From: Chloroflexota bacterium
Lineage (GTDB): Bacteria > Chloroflexota > Anaerolineae > Anaerolineales > Villigracilaceae
Length of the DNA: 64,000 nt
Direction of reading: 5' to 3'
NCBI GenBank assembly: GCA_016191845.1
Contig: JACPVF010000007.1
Location: 806,001 to 870,000, forward strand
Below are positions 1 through 64,000 of this stretch, one piece after another. Both the position numbers and the translations under genes were made by a program. Each line of letters starts with the position of its first letter. The first letter of the stretch is position 1. The notes beneath the pieces are model-generated. The model saw nothing but the letters and a program-made list of their open reading frames with translations, made no database searches and had not been told where the DNA came from.

Positions 1-885
1 GGGGTGTATGTCAACGAGATCGCGCATGGTGACTTTGGGCGCTCCTTCCGCTTTTCCAAGCCGGTCACCGACCTGTTGATGGAACGTCTGCCCATCACAG
101 TGGAACTGGCTTTCTCGGCCCTGCTCGTCAGTATCCTGGTTGGTATCCCGCTGGGCGTGATTTCGGCAGTTCGTCATAATTCCTGGCTGGACGTGCTGAC
201 CATGCTATGGGCCAATATCGGCGTGTCCATGCCGGTCTTCTGGCTGGGTCTGATGCTGGCTTACATCTTTGCGCTGACCCTCAAAGACACTCCCTTCCAA
301 CTGCCACCTTCGGGCCGTCTCTCACCCGGCGTGTTGACCACGCCCTTTTATGAAGTCTGGGGGCTCTCCCTTGGTTCGCGCGGATTCTTCTTCACAGTGG
401 CGGATTTCATCGGCCGCATGAACATCCTCAACTCGATCCTTTCCGCCAATTGGGAGACCCTGGGTGACGCGATCAAGCACTTGATCCTGCCCTCGATCGC
501 CCTGGGCACCATCCCGATGGCGTTGATCGCCCGCATGGCGCGCTCCGCCATGTTGGAGGTGCTTGGCCAGGATTACATCCGCACGGCGCGCGCCAAAGGT
601 CTGACGCGTAACGTGGTTGTCATGAAGCATGCCTTCCGTAATGCCCTGCTGCCGCTGGTGACGGTCATTGGCCTGTCGCTGGGCGGCCTGCTCGGCGGCG
701 CGGTGCTGACTGAAACGGTCTTCAACCTGTCGGGGGTGGGACGCATCCTATACGACGCCATCACCGCCCGCGACTACGGTATCGTGCAAGCCTTCACCGT
801 GGTCATCGCCGTCTTCTTCGTGGTCCTCAACCTGCTTGTGGACATTTCGTACGCGTACCTCGACCCGCGCATCCGCCTCGATTAA
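1..885 (+). CDS. ABC transporter permease, DppB/OppB type (5' end outside window)
   Basis: Inner-membrane permease of a peptide/nickel-type ABC importer, forming the translocation channel with the DppC-like protein encoded next. The frame is open at the left edge, so the N-terminus, including the first membrane segment, lies outside the window; 293-294 residues are visible against about 310-340 usual for the family. Several hydrophobic segments are clear. The family's EAA-type cytoplasmic loop is visible near residue 190 (DYIRTARAKGL, then RNALLPLVTV), and the C-terminus DPRIRLD is typical. There is an insert of about 50 residues around residues 100-150 before the loop. The substrate cannot be told from the permease alone. 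Confidence 0.93.
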   Translation, partial: GVYVNEIAHGDFGRSFRFSKPVTDLLMERLPITVELAFSALLVSILVGIPLGVISAVRHNSWLDVLTMLWANIGVSMPVFWLGLMLAYIFALTLKDTPFQLPPSGRLSPGVLTTPFYEVWGLSLGSRGFFFTVADFIGRMNILNSILSANWETLGDAIKHLILPSIALGTIPMALIARMARSAMLEVLGQDYIRTARAKGLTRNVVVMKHAFRNALLPLVTVIGLSLGGLLGGAVLTETVFNLSGVGRILYDAITARDYGIVQAFTVVIAVFFVVLNLLVDISYAYLDPRIRLD

Positions 886-894
886 GGAACCGCC

Positions 895-1851
895 ATGACT
901 GCTGAACCCGCGAAAATCGCAAAACTCGACGCCGAGGGCCTGTCCCTGCGGTCGGTCAGCCTGTGGCAGATCACCTGGCGGCGACTCTTCAAGCGCAAGT
1001 CAGCCATCCTGGGCATGGTCATTCTTGGGATTCTGATCCTGATCGCTTTCACGGCTCCCATCCTGGCTCCGTACGACCCGACTCTTTCGATGCTGGACGC
1101 CAACCCACCCCAGAACCTGGACCGACGCTCCGCTCCCTGCATCCATCTGTTTGGCTGCCCCGTTGACCAGCCCCAGCACATCCTTGGCACGGATGGCAAC
1201 ATCCGCGACGAATTCAGCCGCCTGCTGTACGGTGCACGCGTCAGCCTGTGGATCGGTCTCTCGACAGTCACCTTTGCCATCGTGATCGGGACCGTCCTTG
1301 GTGCACTGGGCGGCTACTTTGGCGGTTGGATCGATAACCTCATCATGCGCACCATGGATGTGTTGCTGGCCTTCCCTTCGCTGTTGCTGGCCATCGCCAT
1401 CGTGACCGTGCTCGGCCCCGGCCTAACGAACGCCCTGCTGGCCATCGGCATTGTCTCCATTCCCGCCTATGCACGCGTGGTGCGTGCCTCCGTGCTTTCG
1501 GTGCGTGAGATGGACTATGTCTCGGCCACGCGGGCGCTGGGCGGGAACACGTTCCAGATTCTGTTCCGTCGCATCCTGCCCAATGCATTGACTCCGCTGA
1601 TCGTGCAGGGCACGCTCGGTATTGCCACCGCCATCCTCGACGCTGCGGCGCTCTCGTTCCTCGGTCTGGGTGCACAGCCGCCCATGGCGGAATGGGGTTC
1701 CATGCTTGGCGCGGAACGCAACCAGGTCTTCACTGCTCCGCACCTGGTCTTCTACCCGGGCCTGGCCATCATGCTGACCGTGCTCTCGTTCAACCTACTC
1801 GGCGACGGCCTGCGCGATGCGCTTGATCCGCGACTGGCACATGTGAGTTAG
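895..1851 (+). CDS. ABC transporter permease, DppC/OppC type
   Basis: Second permease subunit of the same importer, 318 residues, nine bases after the first. A short cytoplasmic N-terminus leads into a first membrane segment (AILGMVILGILILIAF) and the typical APYDP stretch. A periplasmic loop follows, containing two Cys (APCIHLFGC) before LGTDGNIRDEFSRLL, a pattern typical of DppC-family proteins. The EAA loop is near residues 205-235 (DYVSATRALGG, RRILPNALTPLIV), and it ends DPRL. A strong terminator follows, so the operon ends here. The ATPase and binding-protein genes must lie upstream of the window or elsewhere. Confidence 0.93.
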   Translation: MTAEPAKIAKLDAEGLSLRSVSLWQITWRRLFKRKSAILGMVILGILILIAFTAPILAPYDPTLSMLDANPPQNLDRRSAPCIHLFGCPVDQPQHILGTDGNIRDEFSRLLYGARVSLWIGLSTVTFAIVIGTVLGALGGYFGGWIDNLIMRTMDVLLAFPSLLLAIAIVTVLGPGLTNALLAIGIVSIPAYARVVRASVLSVREMDYVSATRALGGNTFQILFRRILPNALTPLIVQGTLGIATAILDAAALSFLGLGAQPPMAEWGSMLGAERNQVFTAPHLVFYPGLAIMLTVLSFNLLGDGLRDALDPRLAHVS

Positions 1852-1868
1852 GAAGTCACTTAAACGAA

Positions 1869-1897
1869 AACGAGGCCGCAAGGCCTCGTTTTTTTTA
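1869..1897 (+). terminator. Intrinsic terminator after ABC permease operon
   Basis: A perfect 9-bp stem (AACGAGGCC / GGCCTCGTT) with a 4-base loop is followed by a run of T. It ends the permease operon and may also serve the convergent rhomboid gene. Confidence 0.9.
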
Positions 1898-1908
1898 TTC
1901 ATCCCTGA

Positions 1909-2691
1909 TTACTTCATCATTCCCCAAACTGCCAGCCCCACGAACGGGACCAACACTGCAAGGACGGCGAGCAGTACGTCGCGCGTCTCGCGTTCATCCA
2001 CCAACTGGAAGGAGGGAAAAATTCCCTCCACCTTCCAGTTCGGGCCGCCAAACCAGGTAAAGATCAACCCGCCGAACAGGCCGCCGATGTGTCCCCACAG
2101 ATCAATGCCCGGAGCCAGACCGATGAGCAGGTTCAAGGCGACCACGACCACTACGTTGTTGATCGCACCCTTGACCTGCTCGCCAAATAATTTTCGATTC
2201 TGGTAGAGGAAGATGCCTTCTGCGCCGATCAGACCGAAGACCGCTGTCGAGGCGCCAACCGAGAATCCACCGTTGTTCATCATCAGGAACGAGAAGACAT
2301 TGCCCGCGAACGCGCCCAACGCGTACAACAGCAGGAAACGTCCGTGCCCGAAGTGACGTTCCAGGCCAGCCCCGAATGCATATAGGGCGTACATATTGAA
2401 GAGAAGATGCGGGGGCGAGGCGTGCAAAAAGGCAGGCGTCAGAAAACGCCAGACCTCGCCTGCGCGGATCAGTTCATTGATGCGCGCGCCATATAGTTCG
2501 AGATAGTCCAGGCCCTGGAACGGGCTGCCCCACACCGCAACGCTGATCAATTGCAGCACATAGACCAGGCTTGTCACACCGATGAGCGTGTAGGTTACGT
2601 AGGGAACGGAGACCGGCAGCGGGATGCGAACCGCCCGGGGTTGTGGAACAGGTTGAGGGTCCAGGGGCGGGGTGGAGGGAGTCTGGTTCAT
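1909..2691 (-). CDS. Rhomboid family intramembrane serine protease
   Basis: Membrane-embedded serine protease that cleaves transmembrane substrates, 260 residues. It has a proline-rich cytoplasmic N-terminus of about 25 residues, then six or seven hydrophobic segments. Rhomboid hallmarks are present: HLLFN (His95, Asn99), the catalytic serine in GASTAVFG (Ser148, where the usual GxSG reads GASTAV) and the catalytic His201 in GHIGG. Its start overlaps the guanylate kinase stop by four bases (ATGA), so the two are translationally coupled, which fixes the start. The natural substrate is not evident. Confidence 0.93.
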   Translation of the reverse strand: MNQTPSTPPLDPQPVPQPRAVRIPLPVSVPYVTYTLIGVTSLVYVLQLISVAVWGSPFQGLDYLELYGARINELIRAGEVWRFLTPAFLHASPPHLLFNMYALYAFGAGLERHFGHGRFLLLYALGAFAGNVFSFLMMNNGGFSVGASTAVFGLIGAEGIFLYQNRKLFGEQVKGAINNVVVVVALNLLIGLAPGIDLWGHIGGLFGGLIFTWFGGPNWKVEGIFPSFQLVDERETRDVLLAVLAVLVPFVGLAVWGMMK

Positions 2692-3311
2692 AGGGTTACC
2701 TGGCGTGGCTTGACGCGGTGATGCTCAGCGTCGATGATAGCCTTGACCATATCCACGGTTTCGCCCTGGCGGTCGTCACTGTTGATGACGATGTAGTCGA
2801 AGGCCTCGACCCGTTTCAATTCCTTGCGGGCTGTGGCGATGCGCAGCGCCAGTTCGGCGGGTGTCTCGGTCTTGCGCTCGCGCAGACGGCGCTCCAGTTC
2901 CTCACCATTCTCGGTGGTGATGAAGATCAGCAGCGCCTCGGGCGCCAGCTTGCGGACCGTCTCGGCGCCCTGCACGTCCACCCGCATAACCACATCCTTG
3001 CCGCTGGCCAGGGCTTCGCGCACCTGCGACTTGGGGATGCCCTTGTAATCGCCGTACACGATGGCGTATTCGATCAACTCGTTCTGCTCGATCATGCGCG
3101 CGAATTCCTCCTTCGAGACGAAGAAGTAATCTTTGCCGTCCACCTCATTCGCGCGGCGGGGCCGTGTGGTGGCCGTGACCACGAAATGGAACGGCAGTCC
3201 GCGCTCTTTCATAAGTTGCACGACCGTGTCCTTGCCCGCGCCCGAAGGGCCCGAGATGACGATCAGCAGGGGAGTGGGATGGAAAATGTCGAAGTCGGGA
3301 TCGGAAGTCAT
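2688..3311 (-). CDS. gmk: Guanylate kinase
   Basis: Phosphorylates GMP to GDP with ATP, in the cytoplasm. The P-loop GPSGAGKDTVV lies near residue 17, followed by the GMP-binding segment TTRPRR..EVDGKDYFFVS and a C-terminal Asn-Ser-Asp segment. The start at 3311 gives 207 residues, normal for the family. The reading frame stays open upstream to 3416, but that extension is not family-like, and a -10-like TACAAT (3323 to 3318) lies six bases before this ATG, suggesting a leaderless mRNA. It is divergent from the FmdB gene and the first gene of an operon with the rhomboid protease. Confidence 0.95.
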   Translation of the reverse strand: MTSDPDFDIFHPTPLLIVISGPSGAGKDTVVQLMKERGLPFHFVVTATTRPRRANEVDGKDYFFVSKEEFARMIEQNELIEYAIVYGDYKGIPKSQVREALASGKDVVMRVDVQGAETVRKLAPEALLIFITTENGEELERRLRERKTETPAELALRIATARKELKRVEAFDYIVINSDDRQGETVDMVKAIIDAEHHRVKPRQVTL

Positions 3312-3317
3312 GCGGAT

Positions 3318-3371
3318 ATTGTACCAAATGGACTCTCCCTCTTCCGCCCCGCGGCTGGATTCCGTTAAAAT
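3318..3371. promoter_or_regulatory. Divergent promoters for gmk and fmdB-like gene
   Basis: The short gap between divergent ATGs (3311 and 3378) holds a -10-like TACAAT on the minus strand (3323-3318) and TAAAAT on the plus strand (3366-3371), each exactly six bases from its start codon. No Shine-Dalgarno sequence could fit between. This is inferred from spacing and sequence only. Confidence 0.55.
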
Positions 3372-3377
3372 GGGCAC

Positions 3378-3752
3378 ATGCCCACTTATGATTATGTCTG
3401 CCTCGCCTGCCGCCAACGTTTTGACGTGTTCCTGACCTACAGCGAATACGGCGTCAAAAAAGTGACCTGCCCCCTGTGCGGCAGCTTGGACGTGAAGCGC
3501 CGCCTCAACCGCGTGCGCGTCCTCAAATCGGACGAGAGCCGCATGGAAAACATGGCTGATGACTTTGCCGGGTTGGATGGTTTGGAGGATGATCCCCAGG
3601 CGCTCGGCTCGATGATGCGCAGGATGGGCAGCCAGATGGGCACGGACCTGCCCGCCGAGTTCAACGACGTGGTGGACCGTCTCGAGTCGGGTCAGAGCCC
3701 CGAAGAGATCGAGTCCGCGCTGCCCGACCTGGGCGTGGGCGATGATGAATGA
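3378..3752 (+). CDS. FmdB family zinc-ribbon protein
   Basis: Small putative regulatory or adaptor protein of 124 residues. The N-terminal zinc ribbon of the FmdB family is clear: MPTYDYVCLAC begins the protein, with a second CPLC pair near residue 34, so four cysteines can bind one zinc. The remainder is acidic and probably helical (EDDPQALGSMMRRMGSQMG, then ESGQSPEEIE). FmdB was named for formamidase-linked regulation in Methylophilus, but the biochemical role of these proteins is generally unknown. It is a single-gene unit with a terminator right after the stop. Confidence 0.88.
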   Translation: MPTYDYVCLACRQRFDVFLTYSEYGVKKVTCPLCGSLDVKRRLNRVRVLKSDESRMENMADDFAGLDGLEDDPQALGSMMRRMGSQMGTDLPAEFNDVVDRLESGQSPEEIESALPDLGVGDDE

Positions 3753-3754
3753 AA

Positions 3755-3789
3755 AGAGACCGTCTCAAACGAGACGGCCTCTTTTTTTT
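3755..3789. terminator. Bidirectional intrinsic terminator
   Basis: A 12-bp stem with one mismatch (AGAGACCGTCTC / GAGACGGCCTCT) and an AAAC loop, with T run on one side and A run on the other. It separates the FmdB gene from the convergent nucleotidyltransferase-like gene. Confidence 0.88.
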
Positions 3790-3804
3790 GTGGGATTTGA
3801 TTTG

Positions 3805-4830
3805 CTAAATCGAGGTGGAGGTTTCCAACCCGTTGGCGGCGGCCAGTTCATCCAGCAGGATGTCGAGCTCGTCGAGGTAATGGTCGAGTCCCTCCACGCG
3901 TTCGACGAATCCCGCGCCCGCCAGTCCCAGCGTGGAACAGGCTTCACGCCACGCACCGTTCTGCTCCTCGGGCAGGACCTTGGCCGCCAGGGACCAGGTC
4001 TGTATCAGCGGCCAGAGCGCCGCGCTGGGGTGGTCGCTTTCGAGCATGGCGTGGATGGCCTTCTCGTAATAGTTCGTGCGGGCTGTGTGGATGCGTCCGT
4101 CCACCTTGGCGTTGCCGCTGGCAGCCACAAAGGCCTCCTTCCAGGCAGGCAACCAGGCGGAGACGATCTCGGCATCCAGGCCGCCTGCGCCGATCAGGCC
4201 AAAGAAGCCTGCCGTCAGGTTGGGACGCTCGGCTGCCTCGGCCCGCGCAGGGAGATCCAGCAGCAGGCGTCGCTCCTGGATGGGCGGTCCGCTCAACTCG
4301 GCCAACACGTTCGCGGCGTGGAATAAAGACTTGAAGAACTGCGCCACTTCCGTGGGACCCGATTTTTCGCTCACGTCGCTCAGGTCGATCCAGATCTGAC
4401 GTCCGTGATTGTACAGCCTGCGGCAGCGCTGCAGGGTCATCTCGGGGCCTTCGAACTCGTTACCCGCGCGCAGGGCGGCCTGTACGAAGTCGAAGAATTT
4501 CTCACGCTCGAAAAGCAGCATCGGCGCGAACATCTCATAGCCCAGCCAGGGATCGCCACGCATCTCACGCGGAGATTTGAACTCGGCCTTGGCGCGATGC
4601 CCGATGTCGAGGTGGAAATCGGGGGTCAGTTTGACCAACTCCCGCTTCAGCATGGGCGTGGAGGCGTGAACCAGAATCAGGTCGATGTCGGCGGTGCCGC
4701 CCAGCATCGGGTCGGTCTCACCCACGAGGGACCCCGTCAGGTAGGCGGCCACGATATCCCGGTCGTTGAAGGCTCGTTCCTGGACGGTCTCTTTTGCAAT
4801 GCGGATCAGAGTCTCACGGGTGACGCGCAT
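3805..4830 (-). CDS. Nucleotidyltransferase-domain protein, function unknown
   Basis: A 341-residue soluble protein. The N-terminal about 110 residues resemble the minimal nucleotidyltransferase fold: an AAYLTGSLVGE stretch followed by GGTADIDLILV, which supplies the G-S and D-x-D type metal-binding signature, and a later conserved HLDIGHRA segment. The remaining two thirds are helical and unrecognised. It follows the deoxynucleoside kinase gene by only 11 bases and is probably co-transcribed with it, which could point to nucleotide metabolism, but the substrate cannot be inferred. An antibiotic-type adenylyltransferase is possible but not supported by specific motifs. Confidence 0.7.
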   Translation of the reverse strand: MRVTRETLIRIAKETVQERAFNDRDIVAAYLTGSLVGETDPMLGGTADIDLILVHASTPMLKRELVKLTPDFHLDIGHRAKAEFKSPREMRGDPWLGYEMFAPMLLFEREKFFDFVQAALRAGNEFEGPEMTLQRCRRLYNHGRQIWIDLSDVSEKSGPTEVAQFFKSLFHAANVLAELSGPPIQERRLLLDLPARAEAAERPNLTAGFFGLIGAGGLDAEIVSAWLPAWKEAFVAASGNAKVDGRIHTARTNYYEKAIHAMLESDHPSAALWPLIQTWSLAAKVLPEEQNGAWREACSTLGLAGAGFVERVEGLDHYLDELDILLDELAAANGLETSTSI

Positions 4831-4841
4831 GGTCGGTCCTC

Positions 4842-5483
4842 TCAGGCCTCCGCCAGCGGCAGGCTCGGCTGGAACGGGAGCAGGCCCAGGCTTTCGCGGA
4901 TGCGGTTCTCGATATAGTCGAGGTGTTCGGTGTTTTGGATGATGTTCAGACTGTTGGTGTTGATGGTCAACACGGGGGTGTGGTCGAACGGCTTCGAGAA
5001 GAAGTCGTCGTAGGTGTGGTTCAACTCGTCGATGTAGTCGCGTTCCATCTGGCGTTCGTAGGGGCGGTCGCGGAAGGCGATGCGCTGCATCAGCACGTCG
5101 GTGCTGGCCTGCAGATACACCACCAGGTCGGGCTTGGGAATCTTCTCGCCCAGCGCTTCATGCACCTTGTAATACATGGTCAATTCGTCGCCGCTCAGGT
5201 TGATGCGCGCGAAGAGTGCATCCTTGGCAAAGGTGTAATCGGCCAGCAGGCTCTTCCCCGCGCCGAGGATGTTCGGAACGGTGCTGTTCTGTTGGCGGTA
5301 ACGGCTGAGCAGGAAGAAGATCTGGGTCTGAAAGGCATAGCGCTGACGGTCGGCGTAAAAATCGGAGAGGAACGGATTTTCCTCGAAGATCTCCAGCAAC
5401 AGGTCTGCGTCGAAACGCGACTGGAGCAAGCGCGCCAGCGTGGTCTTTCCCACACCGATGACACCTTCGATGGCTACGTACAT
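4842..5483 (-). CDS. Deoxynucleoside kinase (dAK/dGK family)
   Basis: Phosphorylates deoxynucleosides with ATP in the salvage pathway. The start at 5483 gives 213 residues and places the P-loop at the extreme N-terminus (MYVAIEGVIGVGKTTLARLL), as in the Bacillus-type deoxyadenosine/deoxyguanosine kinases. Other marks are a DYTFAKDALFA segment and a lid region with RDRPYERQMERDYIDEL. An upstream in-frame ATG would add 15 residues before the beta strand of the P-loop and is less likely. It is divergent from the glycosyltransferase gene at 5598 and followed closely by the nucleotidyltransferase-like gene. Confidence 0.9.
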   Translation of the reverse strand: MYVAIEGVIGVGKTTLARLLQSRFDADLLLEIFEENPFLSDFYADRQRYAFQTQIFFLLSRYRQQNSTVPNILGAGKSLLADYTFAKDALFARINLSGDELTMYYKVHEALGEKIPKPDLVVYLQASTDVLMQRIAFRDRPYERQMERDYIDELNHTYDDFFSKPFDHTPVLTINTNSLNIIQNTEHLDYIENRIRESLGLLPFQPSLPLAEA

Positions 5484-5585
5484 GGACGACTCCCAAATGA
5501 GATGCGTCAAGGATACCATAATTGTCATGGCATGGCAGAGACTCCAACGGTCGAATCATGGATGAGCCCGCCATGTCCCTACGGG

Positions 5586-5597
5586 TATAATCACGAC
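5586..5597 (+). promoter_or_regulatory. -10 box of a probable leaderless promoter
   Basis: A perfect TATAAT (5586-5591) lies six bases before the glycosyltransferase ATG at 5598, leaving no room for a ribosome-binding site. Transcription would start at or within a base or two of the ATG. Confidence 0.6.
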
Positions 5598-6611
5598 ATG
5601 ACCCGTATCTGCATCACACCCCGCGTCGAGGCGGGCGGCATGGCCTCCTTCCGACTCAAATTCGAGGCGGGACTGCGCGCCCGTGGCGTGGACGTGACCT
5701 ACGACCTCTCTGCCCCGGCGGATGCCACCCTCGTCATTGCCGGGACCCGACGTCTGCTCCCGTTATGGCGGATCCGCCGCCGCGGCGGACGGGTCGTCCA
5801 GCGCCTGGACGGCATCAACTGGGTGCATCGCCACCGCCGCACGGGACTCAAACACTTCCTGCGCGCGGAATACGGCAACTTCGTGCTGTCCTTCATCCGC
5901 GCCAACCTGGCCAGCAAGATCATCTATCAAAGCGAGTTCTCCCGTCGCTGGTGGGAGGATTGGTACGGCAAACCGCGCGTCCCGTCCGTCACCATTCACA
6001 ATGGCGTGGACTTGAACGTGTATTCGCCTGATGGGCGGGATGTTCCGCCCTACCCACCGTATCGGCTGTTGCTCGTCGAAGCCAATCTCGGCGGCGGTTA
6101 TGACATGGGACTCGATAATGCCCTCATGCTGGCTGAGGCCTTGCAGGAGCAGCACGGTTTCCCGATGGAGCTGATGGTGGTGGGCCAGGCCACGGACGAG
6201 ATTCGAGCGCGCGTGGACGCCCAAAGCCGCGTCAGGATCAACTGGGTCGGCAGCGTGCCGCGCGAACGCATCCCCGAGATCGACCGCTCGGCACACCTGT
6301 TCTTCTCCGCGGACCTGAACGCCGCCTGCCCGAACGCCGTCATCGAAGCGATGGCCTGTGGTCTGCCCGTGGCCGCCTTCGACACGGGCGCACTCAACGA
6401 ACTGGTATTGGGCGACTCGGGCCGCATCGCTCCCTATGGCGGCGACCCGTGGAAGATCGGGCCGCCCGCCGTTCCCGCGCTGGCCGCCGCTGCTGCCGAG
6501 ATCCTGCGCGACCCGCAGCGCTTCCGCCGGGCTGCACGTGCCCAGGCCGAGTCCGCGCTGGGACTCGACACGATGGTCGACCAATATCTCAAAGCCCTGT
6601 TGGAGGATTGA
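5598..6611 (+). CDS. Glycosyltransferase, GT4-like
   Basis: A 337-residue GT-B-fold glycosyltransferase, probably acting at the cytoplasmic face of the membrane. The N-terminal domain starts with MTRICITPRVEAGGMASF, and the C-terminal donor-binding domain carries the retaining-GT signature CPNAVIEAMACGLPVAAF with the two glutamates of the E-x7-E motif. The long open frame upstream of 5598 is antisense to the deoxynucleoside kinase and not part of the gene; the TATAAT just before this ATG supports the chosen start. It leads a coupled operon (TGATG overlap with the next gene) ending at 9574. The sugar and acceptor are unknown. Confidence 0.9.
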   Translation: MTRICITPRVEAGGMASFRLKFEAGLRARGVDVTYDLSAPADATLVIAGTRRLLPLWRIRRRGGRVVQRLDGINWVHRHRRTGLKHFLRAEYGNFVLSFIRANLASKIIYQSEFSRRWWEDWYGKPRVPSVTIHNGVDLNVYSPDGRDVPPYPPYRLLLVEANLGGGYDMGLDNALMLAEALQEQHGFPMELMVVGQATDEIRARVDAQSRVRINWVGSVPRERIPEIDRSAHLFFSADLNAACPNAVIEAMACGLPVAAFDTGALNELVLGDSGRIAPYGGDPWKIGPPAVPALAAAAAEILRDPQRFRRAARAQAESALGLDTMVDQYLKALLED

Positions 6612-7042
6612 TGGACGAAGAGATTCGTACGTTTCTGCTGCGTCATCTGCAAGCGGTTCAGGAAAATAACCTGGCTGCCTATCATGCCACCACCGCCGAA
6701 GACCTGACGCTCTATGAGTGGTGGGTCACGCCGCACCGCCTGGATGGCATCCCTTTCCACGAATTCATGATGACCGCCAATGCCGCGCGCGGCTCGGTCT
6801 TCGGCGCGGAGGGCAAGGGCGAGAAGTCGTCCACCCGCTTCGACCTGTCCAACCTGCACATCCAACGCTACGGCGATACGGCCATTGCCAGTTACACGCT
6901 GCTGATCAGCACTGCCACGCCCGAAGGCGTCAAGGTGGCGGCGCACAACGAAAGCCGTGTCATCGTTAAATTGAACGGTGCGTGGAAGATCGTGCACGTC
7001 CACAAATCCCCTGCCTGGCCTGCTCCTCATGTCCAACCCTGA
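6611..7042 (+). CDS. SnoaL/NTF2-like protein (DUF4440 type)
   Basis: A 143-residue protein of the cystatin-like NTF2 fold. It begins with a helix (EEIRTFLLRHLQAVQENN) followed by YHATTAEDLTLYEWW, and ends with the strand pattern typical of SnoaL/DUF4440 proteins (SRVIVKLNGAWKIVHVH). Such domains bind small ligands or catalyse isomerase-type reactions; no catalytic role can be assigned. Start and upstream stop overlap (TGATG), and the end overlaps the next gene by 14 bases, so it is embedded in the glycosyltransferase operon, although its own role may be unrelated. Confidence 0.82.
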   Translation: MDEEIRTFLLRHLQAVQENNLAAYHATTAEDLTLYEWWVTPHRLDGIPFHEFMMTANAARGSVFGAEGKGEKSSTRFDLSNLHIQRYGDTAIASYTLLISTATPEGVKVAAHNESRVIVKLNGAWKIVHVHKSPAWPAPHVQP

Positions 7043-8474
7043 TTCGCGCGACACACGTAGTTACGATCTGCTCTGGCTCAGCCTGGCGCTCCTGCCGCTG
7101 TTGGGACTGTCGTTCCTGATGGCGATCCCCGCACAGGATTATTGGTGGTACCTGCGCCTTGGGCAGGATATCCTCAAGAGTGGAGTCGTTCCCGCCGTGG
7201 ACATGATGAGTTGGACCCGCGCGGGACAGCCCATCTTCTATCAGCAATGGCTGGCGGGACTCATCTTCTGGTTGGTTTACGCCCTGGGCGGCGCCGGGCT
7301 GACCTTCCTGTTGCGCGGCCTGTTGCTGGCCCTGGCCTACGGCCTGAACTGGCGCATGATCCGCGAGGCCTCGGGTCCGCGCCTGGCAACGATCCTCACG
7401 CTGTTGCTTGGGCTGGCAAGTTCCAACAACTGGGTCATGCGCCCGCAGTTGTTCGTCTATCCGTTATTTGTAGCCTGCCTGTGGGTCTTGTATCGTTGGC
7501 AGAACGGACAAAACAAAACGCTCTGGCTGCTGCCCGCCGTCACGTTGCTGTGGGTTAACCTGCACGGATCGTTCATCCTGCCGTTGGTATTGGCGGGCGC
7601 GGCGCTGGTCTTTGGGTCGGGTGCGCGCAAGCCGTTGCTCCTTGCGTTTATGGCCATGCTCATTGCCACGCTATTCAATCCGCACGGGTTTGGCGTGTGG
7701 GGTTATCTGACCTTCATCCTGCAATCGCCCTCCGATCAGCTCTTCAGCATGGAGTGGGCTCCGCCCAGCAACCTGGGTTGGCAGATGAACCTCTTCTTCG
7801 GTTGGCTGCTGCTTTTCCCTGTGCTGGTTGCCTTCTCGCCGCGAAAACTTTCGCGTCTGGAATGGGTCTGGTTCTTGGGATTTGGCTGGCTGGCGCTTTC
7901 GGGCACGCGCTACATCATCTGGTTCCTGTTCCTGCTGGCGATCTTCAGCGCGGACCTCCTCGCCGAGTGGACCAACCGCCTCCTCGACCGTCCCGTTGAA
8001 AAGATCAACGCCCGTCTCAACGTTGCGCTGGCGCAGTTGGTCTTGCTGCTTTCGTTGCTCTTTCTGCCCGGCCTGCGCGATAGCTGGTGGGAGTCGGCCC
8101 CGCCTCTCTACGAGCAGACCACTACGCCCACCGCCGCCGTCACCTGGCTCAAGGCTCACCCCGACTTGCGCGGCAACCTGTGGAATGACTACGCCTTTGG
8201 TTCCTATCTCGACTTTGCCCTGCCTTCACGCCCGGTCTCCATCGACACGCGCATGTACAGCTACCCGCCTGAACAATGGAGCCAGTACGTCAGCATCAGC
8301 AACGCCGAGCCCAACTGGGATTTCATTCTTGCGCGGGCAGACGTCAACCTATTGCTGCTTTCCACCGCCTCCCAGGCTCGGTTGATCGAGGCCGTGTCCG
8401 CTTCGAACGAGTGGTGCGAACAATATCGCGACCCGTACGCCATCCTCTTTGCGCGCTGCGCCTTCCTGCCATGA
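7029..8474 (+). CDS. Polytopic membrane protein, GT-C-like
   Basis: A 481-residue integral membrane protein with about ten to twelve hydrophobic segments and an extracytoplasmic C-terminal part of about 100 residues. The first loop reads DYWWYLRLGQDILKSG and VPAVDMMSWTRAG..QQWL, a pattern typical of the GT-C superfamily (oligosaccharyl or mannosyl transferase-like) in which an acidic loop-1 residue can be catalytic. The family is poorly characterised and a non-enzymatic role is possible. ATG at 7029 is chosen because the upstream extension is hydrophilic and lies within the preceding gene. It overlaps the following glycosyltransferase by ATGA. Confidence 0.78.
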   Translation: MSNPDSRDTRSYDLLWLSLALLPLLGLSFLMAIPAQDYWWYLRLGQDILKSGVVPAVDMMSWTRAGQPIFYQQWLAGLIFWLVYALGGAGLTFLLRGLLLALAYGLNWRMIREASGPRLATILTLLLGLASSNNWVMRPQLFVYPLFVACLWVLYRWQNGQNKTLWLLPAVTLLWVNLHGSFILPLVLAGAALVFGSGARKPLLLAFMAMLIATLFNPHGFGVWGYLTFILQSPSDQLFSMEWAPPSNLGWQMNLFFGWLLLFPVLVAFSPRKLSRLEWVWFLGFGWLALSGTRYIIWFLFLLAIFSADLLAEWTNRLLDRPVEKINARLNVALAQLVLLLSLLFLPGLRDSWWESAPPLYEQTTTPTAAVTWLKAHPDLRGNLWNDYAFGSYLDFALPSRPVSIDTRMYSYPPEQWSQYVSISNAEPNWDFILARADVNLLLLSTASQARLIEAVSASNEWCEQYRDPYAILFARCAFLP

Positions 8475-9574
8475 ACCGTTTCCCCGGCCGCCTGGCCCTG
8501 CAACAACGCGTCCTGCCGAGTTACCGCGTTCCGTTCTTCGACCTGCTGGCCGAAGCCTGTGACGGTGGCTTGACTCTGTTTGCAGGCCAGCCGCGCCCCG
8601 TGGAAAGTATTGTCAGCGGAGAGCCGCGCGTCGCACAGCTTACGTCCGCGCAAAACATCCATCTCTTCTCTGGCCCGTTCTATCTTTGTCATCAGCGTGG
8701 ATTCATCGATTGGCTGGAGAAGACCAATCCAGCCGCGCTGATCGTGGAGGCCAACCCGCGCTATCTCGCCACGTCCGCTGCTGTGAAGTGGATGCGCCGC
8801 CGCGGACGGCCCATCCTCGGTTGGGGACTCGGCTCTCCGTCTCTTTCTGGACCGTTGAGCGGATTCCGCCAAACGCGCCGACTCGCCTTCCTGCGCCAGT
8901 TTGACGGGCTGCTGGCCTACAGTCAGCGCGGCGCGGATGAATACGCCGCCCTTGGCTTCCCGCGCGAGAAAATCTTTGTCGCCCATAACTCCGTCTCCCC
9001 GCGACCAACGCAACTTCCTTCACGGTCCACCGTCCACCGTCCACCGTCTTTACTTTTTGTCGGCCGCTTGCAATCTCGAAAACGTGTTGACCTGTTACTC
9101 CGCGCCTGCGCCCAACTTGACCCGCAACCGCACCTCGTCATCGTCGGCGATGGACCGGAACGTGCCGCGCTCGAAACATTGGCACGCGAGGTATATCCGT
9201 CTGCACAGTTTGTCGGAGCCAAACATGGGGACGAGTTGAAACCTTATTTCGCGGAGACCGACCTGTTCATCCTGCCAGGCACGGGCGGTCTGGCCGTCCA
9301 GGAGGCGATGAGTCACGGGTTGCCCGTCATCGTGGCTCAGGGCGACGGCACGCAGGACGACCTGGTCCGCGCGGGCAATGGCTGGCAGATTCCGCCCGAC
9401 GATTTCGGCGTGCTGCTGACCACGCTGCGCGATGCACTCTCTGACCCTGCCCGTCTGCGCGCGATGGGTGCGGAGTCCTACCGCATCGTCAGCGAAGAGA
9501 TCAATTTAGAGAAGATGGTGGAAGTGTTCGTGCGGGCGCTCAACGAAGTAGCGCCTCGTTCTGAATCAACGTAG
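8471..9574 (+). CDS. Glycosyltransferase family 4 protein with internal 7-bp tandem repeat
   Basis: A 367-residue GT-B glycosyltransferase. The N-terminal acceptor domain (residues 1-170) precedes a C-terminal Rossmann domain beginning LLFVGRLQSRKRVDLLLRA and carrying the donor-site region GTGGLAVQEAMSHGLPVIV. The interdomain linker, about residues 185-193 (STVHRPP), is encoded by a tandem array of the heptamer GTCCACC, so a change in copy number would shift the frame. It is the last gene of the operon; its 3' end overlaps the convergent membrane-protein gene by 35 bases. Sugar and acceptor are unknown. Confidence 0.9.
   Translation: MNRFPGRLALQQRVLPSYRVPFFDLLAEACDGGLTLFAGQPRPVESIVSGEPRVAQLTSAQNIHLFSGPFYLCHQRGFIDWLEKTNPAALIVEANPRYLATSAAVKWMRRRGRPILGWGLGSPSLSGPLSGFRQTRRLAFLRQFDGLLAYSQRGADEYAALGFPREKIFVAHNSVSPRPTQLPSRSTVHRPPSLLFVGRLQSRKRVDLLLRACAQLDPQPHLVIVGDGPERAALETLAREVYPSAQFVGAKHGDELKPYFAETDLFILPGTGGLAVQEAMSHGLPVIVAQGDGTQDDLVRAGNGWQIPPDDFGVLLTTLRDALSDPARLRAMGAESYRIVSEEINLEKMVEVFVRALNEVAPRSEST
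9025..9048 (+). repeat. Heptanucleotide tandem repeat GTCCACC x3.4 inside a glycosyltransferase
   Basis: Three full copies of GTCCACC plus three further bases lie in the linker between the two domains of the glycosyltransferase. Seven is not a multiple of three, so slippage by one unit would change the frame. Confidence 0.9.
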
Positions 9575-10247
9575 CGGGAATTTGTGCCAGAAATTCTTCA
9601 GGGTCATCGGGGGTGAGCAATACCTGCCCCAGTTTATTTGAGAAACCATCCATGAGTTTGGCCGTTAGCAGGATGCCCTCCTTCTGTCCGCGCATGGGGC
9701 TGAGCACAGACGTGTGGGTGGGCAGCTTGTCGCCCGCATGGACGCGCATCACGTAGTTGATCTCGGTGTAGCGGAAGAACAACCGATAGTCCACGTGGCC
9801 CGGGATGTAGCGCACACCGATCCCGCGTGGGGTGACCAGGTACACGGCCGTCGCGCCGAAGATCAACGCGTCGCGATACAGGAGCATCAACCCCGAGCTC
9901 ATCAGGAACCACTGTGGGCCTGTCATGTTCAAGCGGCCGTTGAGTAGGAACGCCAGCACAAGACTGCCCGCCAGCACCAGCGCCACATTGCGGACCTGGA
10001 GGCTGACTGGCATGCGCGGCTGGACGCGATAGGCCGTGCCCTCCTTTTGAAACTCACGCTGGATCTTTGCCTCCCAGAAGCGCTGTTGCAAAACCATGAA
10101 GACCAGCCCCAGCGCGACGAGGAGCACCAACGTCCCCGCCACCAGCGGCGCCCAGGTCACGAAGATGACCGCGAAGAACCACGCATAGGGAATCTTCTTC
10201 AGGAATAGATAGGGAGTGTCGAGGACAAAGTTTTCAAAGAAGCGCAT
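9540..10247 (-). CDS. Membrane protein with PH-like C-terminal part, unknown
   Basis: A 235-residue protein not recognised as a named family. Two N-terminal hydrophobic segments (WFFAVIFVTWAPLVAGTLVLLVALGLVF) are followed by a cytoplasmic loop, two more hydrophobic stretches around residues 95-150, then a beta-rich C-terminal region beginning AVYLVTPRGIGVRYIPG and FRYTEINYVMRV. That layout resembles bacterial PH-like (YdbS/bPH) membrane proteins. ATG 10247 is preferred because the eight preceding residues are not conserved-looking. It follows the GT87-like gene on the same strand and may share its transcript. Confidence 0.65.
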   Translation of the reverse strand: MRFFENFVLDTPYLFLKKIPYAWFFAVIFVTWAPLVAGTLVLLVALGLVFMVLQQRFWEAKIQREFQKEGTAYRVQPRMPVSLQVRNVALVLAGSLVLAFLLNGRLNMTGPQWFLMSSGLMLLYRDALIFGATAVYLVTPRGIGVRYIPGHVDYRLFFRYTEINYVMRVHAGDKLPTHTSVLSPMRGQKEGILLTAKLMDGFSNKLGQVLLTPDDPEEFLAQIPATLIQNEALLR

Positions 10248-10298
10248 AAGACCTCGGCTTCCCCTTCCCATCAGGAAAGGGGGCTGGAAATGGGTCGG

Positions 10299-11699
10299 TT
10301 ACGCAGGCAGTGCGGGCAACTCGTTCAGCCACTGGTTGGCGCGGCGGAACCAATCCGATTCGCCTGTAGAGCGGATCGTGGCACGCCAAAGCATCCACAA
10401 CAACAGCAGGGGCGTGAGCATGCGCACGTACGACCACGGGAAGAAGTCGAAGGTGGGGATCAGGAACTGGATAAAGTAGAAGATTCCGAACCAGGTCCAC
10501 TCGGCAGGCGTGGACAGGACCTTCATCAGCACGAAGGCGGCCAATGCCAAAAACACGCCGTGATGCTCCCAGACCAGCGGCGAGTACATATTCATCAGCA
10601 CCAGCAGAGGCGGAATGGCGTTCAGCAGGTTGGCACGCTCGCCCTGGTGGAAGGTGCGCTTTCGCACGCTTTGGAACAGCACAGCCAGAGTCCCCATCCC
10701 GAGCAGGACCTTGGAAATGTAGATCGGGATGCGCGCAAAGCTGTAGTCCAGTTTCAGCAATTGCACGATGGCCCAGAAGAACGAGTCGAATGAGGTCTCG
10801 CGGAAGTTCATGCCATGCGGGATATTAAGCAAGCCCAGGTTGTAGAGATAACTCTGATAAGGCTGCCAGCCGTCGGCCATGAGTGTCACACCGAAGATGA
10901 AGAATCCGAAGAAGGTCAGCCAGGCCAGCCAGCGCCAGTCGCGTTCGAGCAGGAAGGGCAGGACCAGTACCAGCGGCGAGGCCTTGAGATGTACCGCCAG
11001 CGCCAGCGCCAGTGCAGAGAGCATCTTCGAGCGCGGATGCAGCAGGATGCTGAGGAAGATCAAATTCAACACGTGCAGGTTGACCTGCATGTAATACATC
11101 GTGCGGATCATGGCCACGTTCGCCACCATGAAGACGGTCACGGCCAGCGCGGCCATGCGCGGAGAATATCCGTATTGTTCGAGGACGCGCTGCAGCAGGA
11201 AGTAGAACGCCATCAGACCAAGCAGGTTGACCGCCCACATCACATACAGGAAGGCATCCTCGCCAAACGGTACCAGCGGCTTGAGGATCATCGCGAAAAA
11301 GGGCGGATAAATGTACAGGCGGTCGAACGGTTCGCCGTTGGCCAGGTTGTTCGCGCCGAGGATGTAGGAGGTCAGGTCGCCGTATTGCAGGCGTTCGCGC
11401 ATCAGGTTCAGGAACAGGATCGAAACGATGAAGAATCCCGCCCAGGTCAACAGGTTGCCTGCGTGGATGCGCTTCGTCCACAACAAGGCCAGCGCCAGAC
11501 CGCCCAGCAGCCAGGTCATCAACACCGAGAGGAAGGTCAGCCAGAACTTGGAGAATGGCCCCGTGGTCATGATGACATCGAAGCCTTGCGGCCCCTTCCA
11601 GCGATAAACGGCGAACAGGCTGGCGGCTACCAGCATTGAGAGGACGATCCAGGCCGCCAGGGCGATTCCCACTGCGCGTTGCTTGCCTTGTTGTTCCAT
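10299..11699 (-). CDS. Polytopic glycosyltransferase, GT87/DUF2029-like
   Basis: A 466-residue integral membrane protein with about eleven hydrophobic segments. Features matching the GT87 (DUF2029) polyprenyl-phosphate-mannose alpha-mannosyltransferase family are an early extracytoplasmic acidic loop, the IYPPFFAMILKPL segment, and the MQVNLHVLNLIFLS stretch followed by HLKASPLVLVLPFLL. GT87 enzymes use lipid-linked sugars at the outer face. The start at 11699 (MEQQGKQ) is chosen over an upstream one because it lies just after the stop of the DUF5655 gene. Function is inferred from family resemblance. Confidence 0.78.
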   Translation of the reverse strand: MEQQGKQRAVGIALAAWIVLSMLVAASLFAVYRWKGPQGFDVIMTTGPFSKFWLTFLSVLMTWLLGGLALALLWTKRIHAGNLLTWAGFFIVSILFLNLMRERLQYGDLTSYILGANNLANGEPFDRLYIYPPFFAMILKPLVPFGEDAFLYVMWAVNLLGLMAFYFLLQRVLEQYGYSPRMAALAVTVFMVANVAMIRTMYYMQVNLHVLNLIFLSILLHPRSKMLSALALALAVHLKASPLVLVLPFLLERDWRWLAWLTFFGFFIFGVTLMADGWQPYQSYLYNLGLLNIPHGMNFRETSFDSFFWAIVQLLKLDYSFARIPIYISKVLLGMGTLAVLFQSVRKRTFHQGERANLLNAIPPLLVLMNMYSPLVWEHHGVFLALAAFVLMKVLSTPAEWTWFGIFYFIQFLIPTFDFFPWSYVRMLTPLLLLWMLWRATIRSTGESDWFRRANQWLNELPALPA

Positions 11700-11706
11700 G
11701 CTTCGT

Positions 11707-12150
11707 TTACTTCTCCTCGAGGCCCGCGCGGTACGCATCTTTCACCAGCGCGGCCAGTTCGTTATCCAATTGATTTTTATCGGTCAGGCGGAACGTATAG
11801 ACGAACTCACGTTCGGTTTCGCGTTTCACCGGCGTGAAGAGCGGATGCTTCGCCGCGTGCTTCAGCCACAGGCTGCAATCGATCCAGCCCCGGCGGACCA
11901 TCGCGCTGGCAAAGCGCGACCGCGCCTGAAAGCTGATGCGCGTCTTTTGCGGCACCACAGTGATGGGCCCCCCGTTCCGTTCCACGAAGGCCAGCCAGGC
12001 CTCGTACAAGGCGCGGATCTGGGCGGGCTTGCCCGTGAAATGTTCGTCCAGTTCGCGCTCGGTGCAGGCATGCCAGACGTTGGGTGTGAGGAAACGTCGG
12101 CGGCAGCGCGGACAGATCCATAGCGGGGTCGTTTTTTCAGCAACGGTCAT
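11707..12150 (-). CDS. DUF5655-domain protein with N-terminal Cys cluster
   Basis: A 147-residue soluble protein. The N-terminus has a possible zinc-binding CPRC pair followed by WHAC near residues 18-29. The remainder matches the DUF5655 domain: HFTGKPAQIRALYEAW, then ITVVPQKTRISFQARSRFA and the C-terminal NELAALVKDAYRAG. The function of DUF5655 is unknown; it often occurs in proteins with DUF1801 or nuclease domains. It lies seven bases before the GT87-like gene on the same strand. Confidence 0.82.
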   Translation of the reverse strand: MTVAEKTTPLWICPRCRRRFLTPNVWHACTERELDEHFTGKPAQIRALYEAWLAFVERNGGPITVVPQKTRISFQARSRFASAMVRRGWIDCSLWLKHAAKHPLFTPVKRETEREFVYTFRLTDKNQLDNELAALVKDAYRAGLEEK

Positions 12151-12227
12151 ATCTCATCCGATTCCGACCCCGCCCGCACTGGACCGTGAGCCTGGTCCCG
12201 CGCACAAGCGGAATCTCGTCTGCGGGA

Positions 12228-13394
12228 TTAGCGTGCCACGTTCACCAGTTCGGCCTGGATGAAGCCCTTCTTGCCTGTGGCATAACGGACGTTGAGCCAC
12301 TGTCCCTTCACGCCCACTTTGGCGCGGGCGGTGTCGACTGCCTCGACGCAGGCCAGGGTCGCGCCCTTGGCCTGGGTGGACAAGACCTTTCCGCTGGTGG
12401 AGGCGCGGTCGTAGACCTTGACGCTGGCCTTGGTCACCACTTTGAGGCGGGACGAGTCCGTCGCAGGGGCGGGAGCCGGCTCGGGCTGCGGTGCCGGCGG
12501 GGTGACGGGGGCAGGCTGAGGTTCAGGTTGAGGCTGCGGGGTCGGGGCGGGAGCGGGCGTGATGGCCACTTTTTCCAGGTACCAGGCGGCGGCGAAGCCT
12601 TCCTTCCCGCTGGACGTGCGCACACGCAGCCACTGGTTGACCGCGCCGACGCGGCTGTCGCCGTCCGAGTCGAGCAGGGACAGCAACGAGCTTGCGGGTG
12701 CTACTTCGACCACGTTGGCCATGCTGGAGGTATCGATGCTGGCGCGGACGTTCAGGCCCCAGGTCACTTCGGCCTTGACGCGCGCCTGCGGTCCCGTGGC
12801 GGTGGGAGCGGGCGGCGTGGTGACATCTCCGCCCGGGGTGACGACGCTTCCGTCGGCGGCGGTATTCTCGTACAAAATGACATGCATGATCGCGCGCTGC
12901 AGGGTCTTGCCCTGGCTGTAGCGCGGCATGAGATAGGTTTCCTTGCTGACGTCGGTCTGGTAGGGCCAGGGGTCGAGCATCAGATAGTCGTTTCCCTTGC
13001 GCGCGTAGAGCAGCACCCAGTGGGTCTGCAAGCCCGCAGCGGGACTGTTATCGACCATGACGATGGCGGGCTGACCTGCTGCCAGCGCCGCATCGATCTG
13101 GGCCAGGGGCGTGTCGCTGTTGGAGCAGGGGATGAACGACTTGAGCGTCACCTGCGGGTGGATCTGTGCCACCGCGCTCCAGCGGATGCCCGCACCGTCG
13201 AAGCCGTTCACGCTCTTGAGCTTCTGGTTGAGGCTTTGGGGAGTCTCAGCGTACCCGTGACCGCTGAGCAGCATGGCCACGCTGGTCAGCGCACAGCCGA
13301 CATAGCCGATGGTGTCGCCTGGGTCGCCAAAGCCGAGGATGTCAGTTTTCCACTTCGGGTCCTGCTGAGAGTAGTACACAAGCTGGAAGGACAT
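12228..13394 (-). CDS. C39-like peptidase domain protein with two SH3b domains
   Basis: A 388-residue protein likely to cleave or bind cell-wall peptides. Residues 1-165 resemble the peptidase C39-like papain fold: QQDPKWK near the start, a candidate nucleophile Cys in YVGCALTSVAM, a candidate His in HWVLLYA and Asp in LMLDPWP. Two bacterial SH3-like domains follow (about 185-260 and 315-388), separated by a linker of proline-alanine repeats (PAPTPQPQPEPQPAP). No signal peptide is visible at either possible start, which is odd for a wall-acting enzyme and may mean export by another route or release by lysis. It is preceded by TATAAT on the minus strand about 40 bases upstream. Confidence 0.8.
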   Translation of the reverse strand: MSFQLVYYSQQDPKWKTDILGFGDPGDTIGYVGCALTSVAMLLSGHGYAETPQSLNQKLKSVNGFDGAGIRWSAVAQIHPQVTLKSFIPCSNSDTPLAQIDAALAAGQPAIVMVDNSPAAGLQTHWVLLYARKGNDYLMLDPWPYQTDVSKETYLMPRYSQGKTLQRAIMHVILYENTAADGSVVTPGGDVTTPPAPTATGPQARVKAEVTWGLNVRASIDTSSMANVVEVAPASSLLSLLDSDGDSRVGAVNQWLRVRTSSGKEGFAAAWYLEKVAITPAPAPTPQPQPEPQPAPVTPPAPQPEPAPAPATDSSRLKVVTKASVKVYDRASTSGKVLSTQAKGATLACVEAVDTARAKVGVKGQWLNVRYATGKKGFIQAELVNVAR

Positions 13395-13558
13395 GGGTGC
13401 CTCGCTAAAGTTGACAGGGAAATGACGATGGCTCAATTATAAAGAAGAATCCGCCCCAACGTGCGGGCAGTTGGGACGGATGGACGTGAGCAATGGCAGA
13501 CTCAATTCGTGTCATTTTGAACGAGCTGATGACTGTATCGCTGGCAAGATATTGCCTT

Positions 13559-14192
13559 TCATGGACATTGATCTCCGGGCTGGATTTGTATCACGTATTT
13601 TTGGAAAAGGCCAAAGATGTCAACCGATGCCAGGGGAGTTTCATAATATGTCAACTTCAAACAATCACCTTCAGAAAATGGAGAAGGATCATCTTTTGAT
13701 ATTTGTGTACTGAAATATTCTTTTTCTTCTTTGAAGAAAAGCTCTATGCCTCCATTTCGTTCGTGATTTAAAAACCATATTTTCCTTTGAACTGTTTGCG
13801 GCTCCTGCAATGCCGCCGAAACAACAATGGAACCAGTCCATAGAGTATAGGTCAATGTAAAGAGAACCAACCATACGATCAAATTCTGAAGGACAGGATT
13901 GATTTTTTTGTTGTGGGTTTAAATTATTTACTGCGAAGCCCAGTTTTGTGTTGGCAAATACTCCTGTCACTATGATTGCCAGGTTGAACCAGATTCCACA
14001 CAAAACAGGGTCTCGAAGAAATACTCCTAGAAGCAAGAGACCAGTAACCACAAGAAATGCGCGGCGGGCGATCTTTGCATCGAAAAGTAGGATGCAAATC
14101 CCGAGTTCCAACACCAACACGGCAGCATATCTCGCGATGACCATCCATCCGATGGCTTCCAGAAAGCTCCTGCTGATTAGAAAGTCTTCCAT
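13559..14192 (-). pseudogene. AT-rich small membrane protein gene with a frameshift in an A7 run
   Basis: Two overlapping reading frames on the minus strand look like one protein of about 210 residues. The first frame (from 14192) gives two or three hydrophobic segments (WMVIARYAAVLVLELGICILLF, in part) up to NLNPQQK, then becomes hydrophilic. The second frame (ending 13559) continues with a good membrane segment (NLIVWLVLFTLTYTLW) and a soluble tail. Removing one A from the run of seven (13903-13909) joins them as NPQQKKINPVLQNLIVW. It may be a real inactivating mutation, a sequencing error or programmed slippage. The region is clearly more AT-rich than its neighbours. No function recognised. 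Confidence 0.65.
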
Positions 14193-14222
14193 TTTTCCTC
14201 CTTTTTTAATTTCTCACTTTAA

Positions 14223-14999
14223 TTACTGCGCCGTATTCCCGCCGTCCACCAACAGCAAATGACCTGTCACAAAAGACGAATCATCCGAGGCCAGGAAGAG
14301 CACGGCGCGGGCGATCTCTTCGGGGCGGCCAAAGCGTCCCATCGGCAGGTAGGCGCTGGCTTCCTGGATGGCCTCGTCCACCGAGACAGGGTCCGAGCCT
14401 TCGAAGTAGCCTTTCTCGATCCAACGGTCCACGAAGGTGTCGCCTGGACAGACGGCGTTGACGCGGATGTTGTCGCGCGCGAAATCCAACGCCATCGACT
14501 TGGTCATCAGTCCCACCGCGCCCTTGCTGGCGATGTAGGGGAAGGCGTCCTTGCCCGCCACCACCGACCAGTCCGAGCCGTTGTTGACGATCACGCCGCC
14601 GCCCTGTCGCTTCATGTGCGGCAGCACCAACTTGCACATGCGCCAGACCGCGGTCACGTTTAGCGCCAGCGTGACGTTCCAGACCTGTTCCTCGGTGGTT
14701 TCCGCCGTGCCCTTGGTGACGATGCCCGCATTGTTGAACAGGATGTCGATGCGACCGAACTCTGCTAGCGCGGAGTCGACCGCCCGTTGGCAATCCTCGG
14801 CCCGAGTGTGGTCCGCTTCGACGAAAATACAGCGCACGCCCCGCTGCCTGCATTCCGCTTCGACGGCTTGACCCAACTCGGCGCGGCGGCCCGTCAAAAC
14901 GAGATCCGCTCCCTCGTCCGCAAAGAGCAGGGCGGTGGCCTTGCCGATGCCCGAGGTGGCACCCGTGATCAGCGCGACTTTGCCCTGTAGTTTTTTCAT
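14223..14999 (-). CDS. SDR family NAD(P)-dependent oxidoreductase
   Basis: A classical short-chain dehydrogenase of 258 residues. It has the cofactor motif TGATSGIGKA near residue 12, the NNAG motif (residues about 85-90), catalytic Ser in NNGSDWS thirteen residues before Tyr in YIASK, and the C-terminal LASDDSSFVTGHLLLVDGG typical of FabG-like enzymes. The start at 14999 puts the Rossmann motif at its usual distance; the longer frame adds about 30 unlikely residues. The substrate is unknown. It lies eight bases after the next upstream gene on the same strand. Confidence 0.93.
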   Translation of the reverse strand: MKKLQGKVALITGATSGIGKATALLFADEGADLVLTGRRAELGQAVEAECRQRGVRCIFVEADHTRAEDCQRAVDSALAEFGRIDILFNNAGIVTKGTAETTEEQVWNVTLALNVTAVWRMCKLVLPHMKRQGGGVIVNNGSDWSVVAGKDAFPYIASKGAVGLMTKSMALDFARDNIRVNAVCPGDTFVDRWIEKGYFEGSDPVSVDEAIQEASAYLPMGRFGRPEEIARAVLFLASDDSSFVTGHLLLVDGGNTAQ

Positions 15000-15006
15000 C
15001 CTCGCC

Positions 15007-15450
15007 TCAGGGCAGGCGGATACCGAACGCGCTAACCGCGTACGTGGCGCTGACCAGCAGTCCGCTAAACACGATGTACCACACCACCCAGGCTCCAAAG
15101 CCGAGGCCGATGGCGGTCAATCCGCTCTCGGGCAGGGCCGCCTTCCCTGTGGATTCGAAGCGCTTCAAGATGGCGCGGTTGATGAGGTAGAAACAGCCCG
15201 CCGAGATTAGGTTCAGGATGACCAGGTACCAGCCCAGCAGCGGAAGATACAATCCCACTCCAACCAGGGCCAGGGTGACGAGAATCCACAACCCGATCAG
15301 GATACCGTACCCGCGCCGATCTCCGATGCGCTTAAGGTTGGCGAGCGAGAGGACAAAGCCCAGGGGAATCCCGCCGAAGAGGGCCAACAGGCCGACGGTG
15401 CGCGGCATGAACAGGGGCAGGGGTTTTTCAGGGGTGGTGGGAAGAGTCAT
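15007..15450 (-). CDS. Four-TM membrane protein of unknown function
   Basis: A 147-residue protein with four hydrophobic segments (about 18-38, 50-70, 73-92 and 115-142) and short polar loops (LKRIGDRRG and NRAILKRFESTG). No conserved catalytic motif is seen and the family is not recognised. It is placed between the EamA-type transporter and the SDR gene on the same strand with short gaps, so it is probably co-transcribed with the SDR. Confidence 0.72.
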   Translation of the reverse strand: MTLPTTPEKPLPLFMPRTVGLLALFGGIPLGFVLSLANLKRIGDRRGYGILIGLWILVTLALVGVGLYLPLLGWYLVILNLISAGCFYLINRAILKRFESTGKAALPESGLTAIGLGFGAWVVWYIVFSGLLVSATYAVSAFGIRLP

Positions 15451-15513
15451 GAGAAAATCCTTTCACAGAAAATGTCAATGTTTCGATTCTACCCTCCTTC
15501 GCGGCAGGCTCGG

Positions 15514-16350
15514 TTACAGGGTCAACAGGGTGATGGCCACAAAGGCCAGCAGGATGCCGAAGGTTTGCGAGCGCGAGATGTGTTCCTTTAGCAGCAGCCA
15601 GGCCAGCAGCACGGTCAGCGCAGGGTAGAGCGCCCCGAGCACGGCGGCCACATCCAGCCGACCCGTCTGTGAGGCGAGCACGTAAAAGACGTTCCCGCCC
15701 ACATCGAGGACGCCCGCCAGCAGGGCCAACCGCCAGGACTCGCGCCTGGGCAGGATCGGACCGCGGAGCACCAACCCGTAGCCAAGCATCACCAATGTCC
15801 CTGCCAGACGCGCATTCACCAACGGCCAGAAATAGGCCTCCTTGGTGGCCTGATGGATCAGGACAAAGTAGGAGCCGAAGAAAATGCCCGAGAGCAGGGG
15901 TAGGCGCAGGTCCCGCAATGAGACACGCAGGTCTGTTGCCGAGCCATCGCGGGAGATGATCCACACTGCGGCCAGAGCCAGGACGAATCCGCCGCCCGTG
16001 AGCAGGTCGGGCGGGCCCTCGGTCAACGCGCCGAAGATGACGGGCACGACCGCCGCCAGCAGCGCCGAGACGGGTGCAGCAATGGTCATGCGTCCTTCGG
16101 CAAAGGCGCGATAGAGGATGAGCATGCCGAAGGTGCCGACCGTGCTGGCCAGCGCGCTCCAAACCCAGGCGGAAAACGGCGGGATGGGATCACGGGCGAG
16201 CAGGGCCAGGATCGCCAGCGGGATCAGCCCTGCCAACTCGGACAGGAATAGCACCTGGTAGGCGCTGGACTTTCGGCTGGCCAGCCCACCCGAAAAATCC
16301 GCCGCGCCCCAGCCCAGGGCTGAGATGAGGCCATAAATGATGGAAAGCAT
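15514..16350 (-). CDS. EamA/DMT superfamily transporter
   Basis: A 278-residue integral membrane protein with ten predicted hydrophobic segments arranged as two EamA repeats of about 135 residues each (AALGWGAADFSGGLASRKS in part near the start, and LPLLSGIFFGSYFVLIH for the second). The short polar C-terminus and the KEHISRSQTFGILLAFVAI segment are typical of drug/metabolite transporters. The substrate cannot be predicted. It follows the methyltransferase gene by about 30 bases on the same strand. Confidence 0.88.
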   Translation of the reverse strand: MLSIIYGLISALGWGAADFSGGLASRKSSAYQVLFLSELAGLIPLAILALLARDPIPPFSAWVWSALASTVGTFGMLILYRAFAEGRMTIAAPVSALLAAVVPVIFGALTEGPPDLLTGGGFVLALAAVWIISRDGSATDLRVSLRDLRLPLLSGIFFGSYFVLIHQATKEAYFWPLVNARLAGTLVMLGYGLVLRGPILPRRESWRLALLAGVLDVGGNVFYVLASQTGRLDVAAVLGALYPALTVLLAWLLLKEHISRSQTFGILLAFVAITLLTL

Positions 16351-16379
16351 GAAATTCCTCGAAAGGGGATGGTTCGACG

Positions 16380-17006
16380 TTACTTCCTTAGGGCTTGCAG
16401 GACAATCACGCGCTCATCGATTACTTTTAATTCCATGACGTCGAAGCCTGGAAAAATGGCCCGAAATTCATCTGATGTGAAAAGATGATGTGGAAGCCCT
16501 TTCTCCATGCCATCGGTGGGGACGAATGTGTTCGGCTCGATCTCATCATGTTTTGACGAGTCCTCCATGATGGCTTTTCGGGCTGGGACACTGATCAAGA
16601 TCATCCCATTCGGGCGGACAATCCGTTCGATTTCCCGCGCGGTCTCCGCTACAGTGGCGAACAGGGCGTGATGGATGACCTGTGTGGAAAGCACTGCATC
16701 GAAGACGCGGTCTGCAAATGGCAGGGGGCGGCGCATGTCGGCCAGAACCAGGGCTGCATCGAGGCGATCCTCTTTCAGCCATTGGCGCGTCATCTTCAAA
16801 GCGGTGGGAGCGTTGTCCATGCCAGTGACATGCAAGCCTTGTCTTGCCATGTGAATTGTATGACGTCCTCCGCCGCAGCCAAGGTTGAGGACGGAGGAGA
16901 GATGCTGATCCAGAAGTTGGTTCGTAAATTGGACGACCCGTGGGTGCGGCTCGAGGTGGAAATGGGGATCGTTTTGAAAAATCATCTCCCATTGCGTGGG
17001 ATTCAT
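16380..17006 (-). CDS. Class I SAM-dependent methyltransferase
   Basis: A 208-residue soluble protein of the methyltransferase-11/25 type. Motif I is VLNLGCGGGRHTIHMA near residue 39, followed by the acidic motif II residue in GMDNAP, DMRRPLPFAD at motif III and DAVLSTQVIHHAL at motif IV. The target is unknown. Its start is two bases after the stop of the CitE-like lyase, implying co-transcription with the acyl-CoA operon, though a metabolic link is not obvious. Confidence 0.9.
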   Translation of the reverse strand: MNPTQWEMIFQNDPHFHLEPHPRVVQFTNQLLDQHLSSVLNLGCGGGRHTIHMARQGLHVTGMDNAPTALKMTRQWLKEDRLDAALVLADMRRPLPFADRVFDAVLSTQVIHHALFATVAETAREIERIVRPNGMILISVPARKAIMEDSSKHDEIEPNTFVPTDGMEKGLPHHLFTSDEFRAIFPGFDVMELKVIDERVIVLQALRK

Positions 17007-17008
17007 GA

Positions 17009-17881
17009 TTAGAACTTTCCTGCTGCTTTAGCGCGGTCCAGCACTTTCTGCGCGTTCTTGAGCAGCGGCATGTCGATCATCCTGCCGTCGAGCGCATAAG
17101 CGCCCTTGCCTTCCTGCTGGTTGGTTTCAAAGGTTTCGACCACGCGGCGGGCGTAGGCGATGGATTCGTCGCTGGGCGTGAAGGCTGCCTGAACGGGACC
17201 GACCTGCGCAGGGTGGATGATCTGCTTGCCCGAGAATCCCAACCGCGCGCCCGCTTCGGCTTCGGCGCGCAGTGCATCGAGGTCCTTGAAGTCGATGGTG
17301 ACGATGTCGATGGCCTGCAGGTCGTAGGCGGCGCAGGCAGTGACCACGGCTTCACGCGCGTAGAGCAGCTCAACTGCATCCTTCGTGCGTGTTGCGCCGA
17401 CGCTGGCCGCGAAGTCCTCGCCGCCGAAGATGATCGCGTCCAGACGCTTGTCCGCGCCCGCGATCTCTTTCAGGTTTAGGATGCCTTTGGCCGTCTCGAC
17501 CAGGATGATCATGCGGATGCCGCCCAGCGGCAGCCCATGAGCCAGTTCGTACGACTCGATGCGGCTGCTGACCCAGGTCACCTGCTCGGGCGATTCGACC
17601 TTGGGCAGGGCGATCGAATCGGGACGGGTCTCCAGCGCGGCGGCGAGGTCGTCCGCCTCCCAGCCCGAGCCGATGCTGTTGATGCGGATGCAGCGCTCGG
17701 CGGCGCCGAAATCCAGCTCGCGCATGGCCTGGGCAATGACGGCGCGCGCCTCGGCCTTCTTGTTGATGGCGGTGCCGTCTTCCAGATCCATGCAGATGCT
17801 GTCCACACCGAGGGTGGTGGCTTTTTCGATCTTGCGGCGGTCATCGCCAGGCATGTATAAAAGGGCGCGTCGGGAATGCAT
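17009..17881 (-). CDS. HpcH/HpaI-type CoA ester lyase (CitE-like)
   Basis: A 290-residue TIM-barrel lyase that cleaves or condenses 3-hydroxyacyl-CoA esters such as malyl-, methylmalyl- or citramalyl-CoA. It opens with RRALLYMPGDDRRKIEKA, followed by the Mg-binding region CMDLEDG and, near residue 125, IILVETAKGILNL and FGGEDFAASVG. The C-terminal GKQIIHPAQV is typical of the CitE/Mcl family. It lies downstream of the MaoC hydratase and the biotin-dependent carboxylase subunits, a combination found in leucine/branched-acyl-CoA and itaconate/citramalate pathways. The precise substrate is not resolved. Confidence 0.9.
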   Translation of the reverse strand: MHSRRALLYMPGDDRRKIEKATTLGVDSICMDLEDGTAINKKAEARAVIAQAMRELDFGAAERCIRINSIGSGWEADDLAAALETRPDSIALPKVESPEQVTWVSSRIESYELAHGLPLGGIRMIILVETAKGILNLKEIAGADKRLDAIIFGGEDFAASVGATRTKDAVELLYAREAVVTACAAYDLQAIDIVTIDFKDLDALRAEAEAGARLGFSGKQIIHPAQVGPVQAAFTPSDESIAYARRVVETFETNQQEGKGAYALDGRMIDMPLLKNAQKVLDRAKAAGKF

Positions 17882-17894
17882 AGGGTCTCCTAAA

Positions 17895-17974
17895 TGTCAT
17901 TGCGAGGAGCGTTCTTTGCGACGAAGCAATCTCATGTTCGTGGGAGGCTGCTTCCCGCAGGCCGCAGCGACATG
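17895..17974. repeat. REP-like element, GTCATTGCGAG family
   Basis: The gap between the CitE-like and MaoC genes is filled by a GTCATTGCGAGGAGCG ... CGACGAAGCAATCTC element, an inverted-repeat type with GCTTCG and TTGCGA cores. A second copy family member is at 48633-48738 and a fragment at 42733-42746. Confidence 0.72.
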
Positions 17975-18424
17975 TTAATTGGGTTTCTTCAAAAACATCG
18001 CGGTCCGCTCGAACTGGACCACAATTGTACCGTCTGGTTTGCGGCCTGTGCATTGGATACGGACAAGGCCCGCGTTGGGCCGTGACTTCGACTCGCGCTT
18101 CTCGATGATCTCACTCTCGGCGTAGAGGGTGTCGCCGTGGAAGACGGGGTTGGGATGCACGACCTTGTCATAGCCGAGGTTGGCGACGATGGTGCCCTCG
18201 GTCAGCTCGGCCACGGTCAGGCCGACCACCAGCCCGAAGGTGAACACGCCGTTGACCAGCCGCTGGCCGAACTCGGTCTTCGAGGCAAAGTCCTCGTTGA
18301 CGTGCAGGGGCTGCGTGTTCATCGTCAGCGCGGAGAAGAGCACGTTGTCCATTTCGGTGACGGTGCGCCCGCCGTGTTTAAATTTCATGCCGACTTCGAG
18401 TTCGTCGAAATATTTGCCAGTCAT
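17975..18424 (-). CDS. MaoC family dehydratase (single hot-dog)
   Basis: A 149-residue R-specific enoyl-CoA hydratase-type protein. The start (GKYFDELEVGMKFKHGGRTVTEMD) and the hydratase segment NTQPLHVNEDFA with VNGVFTFGLVVG are typical of the MaoC family; the catalytic Asp/His pair is usually D-x4-H, and here the motif reads NTQPLHVN, with Asn where Asp is usual, as in some mesaconyl- or itaconyl-CoA hydratase relatives. It is probably cytoplasmic. It sits between the biotin carrier and CitE-like genes, consistent with hydration of an unsaturated acyl-CoA before lyase cleavage. Confidence 0.88.
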   Translation of the reverse strand: MTGKYFDELEVGMKFKHGGRTVTEMDNVLFSALTMNTQPLHVNEDFASKTEFGQRLVNGVFTFGLVVGLTVAELTEGTIVANLGYDKVVHPNPVFHGDTLYAESEIIEKRESKSRPNAGLVRIQCTGRKPDGTIVVQFERTAMFLKKPN

Positions 18425-18435
18425 ACAATCTCCGT

Positions 18436-18500
18436 TTCAAGGTTTGCAGGTTGGAAGGCTGCAGGTTCGAACGTGTCAACCTGCTAACTTTCCAACTTAT
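18436..18500. repeat. Imperfect inverted repeat overlapping the end of the biotin-carrier gene
   Basis: GGTTTGCAGGTTGGAAGG and a partly complementary CAACCTGCTAACTTTCCAAC flank a short centre. The right arm encodes the last residues and stop of the biotin carrier protein. It could be a dispersed repeat or a transcriptional hairpin without a T run. Confidence 0.5.
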
Positions 18501-18972
18501 CCACGATCTCGATCAAGACTTGTTCGCGTTCTACCGTCTGACCCTGCTGAATGAGTAATTTCCCGACCCTGCCATCCTTGGGCGCAGAAACGCGGATCTC
18601 CATTTTCATGGCTTCCAGCACGAGCAGGGTCTGGCCTTTGGTCACGGACTCGCCCTCCGCCACATTCACCGCGCGGACCTGGCCTGGCATGGGCGCGGTC
18701 AACTCGTCCTGGGCGTGATGTCCATGCTGGGCGCGGCGCGTCCCTGCCGTGGATTTGGTCAAGGCGAAAGTCTGTCCGCCGATGGTGACCCAGCGTTTGA
18801 CGCCATCAAACGAGACGAAAGCCGTCACGCGCTGACCGTCGAGCAGCAGATCAAGTCGTCCGTTTTCAGAGTGCAGGATTTCAACTGAGAGGGTTTTATC
18901 TCCGATGACGACTTGATAGCCTTTACCAGTGGAAGTAAGGTCGATGTCCGTGCTGTTGAATTGTGATTTCAT
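18484..18972 (-). CDS. Biotin carboxyl carrier protein (BT-like plus biotinyl domain)
   Basis: A 162-residue subunit of an acyl-CoA carboxylase. The C-terminal 75 residues form a biotinyl domain with the EAMKME motif, and Lys123 should carry biotin. The N-terminal half (YQVVIGDKTLSVEIL, LLLDGQRVTAFVSFDG) looks like the BT domain that precedes the biotinyl domain in the alpha subunits of methylcrotonyl- and propionyl-CoA carboxylases. Together with the biotin carboxylase encoded upstream it would rebuild a standard alpha subunit. Its start overlaps the stop of the inserted membrane-protein gene by four bases. Confidence 0.93.
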   Translation of the reverse strand: MKSQFNSTDIDLTSTGKGYQVVIGDKTLSVEILHSENGRLDLLLDGQRVTAFVSFDGVKRWVTIGGQTFALTKSTAGTRRAQHGHHAQDELTAPMPGQVRAVNVAEGESVTKGQTLLVLEAMKMEIRVSAPKDGRVGKLLIQQGQTVEREQVLIEIVDKLES

Positions 18973-19373
18973 GAGAAGATGTCTTTCCTAATATCAGGCA
19001 AGCTGATCCACAAAAGCCCAATCCATGCAGCTATGGTTACAAACATCAGAAATATGCTCACATATTCATTCCAGGACTTGAAAAGAAAACCTCCCAGAAT
19101 AGAAATAGCCGAAATGCCAATAGTGATGCCCCAGAAAATAAATTGACCACGTGCTGGCAGGTCTGAGATCTTGGTAAAAGGATGTTTCCTCGGCTGTGGG
19201 CGAAATCGAGAAATTTGACTGTCGAAATAAAGAAACAAAATTAACAACGGTAACATTAAAGGCCACACACTCGACAGATTCAAAGCTTGGAATGTAAACA
19301 CGCCAGCAGCAATCACTGCCAAATAGTTTATTAAATTGAGCACAATATACAAAGGCAGTGATATTTTGTTCAT
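18969..19373 (-). CDS. AT-rich four-TM membrane protein inserted in carboxylase operon
   Basis: A 134-residue protein with four hydrophobic segments (about 8-28, 35-48, 75-93 and 103-125) and no recognised family. Its base composition is markedly more AT-rich than the flanking carboxylase genes. It lies exactly between the biotin carboxylase and the BT-biotinyl protein, overlapping the latter by four bases and starting 21 bases after the former stops. The open frame is well formed and ends in a charged tail (DIRKDIFS). It is probably a recently acquired gene; no link to carboxylation is evident. Confidence 0.7.
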   Translation of the reverse strand: MNKISLPLYIVLNLINYLAVIAAGVFTFQALNLSSVWPLMLPLLILFLYFDSQISRFRPQPRKHPFTKISDLPARGQFIFWGITIGISAISILGGFLFKSWNEYVSIFLMFVTIAAWIGLLWISLPDIRKDIFS

Positions 19374-19394
19374 AAATGTTCCTTTTGGGAAAGC

Positions 19395-20867
19395 CTAATT
19401 CCTGAAACCACTCGCCACTTTCCACGGACTATACGCCTCCACGCTCTGACCTTCGACCTGCGACTTTTGACCCAATTCCACCACCGCCGCCGCAACCAAC
19501 GCCTCCACCGTCGGCTCTCCCGCCTGCCAGCCAAACTTCGTCTCAACCCAGCGCGTGGTGACCTGTCCGTTGTGGAAATCCTCGTGGGCCAGCAGATCCC
19601 CCATGAAGTCGATGTTGGTGGTCACGCCGTGGACGACGAACTCGCGCAGCGCAGCCTGCATGCGTCGAATGGCTGCCTCGCGGTCCTCGGCGTGGACGAT
19701 CAGTTTGGCCAGCATCGGGTCGTAGAAGTGCGTCACCTCGTCGCCCGCGCGGAAGCCCGAGTCCACGCGGATGCCGGGCCCGCGCGGTTCGATGAATTGC
19801 AGCAGCCGTCCCGTGCTGGGCAGGAATCCGCCCGCGGGGTCTTCGGCGTAGACGCGGCACTCGATGGCATGTCCGCGCTGGCGGAAGTCACTTTGTGTGA
19901 AGGGAAAGGGTTCACCCGCCGCGATGCGCAGTTGCCATTGGACGAGGTCGAGTCCAGCCACGAGTTCGGTGACGGGGTGCTCGACTTGCAGGCGGGTATT
20001 CATTTCGAGGAAATAAAATTTCAGGGTGTTGGGATCAACGATGAATTCGATGGTGCCCGCGTTGAAGTAGTTCACAGCCTTGGCCGCCGCGACCGCCGCC
20101 GCACCCATCTGCGTGCGCAGCTCGGGCGTGAGCAGGGGCGAAGGCGTCTCTTCGATTATTTTCTGATGACGTCTTTGCACGGAACATTCGCGCTCGAACA
20201 GATGGATGAGGTTTCCGTGCTGGTCGCCGAAGACCTGAAATTCGATGTGGTGTGCGTTGGGAAGATATTTCTCGATCAGCAGACGTTCATCGCCGAAGGC
20301 GTTCAGCGCTTCGCGCCGCGCCCCTTCAATGGACTCCGTCAAATCGGCTTGGCTTTCGACCACGCGCATGCCCTTGCCCCCGCCGCCTGCCGCCGCCTTG
20401 ACCAGCACAGGGTAACCGATCTCCTCCGCAGCCTGGCGGAACTCGTCTACGCTTTCCAAGCCTTCAAAACCTGGGACGGTCGGGACACCTGCCGCCTTCA
20501 TGCGGATCTTCGACTCGGCCTTGTCGCCCATCGCGCGGATCGAATCCGCTGAGGGGCCGATAAAGGTCAGCTTGGCGGAATCCACTGCGGCGGCGAAGGA
20601 GGCATTCTCCGAGAGGAAGCCATAGCCCGGGTGGACGGCCTCCGCCTTCGTGTCGAGCGCCGCCTGGAGGATGCGGTCTGCGTTCAAATAGGATTCGCGC
20701 GGCGCGGCCCCGCCCAGCAAGACGGCCTCATCGGCCATCTGCACGTGTAGTGCATTCTTGTCGACCTCGGAGTAGACGGCCACGCTTTTCACGCCCAGTT
20801 CACGGCAGGCGCGGATGATACGGACGGCGATCTCGCCGCGGTTGGCGATCAGGATTTTTTTGAACAT
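19395..20867 (-). CDS. Acyl-CoA carboxylase, biotin carboxylase subunit
   Basis: ATP-dependent carboxylation of biotin, 490 residues. It shows the N-terminal FKKILIANRGEIAVRIIRA, the ATP-grasp glycine loop KAAAGGGGKGMRVV near residue 160, and EMNTRLQVEHPVTE near residue 290. The C-terminal 40 residues go beyond a plain AccC (about 450) and end SPWKVASGFRN, which matches the linker that leads into the BT domain of methylcrotonyl-CoA carboxylase alpha subunits. The remaining BT-biotinyl part is encoded two genes downstream. It is the first gene of the operon. Confidence 0.94.
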   Translation of the reverse strand: MFKKILIANRGEIAVRIIRACRELGVKSVAVYSEVDKNALHVQMADEAVLLGGAAPRESYLNADRILQAALDTKAEAVHPGYGFLSENASFAAAVDSAKLTFIGPSADSIRAMGDKAESKIRMKAAGVPTVPGFEGLESVDEFRQAAEEIGYPVLVKAAAGGGGKGMRVVESQADLTESIEGARREALNAFGDERLLIEKYLPNAHHIEFQVFGDQHGNLIHLFERECSVQRRHQKIIEETPSPLLTPELRTQMGAAAVAAAKAVNYFNAGTIEFIVDPNTLKFYFLEMNTRLQVEHPVTELVAGLDLVQWQLRIAAGEPFPFTQSDFRQRGHAIECRVYAEDPAGGFLPSTGRLLQFIEPRGPGIRVDSGFRAGDEVTHFYDPMLAKLIVHAEDREAAIRRMQAALREFVVHGVTTNIDFMGDLLAHEDFHNGQVTTRWVETKFGWQAGEPTVEALVAAAVVELGQKSQVEGQSVEAYSPWKVASGFRN

Positions 20868-20947
20868 CGGGAGCAGAATCCTTGGCGAATGGAGTCGGCT
20901 TGCAGGTCAATTTTATCGTGAATATGGGTGAATCAAATGTCCCATGC

Positions 20948-20959
20948 TATACTTAAACC
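20948..20959 (+). promoter_or_regulatory. -10 box of a probable leaderless promoter
   Basis: TATACT (20948-20953) lies six bases before the ATG at 20960, with no Shine-Dalgarno sequence possible between. The ATGCTATACT context recurs at 58159-58168 before another gene. Confidence 0.58.
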
Positions 20960-21787
20960 ATGAAATCCAAACCCACCGCCGCTCCTGTTCAAGCCCGCTG
21001 GTTTTCAGAAAATCCCGATAAAGCCTGGGGCGAAAAGTTTTTCCTCATTTATTCGCCGATCTGGATCCTGCAAACGGCCATGGCTGTGGTGTTTGGATAC
21101 GGCAAGACGATGGGGGATTTCGGATCGATCATCTATTCCCTGTTCGTTGCGGCGCCGTTCGTGGTGGTGCCCTTCCTTATCTATAAAGAAGCAAAGGCGG
21201 GCAAACCCTGGTACAAGACCTATTGGTTCAAAGCCAATCTGTACATCGCCATCTTCTCTCTGCTGGGAAATTACTACGGCAGCGAATATTTCTTCGACGT
21301 GCTGGGCATGGTCTACAATTATTCCAACCTGCACTGGACTTTCGATGCGTCCCTGGTGGGCACGGGCGTACAACATACGCCTGTGATGATGTATCTGCTG
21401 ACCCATGCCTACTTCATGACCTATCACGTCACTGCGATGGTGGTCTTGCGCCGCCTGCGCACCTCGCGTCTGGGACAATCTTCGGCCTGGGTCTTTCCCG
21501 TCGCCATCTTTGTTGCAGCTTATTTCTGGTCGTGGATGGAAACCTTCGTGATGGCCAATCCCGCCATGGCAGATACCTTCTATTACAAAGACCTGAACCG
21601 CATGTTGGCCATCGGTTCGATCACGTATTCGTGTTTCTTCATTACCAGTTTCCCGATCTTCTACTGGCTGGATGAGAGGCTGGACGACACCTGGGGCCTG
21701 ATCCGCACCACGGCGGCGGCTCTCTCGGCCAGTATGTTGACCTTCTTCCTGCTTGATCTGTGGACGAAGTACATCGGACCCATCTAA
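20960..21787 (+). CDS. Cycloeucalenol cycloisomerase-like membrane protein
   Basis: A 275-residue polytopic membrane protein that I recognise as related to plant cycloeucalenol cycloisomerase (CPI1), which opens the cyclopropane ring of cycloeucalenol during sterol synthesis. Matching landmarks occur in the same order: EKFFLIYSPIWI near residue 26, WFKANLYIAIFSLLGNYYG near residue 90, THAYFMTYHV and LRRLRTS near 150-170, SFPIFYWLDE near 230, and FFLLDLWTKYIGPI at the C-terminus. Seven or eight hydrophobic segments are seen. It is a single gene with its own promoter and terminator, divergent from the carboxylase operon. No other sterol gene is in the window, so the substrate is open. Confidence 0.82.
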   Translation: MKSKPTAAPVQARWFSENPDKAWGEKFFLIYSPIWILQTAMAVVFGYGKTMGDFGSIIYSLFVAAPFVVVPFLIYKEAKAGKPWYKTYWFKANLYIAIFSLLGNYYGSEYFFDVLGMVYNYSNLHWTFDASLVGTGVQHTPVMMYLLTHAYFMTYHVTAMVVLRRLRTSRLGQSSAWVFPVAIFVAAYFWSWMETFVMANPAMADTFYYKDLNRMLAIGSITYSCFFITSFPIFYWLDERLDDTWGLIRTTAAALSASMLTFFLLDLWTKYIGPI

Positions 21788-21800
21788 AACGAGTAACAAA

Positions 21801-21834
21801 AAAACGGGAGCCGTGAACGGCTCCCGTTTTTTGT
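21801..21834. terminator. Bidirectional intrinsic terminator
   Basis: A 12-bp perfect stem (AAAACGGGAGCC / GGCTCCCGTTTT) with a 6-base loop, followed by TTG-TTTT, lies between the convergent cycloisomerase-like and AIM24-family genes. Confidence 0.9.
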
Positions 21835-21842
21835 TTTCAGGG

Positions 21843-22526
21843 TTATGAACTTTTCACTTCGGGCTTGGGCAGCTGCGGGATGATCCAGTTGATCAGCGCC
21901 TGCGGAGAACGGGTCTGCATGTAGATCGTGCCGGGACCTGTCAGCTCGACCACCAGGCCTTCGCCGCTGAACAGCGTGGACTTGAATCCGCCCACAGTTT
22001 TGGGCTGTACGTTCATGCTGCCTGTGAAGGCCACCAGATGCGAGGTATCGACGATGTATTTTTCGCCCGCGCCGATGGTGCGCTCGAAGATCGCGCCGTA
22101 CGAGGAGACCAGCAGTTTGCCCGTGCCTGTGGCCTCCAACATGGAAATACCTTCTGCCGACATGAACGCCTTCATGCTGACCTTGGCCGTCAGTTCCACG
22201 CCATTCTCCGAGGCGACATACGAACCTGATTGCAACATCATTTTCTCGCCCTTCATCTCGATCAACAGCATGTCGCCAGGCAATTCGGGAGCCAGAGTCA
22301 CTTCGCCGCCCGAGGCCGCAGCCTGAAAGAAGTTTTGGAAGAAGGATTCCCCGCCCAGCACAGCGCGCCCGAGCGATTTGAGGAATCCGCCCTCGGCCTT
22401 GGTCTCGATGCCGATGCCTTCACTCATGCTGACCATTGCGCCCGCTTCGGCGCGGATGCGTTCGTTTGGCTGCAGTTTGGCAACCGCCAGTGAATAGGAA
22501 GGACGATGTTCGATTGTGATTTCCAT
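21843..22526 (-). CDS. AIM24/TIGR00266 family protein
   Basis: A 227-residue protein of the beta-helical AIM24 family. Diagnostic stretches are ITIEHRPSYSLAVAKLQPNE at the N-terminus, AEAGAMVSMSEGIGIETKA and GGESFFQNFF near residue 60, and the C-terminal GLVVELTGPGTIYMQTRSP. The family's role in bacteria is not established. It is a single gene; the AT-rich region upstream is shared with the divergent marR gene. Confidence 0.9.
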   Translation of the reverse strand: MEITIEHRPSYSLAVAKLQPNERIRAEAGAMVSMSEGIGIETKAEGGFLKSLGRAVLGGESFFQNFFQAAASGGEVTLAPELPGDMLLIEMKGEKMMLQSGSYVASENGVELTAKVSMKAFMSAEGISMLEATGTGKLLVSSYGAIFERTIGAGEKYIVDTSHLVAFTGSMNVQPKTVGGFKSTLFSGEGLVVELTGPGTIYMQTRSPQALINWIIPQLPKPEVKSS

Positions 22527-22643
22527 GGTGTGATTCCTTTTAGGTGTTTGAATGGGGAAAATATAGTCGTATCTTGTAGAAGCAGCAATCCCTCCTGTGT
22601 ACGTGCTTTGTCGTTCTCTAACATTCCTCTTATCTTCCCCGCC

Positions 22644-22696
22644 TTGACTTAACTTAAGTTTTGCATATATTTAAGCACGCTTAAATAAAAAGAAGG
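22644..22696 (+). promoter_or_regulatory. marR promoter with two palindromic operator candidates
   Basis: TTGACT (22644-22649) and TATATT (22666-22671) are 16 bases apart. A perfect 10-bp palindrome AACTTAAGTT (22651-22660) sits between the boxes, and TTAAGC-AC-GCTTAA (22671-22684) overlaps the start-site region. AGAAGG (22691-22696) is the ribosome-binding site. The layout suggests autoregulation by the MarR protein. Confidence 0.68.
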
Positions 22697-22703
22697 CTTA
22701 AGA

Positions 22704-23201
22704 ATGACAAATGCTCCCCTATTTACCCAATCCATCCGCGCGTGGATGGATGTTTTTATGCACCGCTCCATGCGTGGCTGGGGGCTTTTCGCCAGATCCA
22801 CAGGACTGTCGATGCCGCAGTTCAGTCTCATGATGCAGTTGCATTATCGTGGCGCGTGCGGCATGTCCGAGATCAGCGAACGGTTCGAGGTCACACCTGC
22901 CGCGGCCAGCCAATTGGTGGATAAGCTTGTACAAAATGGCTTCATCGTCCGCGAGGAAGACCCAAGCGACCGTCGCGCCAAGTTGTTGAATCTCACCGAC
23001 AAGGGGAAGGAAACCATCCTGCAAGGGATCGAGGAACGTTATCGTTGGGTGGACCAGCTGGCCGAGCGGTTGACCGATGAAGAGCGCGTTCAAATCAGCA
23101 AAGCGTTGGACATCATGACGCGTGCCGCGGAAGGATTGGAATCCGAGCCCGCCCGACAGGGACATCCATCCGTCAAATCTACATACTCAATTCACAAGTA
23201 A
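22704..23201 (+). CDS. MarR family transcriptional regulator
   Basis: A 165-residue winged-helix repressor. The helix-turn-helix region is MSEISERFEVTPAAASQLVDK (first 20 residues shown in part) near residues 52-72, followed by the wing REEDPSDRRAKLLNLTDKG, a nearly invariant MarR signature. N- and C-terminal helices would form the dimer. It is the first gene of an operon with an SDR and a two-subunit ABC exporter, so it most likely controls their expression in response to a small ligand. Confidence 0.95.
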   Translation: MTNAPLFTQSIRAWMDVFMHRSMRGWGLFARSTGLSMPQFSLMMQLHYRGACGMSEISERFEVTPAAASQLVDKLVQNGFIVREEDPSDRRAKLLNLTDKGKETILQGIEERYRWVDQLAERLTDEERVQISKALDIMTRAAEGLESEPARQGHPSVKSTYSIHK

Positions 23202-23227
23202 CATTTACACTTTCTCAAGGAAAATGA

Positions 23228-24091
23228 ATGAAAACAGTTTTGCAAAATAAAGTCGCCGTGATCACCGGCGGATCACGCGGCCTGGGGTACGCCATTGCCG
23301 AGACCTATGTGCGCGCGGGCGCGAAGGTGGTCATTGCGTCGCGCTCGGCCCGCTCGGTGGACGAGGCGGTGAAAAAACTCCAACATAACGGCGCACAGGC
23401 AGCAGGTCTGGCCTGTGACGTGGGCGACCTGGCCCAGGTCGAGGCGTTGGCGGAGTTGGCAATCCGCACCTTTGGCCGAATCGACATCTGGGTCAACAAC
23501 GCGGGCATCTCTGCACCCTATGGACCCACGGCCCATGTCCCCAGCGCGGACTTCCTGAACGTGGTCAACACCAACATTGTCGGCACCTACAATGGGTCGG
23601 TCGTGGCGTTGCGTCATTTCCTGGCCCAGAAGAGCGGCAAGCTGATCAACCTGCTGGGGCGCGGTGACACGGGCGCGGTGCCCATGCAGAACGCATATAG
23701 CTCCAGCAAGGCTTGGGTGCGTAATTTCACCCAGACGCTGGCGCAGGAATACAAAGGCCGCGGCGTGGATATCTTCGGTTTCAACCCGGGCCTGGTGCGC
23801 ACCGAGATGCTTAGCAACGTCCAGGCGGTGAACGGCTATGAAGGCCGACTGAATCCGCTCCGTTATGTGGCCATGCTGTGGGGCAATGAGGCTGACGTGC
23901 CCGCCGAGCACGCCTTGTGGCTGGCGTCCCCTGCCACAGACGGCCGCAATGGTCTGATGTCCACCGTGTTGACCAAGCGTCTGATGTTCTCGCGCCTGGT
24001 TACGCTGCCCTTCCAGAAATTGTTCAGCCGCTCTGTTCAGCCGCTCGACCTGACGGTGACCTCCGTCGAGTCCGCGTATAGCGGTGATTAG
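23228..24091 (+). CDS. SDR family oxidoreductase with altered catalytic serine position
   Basis: A 287-residue short-chain dehydrogenase-like protein. It has the cofactor motif TGGSRGLGYA, NNAGIS near residue 92, and the YSSSK active-site tyrosine/lysine. The residue 13 positions before the Tyr, normally serine, is glycine here (INLLGRGDTGA), so catalysis may be changed or use a nearby Thr. The C-terminal about 60 residues extend beyond a basic SDR. It lies 26 bases after marR and just before the ABC exporter genes. Confidence 0.88.
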   Translation: MKTVLQNKVAVITGGSRGLGYAIAETYVRAGAKVVIASRSARSVDEAVKKLQHNGAQAAGLACDVGDLAQVEALAELAIRTFGRIDIWVNNAGISAPYGPTAHVPSADFLNVVNTNIVGTYNGSVVALRHFLAQKSGKLINLLGRGDTGAVPMQNAYSSSKAWVRNFTQTLAQEYKGRGVDIFGFNPGLVRTEMLSNVQAVNGYEGRLNPLRYVAMLWGNEADVPAEHALWLASPATDGRNGLMSTVLTKRLMFSRLVTLPFQKLFSRSVQPLDLTVTSVESAYSGD

Positions 24092-24133
24092 AGAGGAATT
24101 TTATGCAAACCTTTGTCCTGAGGAGCGAGCCCC

Positions 24134-26377
24134 ATGCTTAAACTGCTCAAATACGTCAAACCTTATCTGTGGATGCTGCTGCTGGCCATCGCGCTGCTCT
24201 TCGCGCAGGCCAACTTCGACCTGGCCCTGCCCGATTATCTTTCGCGCATCGTCAACAACGGCATCCAGAAAGGCGGCGTGGAGAACGCCGTGCCGGTTGC
24301 CATCCGCCAGAACGAAATGAATCGTGTGCTCATCTTCATGAGTGCAGCGGATAAGGAGTCGGTACTGGCCGATTACACCCTCATCGACCAGAACTCTGCC
24401 GACTACGACAAGTATCTGTCGGACTATCCCGCCCTGGCATCTGGTCCCGTTTATGTGTTGAATCCCATCGATCAGGCCGAGATCGACCGCCTGAACCCGA
24501 TCATGGCCAAGGCCCTGTTGGCGGTCTCAGGCATCGAGAAAGCCCTGGCCGATCCCGCAGCGGCGGCCCAGATGAGCGGCGCCTTCGGTGGCTTCGACCT
24601 GTCCAAGCTGCCGCCCGGCATGGATGTGTTTGCCATGCTGGCCAAGATGCCTGCTGATCAGGTCACGAAGATGACCGACTCGATGGACTCGAAATTCGCA
24701 ACCCTTGGCGATAACATGCTGGTGCAGGCCGCTGTCAGCGCGGTCAAGGCGGAGTATCAGGCCCTCGGCATGAACACCGACAAACTCCAGAACAACTACA
24801 TCCTGAATGTGGGCGCCTGGATGTTGCTGCTGACCCTGGCCTCGGGTGTGTGTACCATTATTGTGGGGTACCTCTCCGCGAAGATCGCGGCGGGCATGGC
24901 GCGCGACATCCGCCGCGACGTGTTCAAGACTGTCGAAAGCTACTCAAACACCGAGTTTGACAAGTTCTCGACCGCCTCGCTCATCACCCGCACCACCAAC
25001 GATGTGACCCAGATCCAGATGGTGGTGGTCATGATGGTGCGCATGATGTTCTATGCCCCGTTGATGGGCATCGGCGGCATCATCAAGGTCATCGCCAAGG
25101 ATTCTCCGCTCTCGTGGCTGATCGGTCTGGCCGTGTTGATGCTGGTCAGTCTGATCATCGTGGTCTTCTCGGTGGCCCTGCCCAAGTTCAAGCTCATCCA
25201 GAAACTGGTGGACCGCATCAACCTGGTCTCACGCGAGAACCTCTCGGGCATGATGGTCATCCGCGCCTTCAACATGCAGCCTTTCGAGGAAGAGCGTTTC
25301 GACAAGGCCAACAAGGACCTGACCGCCGTCAGCCTGTTCATCAACCGTGTGATGGTGGTGATGATGCCGCTCATGATGCTCATCATGAACGTGCTGATGC
25401 TTTCCATCATCTGGTTCGGCGCGAAGCAGGTGGCGGACGCCAATATGCAGGTCGGCGACATGATGGCTTTCATGCAATATGCCATGCAGATCGTGATGTC
25501 GTTCCTGTTCCTCTCGATGATGTTCATCATCATCCCGCGCGCCTCGGTTTCCGCCGACCGCATTTACGAAGTTCTCAGCACCGAGCCGCATATCCATGAT
25601 CCGAAGGAGCCCAGGCAATTCCCTGCATCGTTCAAGGGTTCGGTGGAATTCCGTAACGTCTCGTTCCGCTATCCCGGCGCGGATACCGATGCACTACAAG
25701 ACATCAGCTTCACTGCCCGGCCCGGACAGACCACTGCCTTCATCGGTTCGACCGGCGCGGGCAAGTCCACCATCGTCAACCTGATTCCGCGCTTCTACGA
25801 GGTGACGAACGGCGCAATTTTGGTGGACGGTGTGGACATCCGCGAAGTGACCCAGCACGATCTGCGCGACAAGATCGGCTATGTGCCGCAGAAGAGCGCG
25901 TTGTTCTCGGGCACCATCGAGTCGAATCTGCGCTATGCAGACGAAGACGCCACCCCCGAAATGCTGCAATCGGCCATCGAGATCGCCCAGGCCAGGGAGT
26001 TCGTCGAGTCCAAGCCTGAAGGCATGGTCACGGAGATCGCCCAGGGCGGCACCAACGTCTCGGGCGGACAGAAGCAGCGCCTTTCCATTGCGCGCGCCAT
26101 CGTCAAGAAGCCGCCGATCTACATCCTCGACGACTCCTTCTCTGCGCTCGACTTCAAGACCGATGCCGCGCTGCGCCGCGCCTTCAAGGAGCAGGCCGCG
26201 GATAGCACTCTGCTGGTCGTCACCCAGCGTGTCTCAACCATCAAGAATGCGGAACAGATCATTGTGCTCGATGAAGGCCGCATCGTTGGTACGGGTACGC
26301 ACAATGAATTAATGGAAAATTGCGAAACGTATAAAGAGATTGCCTTGTCGCAACTCAGCAAGGAGGAATTATCATGA
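24134..26377 (+). CDS. ABC exporter half-transporter with large extracytoplasmic insert
   Basis: A 747-residue type IV exporter subunit: membrane domain then ATPase. After the first membrane segment there is an insert of about 165 residues (about 55-220), rich in Ala, Asp and Met, before the second segment at NYILNVGAWMLLLTLASG. The ATPase shows Walker A GSTGAGKST, signature VSGGQKQR and Walker B ILDDSFSALD. The residue after the Walker B aspartate is Asp, not the catalytic Glu, as in the degenerate-site subunit of heterodimeric exporters such as TM287. It overlaps the next gene by ATGA. Confidence 0.94.
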   Translation: MLKLLKYVKPYLWMLLLAIALLFAQANFDLALPDYLSRIVNNGIQKGGVENAVPVAIRQNEMNRVLIFMSAADKESVLADYTLIDQNSADYDKYLSDYPALASGPVYVLNPIDQAEIDRLNPIMAKALLAVSGIEKALADPAAAAQMSGAFGGFDLSKLPPGMDVFAMLAKMPADQVTKMTDSMDSKFATLGDNMLVQAAVSAVKAEYQALGMNTDKLQNNYILNVGAWMLLLTLASGVCTIIVGYLSAKIAAGMARDIRRDVFKTVESYSNTEFDKFSTASLITRTTNDVTQIQMVVVMMVRMMFYAPLMGIGGIIKVIAKDSPLSWLIGLAVLMLVSLIIVVFSVALPKFKLIQKLVDRINLVSRENLSGMMVIRAFNMQPFEEERFDKANKDLTAVSLFINRVMVVMMPLMMLIMNVLMLSIIWFGAKQVADANMQVGDMMAFMQYAMQIVMSFLFLSMMFIIIPRASVSADRIYEVLSTEPHIHDPKEPRQFPASFKGSVEFRNVSFRYPGADTDALQDISFTARPGQTTAFIGSTGAGKSTIVNLIPRFYEVTNGAILVDGVDIREVTQHDLRDKIGYVPQKSALFSGTIESNLRYADEDATPEMLQSAIEIAQAREFVESKPEGMVTEIAQGGTNVSGGQKQRLSIARAIVKKPPIYILDDSFSALDFKTDAALRRAFKEQAADSTLLVVTQRVSTIKNAEQIIVLDEGRIVGTGTHNELMENCETYKEIALSQLSKEELS

Positions 26378-28248
26378 TGTTCCAAGGCAGACCTCAGCAA
26401 CAACGCCGCGGTGGCGGCGCCCAGATGCATGGTCCCATGGCGGGCATGATGCCTGGCGCCAAGGCCCGCGATTTCGGCGGGACGATGCGCAAGCTGATCG
26501 AATATCTCGGTGCATACCGCCTCCCGATCCTGATTGTCATGGTCATGGCGATTGCTTCCACCGCCTCCAATATCGTTGGTCCGAAGATCCTCGGTCAGGC
26601 CACCACCAAACTGTTCGAGGGTGTGATGGCTCAATTGAGTGGGAGCGGCTCCATCGATTTCGAATATATCGGCCGCATTGCACTGATCACGCTTGGGTTG
26701 TACCTGCTCTCGGCGCTGTTTGCCTACGCCCAAGGCTGGATCATGGCCAATGTCTCGACGGATATCTCCTACCGTTTCCGCCGCGACATCTCGCAGAAGA
26801 TCAACCGCATGCCGCTGAAGTACTTCGACACCACCACGCACGGCGAAGTGCTCTCGCGCATCACCAACGACGTGGACACGGTCAACCAGACCCTCAGCCA
26901 GAGTCTGACCCAGATCATCACTTCGGTGGTGACCGTGATCGGCGTGCTGATCATGATGTTCTCCATCAGCTGGGTCATGACGTTGGTGGCGTTGGTCATC
27001 ATTCCGCTCTCGATGATCGCGGTCATGCTGATTGTGCGCCAGTCGCAGAAGTTCTTCAAACAGCAGCAGGATTACCTGGGCCATGTCAACGGACACGTCG
27101 AGGAAATGTACGGCGGTCACATCGTGATGAAGGCCTTCAACGGCGAGCAGGAGAGCATCGAAAAGTTCGATGGTTCGAATAACAAACTCTACGACGCTGC
27201 CTGGAAGTCACAGTTCCTCTCGGGCCTGATGATGCCGATCATGAACTTCATCGGCAACCTCGGTTACGTGGCGGTGGCCATCCTCGGCGGATACCTGGCC
27301 GTGACCGGCAAGATCACCGTCGGTGATATCCAGGCTTTTATCCAGTACGTGCGCTCGTTCACCCAGCCCATCACGCAGCTGGCCAACATCTCCAACATCC
27401 TCCAGCAGACCGCGGCGGCGGCGGAGCGTGTCTTTGAGTTCCTCGACGAGGCCGAAGAGACGCCTGAAGCCGAGAGCCCGGTCCAGCTCGAGGAGGTCCA
27501 GGGCCACGTCGAGTTCAAGGATGTCCATTTCGGCTACAACCCCGAGAAGATCGTCATCAATGATTTCTCCGCCGAGGCCGAGCCCGGGCATAAGATCGCC
27601 ATCGTCGGACCGACGGGCGCGGGCAAGACCACCATGGTCAAGCTGCTCATGCGCTTCTACGACGTGAACGAAGGCGCCATCTTCGTGGATGGGCACGATA
27701 TCCGCGATTTCACCCGCCGCGACCTGCGCAAGATGTTCGGCATGGTGTTGCAGGATACCTGGCTCTACAATGCCTCCATTATGGAGAACATCCGCTATGG
27801 ACGCCCGGGCGCCACGGACGAGGAAGTCATCGCCGCCGCCAAAGCCGCCCACGTGGACCACTTCGTCCACACTTGGCCCGATGGCTACAACATGGTCCTC
27901 AACGAGGAGACCTCCAACATCTCGCAGGGACAGATGCAATTGCTGACCATCGCCCGCGCTTTCCTGGCCGATCCGAAGATCCTGATCCTCGACGAGGCCA
28001 CCTCCAGCGTGGACACCCGCACCGAGATCCTCATCCAAAAAGCGATGGACAGCTTGATGAAGAATCGCACATCCTTTGTCATTGCTCACCGTTTGTCCAC
28101 CATCCGCAACGCGGACTTGATCCTGGTCATGCAGCACGGCGACATCGTCGAGCAGGGCAACCATGAGGAATTGCTCGCCAAACAGGGCGCGTACTACGAC
28201 CTGTACATGAGCCAGTTCTCGAAACAGGGCGAAGATGCGGTAGTGTAG
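26374..28248 (+). CDS. ABC exporter half-transporter, partner subunit
   Basis: A 624-residue partner of the preceding subunit. A Gly/Met-rich N-terminus (QQRRGGGAQMHGPMAGMMPG) precedes six membrane segments and an ATPase with Walker A GPTGAGKTT, Walker B LILDEATSSVD with the catalytic Glu, and the switch His in IAHRLST. Its signature reads ISQGQ instead of LSGGQ, so the pair should have one normal and one degenerate ATP site, as in TM287/288 and BmrCD. Probably a multidrug or lipid exporter controlled by the MarR protein. Confidence 0.94.
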   Translation: MMFQGRPQQQRRGGGAQMHGPMAGMMPGAKARDFGGTMRKLIEYLGAYRLPILIVMVMAIASTASNIVGPKILGQATTKLFEGVMAQLSGSGSIDFEYIGRIALITLGLYLLSALFAYAQGWIMANVSTDISYRFRRDISQKINRMPLKYFDTTTHGEVLSRITNDVDTVNQTLSQSLTQIITSVVTVIGVLIMMFSISWVMTLVALVIIPLSMIAVMLIVRQSQKFFKQQQDYLGHVNGHVEEMYGGHIVMKAFNGEQESIEKFDGSNNKLYDAAWKSQFLSGLMMPIMNFIGNLGYVAVAILGGYLAVTGKITVGDIQAFIQYVRSFTQPITQLANISNILQQTAAAAERVFEFLDEAEETPEAESPVQLEEVQGHVEFKDVHFGYNPEKIVINDFSAEAEPGHKIAIVGPTGAGKTTMVKLLMRFYDVNEGAIFVDGHDIRDFTRRDLRKMFGMVLQDTWLYNASIMENIRYGRPGATDEEVIAAAKAAHVDHFVHTWPDGYNMVLNEETSNISQGQMQLLTIARAFLADPKILILDEATSSVDTRTEILIQKAMDSLMKNRTSFVIAHRLSTIRNADLILVMQHGDIVEQGNHEELLAKQGAYYDLYMSQFSKQGEDAVV

Positions 28249-28267
28249 AAGAAAAGATGAAAGACAC

Positions 28268-28308
28268 AAGAGGCCCTTGCCTATACAGGCAAGGGCCTCT
28301 TCATTTCT
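28268..28308 (+). terminator. Intrinsic terminator after ABC exporter operon
   Basis: A 14-bp perfect stem (AGAGGCCCTTGCCT / AGGCAAGGGCCTCT) with a 4-base loop, followed by TTCATTTCT, lies 20 bases after the exporter stop. The T tract is weak but the stem is very stable. Confidence 0.82.
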
Positions 28309-28358
28309 AAAATACCTGCTTGACAAATCAGAAATTATGTTCTAAAATTCATTCAGTA

Positions 28359-28387
28359 TATGTAACCATTTGATTACATAAAAGGTG
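28359..28387 (+). promoter_or_regulatory. Inverted repeat operator candidate before ArsR-type gene
   Basis: TATGTAA and TTACATA form a perfect 7-bp inverted repeat with an 8-base spacer (28359-28380), just before AAAGGTG and the ATG at 28390. The position is right for autoregulation by the ArsR-type protein. Confidence 0.6.
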
Positions 28388-28389
28388 CC

Positions 28390-28707
28390 ATGAGAAGAGA
28401 CGTATTTCAAGCCATTGCAGACCCTAACCGTCGTGCGATCTTGTCCCTGCTTGCGGGTCAACGTATGACCCTGAACCGGGTGGCCGAAAATTTTGCCATT
28501 AGCCGCCCGGCTGTTTCGAAACACATCCGTATCTTGAAGGAATGCGGATTGGTGGTTGTCATCCCGCAAGGGCGGGAACGATATGTGGAGGCGCGGTTTG
28601 ACAAGCTTGGCGAAGTCACCGATTGGATCGAACAATATCGCCAGATTTGGGAAGACCGCTTCAATCGCCTGGACGATTTACTGGAACAAATGAAAAAGGA
28701 GAAATGA
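28390..28707 (+). CDS. ArsR-type winged-helix regulator
   Basis: A 105-residue DNA-binding protein beginning [20 protein letters not shown], typical of the ArsR/SmtB-like regulators that precede SRPBCC genes. The recognition helix is around [15 protein letters not shown], followed by the wing [15 protein letters not shown]. No cysteine-rich metal site is seen. It is two bases before the SRPBCC gene, forming a common regulator/SRPBCC pair, and probably represses this small operon through the inverted repeat just upstream. Confidence 0.93.
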
Positions 28708-28708
28708 C

Positions 28709-29188
28709 ATGCCATCCAAAAATAAGACCGTTGTGATCGCCGAACCTGGTAAACAGGACCTGTTCATCATCCGCGAGTTCGATGCGCCGCGCGAGCTTGT
28801 GTATAAGGCTCACGTTGACCCTCAACTCTATGTTCAGTGGCTGGGTCCAAACGGGTATGAGATGCTTCTCGAAGCATTTGAACCTGTCAGCGGTGGAAAG
28901 TACCGCTACGTTCACAAAGACAAAGATGGGAACCTATACGGTTTTCATGGCTCGTTCCATGAGATGTCCATCGAGAGGATGATCCAGACCTTCGAATATG
29001 AGGGCTACCCCGGTCATGTCTCGCTGGATTGCATGACGCTGGAAGCCCTGCCCGGTAACCGGACCAAAGCCACGATCCATTCCATCTTCCAGTCGATCGA
29101 GGACCGTGATGGGATGATCCAAAACGGGATGGAGAAGGGTGTCCGTGAAGGGTATGAACGGTTGGATGATGTTTTAGGGGCTACGTAA
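28709..29188 (+). CDS. SRPBCC/AHSA1-domain protein
   Basis: A 159-residue helix-grip protein of the activator-of-Hsp90 ATPase homologue (AHSA1) type. Typical parts are [19 protein letters not shown] near residue 20, QWLGPNGYE, the strands around [20 protein letters not shown], and the C-terminal helix [21 protein letters not shown]. Such proteins bind hydrophobic small molecules; the ligand is unknown. It is transcribed with the ArsR-type regulator. Confidence 0.92.
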
Positions 29189-29259
29189 AAGTGGTAAAGA
29201 TGATCCTGGATCCTCAAGATTTTACTGGAAACTATTAACTTTAAAAGGAGAATTTAGAA

Positions 29260-29769
29260 ATGAACAAGATCAACCCGTGCTTATGGTTCGACACGCAAGC
29301 TGAAGAGGCGATGAATCACTACGTCAACACATTCAACGGTGCGCCGTATAAAAAACAGGAGTCCAGAATCGTCAGCATCACCCGCTATGAAAAAGGCATG
29401 GAAGCACCCGGCGCGGACGCGTTGGAAGGCAAGGTCATCACCGGTATTTTCGAACTTGCAGGCCAGCGTTTCATGGCGCTCGATGGCGGACCGATCTTCA
29501 AATTCAATGAAGCGGTTTCGTTCTATGTCGAATGCGAGGACCAGAAGGAAGTCGATTACTTCTGGGAGCGGCTGTCCGCTGTGCCTGAGATGGAACAATG
29601 CGGTTGGTGCAAGGACAAGTTTGGGCTGTCGTGGCAGATCATCCCGAAACAATTGGGCGAGTTGACCGGGACTCCAGATGCGGCCAGGTCCCAGCGCGTG
29701 GTCAATGCCATGTTGAAGATGAAGAAGATCATCGTAGCCGACTTACAGAAGGCGCACGACAGCGACTAA
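29260..29769 (+). CDS. VOC superfamily protein, PhnB/YjdN-like
   Basis: A 169-residue protein of the vicinal-oxygen-chelate fold, close to the PhnB/3-demethylubiquinone methyltransferase-like group. It starts INPCLWFDTQAEEAMNHYVN, contains FELAGQRFMALDGGP..KFNEAVSFYVEC, and ends with WCKDKFGLSWQIIPKQL, all typical of the group. Despite the older name, most members have no shown methyltransferase activity. It is preceded by AAAAGGAGAA and follows the SRPBCC gene by 71 bases, so it is probably in the same operon. Confidence 0.92.
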   Translation: MNKINPCLWFDTQAEEAMNHYVNTFNGAPYKKQESRIVSITRYEKGMEAPGADALEGKVITGIFELAGQRFMALDGGPIFKFNEAVSFYVECEDQKEVDYFWERLSAVPEMEQCGWCKDKFGLSWQIIPKQLGELTGTPDAARSQRVVNAMLKMKKIIVADLQKAHDSD

Positions 29770-29841
29770 CGATGGTTGGCGGCTGCACGGCAAAAGAATG
29801 TTTTGCTGCCTCCAAGTGATTGAGAAACGTATTTGCATTCT

Positions 29842-29880
29842 GAAGCCCCTTACCAGGAACGGCAAGGGGCTTCTTGCTTG
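29842..29880 (+). terminator. Intrinsic terminator after VOC gene
   Basis: A 10-bp perfect stem (GAAGCCCCTT / AAGGGGCTTC) with a 12-base loop is followed by TTGCTTG. The T tract is short. Confidence 0.7.
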
Positions 29881-29934
29881 ACGGTTACTTTGGTTGGTCG
29901 TATAACTCGACCTATCCTGAATAGAGGGTTGCTT

Positions 29935-30618
29935 ATGGACATCAACTTCTGGGCAATTGGTATTACGATAGGTCTGCTTCTCCTGGCTTTGTGGATTTTT
30001 GCCTCCATTCGTGTGAAAAGTGTTTGGAGTGGATTCGTGCTGGCAGCTGTGCTATCTATGCTTGTTGCTGTTCTAATGATCGTTTTGTTTGGTCCGATAA
30101 TTTTATTCCAGTATATCCCTGAAAAAATCCAATTTTACATTGGGGTGCTTTCTTCATTGATCGGTTGTCTTGCTTTTGCATTGGTTTCCCTTACTCTTGG
30201 TTGTAGATTAAAAGCGGCAGGTAACTATATCCTCAAGGAACAAATGAAAAGCGCGCAACTGGCACAGGGAGCAGCAATGTTTCTGCTTTTCTACTGTCAA
30301 ATAACAGTTGCAATCGATTCGATCTACAGTATGAATGCGTACGAATCTTACAGACGAAATATTTTTGGGTGGATCGTCAACATTTGTCTGGCACTTTATT
30401 CTTACTATTCATTCGAATATCGCGAAAAGGGATTTGTTCACCGCGGCAAGGTTATTTTGTTTTCCAATATTGGATATGCCAGGTGGGAAAACCCGTGGAC
30501 CAAAATGAAACTCAAAGTTCGACTAAAAGACACAAAACAGGAAACGACACTTAAAATCCCTTCGGACATGAGTGCTTTGGTTAACAATTACGTTAAAGCG
30601 AACTCCCCTCGCCCCTGA
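29935..30618 (+). CDS. AT-rich membrane protein, DUF5673-like C-terminus
   Basis: A 227-residue protein with five hydrophobic segments in the first 165 residues and a soluble C-terminal domain. The C-terminal part (GFVHRGKVILFSNIGYARWE, then LKIPSDMSALVNNYVK) resembles the DUF5673 domain seen at the end of small bacterial membrane proteins. Its codon use is AT-rich compared with the flanking genes, suggesting recent acquisition. The ATG at 29935 follows an AGAGGG ribosome-binding site; the longer frame upstream runs through the preceding terminator and is rejected. Function unknown. Confidence 0.75.
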   Translation: MDINFWAIGITIGLLLLALWIFASIRVKSVWSGFVLAAVLSMLVAVLMIVLFGPIILFQYIPEKIQFYIGVLSSLIGCLAFALVSLTLGCRLKAAGNYILKEQMKSAQLAQGAAMFLLFYCQITVAIDSIYSMNAYESYRRNIFGWIVNICLALYSYYSFEYREKGFVHRGKVILFSNIGYARWENPWTKMKLKVRLKDTKQETTLKIPSDMSALVNNYVKANSPRP

Positions 30619-30726
30619 CCAATTTTTTTACCCTCCCATTGCGCAAACCAGGGGCGAATCAGCCGTAAAACCGAATCTGCGGGTACAATTGGCACTCATA
30701 TCACCTCGAACGGCAGGGACGCCCGC

Positions 30727-31893
30727 ATGAGAGTAGAACGCTTCAAAGAACTGGATGGGATGCGCGGGCTGGCATCCATCATGGTCATCTCGTATCACAT
30801 CTTCAAACGCGGGGAATATTTCACCACCAACCCGATCCTGCACTTTGTCACTGGCGTGACCCTGTACAACTGGTATGCCATTGAGACCTTCTTCGTTCTC
30901 TCAGGCTTTTTGATCACCAGCATCCTGCTCCGAACCAAGGGCGAACCGCATTTCTTCCGCAATTTCTACGTGCGCCGCTCGCTGCGGGTCTTTCCGCTTT
31001 ATTACTTCGCGTTGATCGTCATCATCGCATTGCTGCCCACCGTGGAACCCGATTACATGCCCGAACTGCCGCGCCTGATTCCCATCCTGTTGCTCTATCA
31101 GCAGAACTGGGTCTACCTCATCGGGAATGTCAAGACCACTATTTACCTGGCAGTCACCTGGTCTCTGGCTGTGGAGGAGCAATTCTATCTGGCCTGGCCG
31201 TTCGTGGTGAATGCCCTGAGCAAGAAAAATCTTCTGCGGCTGAGCTTTACGATCATTGGACTTTCGAACCTGGCCCGCATCCTGGCTGCCATCTTCTGGA
31301 CCGACGCCAACCGCATGGCAACCTTTTTCTTCTACAACTCATTCACCCGCATGGAACCGATTGCCTTCGGTGTCCTGCTGGCGATTGCCTTTACCGAGCC
31401 AGGTTGGAAGGAAAAACTGAGCAAATACTCCCTGCCTGTCTTTCTAACGACCTATATTACCCTATTGATCGTCGAGTACGTCACCAACCCGGGCATCCCG
31501 CATCCCATTTACGGAAACATCCCGCTAACCCTGGTCGGCTACCCGTTGGCTGAAACCTTTGCCGCGGCGTTGATCATCACCCTGACCAACCATGCAGAGA
31601 CCTCCTTCCTGCGCCGCCTGTTCCGCAACAAGATCCTGGTCTTCTTCGGCGACCACAGTTATTCGATGTACCTCTTCCACCTGCCCGTGGGCCTGATCCT
31701 GCTCGATTTCCTCTGGCGTCACGGCTATCGCGGATGGCCCTTCTTCTTTATTTATATTGGCCTGGTCTTTGCGATCACGACCGCCATCTCAATGGTGACC
31801 TGGTACGTGGTCGAACGTCCCATGCTCAACCTGAAAAAATATTTCGAATACAAGGAACCGCAAGCCGCCCCGAGCACTGCGCAGGCGGACTAA
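30727..31893 (+). CDS. Acyltransferase family 3 membrane protein (OafA/YrhL type)
   Basis: A 388-residue integral membrane O-acyltransferase that would modify extracytoplasmic sugars with acetyl or other acyl groups. It begins FKELDGMRGLASIMVISYHI with the conserved catalytic-type His, followed by FFVLSGFLITSILLR, FYVRRSLRVFPLYY and TWSLAVEEQFYLAWP, all strong signatures of the family. About ten membrane segments are present. The C-terminus is a short charged tail. It may act with the glycosyltransferases of the window on an envelope glycan, but no direct linkage shows this. Confidence 0.94.
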   Translation: MRVERFKELDGMRGLASIMVISYHIFKRGEYFTTNPILHFVTGVTLYNWYAIETFFVLSGFLITSILLRTKGEPHFFRNFYVRRSLRVFPLYYFALIVIIALLPTVEPDYMPELPRLIPILLLYQQNWVYLIGNVKTTIYLAVTWSLAVEEQFYLAWPFVVNALSKKNLLRLSFTIIGLSNLARILAAIFWTDANRMATFFFYNSFTRMEPIAFGVLLAIAFTEPGWKEKLSKYSLPVFLTTYITLLIVEYVTNPGIPHPIYGNIPLTLVGYPLAETFAAALIITLTNHAETSFLRRLFRNKILVFFGDHSYSMYLFHLPVGLILLDFLWRHGYRGWPFFFIYIGLVFAITTAISMVTWYVVERPMLNLKKYFEYKEPQAAPSTAQAD

Positions 31894-31902
31894 GTCTCAG
31901 CC

Positions 31903-32412
31903 ATGAACGTGCTGGCTGAGATCTACCGCCATCCCCAAGCCGACCCAAGTGGCAGGACCATCTCGCGGATGTCGGTACGTGCGATCATTTTTCAGGGTCG
32001 GGACCTGCTGCTGGTCCGCGTGGCGATGGGCGGGTACAAATTCCCGGGCGGGGGCGTGGATGAGGGTGAGAGTCAAGCCGAGGCGTTGCGGCGTGAGATC
32101 CTTGAAGAGTGCGGGGCCACCCTGATCCACATTGGGGATGAAGTCGGTGCTGTGGTCGAGTATAAACTTGCCATCGATGAAGGGTTCGACACCTTCAAGA
32201 TGACCTCGTGTTATTTCCTGTGTGACGTGGCAGATGGCTTCGGCCCCCAGAACCTGGACGAATACGAAGCCGACTTGGGCTTCGAGCCGCGCTGGGTGTC
32301 CATTGACGAGGCTCTGCGCGCAAATCGTTCCCTCCTGGAGACCAAGTCTGCGCCTGACTGGTTGAAGAGGGAGATCTTCGTGCTCGAATACCTTCAACAC
32401 AACTTCTGCTGA
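31903..32412 (+). CDS. Nudix hydrolase
   Basis: A 169-residue pyrophosphohydrolase. The Nudix box is complete: GGVDEGESQAEALRREILEE continues into CGA, matching GX5EX7REUXEEXGU near residues 47-69. The preceding strand segment AIIFQGRDLLLVRVAMGG and FPGGG are typical. The substrate is probably a nucleoside diphosphate derivative but cannot be specified. It lies ten bases after the acyltransferase stop and may be co-transcribed. Confidence 0.93.
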   Translation: MNVLAEIYRHPQADPSGRTISRMSVRAIIFQGRDLLLVRVAMGGYKFPGGGVDEGESQAEALRREILEECGATLIHIGDEVGAVVEYKLAIDEGFDTFKMTSCYFLCDVADGFGPQNLDEYEADLGFEPRWVSIDEALRANRSLLETKSAPDWLKREIFVLEYLQHNFC

Positions 32413-32468
32413 CACTTGACACTGACATTTCCACCTGTCTGTGGTTAAATCACGGCAGGAGTCCTGCC

Positions 32469-33872
32469 ATGCCCAAACCTTCCCCTGAGTTCGAAGCCTT
32501 TCTGCAAACCTATCCCACCTTCGCCAAAACCGAATCCATCGACGCTTTGCGCCGCGCGGAATATTCCCGCCTCGATGACGCCGAGCACATCTATCTCGAT
32601 TACACAGGCGGTGGTATTTACGCCGAGTCGCAGATTCGCCAGCATCATGAACTGTTGCGCAAGAACACCTTTGGCAATCCACACTCCACCAATCCCACCT
32701 CGCAGGCTGCCACCAAACTTGTCGAAGGTGCGCGTGAGTATATTCTTGAATTTTTCAACGCTGACCCGAATGAATACCTGGCCATTTTCACCTCCAACGC
32801 CAGCGGGGCACTCAAACTGGTGGGCGAGTCCTATCCCTTCCCAAACGGGCGATACCTGCTGACCTTTGACAACCATAACTCGGTCAATGGGATTCGGGAA
32901 TTCGCCCATGCGCGCGGCGCGGATGTGACCTACATCCCCGTTATGCTCCCCGACATGCGACTCGATTCCGCCACCCTGGACCTCGAGTTGGCCCGTCCCT
33001 CGGCGAGCGGATACAACCTCTTTGCCTTTCCTGCTCAATCGAACTTTTCCTCGGTCCAGCATCCGCTCGAGTGGATCGAGAAAGCCCACGCCCACGGCTG
33101 GGATGTGCTGCTCGATGCGGCGGCCTTCGTTCCAACCAGTAAACTGAACCTCTCACAGGTTCACCCTGATTTTGTGCCGATCTCGTTTTATAAGATGTTT
33201 GGTTATCCCACCGGTATTGGCGCACTGATCGCCCGCAAGGAGGCGCTCGCCAAATTGCATCGTCCCTGGTTTGCGGGTGGGACCATTACGGTTGCATCCG
33301 TGCAGGGCGACAAATACTACCTGGCTGACGGCGCGCCCGCTTTTGAGGATGGCACGCTCGATTACCTCGGCATCCCCGCCGTGGAGATCGGTCTGCGTCA
33401 TATCCAGTCCATTGGTTACGACGTCATCAAGGAGCGTGTCCGCACACTGACGGGCTGGCTGCTCGACAACCTGACACAGATGAAGCACTCCACAGGCGAA
33501 CCATTGGTCCATGTCTACGGTCCGACGAATGTCGACCAGCGTGGCGGCGCGGTGACAGTCAACTTCTTCAATAAGGATGGCCAGCCCATCGACCACCGCT
33601 TTATCGAGCAGGAGGCCAATAAAGTAAATATCTCCCTGCGGACGGGTTGCTTCTGCAATCCGGGCGCGGGTGAGATTGCGCTCGAGATCTCCCAGATGGA
33701 ACTGGCCGCTTGCTTTACTCAGCCCACCCACCGTCAGCGCCTCTCCATCGACGACTTCCGCGTTTGCATCGACGGAAAGGCCAGCGGCGCTGTGCGCATT
33801 TCGGTAGGCATGGTCACCAACTTCAATGACGTGCAGTCGTTCCTGACATTTGCCAGAGGGTTGTTGAGTTGA
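32469..33872 (+). CDS. Class V aminotransferase-fold protein, MoCo sulfurase-like
   Basis: A 467-residue PLP-dependent enzyme resembling the N-terminal NifS-like domain of molybdenum cofactor sulfurase. Characteristic parts are IYLDYTGGGIYAES near residue 38, GNPHSTNPTS near 70, the PLP-lysine segment SFYKMFGYPTGIGALIAR near 240, and RTGCFCNPGAGE with a likely persulfide Cys near residue 395. No C-terminal MOSC domain is present, so it is shorter than the eukaryotic enzyme. Its partner, if any, is not in the window. It is followed by a TTG-started YwbE gene overlapping its stop. Confidence 0.88.
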   Translation: MPKPSPEFEAFLQTYPTFAKTESIDALRRAEYSRLDDAEHIYLDYTGGGIYAESQIRQHHELLRKNTFGNPHSTNPTSQAATKLVEGAREYILEFFNADPNEYLAIFTSNASGALKLVGESYPFPNGRYLLTFDNHNSVNGIREFAHARGADVTYIPVMLPDMRLDSATLDLELARPSASGYNLFAFPAQSNFSSVQHPLEWIEKAHAHGWDVLLDAAAFVPTSKLNLSQVHPDFVPISFYKMFGYPTGIGALIARKEALAKLHRPWFAGGTITVASVQGDKYYLADGAPAFEDGTLDYLGIPAVEIGLRHIQSIGYDVIKERVRTLTGWLLDNLTQMKHSTGEPLVHVYGPTNVDQRGGAVTVNFFNKDGQPIDHRFIEQEANKVNISLRTGCFCNPGAGEIALEISQMELAACFTQPTHRQRLSIDDFRVCIDGKASGAVRISVGMVTNFNDVQSFLTFARGLLS

Positions 33873-34066
33873 ACGGACAACTTCGCGCCAACATCAAACC
33901 CGGCCTGACCGTGCTGATCGTCCTTAAACAAGACCAGCGCACGGGCAAGTTGACCAAGGGCATTGTCAAGGATATCCTGACCAAGTCACCGACCCATCCG
34001 CACGGGATCAAGGTCCGCTTGACCGATGGACAGGTGGGGCGGGTGAAGGAGATTGTGTTGGAATGA
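33869..34066 (+). CDS. YwbE family small protein
   Basis: A 65-residue protein matching the YwbE family: RANIKPGLTVLIVLKQDQRT followed by GKLTKGIVKDILTKSP and HPHGIKVRLTDGQVGRVKEI. The family consists of very small beta-rich proteins of unknown function found widely in bacteria. The start is TTG, overlapping the previous stop (TTGA), which gives the family-like N-terminus; no ATG is available. It ends just before a terminator. Confidence 0.9.
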   Translation: MNGQLRANIKPGLTVLIVLKQDQRTGKLTKGIVKDILTKSPTHPHGIKVRLTDGQVGRVKEIVLE

Positions 34067-34099
34067 AAAGAGGCCGCGGAAAGCGGCCTCTTTCTTTTT
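34067..34099. terminator. Bidirectional intrinsic terminator
   Basis: An 11-bp perfect stem (AAAGAGGCCGC / GCGGCCTCTTT) with a 5-base loop followed by CTTTTTAT. It separates the YwbE gene from the convergent polysaccharide-lyase gene. Confidence 0.9.
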
Positions 34100-34106
34100 A
34101 TGGATG

Positions 34107-36077
34107 TTACGGCAATGCGAAAGTACGGACCAGAAAGACTGCCATCTGTGCGCGCGTGACCGACTCGCGCGGGCAATACGAACTGGAACTACATCCGCCT
34201 GTGATGCCCTCAGCAGCCAATTGCTCGATCCAATCTGCGGCCCAGTAGTCGGCGGGCACATCGTCAAATTGGGTGCCGCTGGCAGATGGAGGTGCATAGT
34301 CGGAGCCGTGTTCCGCTTTTAGCAGGAAGACCGCCATCTGGTCGCGAGTCAGCGCCAGGTCCGGGCAGAAATTCCCATCGCCGCAGCCCGCTGAGACTCC
34401 ATCCGCGACCAGGGCCTCGATCCAGTAGCGTGCCCAGTGGTTCGTGGTGTCATTGAATGTAATGGACACGTTTGTGGGCGGTGTGTAACTCGCGCCATGC
34501 ATGGCGCGTTCGAGGAAGACAGCCATCTGTGCGCGAGTAACTTGTGCCTCGGGGCAGTAGATCAGCGGGTTGATCCCGCATCCGCCCGTGATGCCCGACT
34601 GGTACAGCCGCTCGATCCACTCGCGGGCCCAGTAATCAGTGGGGACATCATAGAAGAGGGTGGCGACCGCCCCGTTCTTGGGGTCGGTGCCGTTCATGTA
34701 TTCCTCGACATTGGTATAGCCGTCGCCGTCAGCATCGGTGATGTTATCGGTGGCGTTGTTCGGGTTTAGACCGTACTTCGCCTCCCAGACGTCGGGCATG
34801 CCATCGTGGTCGCCATCGGCGCAAGGAGTGCCAGCCGCAATGGCGGCCCATCCGCCCACCTGGGACGGGTCATCGATGATCTTGCCTGTGCCGTTGCGTA
34901 CGTCGTTGACCACGCGCGTGTCGATGCCATCTCGTCGCGTGGACCAGGTCCCGTCGCAGGCGAGGGCCGCGCTGTTGCCCGCTGCCGCCAATACCTGGGT
35001 GTAGGCGTCCGTCGCTGAGGTGGTGGTGACTAGCGGCGCATCATGCCGAGCGGTGGTCAGGAAACTGCGCGAACCCGAGTCCACCACCAGGCTTTGTGTC
35101 TGACCATCGGTGGTGCGGTGTGGACCGATATTGCCCGACACGTACAAGTCCGCGCCCAGGCCGCCGTCATCGTAGGTCTTGATCTCATATTTGCCGCTAC
35201 CGGTGTTTGGACCGTACTTGTAGTAATTGCCGACGAAGTTGACCGGCACGATCGAGGCCGATTTCATGTAGACGTACATGAACGTGCCGAACGGGTTGTA
35301 GGCCACGTTGTTGACCACGTCCACCAGACCGCTGGTCTGGATCAGGGGATTGCGCTCGCCGTTATGCGCGAACAGGTTGTGATGCACGCTGATGTCTTCC
35401 GAGCCAAGCGCGTTCTTGCTCTCGCTATCGGCATAGCCGCCCACCATCAGTCCCTTGCTGTGACAACCCTTGGAGTGGGTACTGCAATCCAGGCCCTCGG
35501 AAACGATGGACCATTGGATGGTGGTGTCGTACACCTTGTACCAGGTCTCCAGTACTTCGTCGGTGCCCCAGCTGAAGGAGCAGTGGTCGATGATGATGTT
35601 GTAAAGATGGACGCCGTTCGAGGCGGCTTGCGCGGCGTGATTCTCTCCGCCCGCGCCCGGGCGTGAAGTGATGTAGCGCAGGATCACGTCATGGGTCTTG
35701 ACGAGCAGGGCGTCGCCGCCGGCCGACTTCTTGAGCGTGATGCCGCCGCCCGGGGCGGTCTGCCCCGCGATGGTGATGTATGGATTGGTGATGGTCAATG
35801 CGGAGTTGAGCACGATGGTCCCGCCTGTGCGGAAGATACAGATACGTGGACCGCTGGCTTCCACGCAGGCCCGCAGGCTGCCCGCGCCTGAATCGTTTAT
35901 GTTCGTGACCTCGAAGACCCTGCCGCCCCGACCGCCAAGTGAATAAGCCCCAAAGCCCTCCGCCCCCGGGAAGGCGGGGATCGTCCCCGCTGTGGATTGC
36001 GCGTAGGCTATCCCGTGCGGGATGAGCAATGCGGCAACCGCCAACAGGGAGACCAGACTCGTGAACCATTTTTTCAT
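34107..36077 (-). CDS. Secreted pectate-lyase-like protein with three SLH domains
   Basis: A 656-residue exported protein. Residues 1-28 form a signal peptide (MKKWFTSLVSLLAVAALLIP then AYAQS). A beta-helix pectate-lyase-like domain follows, opening FPGAEGFGAYSLGGRGGRVF and VTNINDSGAGSLRAC, with IDHCSFSWGTDEVL near residue 175. Calcium-binding type repeats (DGDHDGMPDVWE, DADGDGYTNVEEY) lie near 420-465. Three SLH domains end the protein, each with RAQMAVFL or RDQMAVFL and a Cys pair (GGCG..CP). It probably degrades or binds pectin-like polymers at the cell surface. ATG 36077 is chosen over one six codons upstream because it starts the signal peptide. Confidence 0.93.
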   Translation of the reverse strand: MKKWFTSLVSLLAVAALLIPHGIAYAQSTAGTIPAFPGAEGFGAYSLGGRGGRVFEVTNINDSGAGSLRACVEASGPRICIFRTGGTIVLNSALTITNPYITIAGQTAPGGGITLKKSAGGDALLVKTHDVILRYITSRPGAGGENHAAQAASNGVHLYNIIIDHCSFSWGTDEVLETWYKVYDTTIQWSIVSEGLDCSTHSKGCHSKGLMVGGYADSESKNALGSEDISVHHNLFAHNGERNPLIQTSGLVDVVNNVAYNPFGTFMYVYMKSASIVPVNFVGNYYKYGPNTGSGKYEIKTYDDGGLGADLYVSGNIGPHRTTDGQTQSLVVDSGSRSFLTTARHDAPLVTTTSATDAYTQVLAAAGNSAALACDGTWSTRRDGIDTRVVNDVRNGTGKIIDDPSQVGGWAAIAAGTPCADGDHDGMPDVWEAKYGLNPNNATDNITDADGDGYTNVEEYMNGTDPKNGAVATLFYDVPTDYWAREWIERLYQSGITGGCGINPLIYCPEAQVTRAQMAVFLERAMHGASYTPPTNVSITFNDTTNHWARYWIEALVADGVSAGCGDGNFCPDLALTRDQMAVFLLKAEHGSDYAPPSASGTQFDDVPADYWAADWIEQLAAEGITGGCSSSSYCPRESVTRAQMAVFLVRTFALP

Positions 36078-36258
36078 TTGGATTTTCCTTTGCAACTTCC
36101 TTCGGACCTGACGCCAGACGGGAATCTACCGTCTGGAAACTGGCGTAATACGACCTGCCAGCCGGGCTTTGCGTTCTTGCAGTTTGGATTTCAGTGTCGG
36201 TGAAGGGGTTTTGTTGCAGGATGGAAAACGCAATGCCTTATAATGCAAAGCAATTGTG

Positions 36259-36597
36259 ATGGAATATTACCAGAACCCCAATGGAACCGCGGTACCGGAG
36301 CCGTTTACAGATGTGAAAGAATCCTTTCATCTTTCTGCCTTCGTGTCGAAAAATGCCAAAAAAACTCGTTTTTTAGCGGATAAATGTCTCGATGAAAAAA
36401 GATGGCTCCAGTGGAGGCTGGGCCTGGTGGTGGTGGCGCTGGTCTTCTCCACGCTGGCTTGCGAACCAGTCTTCGTCGTCGGTTGGCAGGAACTGGCGCT
36501 GATCGTGGTGTTGGTCGCCTTCCTGATCGGCCCGCTGATCTTCCGTCTGGCGCGCGCCTGGTTCCGTTTTCAAGACTCACGAAAGGATAAGAAATAG
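36259..36597 (+). CDS. Small two-TM membrane protein, unknown
   Basis: A 112-residue protein not recognised. The first 55 residues are polar and basic (KNAKKTRFLADKCLDEKRW), followed by two hydrophobic segments (about 58-72 and 78-97) and a basic tail (RAWFRFQDSRKDKK). It lies eight bases upstream of the DUF2721 gene on the same strand and is probably transcribed with it. Start choice is uncertain: a GTG one codon earlier is equally possible, and a later start could be used. Confidence 0.55.
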   Translation: MEYYQNPNGTAVPEPFTDVKESFHLSAFVSKNAKKTRFLADKCLDEKRWLQWRLGLVVVALVFSTLACEPVFVVGWQELALIVVLVAFLIGPLIFRLARAWFRFQDSRKDKK

Positions 36598-36604
36598 GTT
36601 TAAT

Positions 36605-37039
36605 ATGATCTCTGTTTCCCAACTCATCCCCACTTTGCAGGTGGCCATTGGCCCTGTGGTGCTCATCTCGGGCATCGGCCTGCTGATCCTGAGCATGACC
36701 AATCGCCTGGGTCGCATCATCGACCGCGGCCGCAGCCTGGTGCGTGAACTCTCCGAGATTCCCGAGCGCAACCAGGGCGTCGTCCATCAACAATTACACA
36801 TTCTCTCGCGTCGCGCGCACCTGATGCGCAATGCCATTACTTTTGCCACCATCAGCGTATTGCTGGCGGCCTGTCTCATTATCACGTTGTTCATCACTGC
36901 CGTGTTGAAGATCGAGGATGCCTGGCTGATCGGGATCATCTTCATTTGTTCGCTCGGATCGTTGATCGTTTCGCTGATCTACTTCCTGCAAGACCTGGAC
37001 CAATCGCTGGTGGCCTTCAAGCTGGATATTGGTGAGTAG
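36605..37039 (+). CDS. DUF2721 membrane protein
   Basis: A 144-residue membrane protein matching DUF2721: ISVSQLIPTLQVAIGPVVLI at the N-terminus, SMTNRLGRIIDRGR after the first membrane segment, LSRRAHLMRNAIT in the middle, and two further membrane segments ending LQDLDQSLVAFKLD. Three hydrophobic segments in total. Its function is unknown. It is preceded by the small membrane-protein gene and followed by a lipoprotein gene starting after its stop. Confidence 0.88.
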   Translation: MISVSQLIPTLQVAIGPVVLISGIGLLILSMTNRLGRIIDRGRSLVRELSEIPERNQGVVHQQLHILSRRAHLMRNAITFATISVLLAACLIITLFITAVLKIEDAWLIGIIFICSLGSLIVSLIYFLQDLDQSLVAFKLDIGE

Positions 37040-37064
37040 TCCGTCGATTCGAAAGGAGCAACCC

Positions 37065-37655
37065 TTGAACAAATTACCCCGTCCCGTTTTCTGGACTTCA
37101 CTGCTGGTCGCCGTTTTGTTGGCGGGAGTCCTCGCCGCGTGCAGCCCCACCCCCACGGTGGACCAGGCCCAGGTCCCGCACGATTCTTGCGGCCCGATCG
37201 AGCCGACCGACGCCGAGGTCAAGAAGGTCCTGACCTTTGGCGAGGGGTTGTTCAATTCCGCCGACTGGGTCAAGAGCTACACCGTGGACCCGTACAAGGT
37301 CACGCTCACGCGCCGCAATGATGCTGTCCAGGCCATTGCCTATTCAGAGTATCTCATCTTCACCTGTGGCTATTCCCAGACCGACCTCGGAAATTATTTC
37401 AACGATGAAGGCTTCAACATCATCTTCTCCGATTACGAGAGCCATACACTGGCGAAGTTTTGCGAGCAAAGCGGAACCTCGCTCTATGAGTACGACCTGG
37501 TGGACTCGAACATCAATTACAAGGCGCGCTACTGGGTGAAGCAGGAGGACGAGAAGCATATCTTTGTGTATATGCTGGTCTTTCCGCAGTCGGACCCGGG
37601 CTCGTTGGATACATTCAGTAAGCAACTCTTTCCTCTGCTGACCACCTGTCCGTAA
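37065..37655 (+). CDS. Lipoprotein of unknown function
   Basis: A 196-residue exported protein. A TTG start at 37065 after GAAAGGAG gives a basic N-terminus, a hydrophobic segment (VFWTSLLVAVLLAG) and a lipobox ending LAAC, so Cys would be lipidated and the protein anchored outside the membrane. The mature part has several aromatic and acidic stretches (DQAQVPHDSCGPIEPTDAEV) and three further cysteines that could form a disulfide. No known domain recognised. It lies one base before plsY. Confidence 0.78.
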   Translation: MNKLPRPVFWTSLLVAVLLAGVLAACSPTPTVDQAQVPHDSCGPIEPTDAEVKKVLTFGEGLFNSADWVKSYTVDPYKVTLTRRNDAVQAIAYSEYLIFTCGYSQTDLGNYFNDEGFNIIFSDYESHTLAKFCEQSGTSLYEYDLVDSNINYKARYWVKQEDEKHIFVYMLVFPQSDPGSLDTFSKQLFPLLTTCP

Positions 37656-37656
37656 C

Positions 37657-38283
37657 ATGGACCTTCTGCTGACCCTGCTCTTCCCTCTGCTGGGATACCT
37701 GTCTGGCTCGCTGCCCTTCGCCATCTGGATCACACGCCTGGTCAAAGGCGTGGACGTGCGCGACGCGGGCTCGGGCCATGCCACCACGACCAATACCATC
37801 CGTCAGGTAGGTTTTGGTTGGGGCGCCTTGGTGTTGGTGCTGGACATCGCCAAGGGTTTCCTGCCTGTATGGCTAGCACTGACCATTGCGCCAGTTACCA
37901 GCTTGCCCTACGTGGTGCCGCTCACCGCCGCCCTGGCCGTGGCGGGACATTGCTGGCCGCTCTTCGCCCAGTTCCGCGGTGGGATGGGGCTGGCCACAGC
38001 AGGCGGGGCCTTGCTGGCGCTTTCTCCACTGGCTTTCGTCTTATGCCTCGGCCTGCTTATCCTGCTCACGCTGACGGTCCGCCACAGCGCGCGGGCCAGC
38101 GTGTTCACAGGGGTGTTGATCGCGCCGATGTTGTGGCTGTTCAACCAACGCGGACTGGTCTTCTGGGCCGCCGTCGGTGTGGGCCTGGTGATCGCCTTCC
38201 GCTTCCTGATCGACTGGAATCGCAAATACCGCGAGCTGTGGCTCGATCGCGAACAACAAAATAAAAAGGATGGAACCGCATGA
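37657..38283 (+). CDS. plsY: Glycerol-3-phosphate acyltransferase PlsY-like
   Basis: Membrane acyltransferase that transfers acyl from acyl phosphate to glycerol-3-phosphate, the first step of phospholipid synthesis. 208 residues with five or six hydrophobic segments. Motif 1 is GSLPFAIW near residue 17, motif 2 is DAGSGHATTTNTIRQVG (the usual GSGNIGATN is changed here), and motif 3 is AGHCWPLFAQFRGGMGLAT near residue 95. The altered motif 2 leaves some doubt about activity. It overlaps the dihydroorotase start by four bases. Confidence 0.86.
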   Translation: MDLLLTLLFPLLGYLSGSLPFAIWITRLVKGVDVRDAGSGHATTTNTIRQVGFGWGALVLVLDIAKGFLPVWLALTIAPVTSLPYVVPLTAALAVAGHCWPLFAQFRGGMGLATAGGALLALSPLAFVLCLGLLILLTLTVRHSARASVFTGVLIAPMLWLFNQRGLVFWAAVGVGLVIAFRFLIDWNRKYRELWLDREQQNKKDGTA

Positions 38284-39350
38284 TCCGCTTGCCCGGCCTG
38301 ATTGACCCGCACGTCCACCTGCGTGAACCCGGCGCAACCCACAAGGAAGATTACGACTCGGGCACATCCGTGGCGCTGGCGGGCGGCGTGACGCTGGTGC
38401 TGGCCATGCCCAACACCAAGCCGCCCATCTTCGACGCCGCCACCCTCGACCTTGTGCTGGATTCCGCCAAAGCGAAGGCACGCTGCGACTATGCCCAATT
38501 CCTCGGAGCAGGCCCCGACAACGGCGACTGGGCCAATCATCCGTCGCTGCCCGAGCGTTCGGCGGGACTCAAGATGTACCTCGACTCCACCTTCGGCCAG
38601 CTCCGCCTCGACGATATGTCCTTGTGGATGCCGCATTTTCAGAATTGGCCCAGGTCGCTGCCCATTGTGGCGCATTCCGAGAGTCGCAGCATGGCGGCGG
38701 CGATCCTGTTCGCGGCCATCTATGACCGCCCTGTTCACATCGCGCACATTTCATTGAAGGAAGAAGTGCTGCTCATCAAGGCTGCCAAGGAACGTGGCAT
38801 CCAGGTCACGTGCGAGGTCTGCCCGCATCACCTGTTCCTCACCCAGGGCGACATCCCCGCCATCAGTCACGGGCACCCGGGCCGGGGCGAGGTCCGCCCG
38901 AGGCTGGCAACCCAGGCCGATGTCGATGCGCTATGGGCCAACCTGGACGTCATCGACTGCTTCGCCACCGACCACGCGCCGCACACCATCGAGGAAAAAG
39001 ACTCCGACAACCCCCCGCCTGGATTCCCAGGCCTGGAGACGATCCTGCCCCTGTTGCTGGCCGCTGTCGGCGAAGGCCGTCTCACGCTCGATGACGTGCT
39101 GGTGCGCATGGTCACGAACCCGAGGCGCATCTTCAACTTACCTGAGCAGCCCGAGACCTGGGTTGAAGTGGACGAGGATGCTGCCTACGAAATCAAGGCC
39201 GCTGAGAGCTTTACCCGCTGCGGTTGGACCCCCTTCGAAGGTTGGAAGGTCAAAGGCAGGGTCCGCAAAGTGGTGTTGCGTGGGCGGACCGCCTTTGAGG
39301 ATGGAAAGATTCTAGTCGAGCCAGGCTACGGGAAAAATATTCGTGCATAA
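38280..39350 (+). CDS. pyrC: Dihydroorotase
   Basis: Cyclises N-carbamoyl-aspartate to dihydroorotate in pyrimidine synthesis; cytoplasmic. 356 residues, close to the DHO domain of CAD in style. Metal ligands HVH are in PGLIDPHVHLREPG near residue 10, the carboxylated-lysine candidate is in AGLKMYLDSTFG, the further histidines are in HSES and CPHHLF, and the catalytic Asp is in ATDHAPHT near residue 235. ATGA overlap with plsY fixes the start. A terminator follows. Confidence 0.94.
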   Translation: MIRLPGLIDPHVHLREPGATHKEDYDSGTSVALAGGVTLVLAMPNTKPPIFDAATLDLVLDSAKAKARCDYAQFLGAGPDNGDWANHPSLPERSAGLKMYLDSTFGQLRLDDMSLWMPHFQNWPRSLPIVAHSESRSMAAAILFAAIYDRPVHIAHISLKEEVLLIKAAKERGIQVTCEVCPHHLFLTQGDIPAISHGHPGRGEVRPRLATQADVDALWANLDVIDCFATDHAPHTIEEKDSDNPPPGFPGLETILPLLLAAVGEGRLTLDDVLVRMVTNPRRIFNLPEQPETWVEVDEDAAYEIKAAESFTRCGWTPFEGWKVKGRVRKVVLRGRTAFEDGKILVEPGYGKNIRA

Positions 39351-39352
39351 AA

Positions 39353-39381
39353 ACGATTCGCCTGAGCGCAGTCGAAGGGCG
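39353..39381. repeat. Imperfect palindrome TTCGCCTGAGCGCAGTCGAAGGGCGA
   Basis: Right after pyrC lies an imperfect inverted repeat with TTCGCC and GGGCGA ends and a TGAGCGCAGTCGAAGG centre. This type of sequence is seen as a dispersed repeat in many genomes; only one copy was noticed here. Confidence 0.4.
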
Positions 39382-39406
39382 ATAATGTGGATACAGCAGG
39401 GCTACA

Positions 39407-39440
39407 AAAGAGAGCGGACTTTGGTCCGCTCTCTTCTTTT
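39407..39440. terminator. Bidirectional intrinsic terminator
   Basis: A 12-bp perfect stem (AAGAGAGCGGAC / GTCCGCTCTCTT) with a TTTG loop and a following CTTTT lies between convergent pyrC and the epimerase gene. Confidence 0.9.
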
Positions 39441-40416
39441 ACATCAACTTCAACAATTCCTGCTCGCGCTCGGGCTTCAAGCCTGCGCGCCACTCATGCT
39501 CGGGCGGACGGTTCGCGGCCCAATCGAGTGTGTCGCGCACCGTCTCTGCTAGCGGACGGAAGGTCAGCCCCGCTGCGATGGCTTTGGCAATATTTACCTG
39601 TGCAAAGCCTGCATCTTCGCCTGTATCGGGCAGCCAGGCGGGCAAGTCACTCCACGGCGCGACGTTGTGTTGACTGAGAAACTCACGCGACGCCCACTTG
39701 AAATTTGAATCGCTCTTGCTGACCTGTTTGCAGGTTTCGAGTAGTTTTCCAAATGACAGCGGATAGTCTGGCCCTGTGACGTTAAACACGCCCGATACTT
39801 TATCTTCGACCAATTTGATAATGAAATCCGATAGGTCGCGCACGTCGATGATTTGTGTCAATACATCGGGGCGGTCGGGTACGAGCACGTCTCCGCCGCG
39901 GGACACGCGCACAGGCCAGTAGGTAAAGCGGTCAGTCGGGTCGTGCGGGCCGACGATCAACCCAGGGCGGACGACCACCCCTCGGGCGCCGAAGACATCC
40001 TGCACGGCGCGCTCGCACAATGCCTTGAGCGGACCATAGCTCTCGCCCGTGACTTCTTCCGTTTCCTCGCGCAGCACGCCGACCGCGTCGTTTTCGTCGA
40101 TACCGATCTTGCTGAAATCAGCATAGACCGAAATGCTGGAAATGAACACATAACTGTGCGAGTCTTTCAGCGCTTCAGCCGACAGGCGCACGATGCGCGG
40201 AATGTATCCGCAGGTGTCGATGACCGCATCCCAGCGGTGTCCAGTGAGTTGGTCCAGGTCTTTTTCGCGGTCGCCGTGGATGGTCTTGACTTGCGGGAAC
40301 AGGTCGGGGTTGGACTTGCCGCGATTGAAGAGCGTGACCTCATGTCCACGCGTCAGAGCTGAGTCAACCAGGTGTCGACCGAGAAAACGGGTCCCGCCGA
40401 TGATGAGGAGTTTCAT
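39439..40416 (-). CDS. NAD-dependent epimerase/reductase, CSP41-like
   Basis: A 325-residue extended-SDR protein. It starts MKLLIIGGTRFLGRHLVDSA with the Rossmann glycine motif, then GHEVTLFNRGKSNPDLFP and DTCGYIPRIVRLSAEAL, a pattern typical of the plant CSP41-like and related bacterial reductases. The usual active-site YxxxK is not clear (SYGPLKALCE could serve). The longer frame upstream to 40650 is antisense of, or overlaps, the DUF1579 gene and is rejected. Its start overlaps the DUF1579 stop by four bases. Confidence 0.88.
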   Translation of the reverse strand: MKLLIIGGTRFLGRHLVDSALTRGHEVTLFNRGKSNPDLFPQVKTIHGDREKDLDQLTGHRWDAVIDTCGYIPRIVRLSAEALKDSHSYVFISSISVYADFSKIGIDENDAVGVLREETEEVTGESYGPLKALCERAVQDVFGARGVVVRPGLIVGPHDPTDRFTYWPVRVSRGGDVLVPDRPDVLTQIIDVRDLSDFIIKLVEDKVSGVFNVTGPDYPLSFGKLLETCKQVSKSDSNFKWASREFLSQHNVAPWSDLPAWLPDTGEDAGFAQVNIAKAIAAGLTFRPLAETVRDTLDWAANRPPEHEWRAGLKPEREQELLKLM

Positions 40417-40901
40417 TTCTGCAGCCTGGTCAACTGAAATTCCATTGCCTGGAATTCCTCGCCCTCGGGCGTGATGTTGTAGGCCTTGAGAAGCAGGTGA
40501 TCGGGCTCGAGCATGGACACTTCCGTGCGCCAGTTCCAGTCGGGGCCGCCGGTGGGGTCGGGATAACTGCCCAGCACGAAGAATCCGTCCTCGTTGGCGC
40601 CGCCCGTGCAGAACATGATGGCCGTGTTGTTGTGGAACGAGTCCACCCAACTGGCCTCGTAGCGTTCGAGCAGGGTGTTGAAACCGAAGGTGAACATGCC
40701 GTGCTGCGGTTCGCCGTCGATGGAGCTTTGATAGAGGAACAGCGCAAAGCGGCCGTCCAGCACGAGTTGGATGTTCCCGAGGATCGGCGTCTCGCTGGCG
40801 AGTTTATCGGGTTCGAGCCAGAGTTTGGACGCGCCTGTCCAGCCGCCGACGAGTTGGGCGAGAAAGTGGTGGGGAGAGGAGAGTTGATTTGTGTTGGACA
40901 T
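40413..40901 (-). CDS. DUF1579 family protein
   Basis: A 162-residue protein resembling the DUF1579 family of lipocalin-like small beta barrels: HHFLAQLVGGWTGASKLWLE near the start, LDGRFALFLYQS, HGMFTFGFNTLLERYEASWVD in part, and a C-terminal FQLTRLQK. Function is unknown. It is probably translated together with the epimerase through an ATGA overlap. Confidence 0.82.
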   Translation of the reverse strand: MSNTNQLSSPHHFLAQLVGGWTGASKLWLEPDKLASETPILGNIQLVLDGRFALFLYQSSIDGEPQHGMFTFGFNTLLERYEASWVDSFHNNTAIMFCTGGANEDGFFVLGSYPDPTGGPDWNWRTEVSMLEPDHLLLKAYNITPEGEEFQAMEFQLTRLQK

Positions 40902-41045
40902 AGGACCTCGCTAAAGATGAAAGAGAAAAGATACAGGGTTGAAATTTTGAAACGAAAGGTGATTTAGAGGCGGCGTTTGTCCGCCGTATCGAGGCCACCG
41001 AAATGTTCTCAAAACAAATTGTCAAATCACTAGAGTTTTTCTTGC

Positions 41046-42659
41046 CTACATTCTAAAAACGCCAAAGTTCTTGTCTTCCTCAGGCCCATTCATCACCACC
41101 GAAAGCGCGAGACCAAGGACCTGTCTCGTATCCGCAGGGTCGATCACGCCGTCGTCCCACAGGCGGGCGGTGGAGTGGTAGGGGTTGCCTTCGTTCTCGT
41201 ATTTTTCGAGGATGGGACGTTTGAACTCGTCGGCTTCGGCGGGAGTCAGGGCGGGCCTGCCTTCGCGGGCCAGCTGGTCCTGCTTGATGGTCAGCAGCAC
41301 GTTGGCGGCCTGTTCCCCGCCCATGACGGAGATGCGCGCGTTGGGCCACATCCACAGGAAACGCGAACCGTAGGCGCGGCCGCTCATGGCGTAATTACCC
41401 GCGCCGAACGAACCGCCGATGACCACCGTCAGCTTGGGGACGCGCGTATTCGCCACGGCATGGACCATCTTCGCGCCGTCGCGCGCGATTCCGCCCGCTT
41501 CGTATTCGCGTCCCACCATGAAACCTGTGATGTTTTGCAGGAACACCAGCGGGATGCCACGCTGGTCGCACAGCTCGATGAAGTGCGTCGCCTTGAGCGC
41601 GGACTGGCTGAACAGCACGCCGTTGTTGGCGATGATGCCCACGGGAAAGCCGTGGATGTGCGCGAACCCGCACACCACGGTCGTGCCGTAGCGCGCCTTG
41701 AACTCGCGGAAGCGGCTGCCGTCCACCAGGCGGGTGATGATCTCGCGCACGTCGTACGCCTCGCGGAAGGTGCGCGGGAGGACGCCGTAAATCTCTTCGG
41801 GAGGATAAATTGGTTCTTCGGGAACAGACCGCGGACCGTCTGCCGTCCATGGTCGCTCAGGCAGCGTCTCCACGATCTCGCGCAGGATCTCAATCGCATG
41901 CTCATCATCTTCCGCGAAATGATCCGCCACGCCCGACAGCCGCGTGTGGACATCCGCGCCGCCCAACTCCTCGGCGCTGACGTCCTCGCCCGTGGCCGCC
42001 TTGACCAGCGGCGGGCCGCCCAGGAAGATGGTCCCCGTGCCCTTGACAATGACCGCCTCGTCGCTCATGGCTGGGACGTAGGCCCCGCCCGCGGTGCAGC
42101 TTCCCATCACCGCCGCGATCTGCGGAATCTTCTTCGAGGACATGCGCGCCTGGTTGTAGAAAATCCGCCCGAAGTGGTTGACGTCGGGAAAGACCTCGTC
42201 CTGCAGGGGCAGGAAGGCCCCGCCCGAGTCGACCAAGTACAGGCAGGGCAGGCCGTTCTCCTCGGCGATCTGTTGGGCGCGCAGGTGCTTCTTGACCGTC
42301 ATCGGGAAGTACGATCCGCCCTTGACCGTGGCATCGTTGGCCACGATCAACACCTCGCGGCCCGAGACGCGCCCGATGCCCGTCACAATGCCCGCGCCTG
42401 GAGCGTCGCCGTCGTACAGGTCATACGCCGCCAGCGCCGAGAGTTCCAGGAACGGCGAGCCCGGGTCGAGCAGACGTTCGATGCGCTCGCGCACGAACAG
42501 CTTGCCCTGTTCCTCGTGACGCTTGCGGTACTTCTCGCCGCCGCCCTGGCGGACCAGCGCTAGCCGCTCTTTCAGTTCCTTCGCCAGCGCGCGGTGATGC
42601 GCGGCGTTCTGTTGGAATTCTTCACTGTGGGGGTCGAGGTGGGTGGGGAGGATTTCCAT
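41046..42659 (-). CDS. Acyl-CoA carboxylase carboxyltransferase subunit (MCC-beta-like)
   Basis: A 537-residue carboxyltransferase, probably the beta subunit of a methylcrotonyl-CoA-type carboxylase. It starts with the typical [20 protein letters not shown] and [14 protein letters not shown]. Characteristic stretches are [40 protein letters not shown] in part, and [18 protein letters not shown]. It needs a biotin-carboxylase/carrier partner, most likely the one encoded at 18.5-20.9 kb. It stands alone here, with a repeat-rich gap upstream. Confidence 0.93.
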
Positions 42660-42681
42660 GGGCAGAGTCTAGCATAAAAAT

Positions 42682-42710
42682 GTAGAGGCGACCCGCCGGG
42701 TCACCCCTAC
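42682..42710. repeat. GTAGGGGC-family palindromic repeat, copy 1
   Basis: GTAGAGGCGACCCGC pairs with GGGTCACCCCTAC as a nearly perfect palindrome in the gap after the carboxyltransferase start. Related copies are at 45587-45614 and 57000-57059. Confidence 0.8.
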
Positions 42711-42731
42711 AAATTACCCTACTTTCTCGAA

Positions 42732-42747
42732 TGTCATTGCTTCGCGA
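42732..42747. repeat. Fragment of GTCATTGC-type repeat
   Basis: TGTCATTGCTTCGCGA matches one arm of the REP-like elements at 17895-17974 and 48633-48738, but no complete inverted partner is seen nearby. Confidence 0.45.
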
Positions 42748-42839
42748 CTCCCTCCCCTTCCCTCGTATGTGCTGCGATGCCTCTACTGTAGCACAAAATT
42801 CCCCTTTCAGAAAAGACCCGATGTGATACCATTCGCGCC

Positions 42840-43298
42840 ATGAATTTTTCCCAGATCACCGACGACCTCTTCATCGGCAACACGCCCCTCGCCGCGGACT
42901 ACGACCAGTTGCGGAGCCTGGGCGTGCGGCTGATCATCAACATGCGCTTCAGTCGCGGCCCCGAGCCTGACCCCGCGCCGAGTCCGCTGCGCCTGCTCTG
43001 GCTGCGCTCCATCGACAGCCCGTTCTTTCCCATCCCCATGCACAGCCTGATGCACGGGGCGCAGGCCGCGCTCGAGACGGTCCGCGCGGGTGGCAAGGTC
43101 TACAGCCATTGCGCCTACGGCAAGCATCGCAGCGTGGCGATGGGTGCCTGCATCCTGATCGCCCAGGGCATGGACGCCCTCTCCGCGATGGAGTTGATCA
43201 AGTCCCGCCGCGCGGTGGCCGACCCCGACGCCTTCTACATCCGTCCGCGCATTTTAAAGTTTGTAAACGAATGGAAGTCATCTCAAGGAGTTGAATAG
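42840..43298 (+). CDS. Dual-specificity protein phosphatase-like
   Basis: A 152-residue phosphatase with the Cys-x5-Arg signature HCAYGKHRS (Cys91, Arg97) near its centre and a possible general acid in RSIDSPFFPIP (Asp59). The opening ITDDLFIGNTPLAADY is typical of small DSP-type phosphatases. It could remove phosphate from proteins or small molecules. A GTGATAC -10-like box lies about ten bases before the ATG, suggesting a short or absent leader. A hypothetical membrane protein follows directly. Confidence 0.9.
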   Translation: MNFSQITDDLFIGNTPLAADYDQLRSLGVRLIINMRFSRGPEPDPAPSPLRLLWLRSIDSPFFPIPMHSLMHGAQAALETVRAGGKVYSHCAYGKHRSVAMGACILIAQGMDALSAMELIKSRRAVADPDAFYIRPRILKFVNEWKSSQGVE

Positions 43299-43301
43299 AC
43301 C

Positions 43302-43808
43302 ATGCTGAAAAAACTTTTGATCTACCTCGCGGCGCTGGCGGGCAGCGTACTGTTCTTCCTGCTCTTTACGCTGATCTTCATGAACGGTATCCAGATCCAT
43401 TGCGACCGTCAGGCCGACCAGACCTATGACTGCCAGCACCAGACCTTGCTGCTCGGCAGGTTTCCCACCTTCAGCAAGGAGATCGACCACGTGGTGGATG
43501 TCACCATTGTGGACGACGGCTGTTCCGACGGATGCAGTTACCGCACCGAGTTTGTCACCTCGGACGGTCGCCAGGTCCCGTTAAATGAGGTCTACACTGA
43601 CCGCAATCCCGTCTCGATCCAGACCAATGACCTCAAGAGTCTGCTGCACAGCGGGCAGGATAACTTCGATTATGAGGTCCCGCCGCTTTGGTGGGTGCTC
43701 TACCTGCTGATCGGCCTGTTCCTCATGGACATCATTATCCTGACCCTGACCCTCGGCCTGGGCGCGGTCAAGGACTACTTCGCCCAACGCGACCAGATCC
43801 CTTCCTGA
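43302..43808 (+). CDS. Two-TM membrane protein of unknown function
   Basis: A 168-residue protein with an N-terminal membrane segment (YLAALAGSVLFFLLFTLIFM), an extracytoplasmic region of about 95 residues containing four cysteines (IHCDRQADQTYDCQ, DDGCSDGCSY) and a second membrane segment near residue 130 (LWWVLYLLIGLFLMDI in part). The paired cysteines suggest disulfides outside the cell. No family recognised. It follows the phosphatase by three bases and ends at a strong terminator. Confidence 0.75.
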   Translation: MLKKLLIYLAALAGSVLFFLLFTLIFMNGIQIHCDRQADQTYDCQHQTLLLGRFPTFSKEIDHVVDVTIVDDGCSDGCSYRTEFVTSDGRQVPLNEVYTDRNPVSIQTNDLKSLLHSGQDNFDYEVPPLWWVLYLLIGLFLMDIIILTLTLGLGAVKDYFAQRDQIPS

Positions 43809-43848
43809 AAAAGAGACAGGCACCTCCAAGGTGCCTGTCTCTTTTCTT
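43809..43848. terminator. Bidirectional intrinsic terminator
   Basis: A 16-bp perfect stem (AAAAGAGACAGGCACC / GGTGCCTGTCTCTTTT) with a TCCAA loop separates two convergent operons. Confidence 0.92.
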
Positions 43849-43854
43849 GTCAAC

Positions 43855-44097
43855 TTATCCCTTCAATGGCGGCGCATCCTTGTCGTAGACAAAGACCTGG
43901 ATGTCCAGCCCGTCCGCGTTGAGCAGGTCGATGGCGGGCTGGAAGGTCGCATCCTTGATCTTCTGGATGTCGCCCGCGGGGGCATATACCGACAGCCGCA
44001 CCTCTTCATCCGACATCTTCACGGCTTTGATCTCCCCGCTGGCGCTGGCGGCTTTCACGATGCCTGTTATTTTTTGAATGGCTTCGTCGAGGGTCAT
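43855..44097 (-). CDS. Small conserved-looking protein of unknown function
   Basis: An 80-residue acidic protein (MTLDEAIQKITGIVKAAS, then MSDEEVRLSVYAPAGDIQKI) that looks like a small alpha/beta fold. No family recognised. It lies 14 bases after mutS2 on the same strand and ends at a terminator, so it is probably the last gene of that operon. Ordinary codon usage supports a real gene. Confidence 0.68.
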   Translation of the reverse strand: MTLDEAIQKITGIVKAASASGEIKAVKMSDEEVRLSVYAPAGDIQKIKDATFQPAIDLLNADGLDIQVFVYDKDAPPLKG

Positions 44098-44111
44098 GAG
44101 TCACTCCTTCG

Positions 44112-46490
44112 TTACGAGGTCTTCAGTTTGGCCACGGTCACGCCCGCGCCGCCTTCCTTGTCGCCGCCTTCTTCGTACGAGGAGACGTAGGCATGTCCAC
44201 GCAGCATGTCGCGCACGGCCTGGCGCAGCTTGCCCGTGCCTTTGCCGTGGATGATGCGCACCCACAGCAGGCCCGTCAGGTAGGCTTGTTCGAGGTAACG
44301 GTCGAGCTTGTCGAGCGCGTCGTCGGCCATCTGTCCGCGCAGGTCGAGTTCTATGCCGGGTGAGGACGAAGCACGCGCCAGCGTAGACGCCGCCTCGCGT
44401 ACCTTGACCTTGGGCGCCTCCTCGACGGGTTCGCCCGACTTGCGCGACAGGTCCGACAGTTTCGCCCGCAGCCGCACGCTGCCGATCTGGACTTCGGCAT
44501 CTGCCTCGCCCAAAGCGGTCACCACACCCTCGGCCGCCAGCGACCCCACAATGACCTTCTCGCCCAGGGCGAGCGGCCGCTGCCCGATGGAGGGTCCGCG
44601 CTCGGGCTGAGGCTTGCGCGCCACGGGCGCTTCGACCTTCTCTTCGATCTTCTCGATCCGCTCTTCGACCTTCTGGATAGCCTCCAACGGCTGACGGGCC
44701 TTCTTCAACTGGCCCTTGAGCGAGTCGATATTGCGCTTGAGCACGGCCACTTCGAGTTCACCTTCGGCGCGCGCCTTGGCCAGCACCTCGCGGCGCTCGT
44801 CCTCGATCTTTTCGAGGCGGGCTTCGAGTTCCCTGGTCTGTGTTTCAAAACGGGCGCGAGCTTTCTCCAGCTTCTCGCGTTCGCGCGAGGTGCGGTTGCG
44901 TTCCTTGCGGATGTCGTCGAGCAGCTTGTCGGCGCGGATGTCGTCGGGGTTGATGTCGTTCTTCGCAACGGAAACAATTTCAGGGTCCAGGCCGAGGCGC
45001 TGGGCGATGAGCAGAGCGTTGGAGCGGCCTGGCAGGCCGATGGTCAGTTTGTAGGTCGGGCGCAGCGTCGCGATGTCGAATTCCAGCGAGGCATTGACCA
45101 CGCCTTCGGTCGAGTGCGCGAAGGCCTTGAGTTCGGGATAATGCGTGGCGATCAGCGACGTGATTCCGCGTTCGAGCAAATGGTTGAGGATGGCACGCGC
45201 CAGGGCGGCGCCCTCCTGCGGATCGGTGCCTGCGCCCAATTCGTCGAAGATGACCAGCGAGCGGTTGTCGGCCTTCTTGAGGATGCGGATGATGTTGGTG
45301 ATGTGGCCGCTGAAGGTGCTGAGCGACTGCTCGATGGATTGCTCGTCGCCGATGTCGGCCCACACCGAGTGGAAGAAGGGCAGATCGGAGCCGCTCTCGG
45401 CGGGGATGTGCAATCCGCTTTGAGCCATCAGCACCAGCAGACCGACCGTCTTGAGCGAGACGGTCTTGCCGCCCGTGTTGGGTCCCGTGATGACCACCGA
45501 GCGCGTGCCAGGGCGGGGATTGAAGTCAATGGGGACGACGGTGGTGGGGTCAAGGAGGGGGTGGCGGGCATGTAGGATGGAAATCTGTAGGGGCGAAGCA
45601 TGCTTCGCCCCTACGTTGTTCAAGATCGGCTCGCTGGCCCGTAGTTCCTCGGCATACTTCGCCTTCGCAAAGACCAGGTCGAGCACGGCCAGGTTTTCCA
45701 CGCCGTAGGTCAGTTCCTCGCGATGTGTGCCGACCAGCGCCGAGACCTCGGCTAGGATGCGGCGTTCTTCGTCGCGTTCCTGCAATTCCAGTTCACGGAC
45801 GGCATTGTTCAGCTCCACCACGGGCAGCGGCTCGACGAAGAGCGTGGCCCCGCTGGACGATTGGTCGTGGATGACGGCCTTGATCTGGCCCTTGAATTCT
45901 GCGCGCAGCGGGATGACGTAACGCCCGTCACGCTGGGTGATGATCTGTTCCTGCAGTTTGGACGCGGACTCGCTCAGGTAGCGCTGCAGGCGCGACATCA
46001 ACCGGTCGCGTGCGATCTTCACCTCGCGGCGCAGGCGGGCCAGCTTTTCGGAGGCGGAATCCAGCACCTCGCCGCGCTCCGAGAGGATGCGCGAGATGGC
46101 GTCGACGATGCCGTACGACTCGGGCAGGCCCAGCGCGATCTCAGCCAGACGCGGATAGAGGTCCGTTTTGCGTTCGAGCGCCTTCTTCAACTCGCGGCAG
46201 GAGATGAGCGTGGCTTTGACGTCCAGCAGTTGCTGCGGGTCGAGCACACCGCCGCGAGCCGCCAGGTCGGCGGCAGGGCGGATGTCGTGCGCGCCGCCGA
46301 TGCTCAGGTCCTGGATCGAGAGCAGCCTGCGTGCTTCGCTCGTCTCGCTCAGGCGGGCGACAGCCAGGTCGAAGGAGGTGGTCGGTTCCAGCGCGCGCGC
46401 CAGTTCCATCGAAGCGGAGAAATCACAGAAACCCGCCAGGCGGGCCAGGATCTTCGGGTATTCGAGCACAGAGATGGTTTTTGCGTCCAT
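44112..46490 (-). CDS. mutS2: Endonuclease MutS2
   Basis: A 792-residue DNA structure-specific ATPase and nuclease involved in recombination control or ribosome rescue. The ATPase domain has Walker A GPNTGGKTVSLK near residue 335 and DELGAGTDPQEGAALA near residue 415. A coiled-coil region rich in Arg, Glu and Lys follows (about 510-610), and the C-terminal Smr domain has DLRGQMADDAL and HGKGTGKLRQAV. A palindromic repeat of the GTAGGGGC family lies in frame inside the gene (residues VGAKHASPL near 300). TATAAT nine bases before the ATG suggests a leaderless start. Confidence 0.95.
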   Translation of the reverse strand: MDAKTISVLEYPKILARLAGFCDFSASMELARALEPTTSFDLAVARLSETSEARRLLSIQDLSIGGAHDIRPAADLAARGGVLDPQQLLDVKATLISCRELKKALERKTDLYPRLAEIALGLPESYGIVDAISRILSERGEVLDSASEKLARLRREVKIARDRLMSRLQRYLSESASKLQEQIITQRDGRYVIPLRAEFKGQIKAVIHDQSSSGATLFVEPLPVVELNNAVRELELQERDEERRILAEVSALVGTHREELTYGVENLAVLDLVFAKAKYAEELRASEPILNNVGAKHASPLQISILHARHPLLDPTTVVPIDFNPRPGTRSVVITGPNTGGKTVSLKTVGLLVLMAQSGLHIPAESGSDLPFFHSVWADIGDEQSIEQSLSTFSGHITNIIRILKKADNRSLVIFDELGAGTDPQEGAALARAILNHLLERGITSLIATHYPELKAFAHSTEGVVNASLEFDIATLRPTYKLTIGLPGRSNALLIAQRLGLDPEIVSVAKNDINPDDIRADKLLDDIRKERNRTSREREKLEKARARFETQTRELEARLEKIEDERREVLAKARAEGELEVAVLKRNIDSLKGQLKKARQPLEAIQKVEERIEKIEEKVEAPVARKPQPERGPSIGQRPLALGEKVIVGSLAAEGVVTALGEADAEVQIGSVRLRAKLSDLSRKSGEPVEEAPKVKVREAASTLARASSSPGIELDLRGQMADDALDKLDRYLEQAYLTGLLWVRIIHGKGTGKLRQAVRDMLRGHAYVSSYEEGGDKEGGAGVTVAKLKTS
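45587..45614. repeat. GTAGGGGC-family palindrome, copy 2, inside mutS2
   Basis: GTAGGGGCGAAGCA and its exact complement form a perfect 28-bp palindrome within the mutS2 coding sequence, read as V-G-A-K-H-A-S-P-L between two conserved MutS2 regions. Confidence 0.9.
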
Positions 46491-46522
46491 GACAGGGGAA
46501 TTATAAACCACGGTCGGAAATA

Positions 46523-46549
46523 AAAAGAGCAGGGAATTCCTGCTCTTTT
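46523..46549 (-). terminator. Intrinsic terminator after GT4 gene
   Basis: A 10-bp stem (AAAGAGCAGG / CCTGCTCTTT) with a GAATT loop precedes the T run on the minus strand, just after the glycosyltransferase stop and upstream of mutS2. Confidence 0.85.
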
Positions 46550-46551
46550 CG

Positions 46552-47730
46552 CTATTCTGCTTTTTTCTTCTCCAGCACGGATCGATACAACTGCTCGTAA
46601 CTTTGGATCGAGCGTTCCAGGCTGTGACGTTGGACGCTTTCCGCGCCCGAACGCCCCATGGACTTCCACTGTTCGTGGCAGTCGAGCATCTTCGCCATGA
46701 CCTCGGCGGTGCTGGCCGAGTCCACAGGGCGGAAGAGATATCCGTTCACGCCGGGCTGCACCAGCTCGGGCAGGGCGCGCGCGTCCGCGGCCAGGACGGG
46801 CTTTCCGCAGGCCAGCGCTTCGAGCGTGGCGATGCTCTGCAGTTCCTCGGGGCTGGGCATCACGAACACGTCGGCGCTGTTGTACAGGGCGGGCAAATCC
46901 TCAGGCGGGACGTAGCCCACGAAGGTCACGTGTCCGTTCAGACCCAGGCTGCGCGCCTGCTGACGGAGCGCCTGCTCCTGTAACCCGAAGCCGACGATGG
47001 CCACCTGGAAGTCGTCGCGCTTCAGGCGCGAGGCGGCTTGCAGCAACACGTCCAGCCGCTTCTCGCCGTCGATGCGGCCCACATAAAGGAAGATGCTGCG
47101 GTCGGAAGCGATGGAATACTTGCGGCGCACGCCCAGACGGTCCACGCCCGGGTCGGGATGGAAGCGCTGTACATCCACGCCGTTCGAGATGGCGTAGGTC
47201 GGCACGCGGATCTTCTGCTCCCGTAGAATCTCCACGGCGGTTTCCGAAGGGGCGGTGGCCACGTCCAGGCGGTTGAAGACTGCCAGCATCATGGCCCACA
47301 GCGGACGGGCAACCAGGTCCTGCAATGCGGGGAACTTCCTCAGGAAGGGCAGGATATTTTGCGGGAGGAAATGATTCGTCCCCACGGCAGGGACGCCCCT
47401 GCGCAGCGCCTCCCGCAGCACGCCCTGACTCACGAAGTAGTGATCCTGAATGTGGACGATCTCGGGCTGGAACTGGTCGAAGAGGCGTCGGACGGTCCGC
47501 GCTGAAGGCACTGAAAGGTAGATGGCTGGATGCAGAATGGACATGTGCAGGGAGGTCACATTTTCCACCTGCACGCCGTTGACCGTGGCCGAATAAGCCC
47601 GTCCGTGGTCGGAGGGCGTCACCACCATCACCTGGTGACCGATGCGCGTCAGGTTCTCAGCCAGGCGGATGACAAAACTGGCCTGTCCGTTGCCATTCGA
47701 ATAGGTCTGTGTGGCGATCAGAATGCGCAT
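46552..47730 (-). CDS. Glycosyltransferase family 4, lipid-sugar type
   Basis: A 392-residue GT-B enzyme resembling 1,2-diacylglycerol glucosyltransferases and related lipid glycosyltransferases. It starts MRILIATQTYSNGNGQASFV, has HIQDHYFVSQGVLREALRRG and NHFLPQNILPFLRKFP in the acceptor domain, and the donor site VMPSPEELQSIATLEALACG with the E-x7-E glutamates. It may make a membrane glycolipid, but the substrate is not proven. The DedA-family gene precedes it by three bases on the same strand. Confidence 0.92.
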   Translation of the reverse strand: MRILIATQTYSNGNGQASFVIRLAENLTRIGHQVMVVTPSDHGRAYSATVNGVQVENVTSLHMSILHPAIYLSVPSARTVRRLFDQFQPEIVHIQDHYFVSQGVLREALRRGVPAVGTNHFLPQNILPFLRKFPALQDLVARPLWAMMLAVFNRLDVATAPSETAVEILREQKIRVPTYAISNGVDVQRFHPDPGVDRLGVRRKYSIASDRSIFLYVGRIDGEKRLDVLLQAASRLKRDDFQVAIVGFGLQEQALRQQARSLGLNGHVTFVGYVPPEDLPALYNSADVFVMPSPEELQSIATLEALACGKPVLAADARALPELVQPGVNGYLFRPVDSASTAEVMAKMLDCHEQWKSMGRSGAESVQRHSLERSIQSYEQLYRSVLEKKKAE

Positions 47731-47733
47731 GAC

Positions 47734-48324
47734 TTACCCATTTTTGGTCTGTTGCGAGTGGCGATAGGCGATGTACACGATGATGCCTACCACGAAGAGC
47801 GCGGCCCCGCCCAGCGAGATCCACTCGAGGTCCCGCTCCAGGGTCTGAACGTACTGGCCGAAGAAATGTCCCACCAACACCAGTGTCCCCGTCCACAGGC
47901 ACTCGGCCAGGAAGAGGAATCCGAACCAGCGCTTGAACGGGACCCTGGATAGTCCTGCCGCCACGAGGGTGGGGATCACGAACCCAAGCGTCATTTTGGC
48001 GGTGAACAGGATCTTCTGGATATGGTCGTGAATGTCCTGGTGGATGCGGTCGAGCATGGATTCCGTGATCCCGAACCAGCGACCATAGTGAAGCAGCCAT
48101 TCCCGTTTGCCGAGATACCCCAGGCTGTACCACAGAACGTCGGCGGTCAGGTTGCCGACGCTGGCCGAGAGGAACACGAGATAGGGATTCAGATATCCAG
48201 CCGAGGAGGCGACAGCACCCGCCAGGGTCATAACGGGACCCTCCACGGCGACGAGGAGGGCGAGCAAAATGTAGGTCCATGCCCCAAAGGGCTGGACCTG
48301 GTTGGCTAGAAAGAGGTTATTCAT
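47734..48324 (-). CDS. DedA/VTT family membrane protein
   Basis: A 196-residue DedA-family protein. These proteins act in membrane lipid or carrier recycling. The hallmark regions are EGPVMTLAGAVASSAGYLNP near residue 30, SVGNLTADVLWYSLGYLGKR, and FTAKMTLGFVIPTLVAAGLS and RVPFKRWFGF, where the usual conserved Arg-containing F-x-R-x(2)P motif is weakly kept. About five hydrophobic segments. Coupled with the glycosyltransferase gene downstream, which would fit lipid-glycan metabolism. Confidence 0.87.
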   Translation of the reverse strand: MNNLFLANQVQPFGAWTYILLALLVAVEGPVMTLAGAVASSAGYLNPYLVFLSASVGNLTADVLWYSLGYLGKREWLLHYGRWFGITESMLDRIHQDIHDHIQKILFTAKMTLGFVIPTLVAAGLSRVPFKRWFGFLFLAECLWTGTLVLVGHFFGQYVQTLERDLEWISLGGAALFVVGIIVYIAYRHSQQTKNG

Positions 48325-48528
48325 AACGGAAAAAGAAATCTTTCAGTTCTCTACGAATTCATGCCTCAAAAGTGGCAAGACTTCATTCTACCGCGTTTCG
48401 ATGGATGCGGTTGCCTTGCGGGATCGGCCCGTCCAAACTCGACTCAAAATCCCGCGAAACTGTGTTATACTCCCGCCGCCCTGAAAAGGGTAAATCTTCT
48501 GGGAATTGTTTTGGTCACTCTGAATGAT

Positions 48529-48555
48529 AGCCCGGCGAAACAGTCGGGCTTTTTT
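48529..48555 (+). terminator. Possible attenuator in the helicase leader
   Basis: AGCCCG and CGGGCT enclose a 10-base loop and are followed by TTTTTT, inside the presumed 5' leader of the DEAD-box helicase gene. Confidence 0.55.
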
Positions 48556-48632
48556 GTTGGGACGGCGGACCTGCAAAGGCGAGCCGTGGTAACAGGAAGT
48601 TGGACGGAGTCATCAGAACATCCCGCATTTAC

Positions 48633-48738
48633 GTCATTGCGAGCGACACCTGCACTGCACCAAACGCAGTGCGGTGCAAGTGAGCGAAGCAACCTCAAAA
48701 TAACAGAGGATCGCTTTGGGCCTCGCCGGCGCAATGAC
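48633..48738. repeat. REP-like element bounded by GTCATTGCG / GCAATGAC
   Basis: The element opens GTCATTGCGAGCGA and ends CGGCGCAATGAC in inverted orientation, with internal GAGCGAAGCAACCTC and a TGCACTGCACC / GGTGCA inner palindrome. It resembles the element at 17895-17974 and lies in the helicase leader. Confidence 0.75.
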
Positions 48739-48753
48739 ATCAAAAGGAATCTG

Positions 48754-50433
48754 ATGACAACCGAATTTACCTCCCTCAACCTGCGTCCCGAGCTGATGCA
48801 GGCCATTATTGAACTTGGCTACGCCGAGCCGACGCCCATCCAGGAAGGCATGATCCCCCTCATGCTGACCGGTGTGGACGTGATCGGTCAGGCCCAGACG
48901 GGCACCGGCAAGACCGCTGCCTTCGCCCTCCCCATTCTCCACAATTTCGAACACAATCGTTTACCACAGGCTTTGGTCCTCGCGCCCACGCGCGAACTGG
49001 CCTTGCAGGTTGCCGATGCCATGAACGAATATGGCAAGTACATGCGTGTGCGCATCCTGGCCGTCTATGGCGGACAGCCTTACGCGCCGCAGATCAACAG
49101 CCTGCGCCGCGGCGTGGACGTGATCGTCGGCACCCCGGGCCGTCTGATCGACCTGATGGAGCGCGAAGTCCTCGACCTGAGCGCCGTCAAGACCGTGGTG
49201 CTCGACGAGGCCGACGAGATGCTCAACATGGGCTTCATCGAGGACGTCGAAACCATCCTGGCCGCCACTCCCGAGGGACGCCAGACCGCGCTCTTCAGCG
49301 CGACCCTGCCCGTCCGAATCCGCAAATTGGCCGAGCGCTTCATGCGGGACCCCCAGTCTGTCACCGTTAAACGAAACACGATGACCGTGGCCGCCATCGA
49401 GCAGCGCTACTACTTCCTGCATGAGTCGGACAAGCTCCACGCGGTCATGAATCTGCTGGAGATCGAAGACGCCACCAGCGTGTTGATCTTTGCCCGCACC
49501 CGCGCCGAGACCAGCCTGCTGGCCAGCGAGTTGACCCAGCGCGGTTTCCCCGCCGAGGCCCTCAACGGCGATCTCGAGCAGAACGCCCGCGAACGCATCC
49601 TCGGCCGCTTCCGCGAGAATCAAATCAAGGTGCTGGTTGCCACCGACGTGGCCGCCCGTGGCCTCGACATCGACGATATCTCGCACGTCATCAATTACCA
49701 GCTCCCCGACGACCCCGAAGTTTACGTGCACCGCATCGGACGCACGGGCCGCGCCGGCAAGACGGGCATCGCCATCTCGCTCTTCACCCCGCGCGAGAAG
49801 CGCCGCCTGCGCGACATCGAAGCCTTCACCAAACAGCCGCTGACCCTTGGCAAGCTGCCCACCGCCGACGACATCCGCGCGCGCCGTGAGCAGAAGGTCA
49901 TCGATATGATGAAGGTTTGGCTGGGCCGCGGACGCTACCAGCGCGAACGTGAGATGGTCGAGCAGTTGGTCGCCGACGGGCACGAGCTGATCGAAGTCGC
50001 CGCCGCCGCTCTCAAGCTGGCGCGCTCGGGTGAAAAACAGCGCCCGGTGGCGAATGTCGCCGAAGTGGTCGAAAAGCCTGCCTTCAAATCCGAGCGTGGG
50101 TTCTCGCGCGGTGAGCGCAGCGAACGCGGTTCCCGTTTCGAGCGCGGAGAACGGCCTGAGCGCCGCACCTCCCGCGGCAACGGCCGCCAGTCGCACGAGG
50201 AAGGCATGATCCGCTTGCGCATGGGCAAGGGCAAACTCCACGGGGTTCGCCCGAATGACATCGTCGGCACCATCGCCTATCAGGCCGAGATCCCCGGGTC
50301 GGCCATTGGCAAGATCCGCATCGAGGACAACTTCTCGTTTGTGGATGTGCCCGAGGTTCTGCTGGACAAGGTCCTGCTGCACAACGGCAATTACCGCATT
50401 GGCAAACACAAATTCGCGCTCGAACGCGCCTAA
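48754..50433 (+). CDS. DEAD-box RNA helicase with DbpA-type C-terminal domain
   Basis: A 559-residue ATP-dependent RNA helicase. All core motifs are present: Q-motif around YAEPTPIQ, motif I AQTGTGKT, Ia PTRELALQ, Ib TPGR, II LDEADEML, III SATLP, IV FARTR, V ATDVAARGLDI and VI HRIGRTGRAG. A linker rich in Arg, Glu and Gly (RGFSRGERSERGSRFERGER) follows residues 440-490, then a DbpA-like RNA-binding domain (MGKGKLHGVRPNDIVGTIAY). It may act in ribosome or mRNA remodelling, perhaps at low temperature given the long leader. ATG 48754 follows AAAAGGAAT. Confidence 0.94.
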   Translation: MTTEFTSLNLRPELMQAIIELGYAEPTPIQEGMIPLMLTGVDVIGQAQTGTGKTAAFALPILHNFEHNRLPQALVLAPTRELALQVADAMNEYGKYMRVRILAVYGGQPYAPQINSLRRGVDVIVGTPGRLIDLMEREVLDLSAVKTVVLDEADEMLNMGFIEDVETILAATPEGRQTALFSATLPVRIRKLAERFMRDPQSVTVKRNTMTVAAIEQRYYFLHESDKLHAVMNLLEIEDATSVLIFARTRAETSLLASELTQRGFPAEALNGDLEQNARERILGRFRENQIKVLVATDVAARGLDIDDISHVINYQLPDDPEVYVHRIGRTGRAGKTGIAISLFTPREKRRLRDIEAFTKQPLTLGKLPTADDIRARREQKVIDMMKVWLGRGRYQREREMVEQLVADGHELIEVAAAALKLARSGEKQRPVANVAEVVEKPAFKSERGFSRGERSERGSRFERGERPERRTSRGNGRQSHEEGMIRLRMGKGKLHGVRPNDIVGTIAYQAEIPGSAIGKIRIEDNFSFVDVPEVLLDKVLLHNGNYRIGKHKFALERA

Positions 50434-50441
50434 GAAAACAA

Positions 50442-50466
50442 GAGACCCTGCAATTTGCAGGGTCTC
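50442..50466. terminator. Bidirectional intrinsic terminator overlapping the PP2C stop
   Basis: An 11-bp perfect stem (GAGACCCTGCA / TGCAGGGTCTC) with a 3-base loop lies just after the helicase stop. Its right arm includes the last bases of the convergent PP2C gene, so its use for that strand would be limited. Confidence 0.8.
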
Positions 50467-51331
50467 ATTCTTCTCCGAATAACCAGTCGAGGAAGCCCTT
50501 CTTTTTATTGGGCTTGCTCGAACGCGGCACAGCGATCAGCACCACGGTGATGTTGTCATGACCACCGCGCTGATTGGCCGTATCCACCAGGGCCTCAGCA
50601 GCGGCGCGCACACTGCTCTTCGAGCGCATGATCTGCAGGATTTCATCGTCCCAGACCAGGTCAGTCAGCCCGTCACTGCACAGCAATAACACGTCGCCGG
50701 GCTCCATCTCATATCCCTGATTGCCAAGCGCTTCTTCCTCGTCCTCGCCGTCCTCCAGGTACATGCGGAAGTCCACTTCGGGCAGGTGGACCGAGCCGAG
50801 ATAGCGGCGGATGACGTGCACATTGGGGTGATCGCGGGCCTGTTCAGGGCTGATGATGCCCTTCTCGATGGCCTCCTGGACCCAGGTATGGTCCACGGTC
50901 AAGCGGCGGATCTGCATCCCACGCACCAGATAGATGCGCGAGTCACCCACGTGGGAGATGTACAGGCTATGGTCCACGATCCATGCGCAGGCGCAGGTGG
51001 CGCCCATGCCTTCCTGCTCGGTCTTGCTGGCGGAATGTGCGGCGATGGCCTGGCTGGCATCATGGATGGCGGTTTCGAGGATCTTGAGGGGTTTCTTGCC
51101 GTTGCTTTCACTCACCCCCTGACTGATGTAATTGACTGCCAACTCCGCCGCGACCTCCCCTGCACGGTGACCGCCGATCCCATCGGCTACCACGGCAAAC
51201 AGGGCCGGCCGGGGATCATCCACGCTGATAGTGAACGATGAAACCGCAAAGCGATCCTCGTTATTCTTGCCGCTCATGCCTGGGTGGCTGAGGGCAGCGA
51301 CGTGCATGTGGGCGTTGGAGGAACGAATCAT
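50465..51331 (-). CDS. PP2C-type protein serine/threonine phosphatase
   Basis: A 288-residue soluble metal-dependent phosphatase. The motifs are HPGMSGKNNEDRF, VADGIGGHRAGEVAA, HVGDSRIYL, CSDGLTDLV and GGHDNITVVLIAVP, with the aspartates that bind two Mn or Mg ions. It would reverse phosphorylation by Ser/Thr kinases. The N-terminus overlaps the VWA/FHA gene stop by ATGA, fixing the start; an internal ATG eight codons later is the alternative. A basic C-terminal stretch (PRSSKPNKKKGFLDWLFG) may contact the membrane. Confidence 0.95.
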   Translation of the reverse strand: MIRSSNAHMHVAALSHPGMSGKNNEDRFAVSSFTISVDDPRPALFAVVADGIGGHRAGEVAAELAVNYISQGVSESNGKKPLKILETAIHDASQAIAAHSASKTEQEGMGATCACAWIVDHSLYISHVGDSRIYLVRGMQIRRLTVDHTWVQEAIEKGIISPEQARDHPNVHVIRRYLGSVHLPEVDFRMYLEDGEDEEEALGNQGYEMEPGDVLLLCSDGLTDLVWDDEILQIMRSKSSVRAAAEALVDTANQRGGHDNITVVLIAVPRSSKPNKKKGFLDWLFGEE

Positions 51332-53274
51332 TCAGCGGGCTTCTCAGGCGTCACCTTCGGCTGACTTGGCGGCGGAGGTGTACGCAGTTGAAAGCGATAC
51401 ATCAATTGTCCGAAGTGTACCACATCCCCATGTTCGAGCCGATGACCCTCTCGGGGGACGGGTTCGTAGTTGATCCAGGTGCCTGCCACCGAGCCGCTGT
51501 CGGCGAGCAGGAAGCCGCCATCCTCGGTCTGTTTGAGGCGGGCGTGCAGCGGCGAGATGGATGGCTCGTCCAACACGTGGCTGGCTTGTACAGGATCGGT
51601 GCCGAAGGTGGTCTCCTTATCGGCCAGGGGGATCGGGTTGCCTGTGGCGGGCTGCCCATCCGGAGTCAGGGGCGTAAGGGAGGCGGGTGCGTCCACGGCC
51701 TGGGCTTTGGGAGTCCCCAACGACCAGGTGCGGCGTTTCTTCGCCTTATCTGCCTCGCTGGGCTGCGAGATCTCGACCGGGATCTGCACGGGTTGAGTGA
51801 GCGGATCGAAGCTGGCTTTCCTGGCTTCGCGCCGTGCTTTCATCGATGGGATGCGCAGTCGCCCGGTCAACAAGACGAAGAGCAGGAGCAACCCTGCCAG
51901 TCCCACTGCGCCGATCGTGATGGTCTGGATATATCTTCTAAAGAAGGCGCGGATGCCTGTCGGCGGCTGGATGACCGTCACCGTGACCGGCACACTCAAA
52001 GTCGATTTGCTTAGCCCGAGCGAATCCACCACCTCGACCATGAGCTGATGCTCGCCGTTGCTGTTGTAGCCTGTCAGGTCCCAGGTGAAGGCATCGAAGG
52101 GGGCGGCGGTATTTTCGTCCACGACCTGGCCATCCACATAGAGCGTGCTGCGTACGAGCGAACGCTTCATCCCGTCGGGGAATTCAACGATGATCTGCAA
52201 CGGCTGTTCGGACGGTTCGAGCCGCTTCGCGTTGTACGGATCATCGGCCGGAGCCTGTCGCGTGATCTGCGGCGGCGGTGCAACCAGGATCGGGTTGGGC
52301 GGCTGGATGTTGAGGGCCAGACTCTGTTCCTGTGAAGAGACCACGCCCGCAGGCAGGTTCACATCCACCTTGAGGGTATGGTCCCCGCCTGTGGTGAGGG
52401 CCGAGGTGTACTTGAAGTTATAGATACGGCGCAGAGGCGCGAAGTAGGCTTCGGGATCGGGGAATTGTTGCGTGCCCGAATAGGCGAACAGGCTTCCGCC
52501 TGTCTGCAGGGCCAGGTTATTGAAGGCTGCCGCGCTGGTGGTGGCGAAGTAGGTCTCCAGGTCCACGAACCAGACGAAGACGCGGATGTGATTCTGCACG
52601 GCGCGATCCATCAACGGCTGGAGGCTCGACTCGATGGCGGGATCGTCCATGTGCGGCGTGATGAACAGGATGGCGCGTTTCATGCCGGGTTGCGGCGTGG
52701 AGGCGCTGGCGGTTTCGATGGCGAGCGCCAGCGATTGCAGGTTCGGCACGGTGGCGCGGAAGTCAGGCTGGAAGGTCGTCAGGCTGTTGATGAAATCGGT
52801 GGGGGAGGCATGGCTGATGACGGGACCGCTCAAACTGACCAGGCTGACATCGTCAGCGGGATCGGCGGGACGCGCCTGCGCCCATCCGCCCAGCACCTGG
52901 GTCAATCGCTGGAAACGAGAGATGCCCTGCCCATCGCGCACATCCAGCGGCGGCCCAGGGTTGACGGCCACCACGAGTTGCAGAGGCAGCGCCTGTTCGG
53001 TCAGCGTCTCGACCGGGCGGGGCTGGCCGTCTTCCATGACGGTGACCGCCCCGGGCTGGAGTCCCGAGACGAAGACGCCTGTCGCATCGAACACGTCCAG
53101 TTGCGCGGAAATGGCCGGAAAGGCCGAGGCGTCCGGCGGATACAAATCCGCGCGCGCCTGACCCTGAGCCTGCACGCCGATAAATGAACTGACCAACAGG
53201 CTGAGGGCTGAAATCGCCGCCAGTAGATTGAGAAAAGGTCTGAAAAACGGGCCTTGGGTTCGAAAATGTGTCAT
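51328..53274 (-). CDS. Secreted/membrane protein with VWA-like and C-terminal FHA domains
   Basis: A 648-residue membrane protein coupled to PP2C. It has an N-terminal signal segment (about residues 14-38), then a VWA-like extracellular domain (about 45-300) with ALPLQLVVAVNPGPPLDVRD where a full VWA would have the DxSxS metal site, so metal binding is doubtful. Ig-like beta domains follow, then a membrane segment near 465 (TIGAVGLAGLLLLFVLLTG) and a cytoplasmic FHA domain (about 560-640) with SISPLHARL and GSVAGTWIN, which binds phospho-threonine. It should pair a sensor outside with phospho-signalling inside. Confidence 0.85.
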   Translation of the reverse strand: MTHFRTQGPFFRPFLNLLAAISALSLLVSSFIGVQAQGQARADLYPPDASAFPAISAQLDVFDATGVFVSGLQPGAVTVMEDGQPRPVETLTEQALPLQLVVAVNPGPPLDVRDGQGISRFQRLTQVLGGWAQARPADPADDVSLVSLSGPVISHASPTDFINSLTTFQPDFRATVPNLQSLALAIETASASTPQPGMKRAILFITPHMDDPAIESSLQPLMDRAVQNHIRVFVWFVDLETYFATTSAAAFNNLALQTGGSLFAYSGTQQFPDPEAYFAPLRRIYNFKYTSALTTGGDHTLKVDVNLPAGVVSSQEQSLALNIQPPNPILVAPPPQITRQAPADDPYNAKRLEPSEQPLQIIVEFPDGMKRSLVRSTLYVDGQVVDENTAAPFDAFTWDLTGYNSNGEHQLMVEVVDSLGLSKSTLSVPVTVTVIQPPTGIRAFFRRYIQTITIGAVGLAGLLLLFVLLTGRLRIPSMKARREARKASFDPLTQPVQIPVEISQPSEADKAKKRRTWSLGTPKAQAVDAPASLTPLTPDGQPATGNPIPLADKETTFGTDPVQASHVLDEPSISPLHARLKQTEDGGFLLADSGSVAGTWINYEPVPREGHRLEHGDVVHFGQLMYRFQLRTPPPPSQPKVTPEKPAE

Positions 53275-53288
53275 GGGGAAACGTTCAT

Positions 53289-53324
53289 ATTATCATACAC
53301 GACCCGCCGATTTTCGTCCACAGC
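53289..53324. repeat. Duplicated promoter-bearing segment, copy 1
   Basis: ATTATCATACACGACCCGCC and the following bases to 53324 are repeated exactly at 54329-54364. On the minus strand this includes TGTATGATAAT, an extended -10 box, just upstream of the VWA/FHA gene. Confidence 0.85.
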
Positions 53325-53355
53325 GTTCCCCCTGCGATTCCCCGCCCGAAAAAGA

Positions 53356-53383
53356 AACTCCCGCCTGTGTTCAGGCGGGAGTT
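53356..53383 (-). terminator. Intrinsic terminator after membrane paralogue 1
   Basis: A 12-bp perfect stem (AACTCCCGCCTG / CAGGCGGGAGTT) with a 4-base loop, followed on the minus strand by TTTCTTTTTC. It ends the membrane-protein gene at 53390. Confidence 0.85.
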
Positions 53384-53389
53384 GAAAGT

Positions 53390-54298
53390 CTAGGCTTGTG
53401 GCTCGTCGGCCAGGATGGGGGTGTTGTTTTCTATGGGAGGCACAGGCGAGAGACGCAAGTAAGTCAGGGTCCAGCCGGTCTTTATCATCGTCAGGACGAT
53501 GCCCTGCACGAAGGCCATGATTGGAAGGGCGATCAGATACCCGATTCCAAGGATCCACAGGAAACTGCGCGGCAGGACGTCCTCAGCGATGAGCATGGGT
53601 AGGAAACCGATGGGCATGAAGATCGGGAAGACAATTATAGAACTGATGATGCCCAGACCGACATACAGGATGAGCGCCACGAGGAGAACGGACATCTTAT
53701 TCTTGAGGACAAGGTCCCATGCGCGACGCAGCGACTCCATTATGCCCAGCCCGTCCACGACCATGGACGCCTCGGCCAACTCCATCACAGCTATGGCGGC
53801 ATACATCAACGGGTAGATGAGAAAAGTAAGCGGCCATAAACACAGGTTGGCCAACCCAAAGGTCAGCAGCGAAGCGACGATTTGAATCCCCATGATGACA
53901 GCATACACTGCCATGAAAGCCGCGGCAAATAAGAGCATCAGGCCGAGAAATCGCCAGAAGTAGGCTGCCGCCTCGCGCACGAGTTCGCCGGCGGAGAGTT
54001 TTTCCGCGCCGCGCTCGGCTTTCAACACACCCACCACCAGGGTCGGGCGCAGGATCGAACTGACCACATAGCTGGCTGCCATGAAGAACACGAATCCGCA
54101 TAGCAGCAATACCCAGGGCCAGGCTTCGTCCAACATGCGGTATGAATCGTTGGAGCCCAAAAGCAGGAAGAGCGGCGCGAGCATGAGCGGGATGAACAGG
54201 AAAGTGACCAGAAGCGTCAGAAACCCCGCACCCCAAAGGATTTTGTGTTTCCAGGTAATTTTCCAGATGCGTTTAATCAGTTCGTTGAGGTCGATCAT
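53390..54298 (-). CDS. Polytopic membrane protein, paralogue 1
   Basis: A 302-residue integral membrane protein with about six hydrophobic segments, one of two tandem paralogues. Landmarks shared with its partner are the N-terminus (IKRIWKITWKHKILWGAG), LVREAAAYFWRFLGLMLLFA, VMELAEASMVVDGLGIMESL and the C-terminal TLTYLRLSPVPPIEN..PILADEPQA. The family is poorly known; it resembles small multi-pass proteins described as DUF7544 or glycerophosphodiester-phosphodiesterase membrane domains, but no function can be claimed. The start follows GGGAGGA, and a -10-like TATGATAAT lies upstream in the duplicated segment. Confidence 0.78.
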   Translation of the reverse strand: MIDLNELIKRIWKITWKHKILWGAGFLTLLVTFLFIPLMLAPLFLLLGSNDSYRMLDEAWPWVLLLCGFVFFMAASYVVSSILRPTLVVGVLKAERGAEKLSAGELVREAAAYFWRFLGLMLLFAAAFMAVYAVIMGIQIVASLLTFGLANLCLWPLTFLIYPLMYAAIAVMELAEASMVVDGLGIMESLRRAWDLVLKNKMSVLLVALILYVGLGIISSIIVFPIFMPIGFLPMLIAEDVLPRSFLWILGIGYLIALPIMAFVQGIVLTMIKTGWTLTYLRLSPVPPIENNTPILADEPQA

Positions 54299-54328
54299 GT
54301 GGAATCCTCCCGGTGATGGTCTGTCCGC

Positions 54329-54364
54329 ATTATCATACACGACCCGCCGATTTTCGTCCACAGC
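54329..54364. repeat. Duplicated promoter-bearing segment, copy 2
   Basis: Exact copy of 53289-53324, followed by a near-identical stretch (CCTGCGATTCCCCGCCCGAA). It carries the -10-like TGTATGATAAT for the paralogue 1 gene. Confidence 0.85.
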
Positions 54365-54396
54365 ATCCTCCCTGCGATTCCCCGCCCGAAAAAGAG

Positions 54397-54431
54397 AAAT
54401 CCCGCCTGGAGAATTTCTCCAGGCGGGATTT
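54397..54431 (-). terminator. Intrinsic terminator after membrane paralogue 2
   Basis: A very long 17-bp stem (AAATCCCGCCTGGAGAA / TTCTCCAGGCGGGATTT) with a 1-base loop precedes TCTCTTTTTC on the minus strand. Confidence 0.88.
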
Positions 54432-54437
54432 GAAAGG

Positions 54438-55397
54438 CTAGGCTTGCGGTTCGTCGGCCAGGATGGGAGCGTTGCTCTCTACGGGGACCGTCGCGGCGGG
54501 ACTCAACCGCACGTAGGTCAGTGTCCACGCGGAACCGATGTAGGTGTAAAGGATTCCGCTCGCCAGGAGGGAGACTGGCAGGTAGGCCGCGAAGCACAAT
54601 CCGCCGACGATTAGAGGCGTCATGCTCTGACCGTTACTTGCAAAGAAGGCAATCATGGTCGGGAACAGGACGATCAGTAGCGGGATGGCAATGACCAGGC
54701 TCACACCCAGACCAATCACGAACAGGATGACTGCCATGCCGAGGATCGGGCCGAGGTTGTTGCGGGCCATGTCCCAGCCGCGTTGCCAGCCTTCCCACAT
54801 GCCCACATTGTCGCGGACGATGGCTACGTTCGCCAGTTCTATGACCAAACCCACGACGATGGAAGCCGGGATGAGGATGCAGATCAAGGGTAGGATGCAC
54901 AAGAAGCCTACGCCCGCCGTGAAGACCCCAAACAGGACGAAGGGAATCATGACGGCAAAGACGATCAGACCGATGATAAAGGACAACCCGAACACGCGCC
55001 AGAAGTAGGGCAGGCTGCCACTGAACAATTCACTGAACGACAATTTCTCGGCGCCAGCTTCTGCCTGCAACGTGCCGCGGATCAGGCCAATGCGACCCAT
55101 GTTCCCGAGGAAGATGCTCAGGACGATCAGCACCAGGAAGGCCAGGCCGATCAGAATAAAGATCCACCAGTGATCCATCATCCAGACACCAGCCTGCTCG
55201 ATCCCCCGCTCCCAGTCCTGGAAGAAGGATGGCGTGTTCCCATCCCAGTTGCCGTTCTCATTTCCGCTATTGGAACTGCCGCTCCCCGAGCCGCCTCCAC
55301 GACCACAGCCCGACAGAATGCCGAAGATCCACAACACCTTGTACTTCCAGGTGATCTGCCAGGCGCGATTCAAGACTTCGCCAAAATCGAACTTCAT
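54438..55397 (-). CDS. Polytopic membrane protein, paralogue 2
   Basis: A 319-residue membrane protein paralogous to the one encoded next. It starts MKFDFGEVLNRAWQITWKYK, followed by a glycine/serine/asparagine-rich loop (GRGGGSGSGSSNSGNENGNW) absent from paralogue 1, then about six hydrophobic segments with FSGSLPYFWRVFGLSF, VIELANVAIVRDNVGMWEGW and LTYVRLSPAATVPVESN..PILADEPQA. The conserved C-terminus suggests a binding or sorting signal. The start follows GGAAGGAG. Function unknown. Confidence 0.78.
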   Translation of the reverse strand: MKFDFGEVLNRAWQITWKYKVLWIFGILSGCGRGGGSGSGSSNSGNENGNWDGNTPSFFQDWERGIEQAGVWMMDHWWIFILIGLAFLVLIVLSIFLGNMGRIGLIRGTLQAEAGAEKLSFSELFSGSLPYFWRVFGLSFIIGLIVFAVMIPFVLFGVFTAGVGFLCILPLICILIPASIVVGLVIELANVAIVRDNVGMWEGWQRGWDMARNNLGPILGMAVILFVIGLGVSLVIAIPLLIVLFPTMIAFFASNGQSMTPLIVGGLCFAAYLPVSLLASGILYTYIGSAWTLTYVRLSPAATVPVESNAPILADEPQA

Positions 55398-55454
55398 GTG
55401 TAACTCCTTCCGAAAATTCGCGCGAACCGATGTCGCGCAATCACTTCACTTACG

Positions 55455-56990
55455 CTATTCCCATTCGATGGTTGCAGGCGGTTTGCTCGTAATGTCGTAC
55501 ACCACACGGTTAATGCCGCTCACTTCATTGACAATGCGGTTGGCCACCCGTGCCAGCAGGTCGTGCGGCAGGCGCGCCCAGTCGGCGGTCATGAAATCCT
55601 CGGTGGTCACCGCGCGGATGGCGGCCGCCTCCTGATAGGTGCGCTGGTCACCCATCACGCCCACCGAACGCACGGGCAGCAGCACGACAAAGGCCTGCGA
55701 CGTCTCTGCGCCCTTGCCGAGGAAACCTGCGTTGGATAGTTCTTTGAGCAGGATGGCGTCCGCCGCCCGCAGACGGGACACCCGCTCGGGTGTTACCTCC
55801 CCGAGACAGCGCACCGTCAGCCCTGGACCCGGGAACGGCTGCCGCCAAACCATGCCCTCCGCCAGCCCGAGCGCTTCCCCAACCGCACGGACCTCATCCT
55901 TGAATAGATAGCGCAGCGGCTCGACCAGCTCGAACTGCATGTCCTCGGGCAATCCGCCCACGTTGTGATGCGACTTGATCTTCTGTGCCTTGTCGCGGTC
56001 AGGCGCGGACGATTCGACCACGTCCGGGTAGATGGTCCCTTGCACGAGAAAGCGCGGCTGGCCAAGCTGTTTGGCCTGTTGCTCGAAGATGCGGATGAAC
56101 TTCTCGCCCACGATCTTGCGCTTCTGCTCGGGATCGGTCACCCCTTGCAATGCGGCGAAATACTCGTCCGCCGCGTCCACGGCGACCAGCTCTGCATGCA
56201 GATGCTCGCGGAAGGCCGAGACCACCTGCTCGCCCTCGCCCTGGCGCATCAGGCCCGTGTCCACGAAGACCGCCACCAGTTGATCACCGATGGCCTTGTG
56301 CACCAGCGCCGCCGCCACCGATGAATCCACGCCGCCACTGACGGCCGCCAACACGCGCTCAGTCCCCACCTGTGCGCGGATGCGCGTCACCGCTTCCTCA
56401 ATAATGGAAGCAGGCGTCCACTCTGGATTGACGTCGCAGATGTCCACGGCAAAGTGTTGAAGCAGTTGCGCTCCGTTGGGCGTGTGATGCACCTCGGGGT
56501 GGAATTGCACGCCGAAGTATTTGCGGCTCATGTCACCCATTGCGGCGTATGGACTGTGATCTGATTTGGCCAGCGCGATGAAGCCCTCAGGCATGCGCGT
56601 GATGCGGTCACCGTGCGACATCCACACTTTGGAAAGCACATCCAGCATGGTGCCAGGGATCAGGGTCTGGATCTCAGCGGGACCATACTCGCGCTCCGCA
56701 GACGAGTCGACCTGCCCGCCCAACGCGTGAGTCAGCGCCTGCATCCCGTAGCAAATGCCAAGGATGGGCAATCCCGAATCCAGGATGAATTTTTGAATAT
56801 AAGGAGCGCCCTCTTCATATACAGAGCGGGGTCCGCCCGAAAGGATGAATCCCTTTGGTTGGATAGACATGATCTTTTCCTGCGGAGCGTCCCACGGGAA
56901 CAACTCGCAATAGACCTGCGCCTCGCGCACACGCCGCGCGATGATCTGCGCATATTGGGAACCGAAATCGAGAATGGCAATGGAATCCAT
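55455..56990 (-). CDS. guaA: GMP synthase (glutamine-hydrolysing)
   Basis: Converts XMP to GMP with glutamine and ATP, 511 residues. The N-terminal amidotransferase has ILDFGSQYAQIIARRVRE and the catalytic Cys in GICYGMQALTHALGG; His and Glu are in VQFHPEVHHT. The ATP-pyrophosphatase domain has AVSGGVDSSVAAALVHKAIG, and the C-terminal dimerisation domain ends PPATIEWE, an invariant family terminus. It is followed by no close partner on the 3' side; upstream lie the HIT and xpt genes on the same strand. Confidence 0.97.
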   Translation of the reverse strand: MDSIAILDFGSQYAQIIARRVREAQVYCELFPWDAPQEKIMSIQPKGFILSGGPRSVYEEGAPYIQKFILDSGLPILGICYGMQALTHALGGQVDSSAEREYGPAEIQTLIPGTMLDVLSKVWMSHGDRITRMPEGFIALAKSDHSPYAAMGDMSRKYFGVQFHPEVHHTPNGAQLLQHFAVDICDVNPEWTPASIIEEAVTRIRAQVGTERVLAAVSGGVDSSVAAALVHKAIGDQLVAVFVDTGLMRQGEGEQVVSAFREHLHAELVAVDAADEYFAALQGVTDPEQKRKIVGEKFIRIFEQQAKQLGQPRFLVQGTIYPDVVESSAPDRDKAQKIKSHHNVGGLPEDMQFELVEPLRYLFKDEVRAVGEALGLAEGMVWRQPFPGPGLTVRCLGEVTPERVSRLRAADAILLKELSNAGFLGKGAETSQAFVVLLPVRSVGVMGDQRTYQEAAAIRAVTTEDFMTADWARLPHDLLARVANRIVNEVSGINRVVYDITSKPPATIEWE

Positions 56991-56999
56991 GTGGGTCCT

Positions 57000-57059
57000 G
57001 TAAGGGCACGGCGGGTTGATTAACGGTCATAACCCGTGCGGGTCTGGCCGTGCCCCTAC
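57000..57059. repeat. GTAGGGGC-family repeat, copy 3, at the end of the HIT gene
   Basis: GTAAGGGCACGGC and GCCGTGCCCCTAC form the ends of an inverted repeat around a centre with AACCCGTGCGGGT. It fills the gap before guaA and supplies the last ten codons and stop of the HIT gene (VGARPDPHGL). Confidence 0.82.
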
Positions 57060-57401
57060 CGTGGATATCAAATGAAAATGCAATTGTGGGAAATCTTGAA
57101 ACTCCCCGCCGTTGACGATGAGTCGATAGGCGGGGAGTTGATATTCCTGAACCAGGTTTTGGACGGCGGCGTATAGGTCGCTGAGAAAAGCTGTGTCAGC
57201 GGGGTCGAGATCTGTCAGGCTGGGCACAGACTTTTTCGGCAACAGCAGTACGTGGAACGGATAGGATGGCTTCGGATGATGGAACGCCATCAGCGTTTCC
57301 GTCTCACGCAGGCGTTTCAAAGGAATCGCAAAACTCATGTGCTCAAACACCCAGCCGATGACGGCCCGAATCCATGGATGCCACAGCCATGTCCTCTTCA
57401 A
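57027..57401 (-). CDS. HIT-like protein
   Basis: A 124-residue histidine-triad-like protein. Features are HHPKPSYPFHVLLLPKKSV (the typical PxxPxHxLvlPK segment), LPAYRLIVNGGEFQDFPQLH and the active-site region QLHFHLIS, where the usual H-x-H-x-H reads Q-x-H-x-H, so the first His is missing and activity may be altered. The last ten residues are encoded by a palindromic repeat. It lies 36 bases before guaA and just after xpt on the same strand. Confidence 0.84.
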   Translation of the reverse strand: MKRTWLWHPWIRAVIGWVFEHMSFAIPLKRLRETETLMAFHHPKPSYPFHVLLLPKKSVPSLTDLDPADTAFLSDLYAAVQNLVQEYQLPAYRLIVNGGEFQDFPQLHFHLISTVGARPDPHGL

Positions 57402-57416
57402 CCTGCCATCCTGTTG

Positions 57417-57995
57417 TTATGACGGTTCCCCAAATGTGATCTTGCCGTTGTCCAGCGAGGTGATGCAGGCCAGCGATTCGACCGGCACGCCCAACGGCTT
57501 AAGTGCATCGCGTCCGCCTTCGAAGAGTTTCTCGATCAACGCACCGATGCCGACGATCTTCGAACCCGCCGCTTCGGCCAGCCGCACCAGCCCAAGGATG
57601 GTTGCGCCCGAGGCGAGGAAGTCGTCGATGATCAACACCTTCTCGCCGTGAGCCAGATACTCGGGCGAGACGATCAACTCCACCATGCGGCCCTTTGTGT
57701 GGGACGGGGCCAGGGTCAGATAGACCTGGTCGGGCATGGTGACCGGCTTGGTCTTGCGCGCATAGACCACGGGCAGGCCGAGGTGGATGGCGGTCGTCAC
57801 GGCGGGAGCGATGCCCGAGATCTCAGCGGTCAGCACCTTGGTCGCGCCGAGCGAGGCGAATCGCTTGGCGAACTCACGCCCGCAGGCGTCCATCAAGAGC
57901 GGGTCCACCTGATGATTGACGAAACTGTCTACTTTCAAAATACCGTTGCCGAGAATCTGTCCGTCCTTGAGAATGCGATCTTCCAGTTGCTTCAC
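57417..57995 (-). CDS. xpt: Xanthine phosphoribosyltransferase
   Basis: Salvages xanthine to XMP, feeding GMP synthase encoded downstream. 192 residues, starting MKQLEDRILKDGQILGNGIL and VDSFVNHQVDPLLM, which are typical of Xpt. The PRPP-binding region is around EKVLIIDDFLASGATILGLV, and LTAEISGIAPAVTTAIHLGL is the N-terminal core. No purine-riboswitch core sequence was found in the 183-base gap upstream. Probably co-transcribed with the HIT gene and guaA. Confidence 0.95.
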   Translation of the reverse strand: MKQLEDRILKDGQILGNGILKVDSFVNHQVDPLLMDACGREFAKRFASLGATKVLTAEISGIAPAVTTAIHLGLPVVYARKTKPVTMPDQVYLTLAPSHTKGRMVELIVSPEYLAHGEKVLIIDDFLASGATILGLVRLAEAAGSKIVGIGALIEKLFEGGRDALKPLGVPVESLACITSLDNGKITFGEPS

Positions 57996-58162
57996 ACGAG
58001 CCTCCTCTGATGGGTGAATGTCAAAGTCTAGACAATTTTACATCGGCGTGCCTCAACCTGCCAGAGTATAAGTTGAATCGCTTCCATAAATTGCAACCCA
58101 CTTGCAACCCAAATATGACCAGCGCACCATCGCACGTCATACGGCTGACTTTAAAATTATGC

Positions 58163-58178
58163 TATACTGAACATACCT
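58163..58178 (+). promoter_or_regulatory. -10 box before the 79-residue gene
   Basis: TATACT (58163-58168) in ATGCTATACT context lies ten bases before the ATG at 58179, the presumed promoter of the 58-64 kb operon. No clear -35 box; the mRNA would be nearly leaderless. Confidence 0.55.
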
Positions 58179-58418
58179 ATGCAAACGCAGAATGAATGGC
58201 CGCGTTGGGCCGCTTTTCTGAAGCGTTATCATCTTGATCACTTCACCGCCTGGGTGCTCGAAGCAGGAGGGCCTCTTGCCCTGCTTGGTGCCCAGGTGCT
58301 TTATTTCGGACGCTCCTTCCTTGGTCATCAACAAGTGGACCTGCTGGCCCGCGCCCTCGAAGACGAGACCGAAGTGCGTGCATTTGCCGCCTACCTGCAT
58401 GGACAGTCCAATGGTTGA
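58179..58418 (+). CDS. Small protein at the head of the 58-64 kb operon
   Basis: A 79-residue protein of unknown function (PRWAAFLKRYHLDHFTAWVLEA in part, then GPLALLGAQVLYFGRSFLG). One moderately hydrophobic segment lies near residues 27-48, followed by an acidic helix. The stop overlaps the next gene's start, and a -10 box sits just before the ATG, so it is probably real and the first gene of the operon. No homologous family recognised. Confidence 0.65.
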   Translation: MQTQNEWPRWAAFLKRYHLDHFTAWVLEAGGPLALLGAQVLYFGRSFLGHQQVDLLARALEDETEVRAFAAYLHGQSNG

Positions 58419-59145
58419 GTTGTCGGTCACCCTCCTTTCCTTGATCCTGCTGCTGGCGCTGACCTTCCTGCGCCGCAAATCCCCACCCCCCACCCTGCGT
58501 CCCATCCCTGCATTGATCCGTCTCTATCGTGCCATCGGTTTGAGTGTGGAAGACGGCTCCCGCCTGCACGTTTCACTGGGTCGCGGCGGACTCCTCAGCG
58601 GGCGTGGCGGTGCATCTCTGGCGGGGCTGGCCATGCTGCGTTATCTCACCGAGCGCACCTCCGCCAGTGACAAGCCGCCTGTGGCCACGGCTGGCGACCC
58701 TGCGCTGGCGGTGCTCACTCAGGACACGCTCAAAGCGGGGTATGAAGCTGCCAATGCTGAGGACCTATATCAGCCCACTACGGGACGTTTAAGCGGCCCG
58801 ACCCCCTTCTCTTTTGTAGCGGGCGCGATGCCGGTTGTGCGCGATGAGAACGTCTCGGCCAACGTGCTGATGGGCGACTTCGGCCCGGAGATCGCGTTGG
58901 TGACCGAAGCCGCCGAGCGCAGCGATGTCCCGACCCTGGGCGGCACCGATGACCTCCCTGCGCAGGCCGTGTTGTACGCCGCAGCGCAGGAGCCACTCAT
59001 CGGCGAGGAACTCTTCGCGGCGGGCGCGTACCTCGGTGCGGGTCCGTCTCACGCCGCCAGTTTGACCGTGCAAGACATCCTGCGCTGGGCGTTGATCCTG
59101 TTCCTGTTGGGTGGTGCGGCGCTCAAGATGCTGGGGGTGATCTGA
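58411..59145 (+). CDS. DUF6754-like membrane protein
   Basis: A 244-residue protein with an N-terminal membrane segment (ELSVTLLSLILLLALTFL) and a C-terminal one (ILRWALILFLLGGAALKMLG). Between them is a domain with LIRLYRAIGLSVEDGSRLHV near residue 40, GGASLAGLAMLRYL, ENVSANVLMGDFGPEIALV and the C-terminal EPLIGEELFAAGAYLG. I recall this arrangement as the DUF6754 family found mainly in Chloroflexota, function unknown. Start overlaps the previous gene by eight bases and its stop overlaps the next start (TGATG). Confidence 0.78.
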   Translation: MVELSVTLLSLILLLALTFLRRKSPPPTLRPIPALIRLYRAIGLSVEDGSRLHVSLGRGGLLSGRGGASLAGLAMLRYLTERTSASDKPPVATAGDPALAVLTQDTLKAGYEAANAEDLYQPTTGRLSGPTPFSFVAGAMPVVRDENVSANVLMGDFGPEIALVTEAAERSDVPTLGGTDDLPAQAVLYAAAQEPLIGEELFAAGAYLGAGPSHAASLTVQDILRWALILFLLGGAALKMLGVI

Positions 59146-59759
59146 TGAAGTACGTCTCTGCTTTCTTTGCCATTGCATTCGGCCTGCTGGTGCTGGCGGG
59201 ATACTTTGTGCCCGCTCTCGAACCGTTGCAGGCCCTGCTCATCAGTTGGGCGGGGATCCTGTTGGCTGTGGCGTCGTTGATCGGTGTCTTCAACCTGATT
59301 ACCGTCCACGGCGAAAAGATTCGCAGCCGCGAGAAGAACAGCGGTTACAGCAGCTTGCTCCTGGTCTCGCTGGTGCTGACCTTCCTCCTCGGCCTGGCCC
59401 TGGGACCTTCCCACCCCGTCATGCAGGGCGTGGTCGAGTCAGTCATCCTGCCGGTCGAGGCCTCGCTCATGGCCATCCTGAGTGTGACCCTGCTCTACGC
59501 GGCTATCCGCCTGTTGCGCCGCCGTGTGGATGTGATGAGCGTGATCTTCCTGCTGACTGTGCTGGCCGTGCTGGTCTGGTCGCTGGCCCTGCCACCTTAT
59601 GGTGAACTCGCGTTGTTCGGCAACACCCTACGTCCATGGTTGACCCAGGTGTTGGCCTTGGGCGGTGCGCGCGGAATCCTGATCGGGGTGGCGCTCGGCG
59701 CGTTGACCACCGGTCTGCGTGTCCTGCTGGCCTTCGATCGTCCGTATGGGGGCAAATAA
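59145..59759 (+). CDS. Polytopic membrane protein of the 58-64 kb operon
   Basis: A 204-residue integral membrane protein with about six hydrophobic segments and short loops (HGEKIRSREKNSG, RRRVDV, DRPYGGK tail). The cytoplasmic basic loop after the second or third segment contains a charged motif. No family recognised. It is translationally coupled to both neighbours (TGATG and TAATG overlaps), arguing for a fixed stoichiometric complex. Confidence 0.78.
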   Translation: MKYVSAFFAIAFGLLVLAGYFVPALEPLQALLISWAGILLAVASLIGVFNLITVHGEKIRSREKNSGYSSLLLVSLVLTFLLGLALGPSHPVMQGVVESVILPVEASLMAILSVTLLYAAIRLLRRRVDVMSVIFLLTVLAVLVWSLALPPYGELALFGNTLRPWLTQVLALGGARGILIGVALGALTTGLRVLLAFDRPYGGK

Positions 59760-62596
59760 TGGCTGATGTTAAATGCACCATCTGCGGACAGAGCAATCCC
59801 GCTGATGCCACCTTCTGTGAAAATTGCGGTGCGTCCCTCTCGAAGACGGGCAACTCGATCCAGCCTGGGCAGATCTCTTCCGACCATACGACCTCCGAAC
59901 TCGAACCGGTCCTGCCCGATTGGCTGCGCGATGTGCGCGGTCAGGACAATCGGCCCGTGAGCGGGGGCGATGAAATGCCCTCGACCTTTCAGAACCCGCC
60001 TTCTGCCACGATGTCTTCTTCCTCGGACCTGTTGGCGGGTCTGCACTCCCAATCTGCTGATGACGAAGAAGAGGTCCCTGACTGGCTGGCGGATATCACC
60101 GGTGCGGAGAGTGGCAAGAAGAAGTCTCAACCTGAAGTTGGCGAATCTCGCCGCGTGGAATTGGGCGGACCCAGCCAGCCCGCGCCCGCTCCTGAGCCCG
60201 AAGACGAAATGCCCTCGTGGCTGTCCAGCCTGTCGTCGCAAGAGCCCACGACAAGTCAGGATGAATTGGGCGTCTGGCTCCGCAAAGCGGACTCGACCCC
60301 GGCCGAGAATCCGTCTGCTGCGACGGCATCCGCCATAGGTCCGTTTGGCGGATTCACCGAACCGTTGCCGCCTTCCCCCGAAGAATCCCAATCCGACTGG
60401 TTATCCAGTCTGCAGTCCGAAGCGTCCATTTCCGAGGAACCCGCCAAGCCCAACACGGGCTCGTTCGGCGATGTGGAGCTTCCCGCTTGGCTGAAGGGTG
60501 AAGAGCCCGAATCGCCTGCACCGGCTGCAAGCACATCCATGCCCGATTGGCTGAAAAGCATGGAGGCCGAAGCCGCCGCGCCCCCGCCGCCGGTCGAGAT
60601 GCCTGCGCCCGTGGACGCCGGCCCGTTTGACTTCAAGGCCCAGGAACCTGAACTTCCTCCGGCCGAGGTCGCTCCTGATTTCGAGATGCCCGATTGGTTA
60701 AAGGGCATGGGACCGTCCGAGCCGGCCGAAACGCAGGCTGCCGCTCCCGCCCTCGACACGTCGGATTGGCTCAAGGGACTGGATCAGCCTGAACCTGCTG
60801 CGCCACCCACGGCGCCGACTTCCTCTGACTTCGAAATGCCTGACTGGTTGAAGGGCGCAGAGCCCGCCCAACCAGCCGAGGCACAGGCTGCTCCCGCGTT
60901 CGATGCCCCCGATTGGCTCAAGGGCATGGACCAGCCATCCGCTCCCGCTCAATCCGAGTCCGACTTTACGATGCCCGACTGGTTAGGTGGCGCGAAGCCG
61001 GTGGAGCAGCCACCTGCGGTGGAACCCGCCTCTGTTCCTGAATCTGCCTTCAACGTGGACCTGCCCGACTGGCTGAGGGGCGCAGGCGTGAAATCGGATG
61101 AACCCGCCAAGGCGGAGATTCCGCCTGCGGCGCCGATGGCTGCCGCAGCTGCCGTGACGGGCGCGGCCGCCTTCACCGACCTGCCGCCTGAGGATCTGCC
61201 CCTGGCAGCCGAGCTCCCGGACTGGCTCTCGGACTTGGGCAAGGCTCCTGCCACCGACATGTCCAGGTTCCCCACCCCTGAGACGGCCATCCCTCAACAG
61301 ATCCCCGAGGAAATGGAAGGCTTGCCGCCCGCTGAGGAGCCGATGTCCAGCGGCAGTCTTGACTCTCTCTTTACCGAAATGCCCGACTGGCTCTCGGCCA
61401 GCGCAGGCTCTGAGCAATTGCCCCCATCCGAAGAACCCGATACGACCATCTCGCCGGCCAGCCTGCCCTCTTGGGTGCAGGCCATGCGCCCGGTGGAAGC
61501 CGCGATGAGCGGGCACACCGCCGAGGCTGATGAGGCGTTGGAATCCGAGGGCCCCCTGGCTGGCCTGCACGGTGTACTGCCCGCTGTGGTCTATGCCGGT
61601 GCGTCCAGCAAGCCCAAGCCGCTGGCTTTCAAACTCCAGACCGACGATGAACAACAGACCCAGGCTGCCCTGCTCGAACAGGTGCTGGCCGCCGAGTCGC
61701 GCCCCGAGCCGATGGTCACGCCGTCCCGTGTCAGTTCCCAGCGCATCCTGCGGATCGTCATCGGCGTGTTGCTGCTGGCCGTGGTCGTCGCCGGGCTGGT
61801 GATGGGGACACAGATCTTCCCGATGCCGTTGGGGCGCCCCGCTGAGACGATGGCCGCCTTCAATGTGGTGGATGGGCTGATCCCGCCCGACGCGCCGGTG
61901 CTGGTGATCTTCGACTACGAACCCGCCCTGGCCGGTGAAATGGAAGCCGCCGCTGCGCCCTTGCTCGATCACCTGCTGGTCAAGCAGCATCCACGCCTGG
62001 CACTGCTCTCTACCTCACCGACCGGCGCGGCGCTGGCAGCGCGCATGTTCAGTGGGCCCCTGGCTGACCTGCCCGGCGTCCGTGCGGTAAACCTGGGTTA
62101 TCTGCCCGGTGGCCAGACCTCGATCCGCGCCTTCGCCAGCGACCCGACCCGCACAGCGACCTTCCCGTCGGATGTATCGCTGTTCAACCTGGCCCCGTCG
62201 CCGGTCTGGCAATCTGAGACCCTGCAGGGCGTGCAGTCCCTTTCGAATTTTGCAGCAATCATCGTCATCACCGACAGCGCCGAGACCGGCCGCACCTGGA
62301 TCGAACAAGCCGGGCCACGGCGCGGATCCGCGCAGTTCCTGGTGGTCTCCAGCGCGCAGGCCGCTCCGCTCTTCCAACCGTACTATGCTTCCGGTCAAAT
62401 CAATGGTCTGGTGAGCGGGCTGTACGACGGCGCCGTGCTCGAACAGAACAATGCCAACCGTCCGGGCCTGTCCCGCCGCTACTGGGATGCTTACAATCTC
62501 AGCCTGATTCTGGCGTTGGTCCTTTTGACGGGAGGCGCGTTGTGGAGCCTGGCCGCTGGCCTGCGCGAACGCATGACTGGCAGGAAGGCCGGATAA
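59759..62596 (+). CDS. Zinc-ribbon protein with 16 PDWL-type repeats and membrane anchor
   Basis: A 945-residue protein. Residues 1-25 form a zinc ribbon (CTICGQ..FCENCG). About residues 45-600 are low-complexity Pro/Ala/Glu-rich with sixteen short motifs of the form P-D-W-L-K-G-M (variants PDWLRDV, PSWLSSL, SDWLKGL, PAWLKGE), spaced by 20-45 residues. A membrane segment follows (ILRIVIGVLLLAVVVAGLVMG, in part), then an extracytoplasmic alpha/beta region and a final membrane segment near the C-terminus (LSLILALVLLTGGALWSLAA in part). Looks like a tethered scaffold with many docking peptides. Start overlaps the previous stop. Confidence 0.85.
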   Translation: MADVKCTICGQSNPADATFCENCGASLSKTGNSIQPGQISSDHTTSELEPVLPDWLRDVRGQDNRPVSGGDEMPSTFQNPPSATMSSSSDLLAGLHSQSADDEEEVPDWLADITGAESGKKKSQPEVGESRRVELGGPSQPAPAPEPEDEMPSWLSSLSSQEPTTSQDELGVWLRKADSTPAENPSAATASAIGPFGGFTEPLPPSPEESQSDWLSSLQSEASISEEPAKPNTGSFGDVELPAWLKGEEPESPAPAASTSMPDWLKSMEAEAAAPPPPVEMPAPVDAGPFDFKAQEPELPPAEVAPDFEMPDWLKGMGPSEPAETQAAAPALDTSDWLKGLDQPEPAAPPTAPTSSDFEMPDWLKGAEPAQPAEAQAAPAFDAPDWLKGMDQPSAPAQSESDFTMPDWLGGAKPVEQPPAVEPASVPESAFNVDLPDWLRGAGVKSDEPAKAEIPPAAPMAAAAAVTGAAAFTDLPPEDLPLAAELPDWLSDLGKAPATDMSRFPTPETAIPQQIPEEMEGLPPAEEPMSSGSLDSLFTEMPDWLSASAGSEQLPPSEEPDTTISPASLPSWVQAMRPVEAAMSGHTAEADEALESEGPLAGLHGVLPAVVYAGASSKPKPLAFKLQTDDEQQTQAALLEQVLAAESRPEPMVTPSRVSSQRILRIVIGVLLLAVVVAGLVMGTQIFPMPLGRPAETMAAFNVVDGLIPPDAPVLVIFDYEPALAGEMEAAAAPLLDHLLVKQHPRLALLSTSPTGAALAARMFSGPLADLPGVRAVNLGYLPGGQTSIRAFASDPTRTATFPSDVSLFNLAPSPVWQSETLQGVQSLSNFAAIIVITDSAETGRTWIEQAGPRRGSAQFLVVSSAQAAPLFQPYYASGQINGLVSGLYDGAVLEQNNANRPGLSRRYWDAYNLSLILALVLLTGGALWSLAAGLRERMTGRKAG

Positions 62597-62597
62597 A

Positions 62598-63278
62598 ATG
62601 CCCATCAACCTCGACCTGATTACCGGTGCGTTTGCCTTCTTCTTTACTGTGCTGATCTTCAGCTACCTGCTGGGCGACAATCCGCTCTTCCGTATTGGCT
62701 CATACATCTTCGTCGGCGTGACGGCGGGGTACGTGGCGTCAGTCGCCATGTGGCAGGTGGTCTATCCACGCCTGATTTATCCGCTGGTATACGGCGCGTC
62801 GACCGATAAACTGCTGGTCTTCTTTCCGCTCCTGCTGGCGGGTTTCCTGTTCTTGAAAATTTCGCCGCGTACCAGCCATCTTGGTTCGCCTGCCATGGCT
62901 TACGTGGTGGGAGTCAGCGCGGCGGTGACAGTAGGCGGCGCGGTGATCGGTACGATTCTGCCGCAGACCTGGGCCACCATCAACCTGTTCGACATGCAGA
63001 CCTCCCAGTCCTGGCTGGATGTGATTGAGTCGGCAGGCAACGGCATCATCATCCTGATTGCGTTGGTCGCCACTTTGAGCTATTTCCACTTCGGCGCACG
63101 TCCCACCGCCGACGGGGCCCCGCGGCGCTTTGTCCCGATCGAGTGGCTCGCCTGGCTGGGACGGATCTTCATCGCCGTGACGTTGGGCACGCTGTTCGCG
63201 GGCGTCCTGCTGGCTTCGTTGACCGCGCTGATTGAGCGCGTCTCTTCGTTGTATCTATTCATCTCTTCCTTCTTCTAA
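62598..63278 (+). CDS. Polytopic membrane protein of the 58-64 kb operon
   Basis: A 226-residue integral membrane protein with about seven hydrophobic segments (first INLDLITGAFAFFFTVLIFS in part; last near residues 190-215). The loops are short; the cytoplasmic one carries FHFGARPTADGAPRRFVP and GYVASVAMWQVVYPR. No family recognised. It starts one base after the scaffold protein stop and ends four bases before the ATPase gene. Confidence 0.78.
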   Translation: MPINLDLITGAFAFFFTVLIFSYLLGDNPLFRIGSYIFVGVTAGYVASVAMWQVVYPRLIYPLVYGASTDKLLVFFPLLLAGFLFLKISPRTSHLGSPAMAYVVGVSAAVTVGGAVIGTILPQTWATINLFDMQTSQSWLDVIESAGNGIIILIALVATLSYFHFGARPTADGAPRRFVPIEWLAWLGRIFIAVTLGTLFAGVLLASLTALIERVSSLYLFISSFF

Positions 63279-63282
63279 ACCT

Positions 63283-64000
63283 ATGCCCGTCTCATTGATC
63301 GAAGGCGATTCCCTCCTGGCAGTTGACATCGGCGCGGCCACTACGCGCGCGGTGCTCTTCGACGTGGTCGAAGGTCAGTACCGCTTCGTGGCCGCAGGCC
63401 ACGCTCCGTCCACGGCGGAGGCTCCGTTCAAGGATGTAAGCGAGGGCGTGCGCAACGCCATCAGCCACTTGCAAAATGTGACCGGGCGCGCGTTCCTTGA
63501 CACAGACCGTACGCTGGTCACGCCATCCCAGCCCAGCGGCGCGGGGGTGGATGCCTTCGTGGCGACTCTCTCCGCGGGTCCGACCCTCAAGGCGGTGGTC
63601 GTCGGCCTGCTGGCAGACGTATCCCTCGAATCTGCGCGCCGCCTGACCGAGACCGTCTACGCCCGTGTGGTCGACAGCATCGGCCTGAACGATCCCCGCC
63701 GCCCGGACGAAGTCATCGATGGGTTGCTCACCCTGCACCCGGACATGGTCGTGGTGACGGGCGGTACCGACGGCGGCGCCTCGCGCTCCCTGCAAAAGAT
63801 TCTCGAACCCATCGGCCTGGCCAGTTACCTGATGCCGGCTGAGAAACGCCCGTCCATTTTGTTCGCGGGAAACCAGAAGATGGAGACCGAGGTCAAGTCG
63901 ATGCTAGGAACGCTGACATCCTCCCTGCACTTCAGCCCCAATGTGCGCCCTTCGCTCGAAACTGAAGACCTCGAGCCTGCTGCGCGTGAACTGGCCCGCT
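63283..64000 (+). CDS. MutL/GlmL-like ASKHA-fold ATPase (3' end outside window)
   Basis: The first 239 residues of a protein running off the window. It opens SLLAVDIGAATTRAVLFDVV, the phosphate-binding loop of ASKHA (actin/hexokinase) ATPases, then GHAPSTAEAP, and MVVVTGGTDGGASRSL, which is typical of the GlmL/MutL family associated with glutamate mutase. No glutamate mutase subunit gene is seen nearby. Its place in the operon suggests it works with the membrane proteins rather than in glutamate metabolism. The C-terminus is not visible. Confidence 0.85.
   Translation, partial: MPVSLIEGDSLLAVDIGAATTRAVLFDVVEGQYRFVAAGHAPSTAEAPFKDVSEGVRNAISHLQNVTGRAFLDTDRTLVTPSQPSGAGVDAFVATLSAGPTLKAVVVGLLADVSLESARRLTETVYARVVDSIGLNDPRRPDEVIDGLLTLHPDMVVVTGGTDGGASRSLQKILEPIGLASYLMPAEKRPSILFAGNQKMETEVKSMLGTLTSSLHFSPNVRPSLETEDLEPAARELAR

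Follow-up and report, generated by a model that had tools for sequence, protein, structure and literature searches.

The window, a stretch of 64,000 nucleotides from a Chloroflexota bacterium, closes with a compact cluster of six genes, g1 to g6, which extends from position 58179 to 65037 with all coding features on the + strand. The cluster is real and confirms the original prediction of six overlapping or abutting genes, all junctions lying within 8 bases. The close spacing also stands, although the exact range of offsets, predicted as 0 to 4 bases, was measured as 1 to 8, and the fixed stoichiometry read from it does not follow, as gene overlap by itself does not demonstrate stoichiometry. 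g1 (58179..58418) encodes a small protein of 79 amino acids that matches no family and displays no membrane segment by hydropathy. It overlaps by 8 bases with g2 (58411..59145), coding for a DUF6754 protein (PF20539, E = 7.3e-22), which shares one base with g3 (59145..59759), a polytopic membrane protein with no accepted family. A further 1-base overlap leads into g4 (59759..62596), a membrane scaffold in which an N-terminal zinc ribbon (59771..59839) is followed by a region of PxWL repeats (59921..61477), a membrane segment, an intervening domain (61802..62488) and another membrane segment. g5 (62598..63278) begins after a gap of 1 base and encodes a membrane protein of no family, with six hydrophobic segments. 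After a gap of 4 bases, the ATG at 63283 opens g6, a MutL-superfamily ATPase with the actin (ASKHA) fold that occupies 63283..64000 in the window and ends beyond it at position 65037 (L002:7284-9038). Also beyond the window are g7 (open frame 65013-66095), with barrel-sandwich and KOW domains, and g8 (66158-66700), with an LPxTG-like tail. Seven neighbouring genes at this locus, mostly unlike described families and retained in one order over much of the phylum, probably encode a membrane-bound, actin-like ATPase assembly.

g6 scores above the Pfam cut-off for the MutL superfamily PF13941 (215.9 against 27 bits, E = 1.2e-63), while the more distant g6 of L229 gave no PF13941 match at E 0.01. 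The protein resembles GlmL/MutL (PF13941, NF040745) in its superfamily, its ASKHA core and its motifs, which are mostly kept: across 37 sequences the first D-x-G-x-x-T retains D in 76%, G in 97% and T in 95%, and the second D-x-G is conserved at 86% and 95%. In contrast, g6 forms a clade apart from GlmL, at ~21% mean identity, and possesses its own C-terminal domain with the motif D-A-R-G-R-P, which the canonical sequences lack. Support for this separation is 0.84 in a computed g6/GlmL tree that includes L033 and leaves out the fused G184 protein; the seven canonical rows of the tree represent five distinct genes (L033 = L094, L035 = L095), a duplication that inflates the mean of 46% identity among them. 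The NCBIfam cut-offs for GlmL are not reached by g6 (100.7 against 475 and 72.8 against 204.05 bits). Glutamate mutase epsilon (PF06368) is absent from G000 and exceeds its cut-off in 1/53 genomes (7 when every match with E of 0.001 or less is counted); the one genome above the cut-off carries a separate GlmL that is 20% identical to its own g6. The description of g6 as a GlmL/MutL-like ATPase with no glutamate mutase nearby is therefore upheld by its PF13941 membership and by the lack of a mutase beside it. A mutase locus immediately downstream, which had been named as the finding that would explain the ATPase otherwise, was not found; g7 and g8 follow g6. A link of g6 to glutamate mutase was rejected on the absence of an adjacent mutase, the single epsilon-bearing genome and the separate clade.

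The nearest solved fold to the predicted g6 model in the VIA list is FtsA (Z 14.3), followed by PilM (Z 12.5), both ahead of other ASKHA proteins by just ~1 to 3 Z units. In Foldseek, chains of hydantoinase, acetophenone carboxylase and acetone carboxylase rank above FtsA, and the matches include diol dehydratase reactivase. The model carries an insert, at residues ~98-247, that is similar to receiver (REC Z 12.6) and corrinoid-binding (1y80 Z 10.1) domains and aligns to the former, and it ends in a C-terminal beta domain. The receiver-like insert, which would stand where FtsA has its 1C subdomain, and the C-terminal beta domain appear to set g6 apart from FtsA despite the proximity of the folds. 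No g6 match exceeds the cut-off of the FtsA model TIGR01174, and the FtsA of G000 is another gene, at C4:234443. True FtsA and FtsZ were found in 53/53 genomes tested; g6 as an FtsA replacement was rejected because FtsA is present in all 53. The divisome-like role that had been suggested is likewise not supported, normal FtsA and FtsZ being kept in these genomes, and, as to the likeness to secretion systems, no gene of the eight has a Pfam or NCBIfam match over cut-off to a secretion family. PilM of type IV pili, an ASKHA protein of similar fold to g6, is recruited by a peptide of its membrane partner, PilN; by contrast, Pfam and NCBIfam place none of the eight in a pilus family over cut-off.

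The N-terminal zinc ribbon of g4 scores 24.7 bits against a PF13240 cut-off of 25 (E = 1.9e-5). The repeat region downstream contains 16 W-[LV] sites, and the whole protein 17 W-[LIMVW] sites, 16 ahead of the first membrane segment and 1 in the domain beyond it. Repetition of the motif is an outcome of direct counting: 13 sites conform to P-x-W-[LIMVW], whereas 200 open-frame shuffles averaged 0.59 such sites and never gave more than 4. The sixteen W-L motifs of the original prediction thus hold ahead of the first membrane segment, but its single membrane anchor gives way to two segments by hydropathy. These flank a domain of 229 residues, termed the ectodomain for its putative membrane side, which has no PDB relative in a profile search at E up to 1 and, among the matches listed, none to Pfam over cut-off. 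Among homologues the PxWL consensus is [DE][LVI]P[DA]WL[RQK], with 473 sites in 35 proteins (excluding one g6 frame, one zinc-ribbon FHA protein and one frame <250 aa) and a maximum of 63 in a single homologue; the g4 proteins of L078, L079, L082 and L083 have none. The motif recurs outside g4, in a second protein with TPR flanks and, in L080 and L090, in an extension at the C terminus of g6. Given these sites in TPR proteins and in the g6 tail, g6 need not be the PxWL receptor. FtsZ tails in genomes of the same phylum, such as LDIPAFLRRR, resemble the motif; the scaffold differs from FtsZ in its many peptide copies and its membrane segments. An amphipathic tail on the ectodomain-less scaffolds L097 to L099 was rejected as no better than shuffles, the observed values being reached by 1021, 665 and 1993 of 5000, respectively.

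The remaining membrane proteins are mostly without described relatives. The assignment of g2 as DUF6754-like is confirmed by a score of 78.2 bits against a Pfam cut-off of 27. By hydropathy, two membrane segments surround a Rossmann-like domain in the predicted model (mean pLDDT 91), whose nearest folds are the RCK domains of KtrA (Z 10.4) and MthK (Z 9.5), many unrelated Rossmann folds also scoring Z 8 to 9. The likeness is in fold only, with no RCK family match in Pfam or NCBIfam, and Foldseek returned no match to the model under 1e-3. PDB profile searches with g2 and g5 were empty at E up to 1. g3 and g5 are both polytopic by hydropathy, as predicted, and neither reaches the cut-off of a transporter family in Pfam or NCBIfam; the best Pfam match of g3, Cytochrom_B_C, remains at 17.2 bits, under the cut-off of 20.7.

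Gene order and modular co-occurrence were established by computation across genomes. Among the matches listed, DUF6754 and MutL lie on one contig in 53/67 genomes, with the same strand and order in 53/53. g2, g3, g5, g6 and g7 are all present in 46/46 loci >15 kb from other genomes, and the order is kept in 31 genomes from 14 families, hence well beyond the close relatives to which it might have been confined. Homologues of g1 head the gene set in 28/41 loci compared. g5 was found in 70/301 genomes and occurs together with g2 in 66 of the 301, against 15.6 expected; the exceptions are four genomes with g5 and no DUF6754 match and one with DUF6754 and no g5. Similarly, the g4 ectodomain accompanies g5 in 31/31 loci and is found in 0/7 loci that lack g5. 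Sets A9 and A3 were compiled without L070 and L099, respectively, whose matches are short. The system is modular, and its broad core consists of g6 and g7, which are spread wider than the full gene set. G088, considered as a PxWL genome without g6, was rejected as such, carrying g4, g6 and g7. A g5 scan of genome contigs yielded 168 relatives, and the best 80 of the 168 are all titled Chloroflexota. So far the gene set has been seen only in this phylum, other phyla being barely sampled. In plasmids neither g5 nor the g4 ectodomain had a relative, and g6 matched only three E. coli records (26% identity), one of which carries the annotation glutamate mutase L; IMG/VR held no g5 relative. An abstract-level literature search, with most subscription journals outside its scope, found no paper on DUF6754 and no description of the operon.

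g7 lies directly 3' of g6 in 93/120 genomes, a comparison made on listed, mostly full-length matches and not on all 177 and 181. Chloroflexia-like families, in which g7 is located elsewhere, account for 26 of the 27 exceptions. In several Chloroflexia-like genomes a partial match of FtsA type is located ~10 kb from g7. The Pfam content of one such region comprises two-component proteins, an ATP synthase operon and MreB, on which a type IV pilus (PilM) link of g7 was rejected.

A possible interpretation, held tentatively and at somewhat less than an even chance, is that of an actin-fold ATPase platform tethered to the membrane, in which g6 is gathered by g4 and the PxWL motifs are docking peptides. 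g6 would bind ATP and be gathered by the scaffold at the cytoplasmic membrane, with g7 as a frequent partner. By analogy with FtsA, which docks the tail of FtsZ, or PilM, which docks that of PilN, the PxWL motifs may act as multivalent docking peptides, whose receptor would be g6 or a protein that meets g6 on the same platform. g1, g2, g3, g5 and the g4 ectodomain would form the membrane part, through which the state of g6 would reach the envelope, the direction of this relay being putative. Both the physical complex and the cell-envelope role are inferred. The platform is favoured by the conserved gene order, the co-occurrence of g2 with g5 and of g5 with the g4 ectodomain, the adjacency of g7, the nucleotide motifs and added domain of g6, its predicted fold and the likeness of PxWL to FtsZ tails. 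It is weakened by the narrow Z margin and the Foldseek ranking, by FtsA and FtsZ in all 53 genomes, by PxWL sites in TPR proteins and in g6 itself, by the g4 proteins that have none, by the displaced g7 and by the genomes in which g5 and DUF6754 do not coincide. The envelope complex of the original prediction retains a conserved, membrane-rich gene set with a non-GlmL actin-fold ATPase; its divisome and secretion likeness is not supported.

Other explanations were weighed against this platform. g6 could be a GlmL-like chaperone or reactivase whose client is a membrane enzyme or some other partner, within an operon serving as a maturation system. Its MutL superfamily membership, the receiver and corrinoid-binding likeness of its insert and the reactivase among its Foldseek matches are consistent with such a role, which is nevertheless unlikely: g6 scores far under the GlmL models, the only one of 53 genomes with glutamate mutase epsilon over cut-off has a separate GlmL, and most flanking frames in the 19 loci listed are common to few or no other loci, so that no client enzyme is obvious. 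A transport or ion-handling complex, with g3 and g5 as transmembrane components, g2 as an RCK-like nucleotide sensor and g6 as an ATP-driven switch, is distinctly unlikely; the KtrA and MthK likeness of g2 and the polytopic nature of g3 and g5 agree with it, but a Z near 10 is to be read beside the 8 to 9 reached by many unrelated Rossmann folds, and g3 and g5 belong to no transporter family over cut-off. There is a slim chance that the operon is merely co-regulated and its products do not form one complex, given that overlapping genes alone are no proof of assembly and that g7 can sit away from g6. However, g2, g3, g5 and the g4 ectodomain are present or absent jointly in the loci read, which indicates joint function.

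Involvement in the machinery for gliding or surface motility in Chloroflexota is improbable. g2, g5 and g6 occur together in G110, a putative Herpetosiphon aurantiacus, and g1 to g6 in G118 and G166, which we take to be Chloroflexus aurantiacus and Roseiflexus, but the gene set is also found in Anaerolineales such as Bellilinea, whose cultured members are not known to be motile, and the g6-g7 core is distributed wider still. The genes or machinery of gliding are stated as unknown in PMC3368417 and PMC7004002.

In its broadest form, the platform would be an undescribed phylum-level envelope machine, a rather unlikely though conceivable proposal. Its actin-fold ATPase, distinct from FtsA, MreB, PilM and GlmL, would be arrayed beneath the membrane by scaffolds, some with as many as dozens of peptides akin to the FtsZ tail, and would act through a membrane module of new families, for example in the construction of septa, channels or the cell surface in filamentous Chloroflexota. 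Septal channels of Chloroflexota are described as without homologues of the cyanobacterial genes. The conserved operon provides a short list of candidate genes for deletion or tagging in Chloroflexus or Herpetosiphon, and, if the peptide idea is true, it would constitute a new case of actin-fold assembly on repeated short motifs.

Re-reading of the gene coordinates confirmed that the six genes starting at window position 58179, which the original prediction had described as tightly coupled, are real and closely packed. They lie in a genome of 4.6 Mb in 18 contigs and encode a small protein (g1), a DUF6754 protein (g2, PF20539), two polytopic membrane proteins (g3 and g5), a PxWL scaffold (g4) located between them and a MutL-family (PF13941) actin-fold ATPase (g6). 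DUF6754 was detected in 67 of 301 Chloroflexota genomes and in none of the 14 control genomes, and PF13941 in 158 of the 301, above its cut-off in 122. DUF6754 and the MutL gene share one contig in 53 of the 67 genomes, invariably on the same strand (53/53), and the MutL gene follows downstream at a distance of 2.2 to 6.3 kb; PF13941 was placed on a different contig in 12 of the remaining genomes and was absent among the matches listed in 2. In the fragmented genomes G012, G206, G274 and G052, g2 and g6 are often found close to the ends of separate contigs, and the assembly may break within the g4 repeats. Profiles grown from the genes of the window retrieved g2, g3, g5 and g6 with unchanged order in 31 genomes from 14 families, a count that includes G012, where the set is split across two contigs. 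Within these 31 genomes, g1 is present in 28 and g4 lies between g3 and g5 in all except locus L074, where only the g4 ectodomain was detected. A scan of named genomes yielded 80 loci with every match on one strand, 43 of them complete from g1 to g8, g7 and g8 being the next two genes. Among the 46 named loci longer than 15 kb, g2, g3, g5, g6 and g7 are present in all 46, g4 was undetected in three (L160, L172 and L176) and g1 in four; at locus L151, g4 precedes g3 when frames are sorted by start. Gene order across Chloroflexota, proposed as a check on the six genes, is therefore kept through 14 families and the named loci, and the first refuting outcome of the original prediction, an order confined to close relatives, fails. 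Elsewhere in the window, on the minus strand (53390-55397), two adjoining polytopic membrane proteins look alike and are perhaps a tandem duplication.

The g6 gene extends beyond the window edge and its remainder was followed in region L002, where g7 (360 aa), g8 (180 aa) and then metF (assigned by eye only) lie 3' of it. The g7 protein of this genome gave no match in Pfam; in the g7 alignment, with matches accepted up to E 0.1, the RnfC barrel-sandwich domain was recognised in 8 of 24 rows and KOW likewise in 8 of 24, and the g7 profile retrieved KOW proteins such as Spt5 from the PDB. Just outside the window, g8 (L002:10159-10701) has a stretch rich in Pro and Thr and carries an LPxTG-like signal at its C terminus. 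Such a motif occurs within the final 60 residues of g8 homologues in 47 of 55 named loci, and sortase genes were found in 16 of 17 genomes tested; g8 may be a sortase substrate.

The gene set is modular. The g5 gene was detected in 70 of 301 genomes and accompanies DUF6754 in 66, versus 15.6 expected. It occurs without a DUF6754 match in G002, G136, G176 and G184, although in G176 g2 was found with the profile grown from the g2 of the window, and G295 carries DUF6754 without g5. Both g6 (181/301) and g7 (177/301) are more widely spread than g5, the g6 count being an upper figure because its profile also picks up canonical GlmL genes (e.g. in G089 and G178). In 93 of 120 genomes compared g7 lies directly 3' of g6, and 26 of the 27 exceptions belong to Chloroflexia-like families. 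There g7 has moved, and other frames, two-component genes among them, adjoin it in the five Chloroflexia-like regions fetched (L224-L228): Pfam identified histidine kinase and receiver proteins in L226 and L227, a receiver protein in L224, and an ATP synthase operon with MreB in the g7 region of L226, while frames similar to those of L226 occur in L224, L225 and L228. The g4 ectodomain is present in 31/31 loci with g5 versus 0/7 g6 loci without g5; in two of these seven (L100 and L102) no scaffold adjoining g6 was recognised. We infer that the scaffold, g6 and g7 make up a cytoplasmic core, to which g1, g2, g3, g5 and the g4 ectodomain add a membrane module.

The ATPase is separate from canonical GlmL. 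The sequences of the g6 type, 37 of 37, all group in a single clade apart from the canonical rows (local support 0.84; 7 canonical rows standing for 5 genes), with mean identities of 30% within the clade and 21% across to the canonical rows. G176 carries both an operon-type g6 and a canonical GlmL-type gene, which are 20% identical; among 53 genomes, it alone has a glutamate mutase epsilon subunit above the cut-off. A second canonical-type gene occurs in G290, another of these 53 genomes, without that subunit over cut-off. The g6 model from Bellilinea (Chloroflexota, class Anaerolineae; mean pLDDT 93) finds its nearest fold in FtsA (1e4g; Z 14.3, rmsd 4.0, 254 residues), followed by PilM (5eox; Z 12.5, rmsd 4.3, 244 residues) and other ASKHA proteins (Z about 10 to 12), in comparisons that hardly cover the C-terminal domain. 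On this model the lead of FtsA and PilM over other ASKHA folds is small, and Foldseek ranks the matches in a different order. The part of the model from residue 99 to 247 is similar to a receiver domain (Z 12.6). A very long open frame in G184 (L220:4233-8024, about 1264 aa) has a MutL-family domain that is not of the operon type, and 24 of 53 Chloroflexota genomes give more than one FtsZ-family match, some below cut-off.

The P-x-W-[LIMVW] motif occurs at 473 sites in 35 g4-type proteins, and its consensus, drawn from 475 sites, is [DE][LVI]P[DA]WL[RQK][EDG]. The g4 of the window holds 13 such sites versus a shuffle mean of 0.59, and its homologues range from 63 in one to 0 in four. A codon-pattern search of the window's genome returned 45 PxWL sites versus 36 when the pattern was reversed; two clusters stand out, one in g4 and the other in a protein on contig C13 (L213:7232-10228) whose flanks look like TPR repeats; further TPR-flanked PxWL proteins (TPR by eye) occur in L215, L216 and L218. 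A stricter pattern applied to 53 genomes gave no cluster in the 6 Anaerolineae among them without a g6 match, numbers too small to weigh. At two loci of the Herpetosiphon-like family f33 (L080:13439-15619 and L090:5322-7463), g6 itself is extended at its C terminus, and the extension holds two PxW[LM] sites. FtsZ tails, read at loci with the FtsZ gene on the read strand, terminate in forms like LDIPAFLRRR, and the apparent likeness of PxWL to these tails in spacing and chemistry offers a lead rather than a test. One site of the C13 protein, HIPDFLRDAG, is still closer in look to the FtsZ tail.

The g2 model (pLDDT 91) displays a Rossmann-like domain flanked by two membrane helices. Its top folds are RCK domains (Z 10.4 and 9.5), followed by many Rossmann folds (Z 8 to 9), and Foldseek gave no match under 1e-3. 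We infer that scaffold, ATPase and membrane module most likely form a platform, a putative complex with a presumed docking and role, in which g4 would gather g6 at the membrane with g7 as a frequent partner, and the membrane module would carry the state of the ATPase to the envelope.

A pure channel role for this platform is disfavoured because G238, which we take to be Chloroflexus aggregans (G118 and G166 presumably being Chloroflexus aurantiacus and Roseiflexus), carries g2, g5 and g6, and clear evidence for septal channels is reported to be absent in C. aggregans. Chloroflexota are described as having cytoplasmic filaments as well as septal channels, the latter with no homologues of the cyanobacterial genes (PMC7332563). 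According to two further papers, the genes behind Chloroflexota gliding are still to be found (PMC3368417, PMC7004002). Septal channels, cytoplasmic filaments and gliding are not evidence for a role but open slots in Chloroflexota biology.
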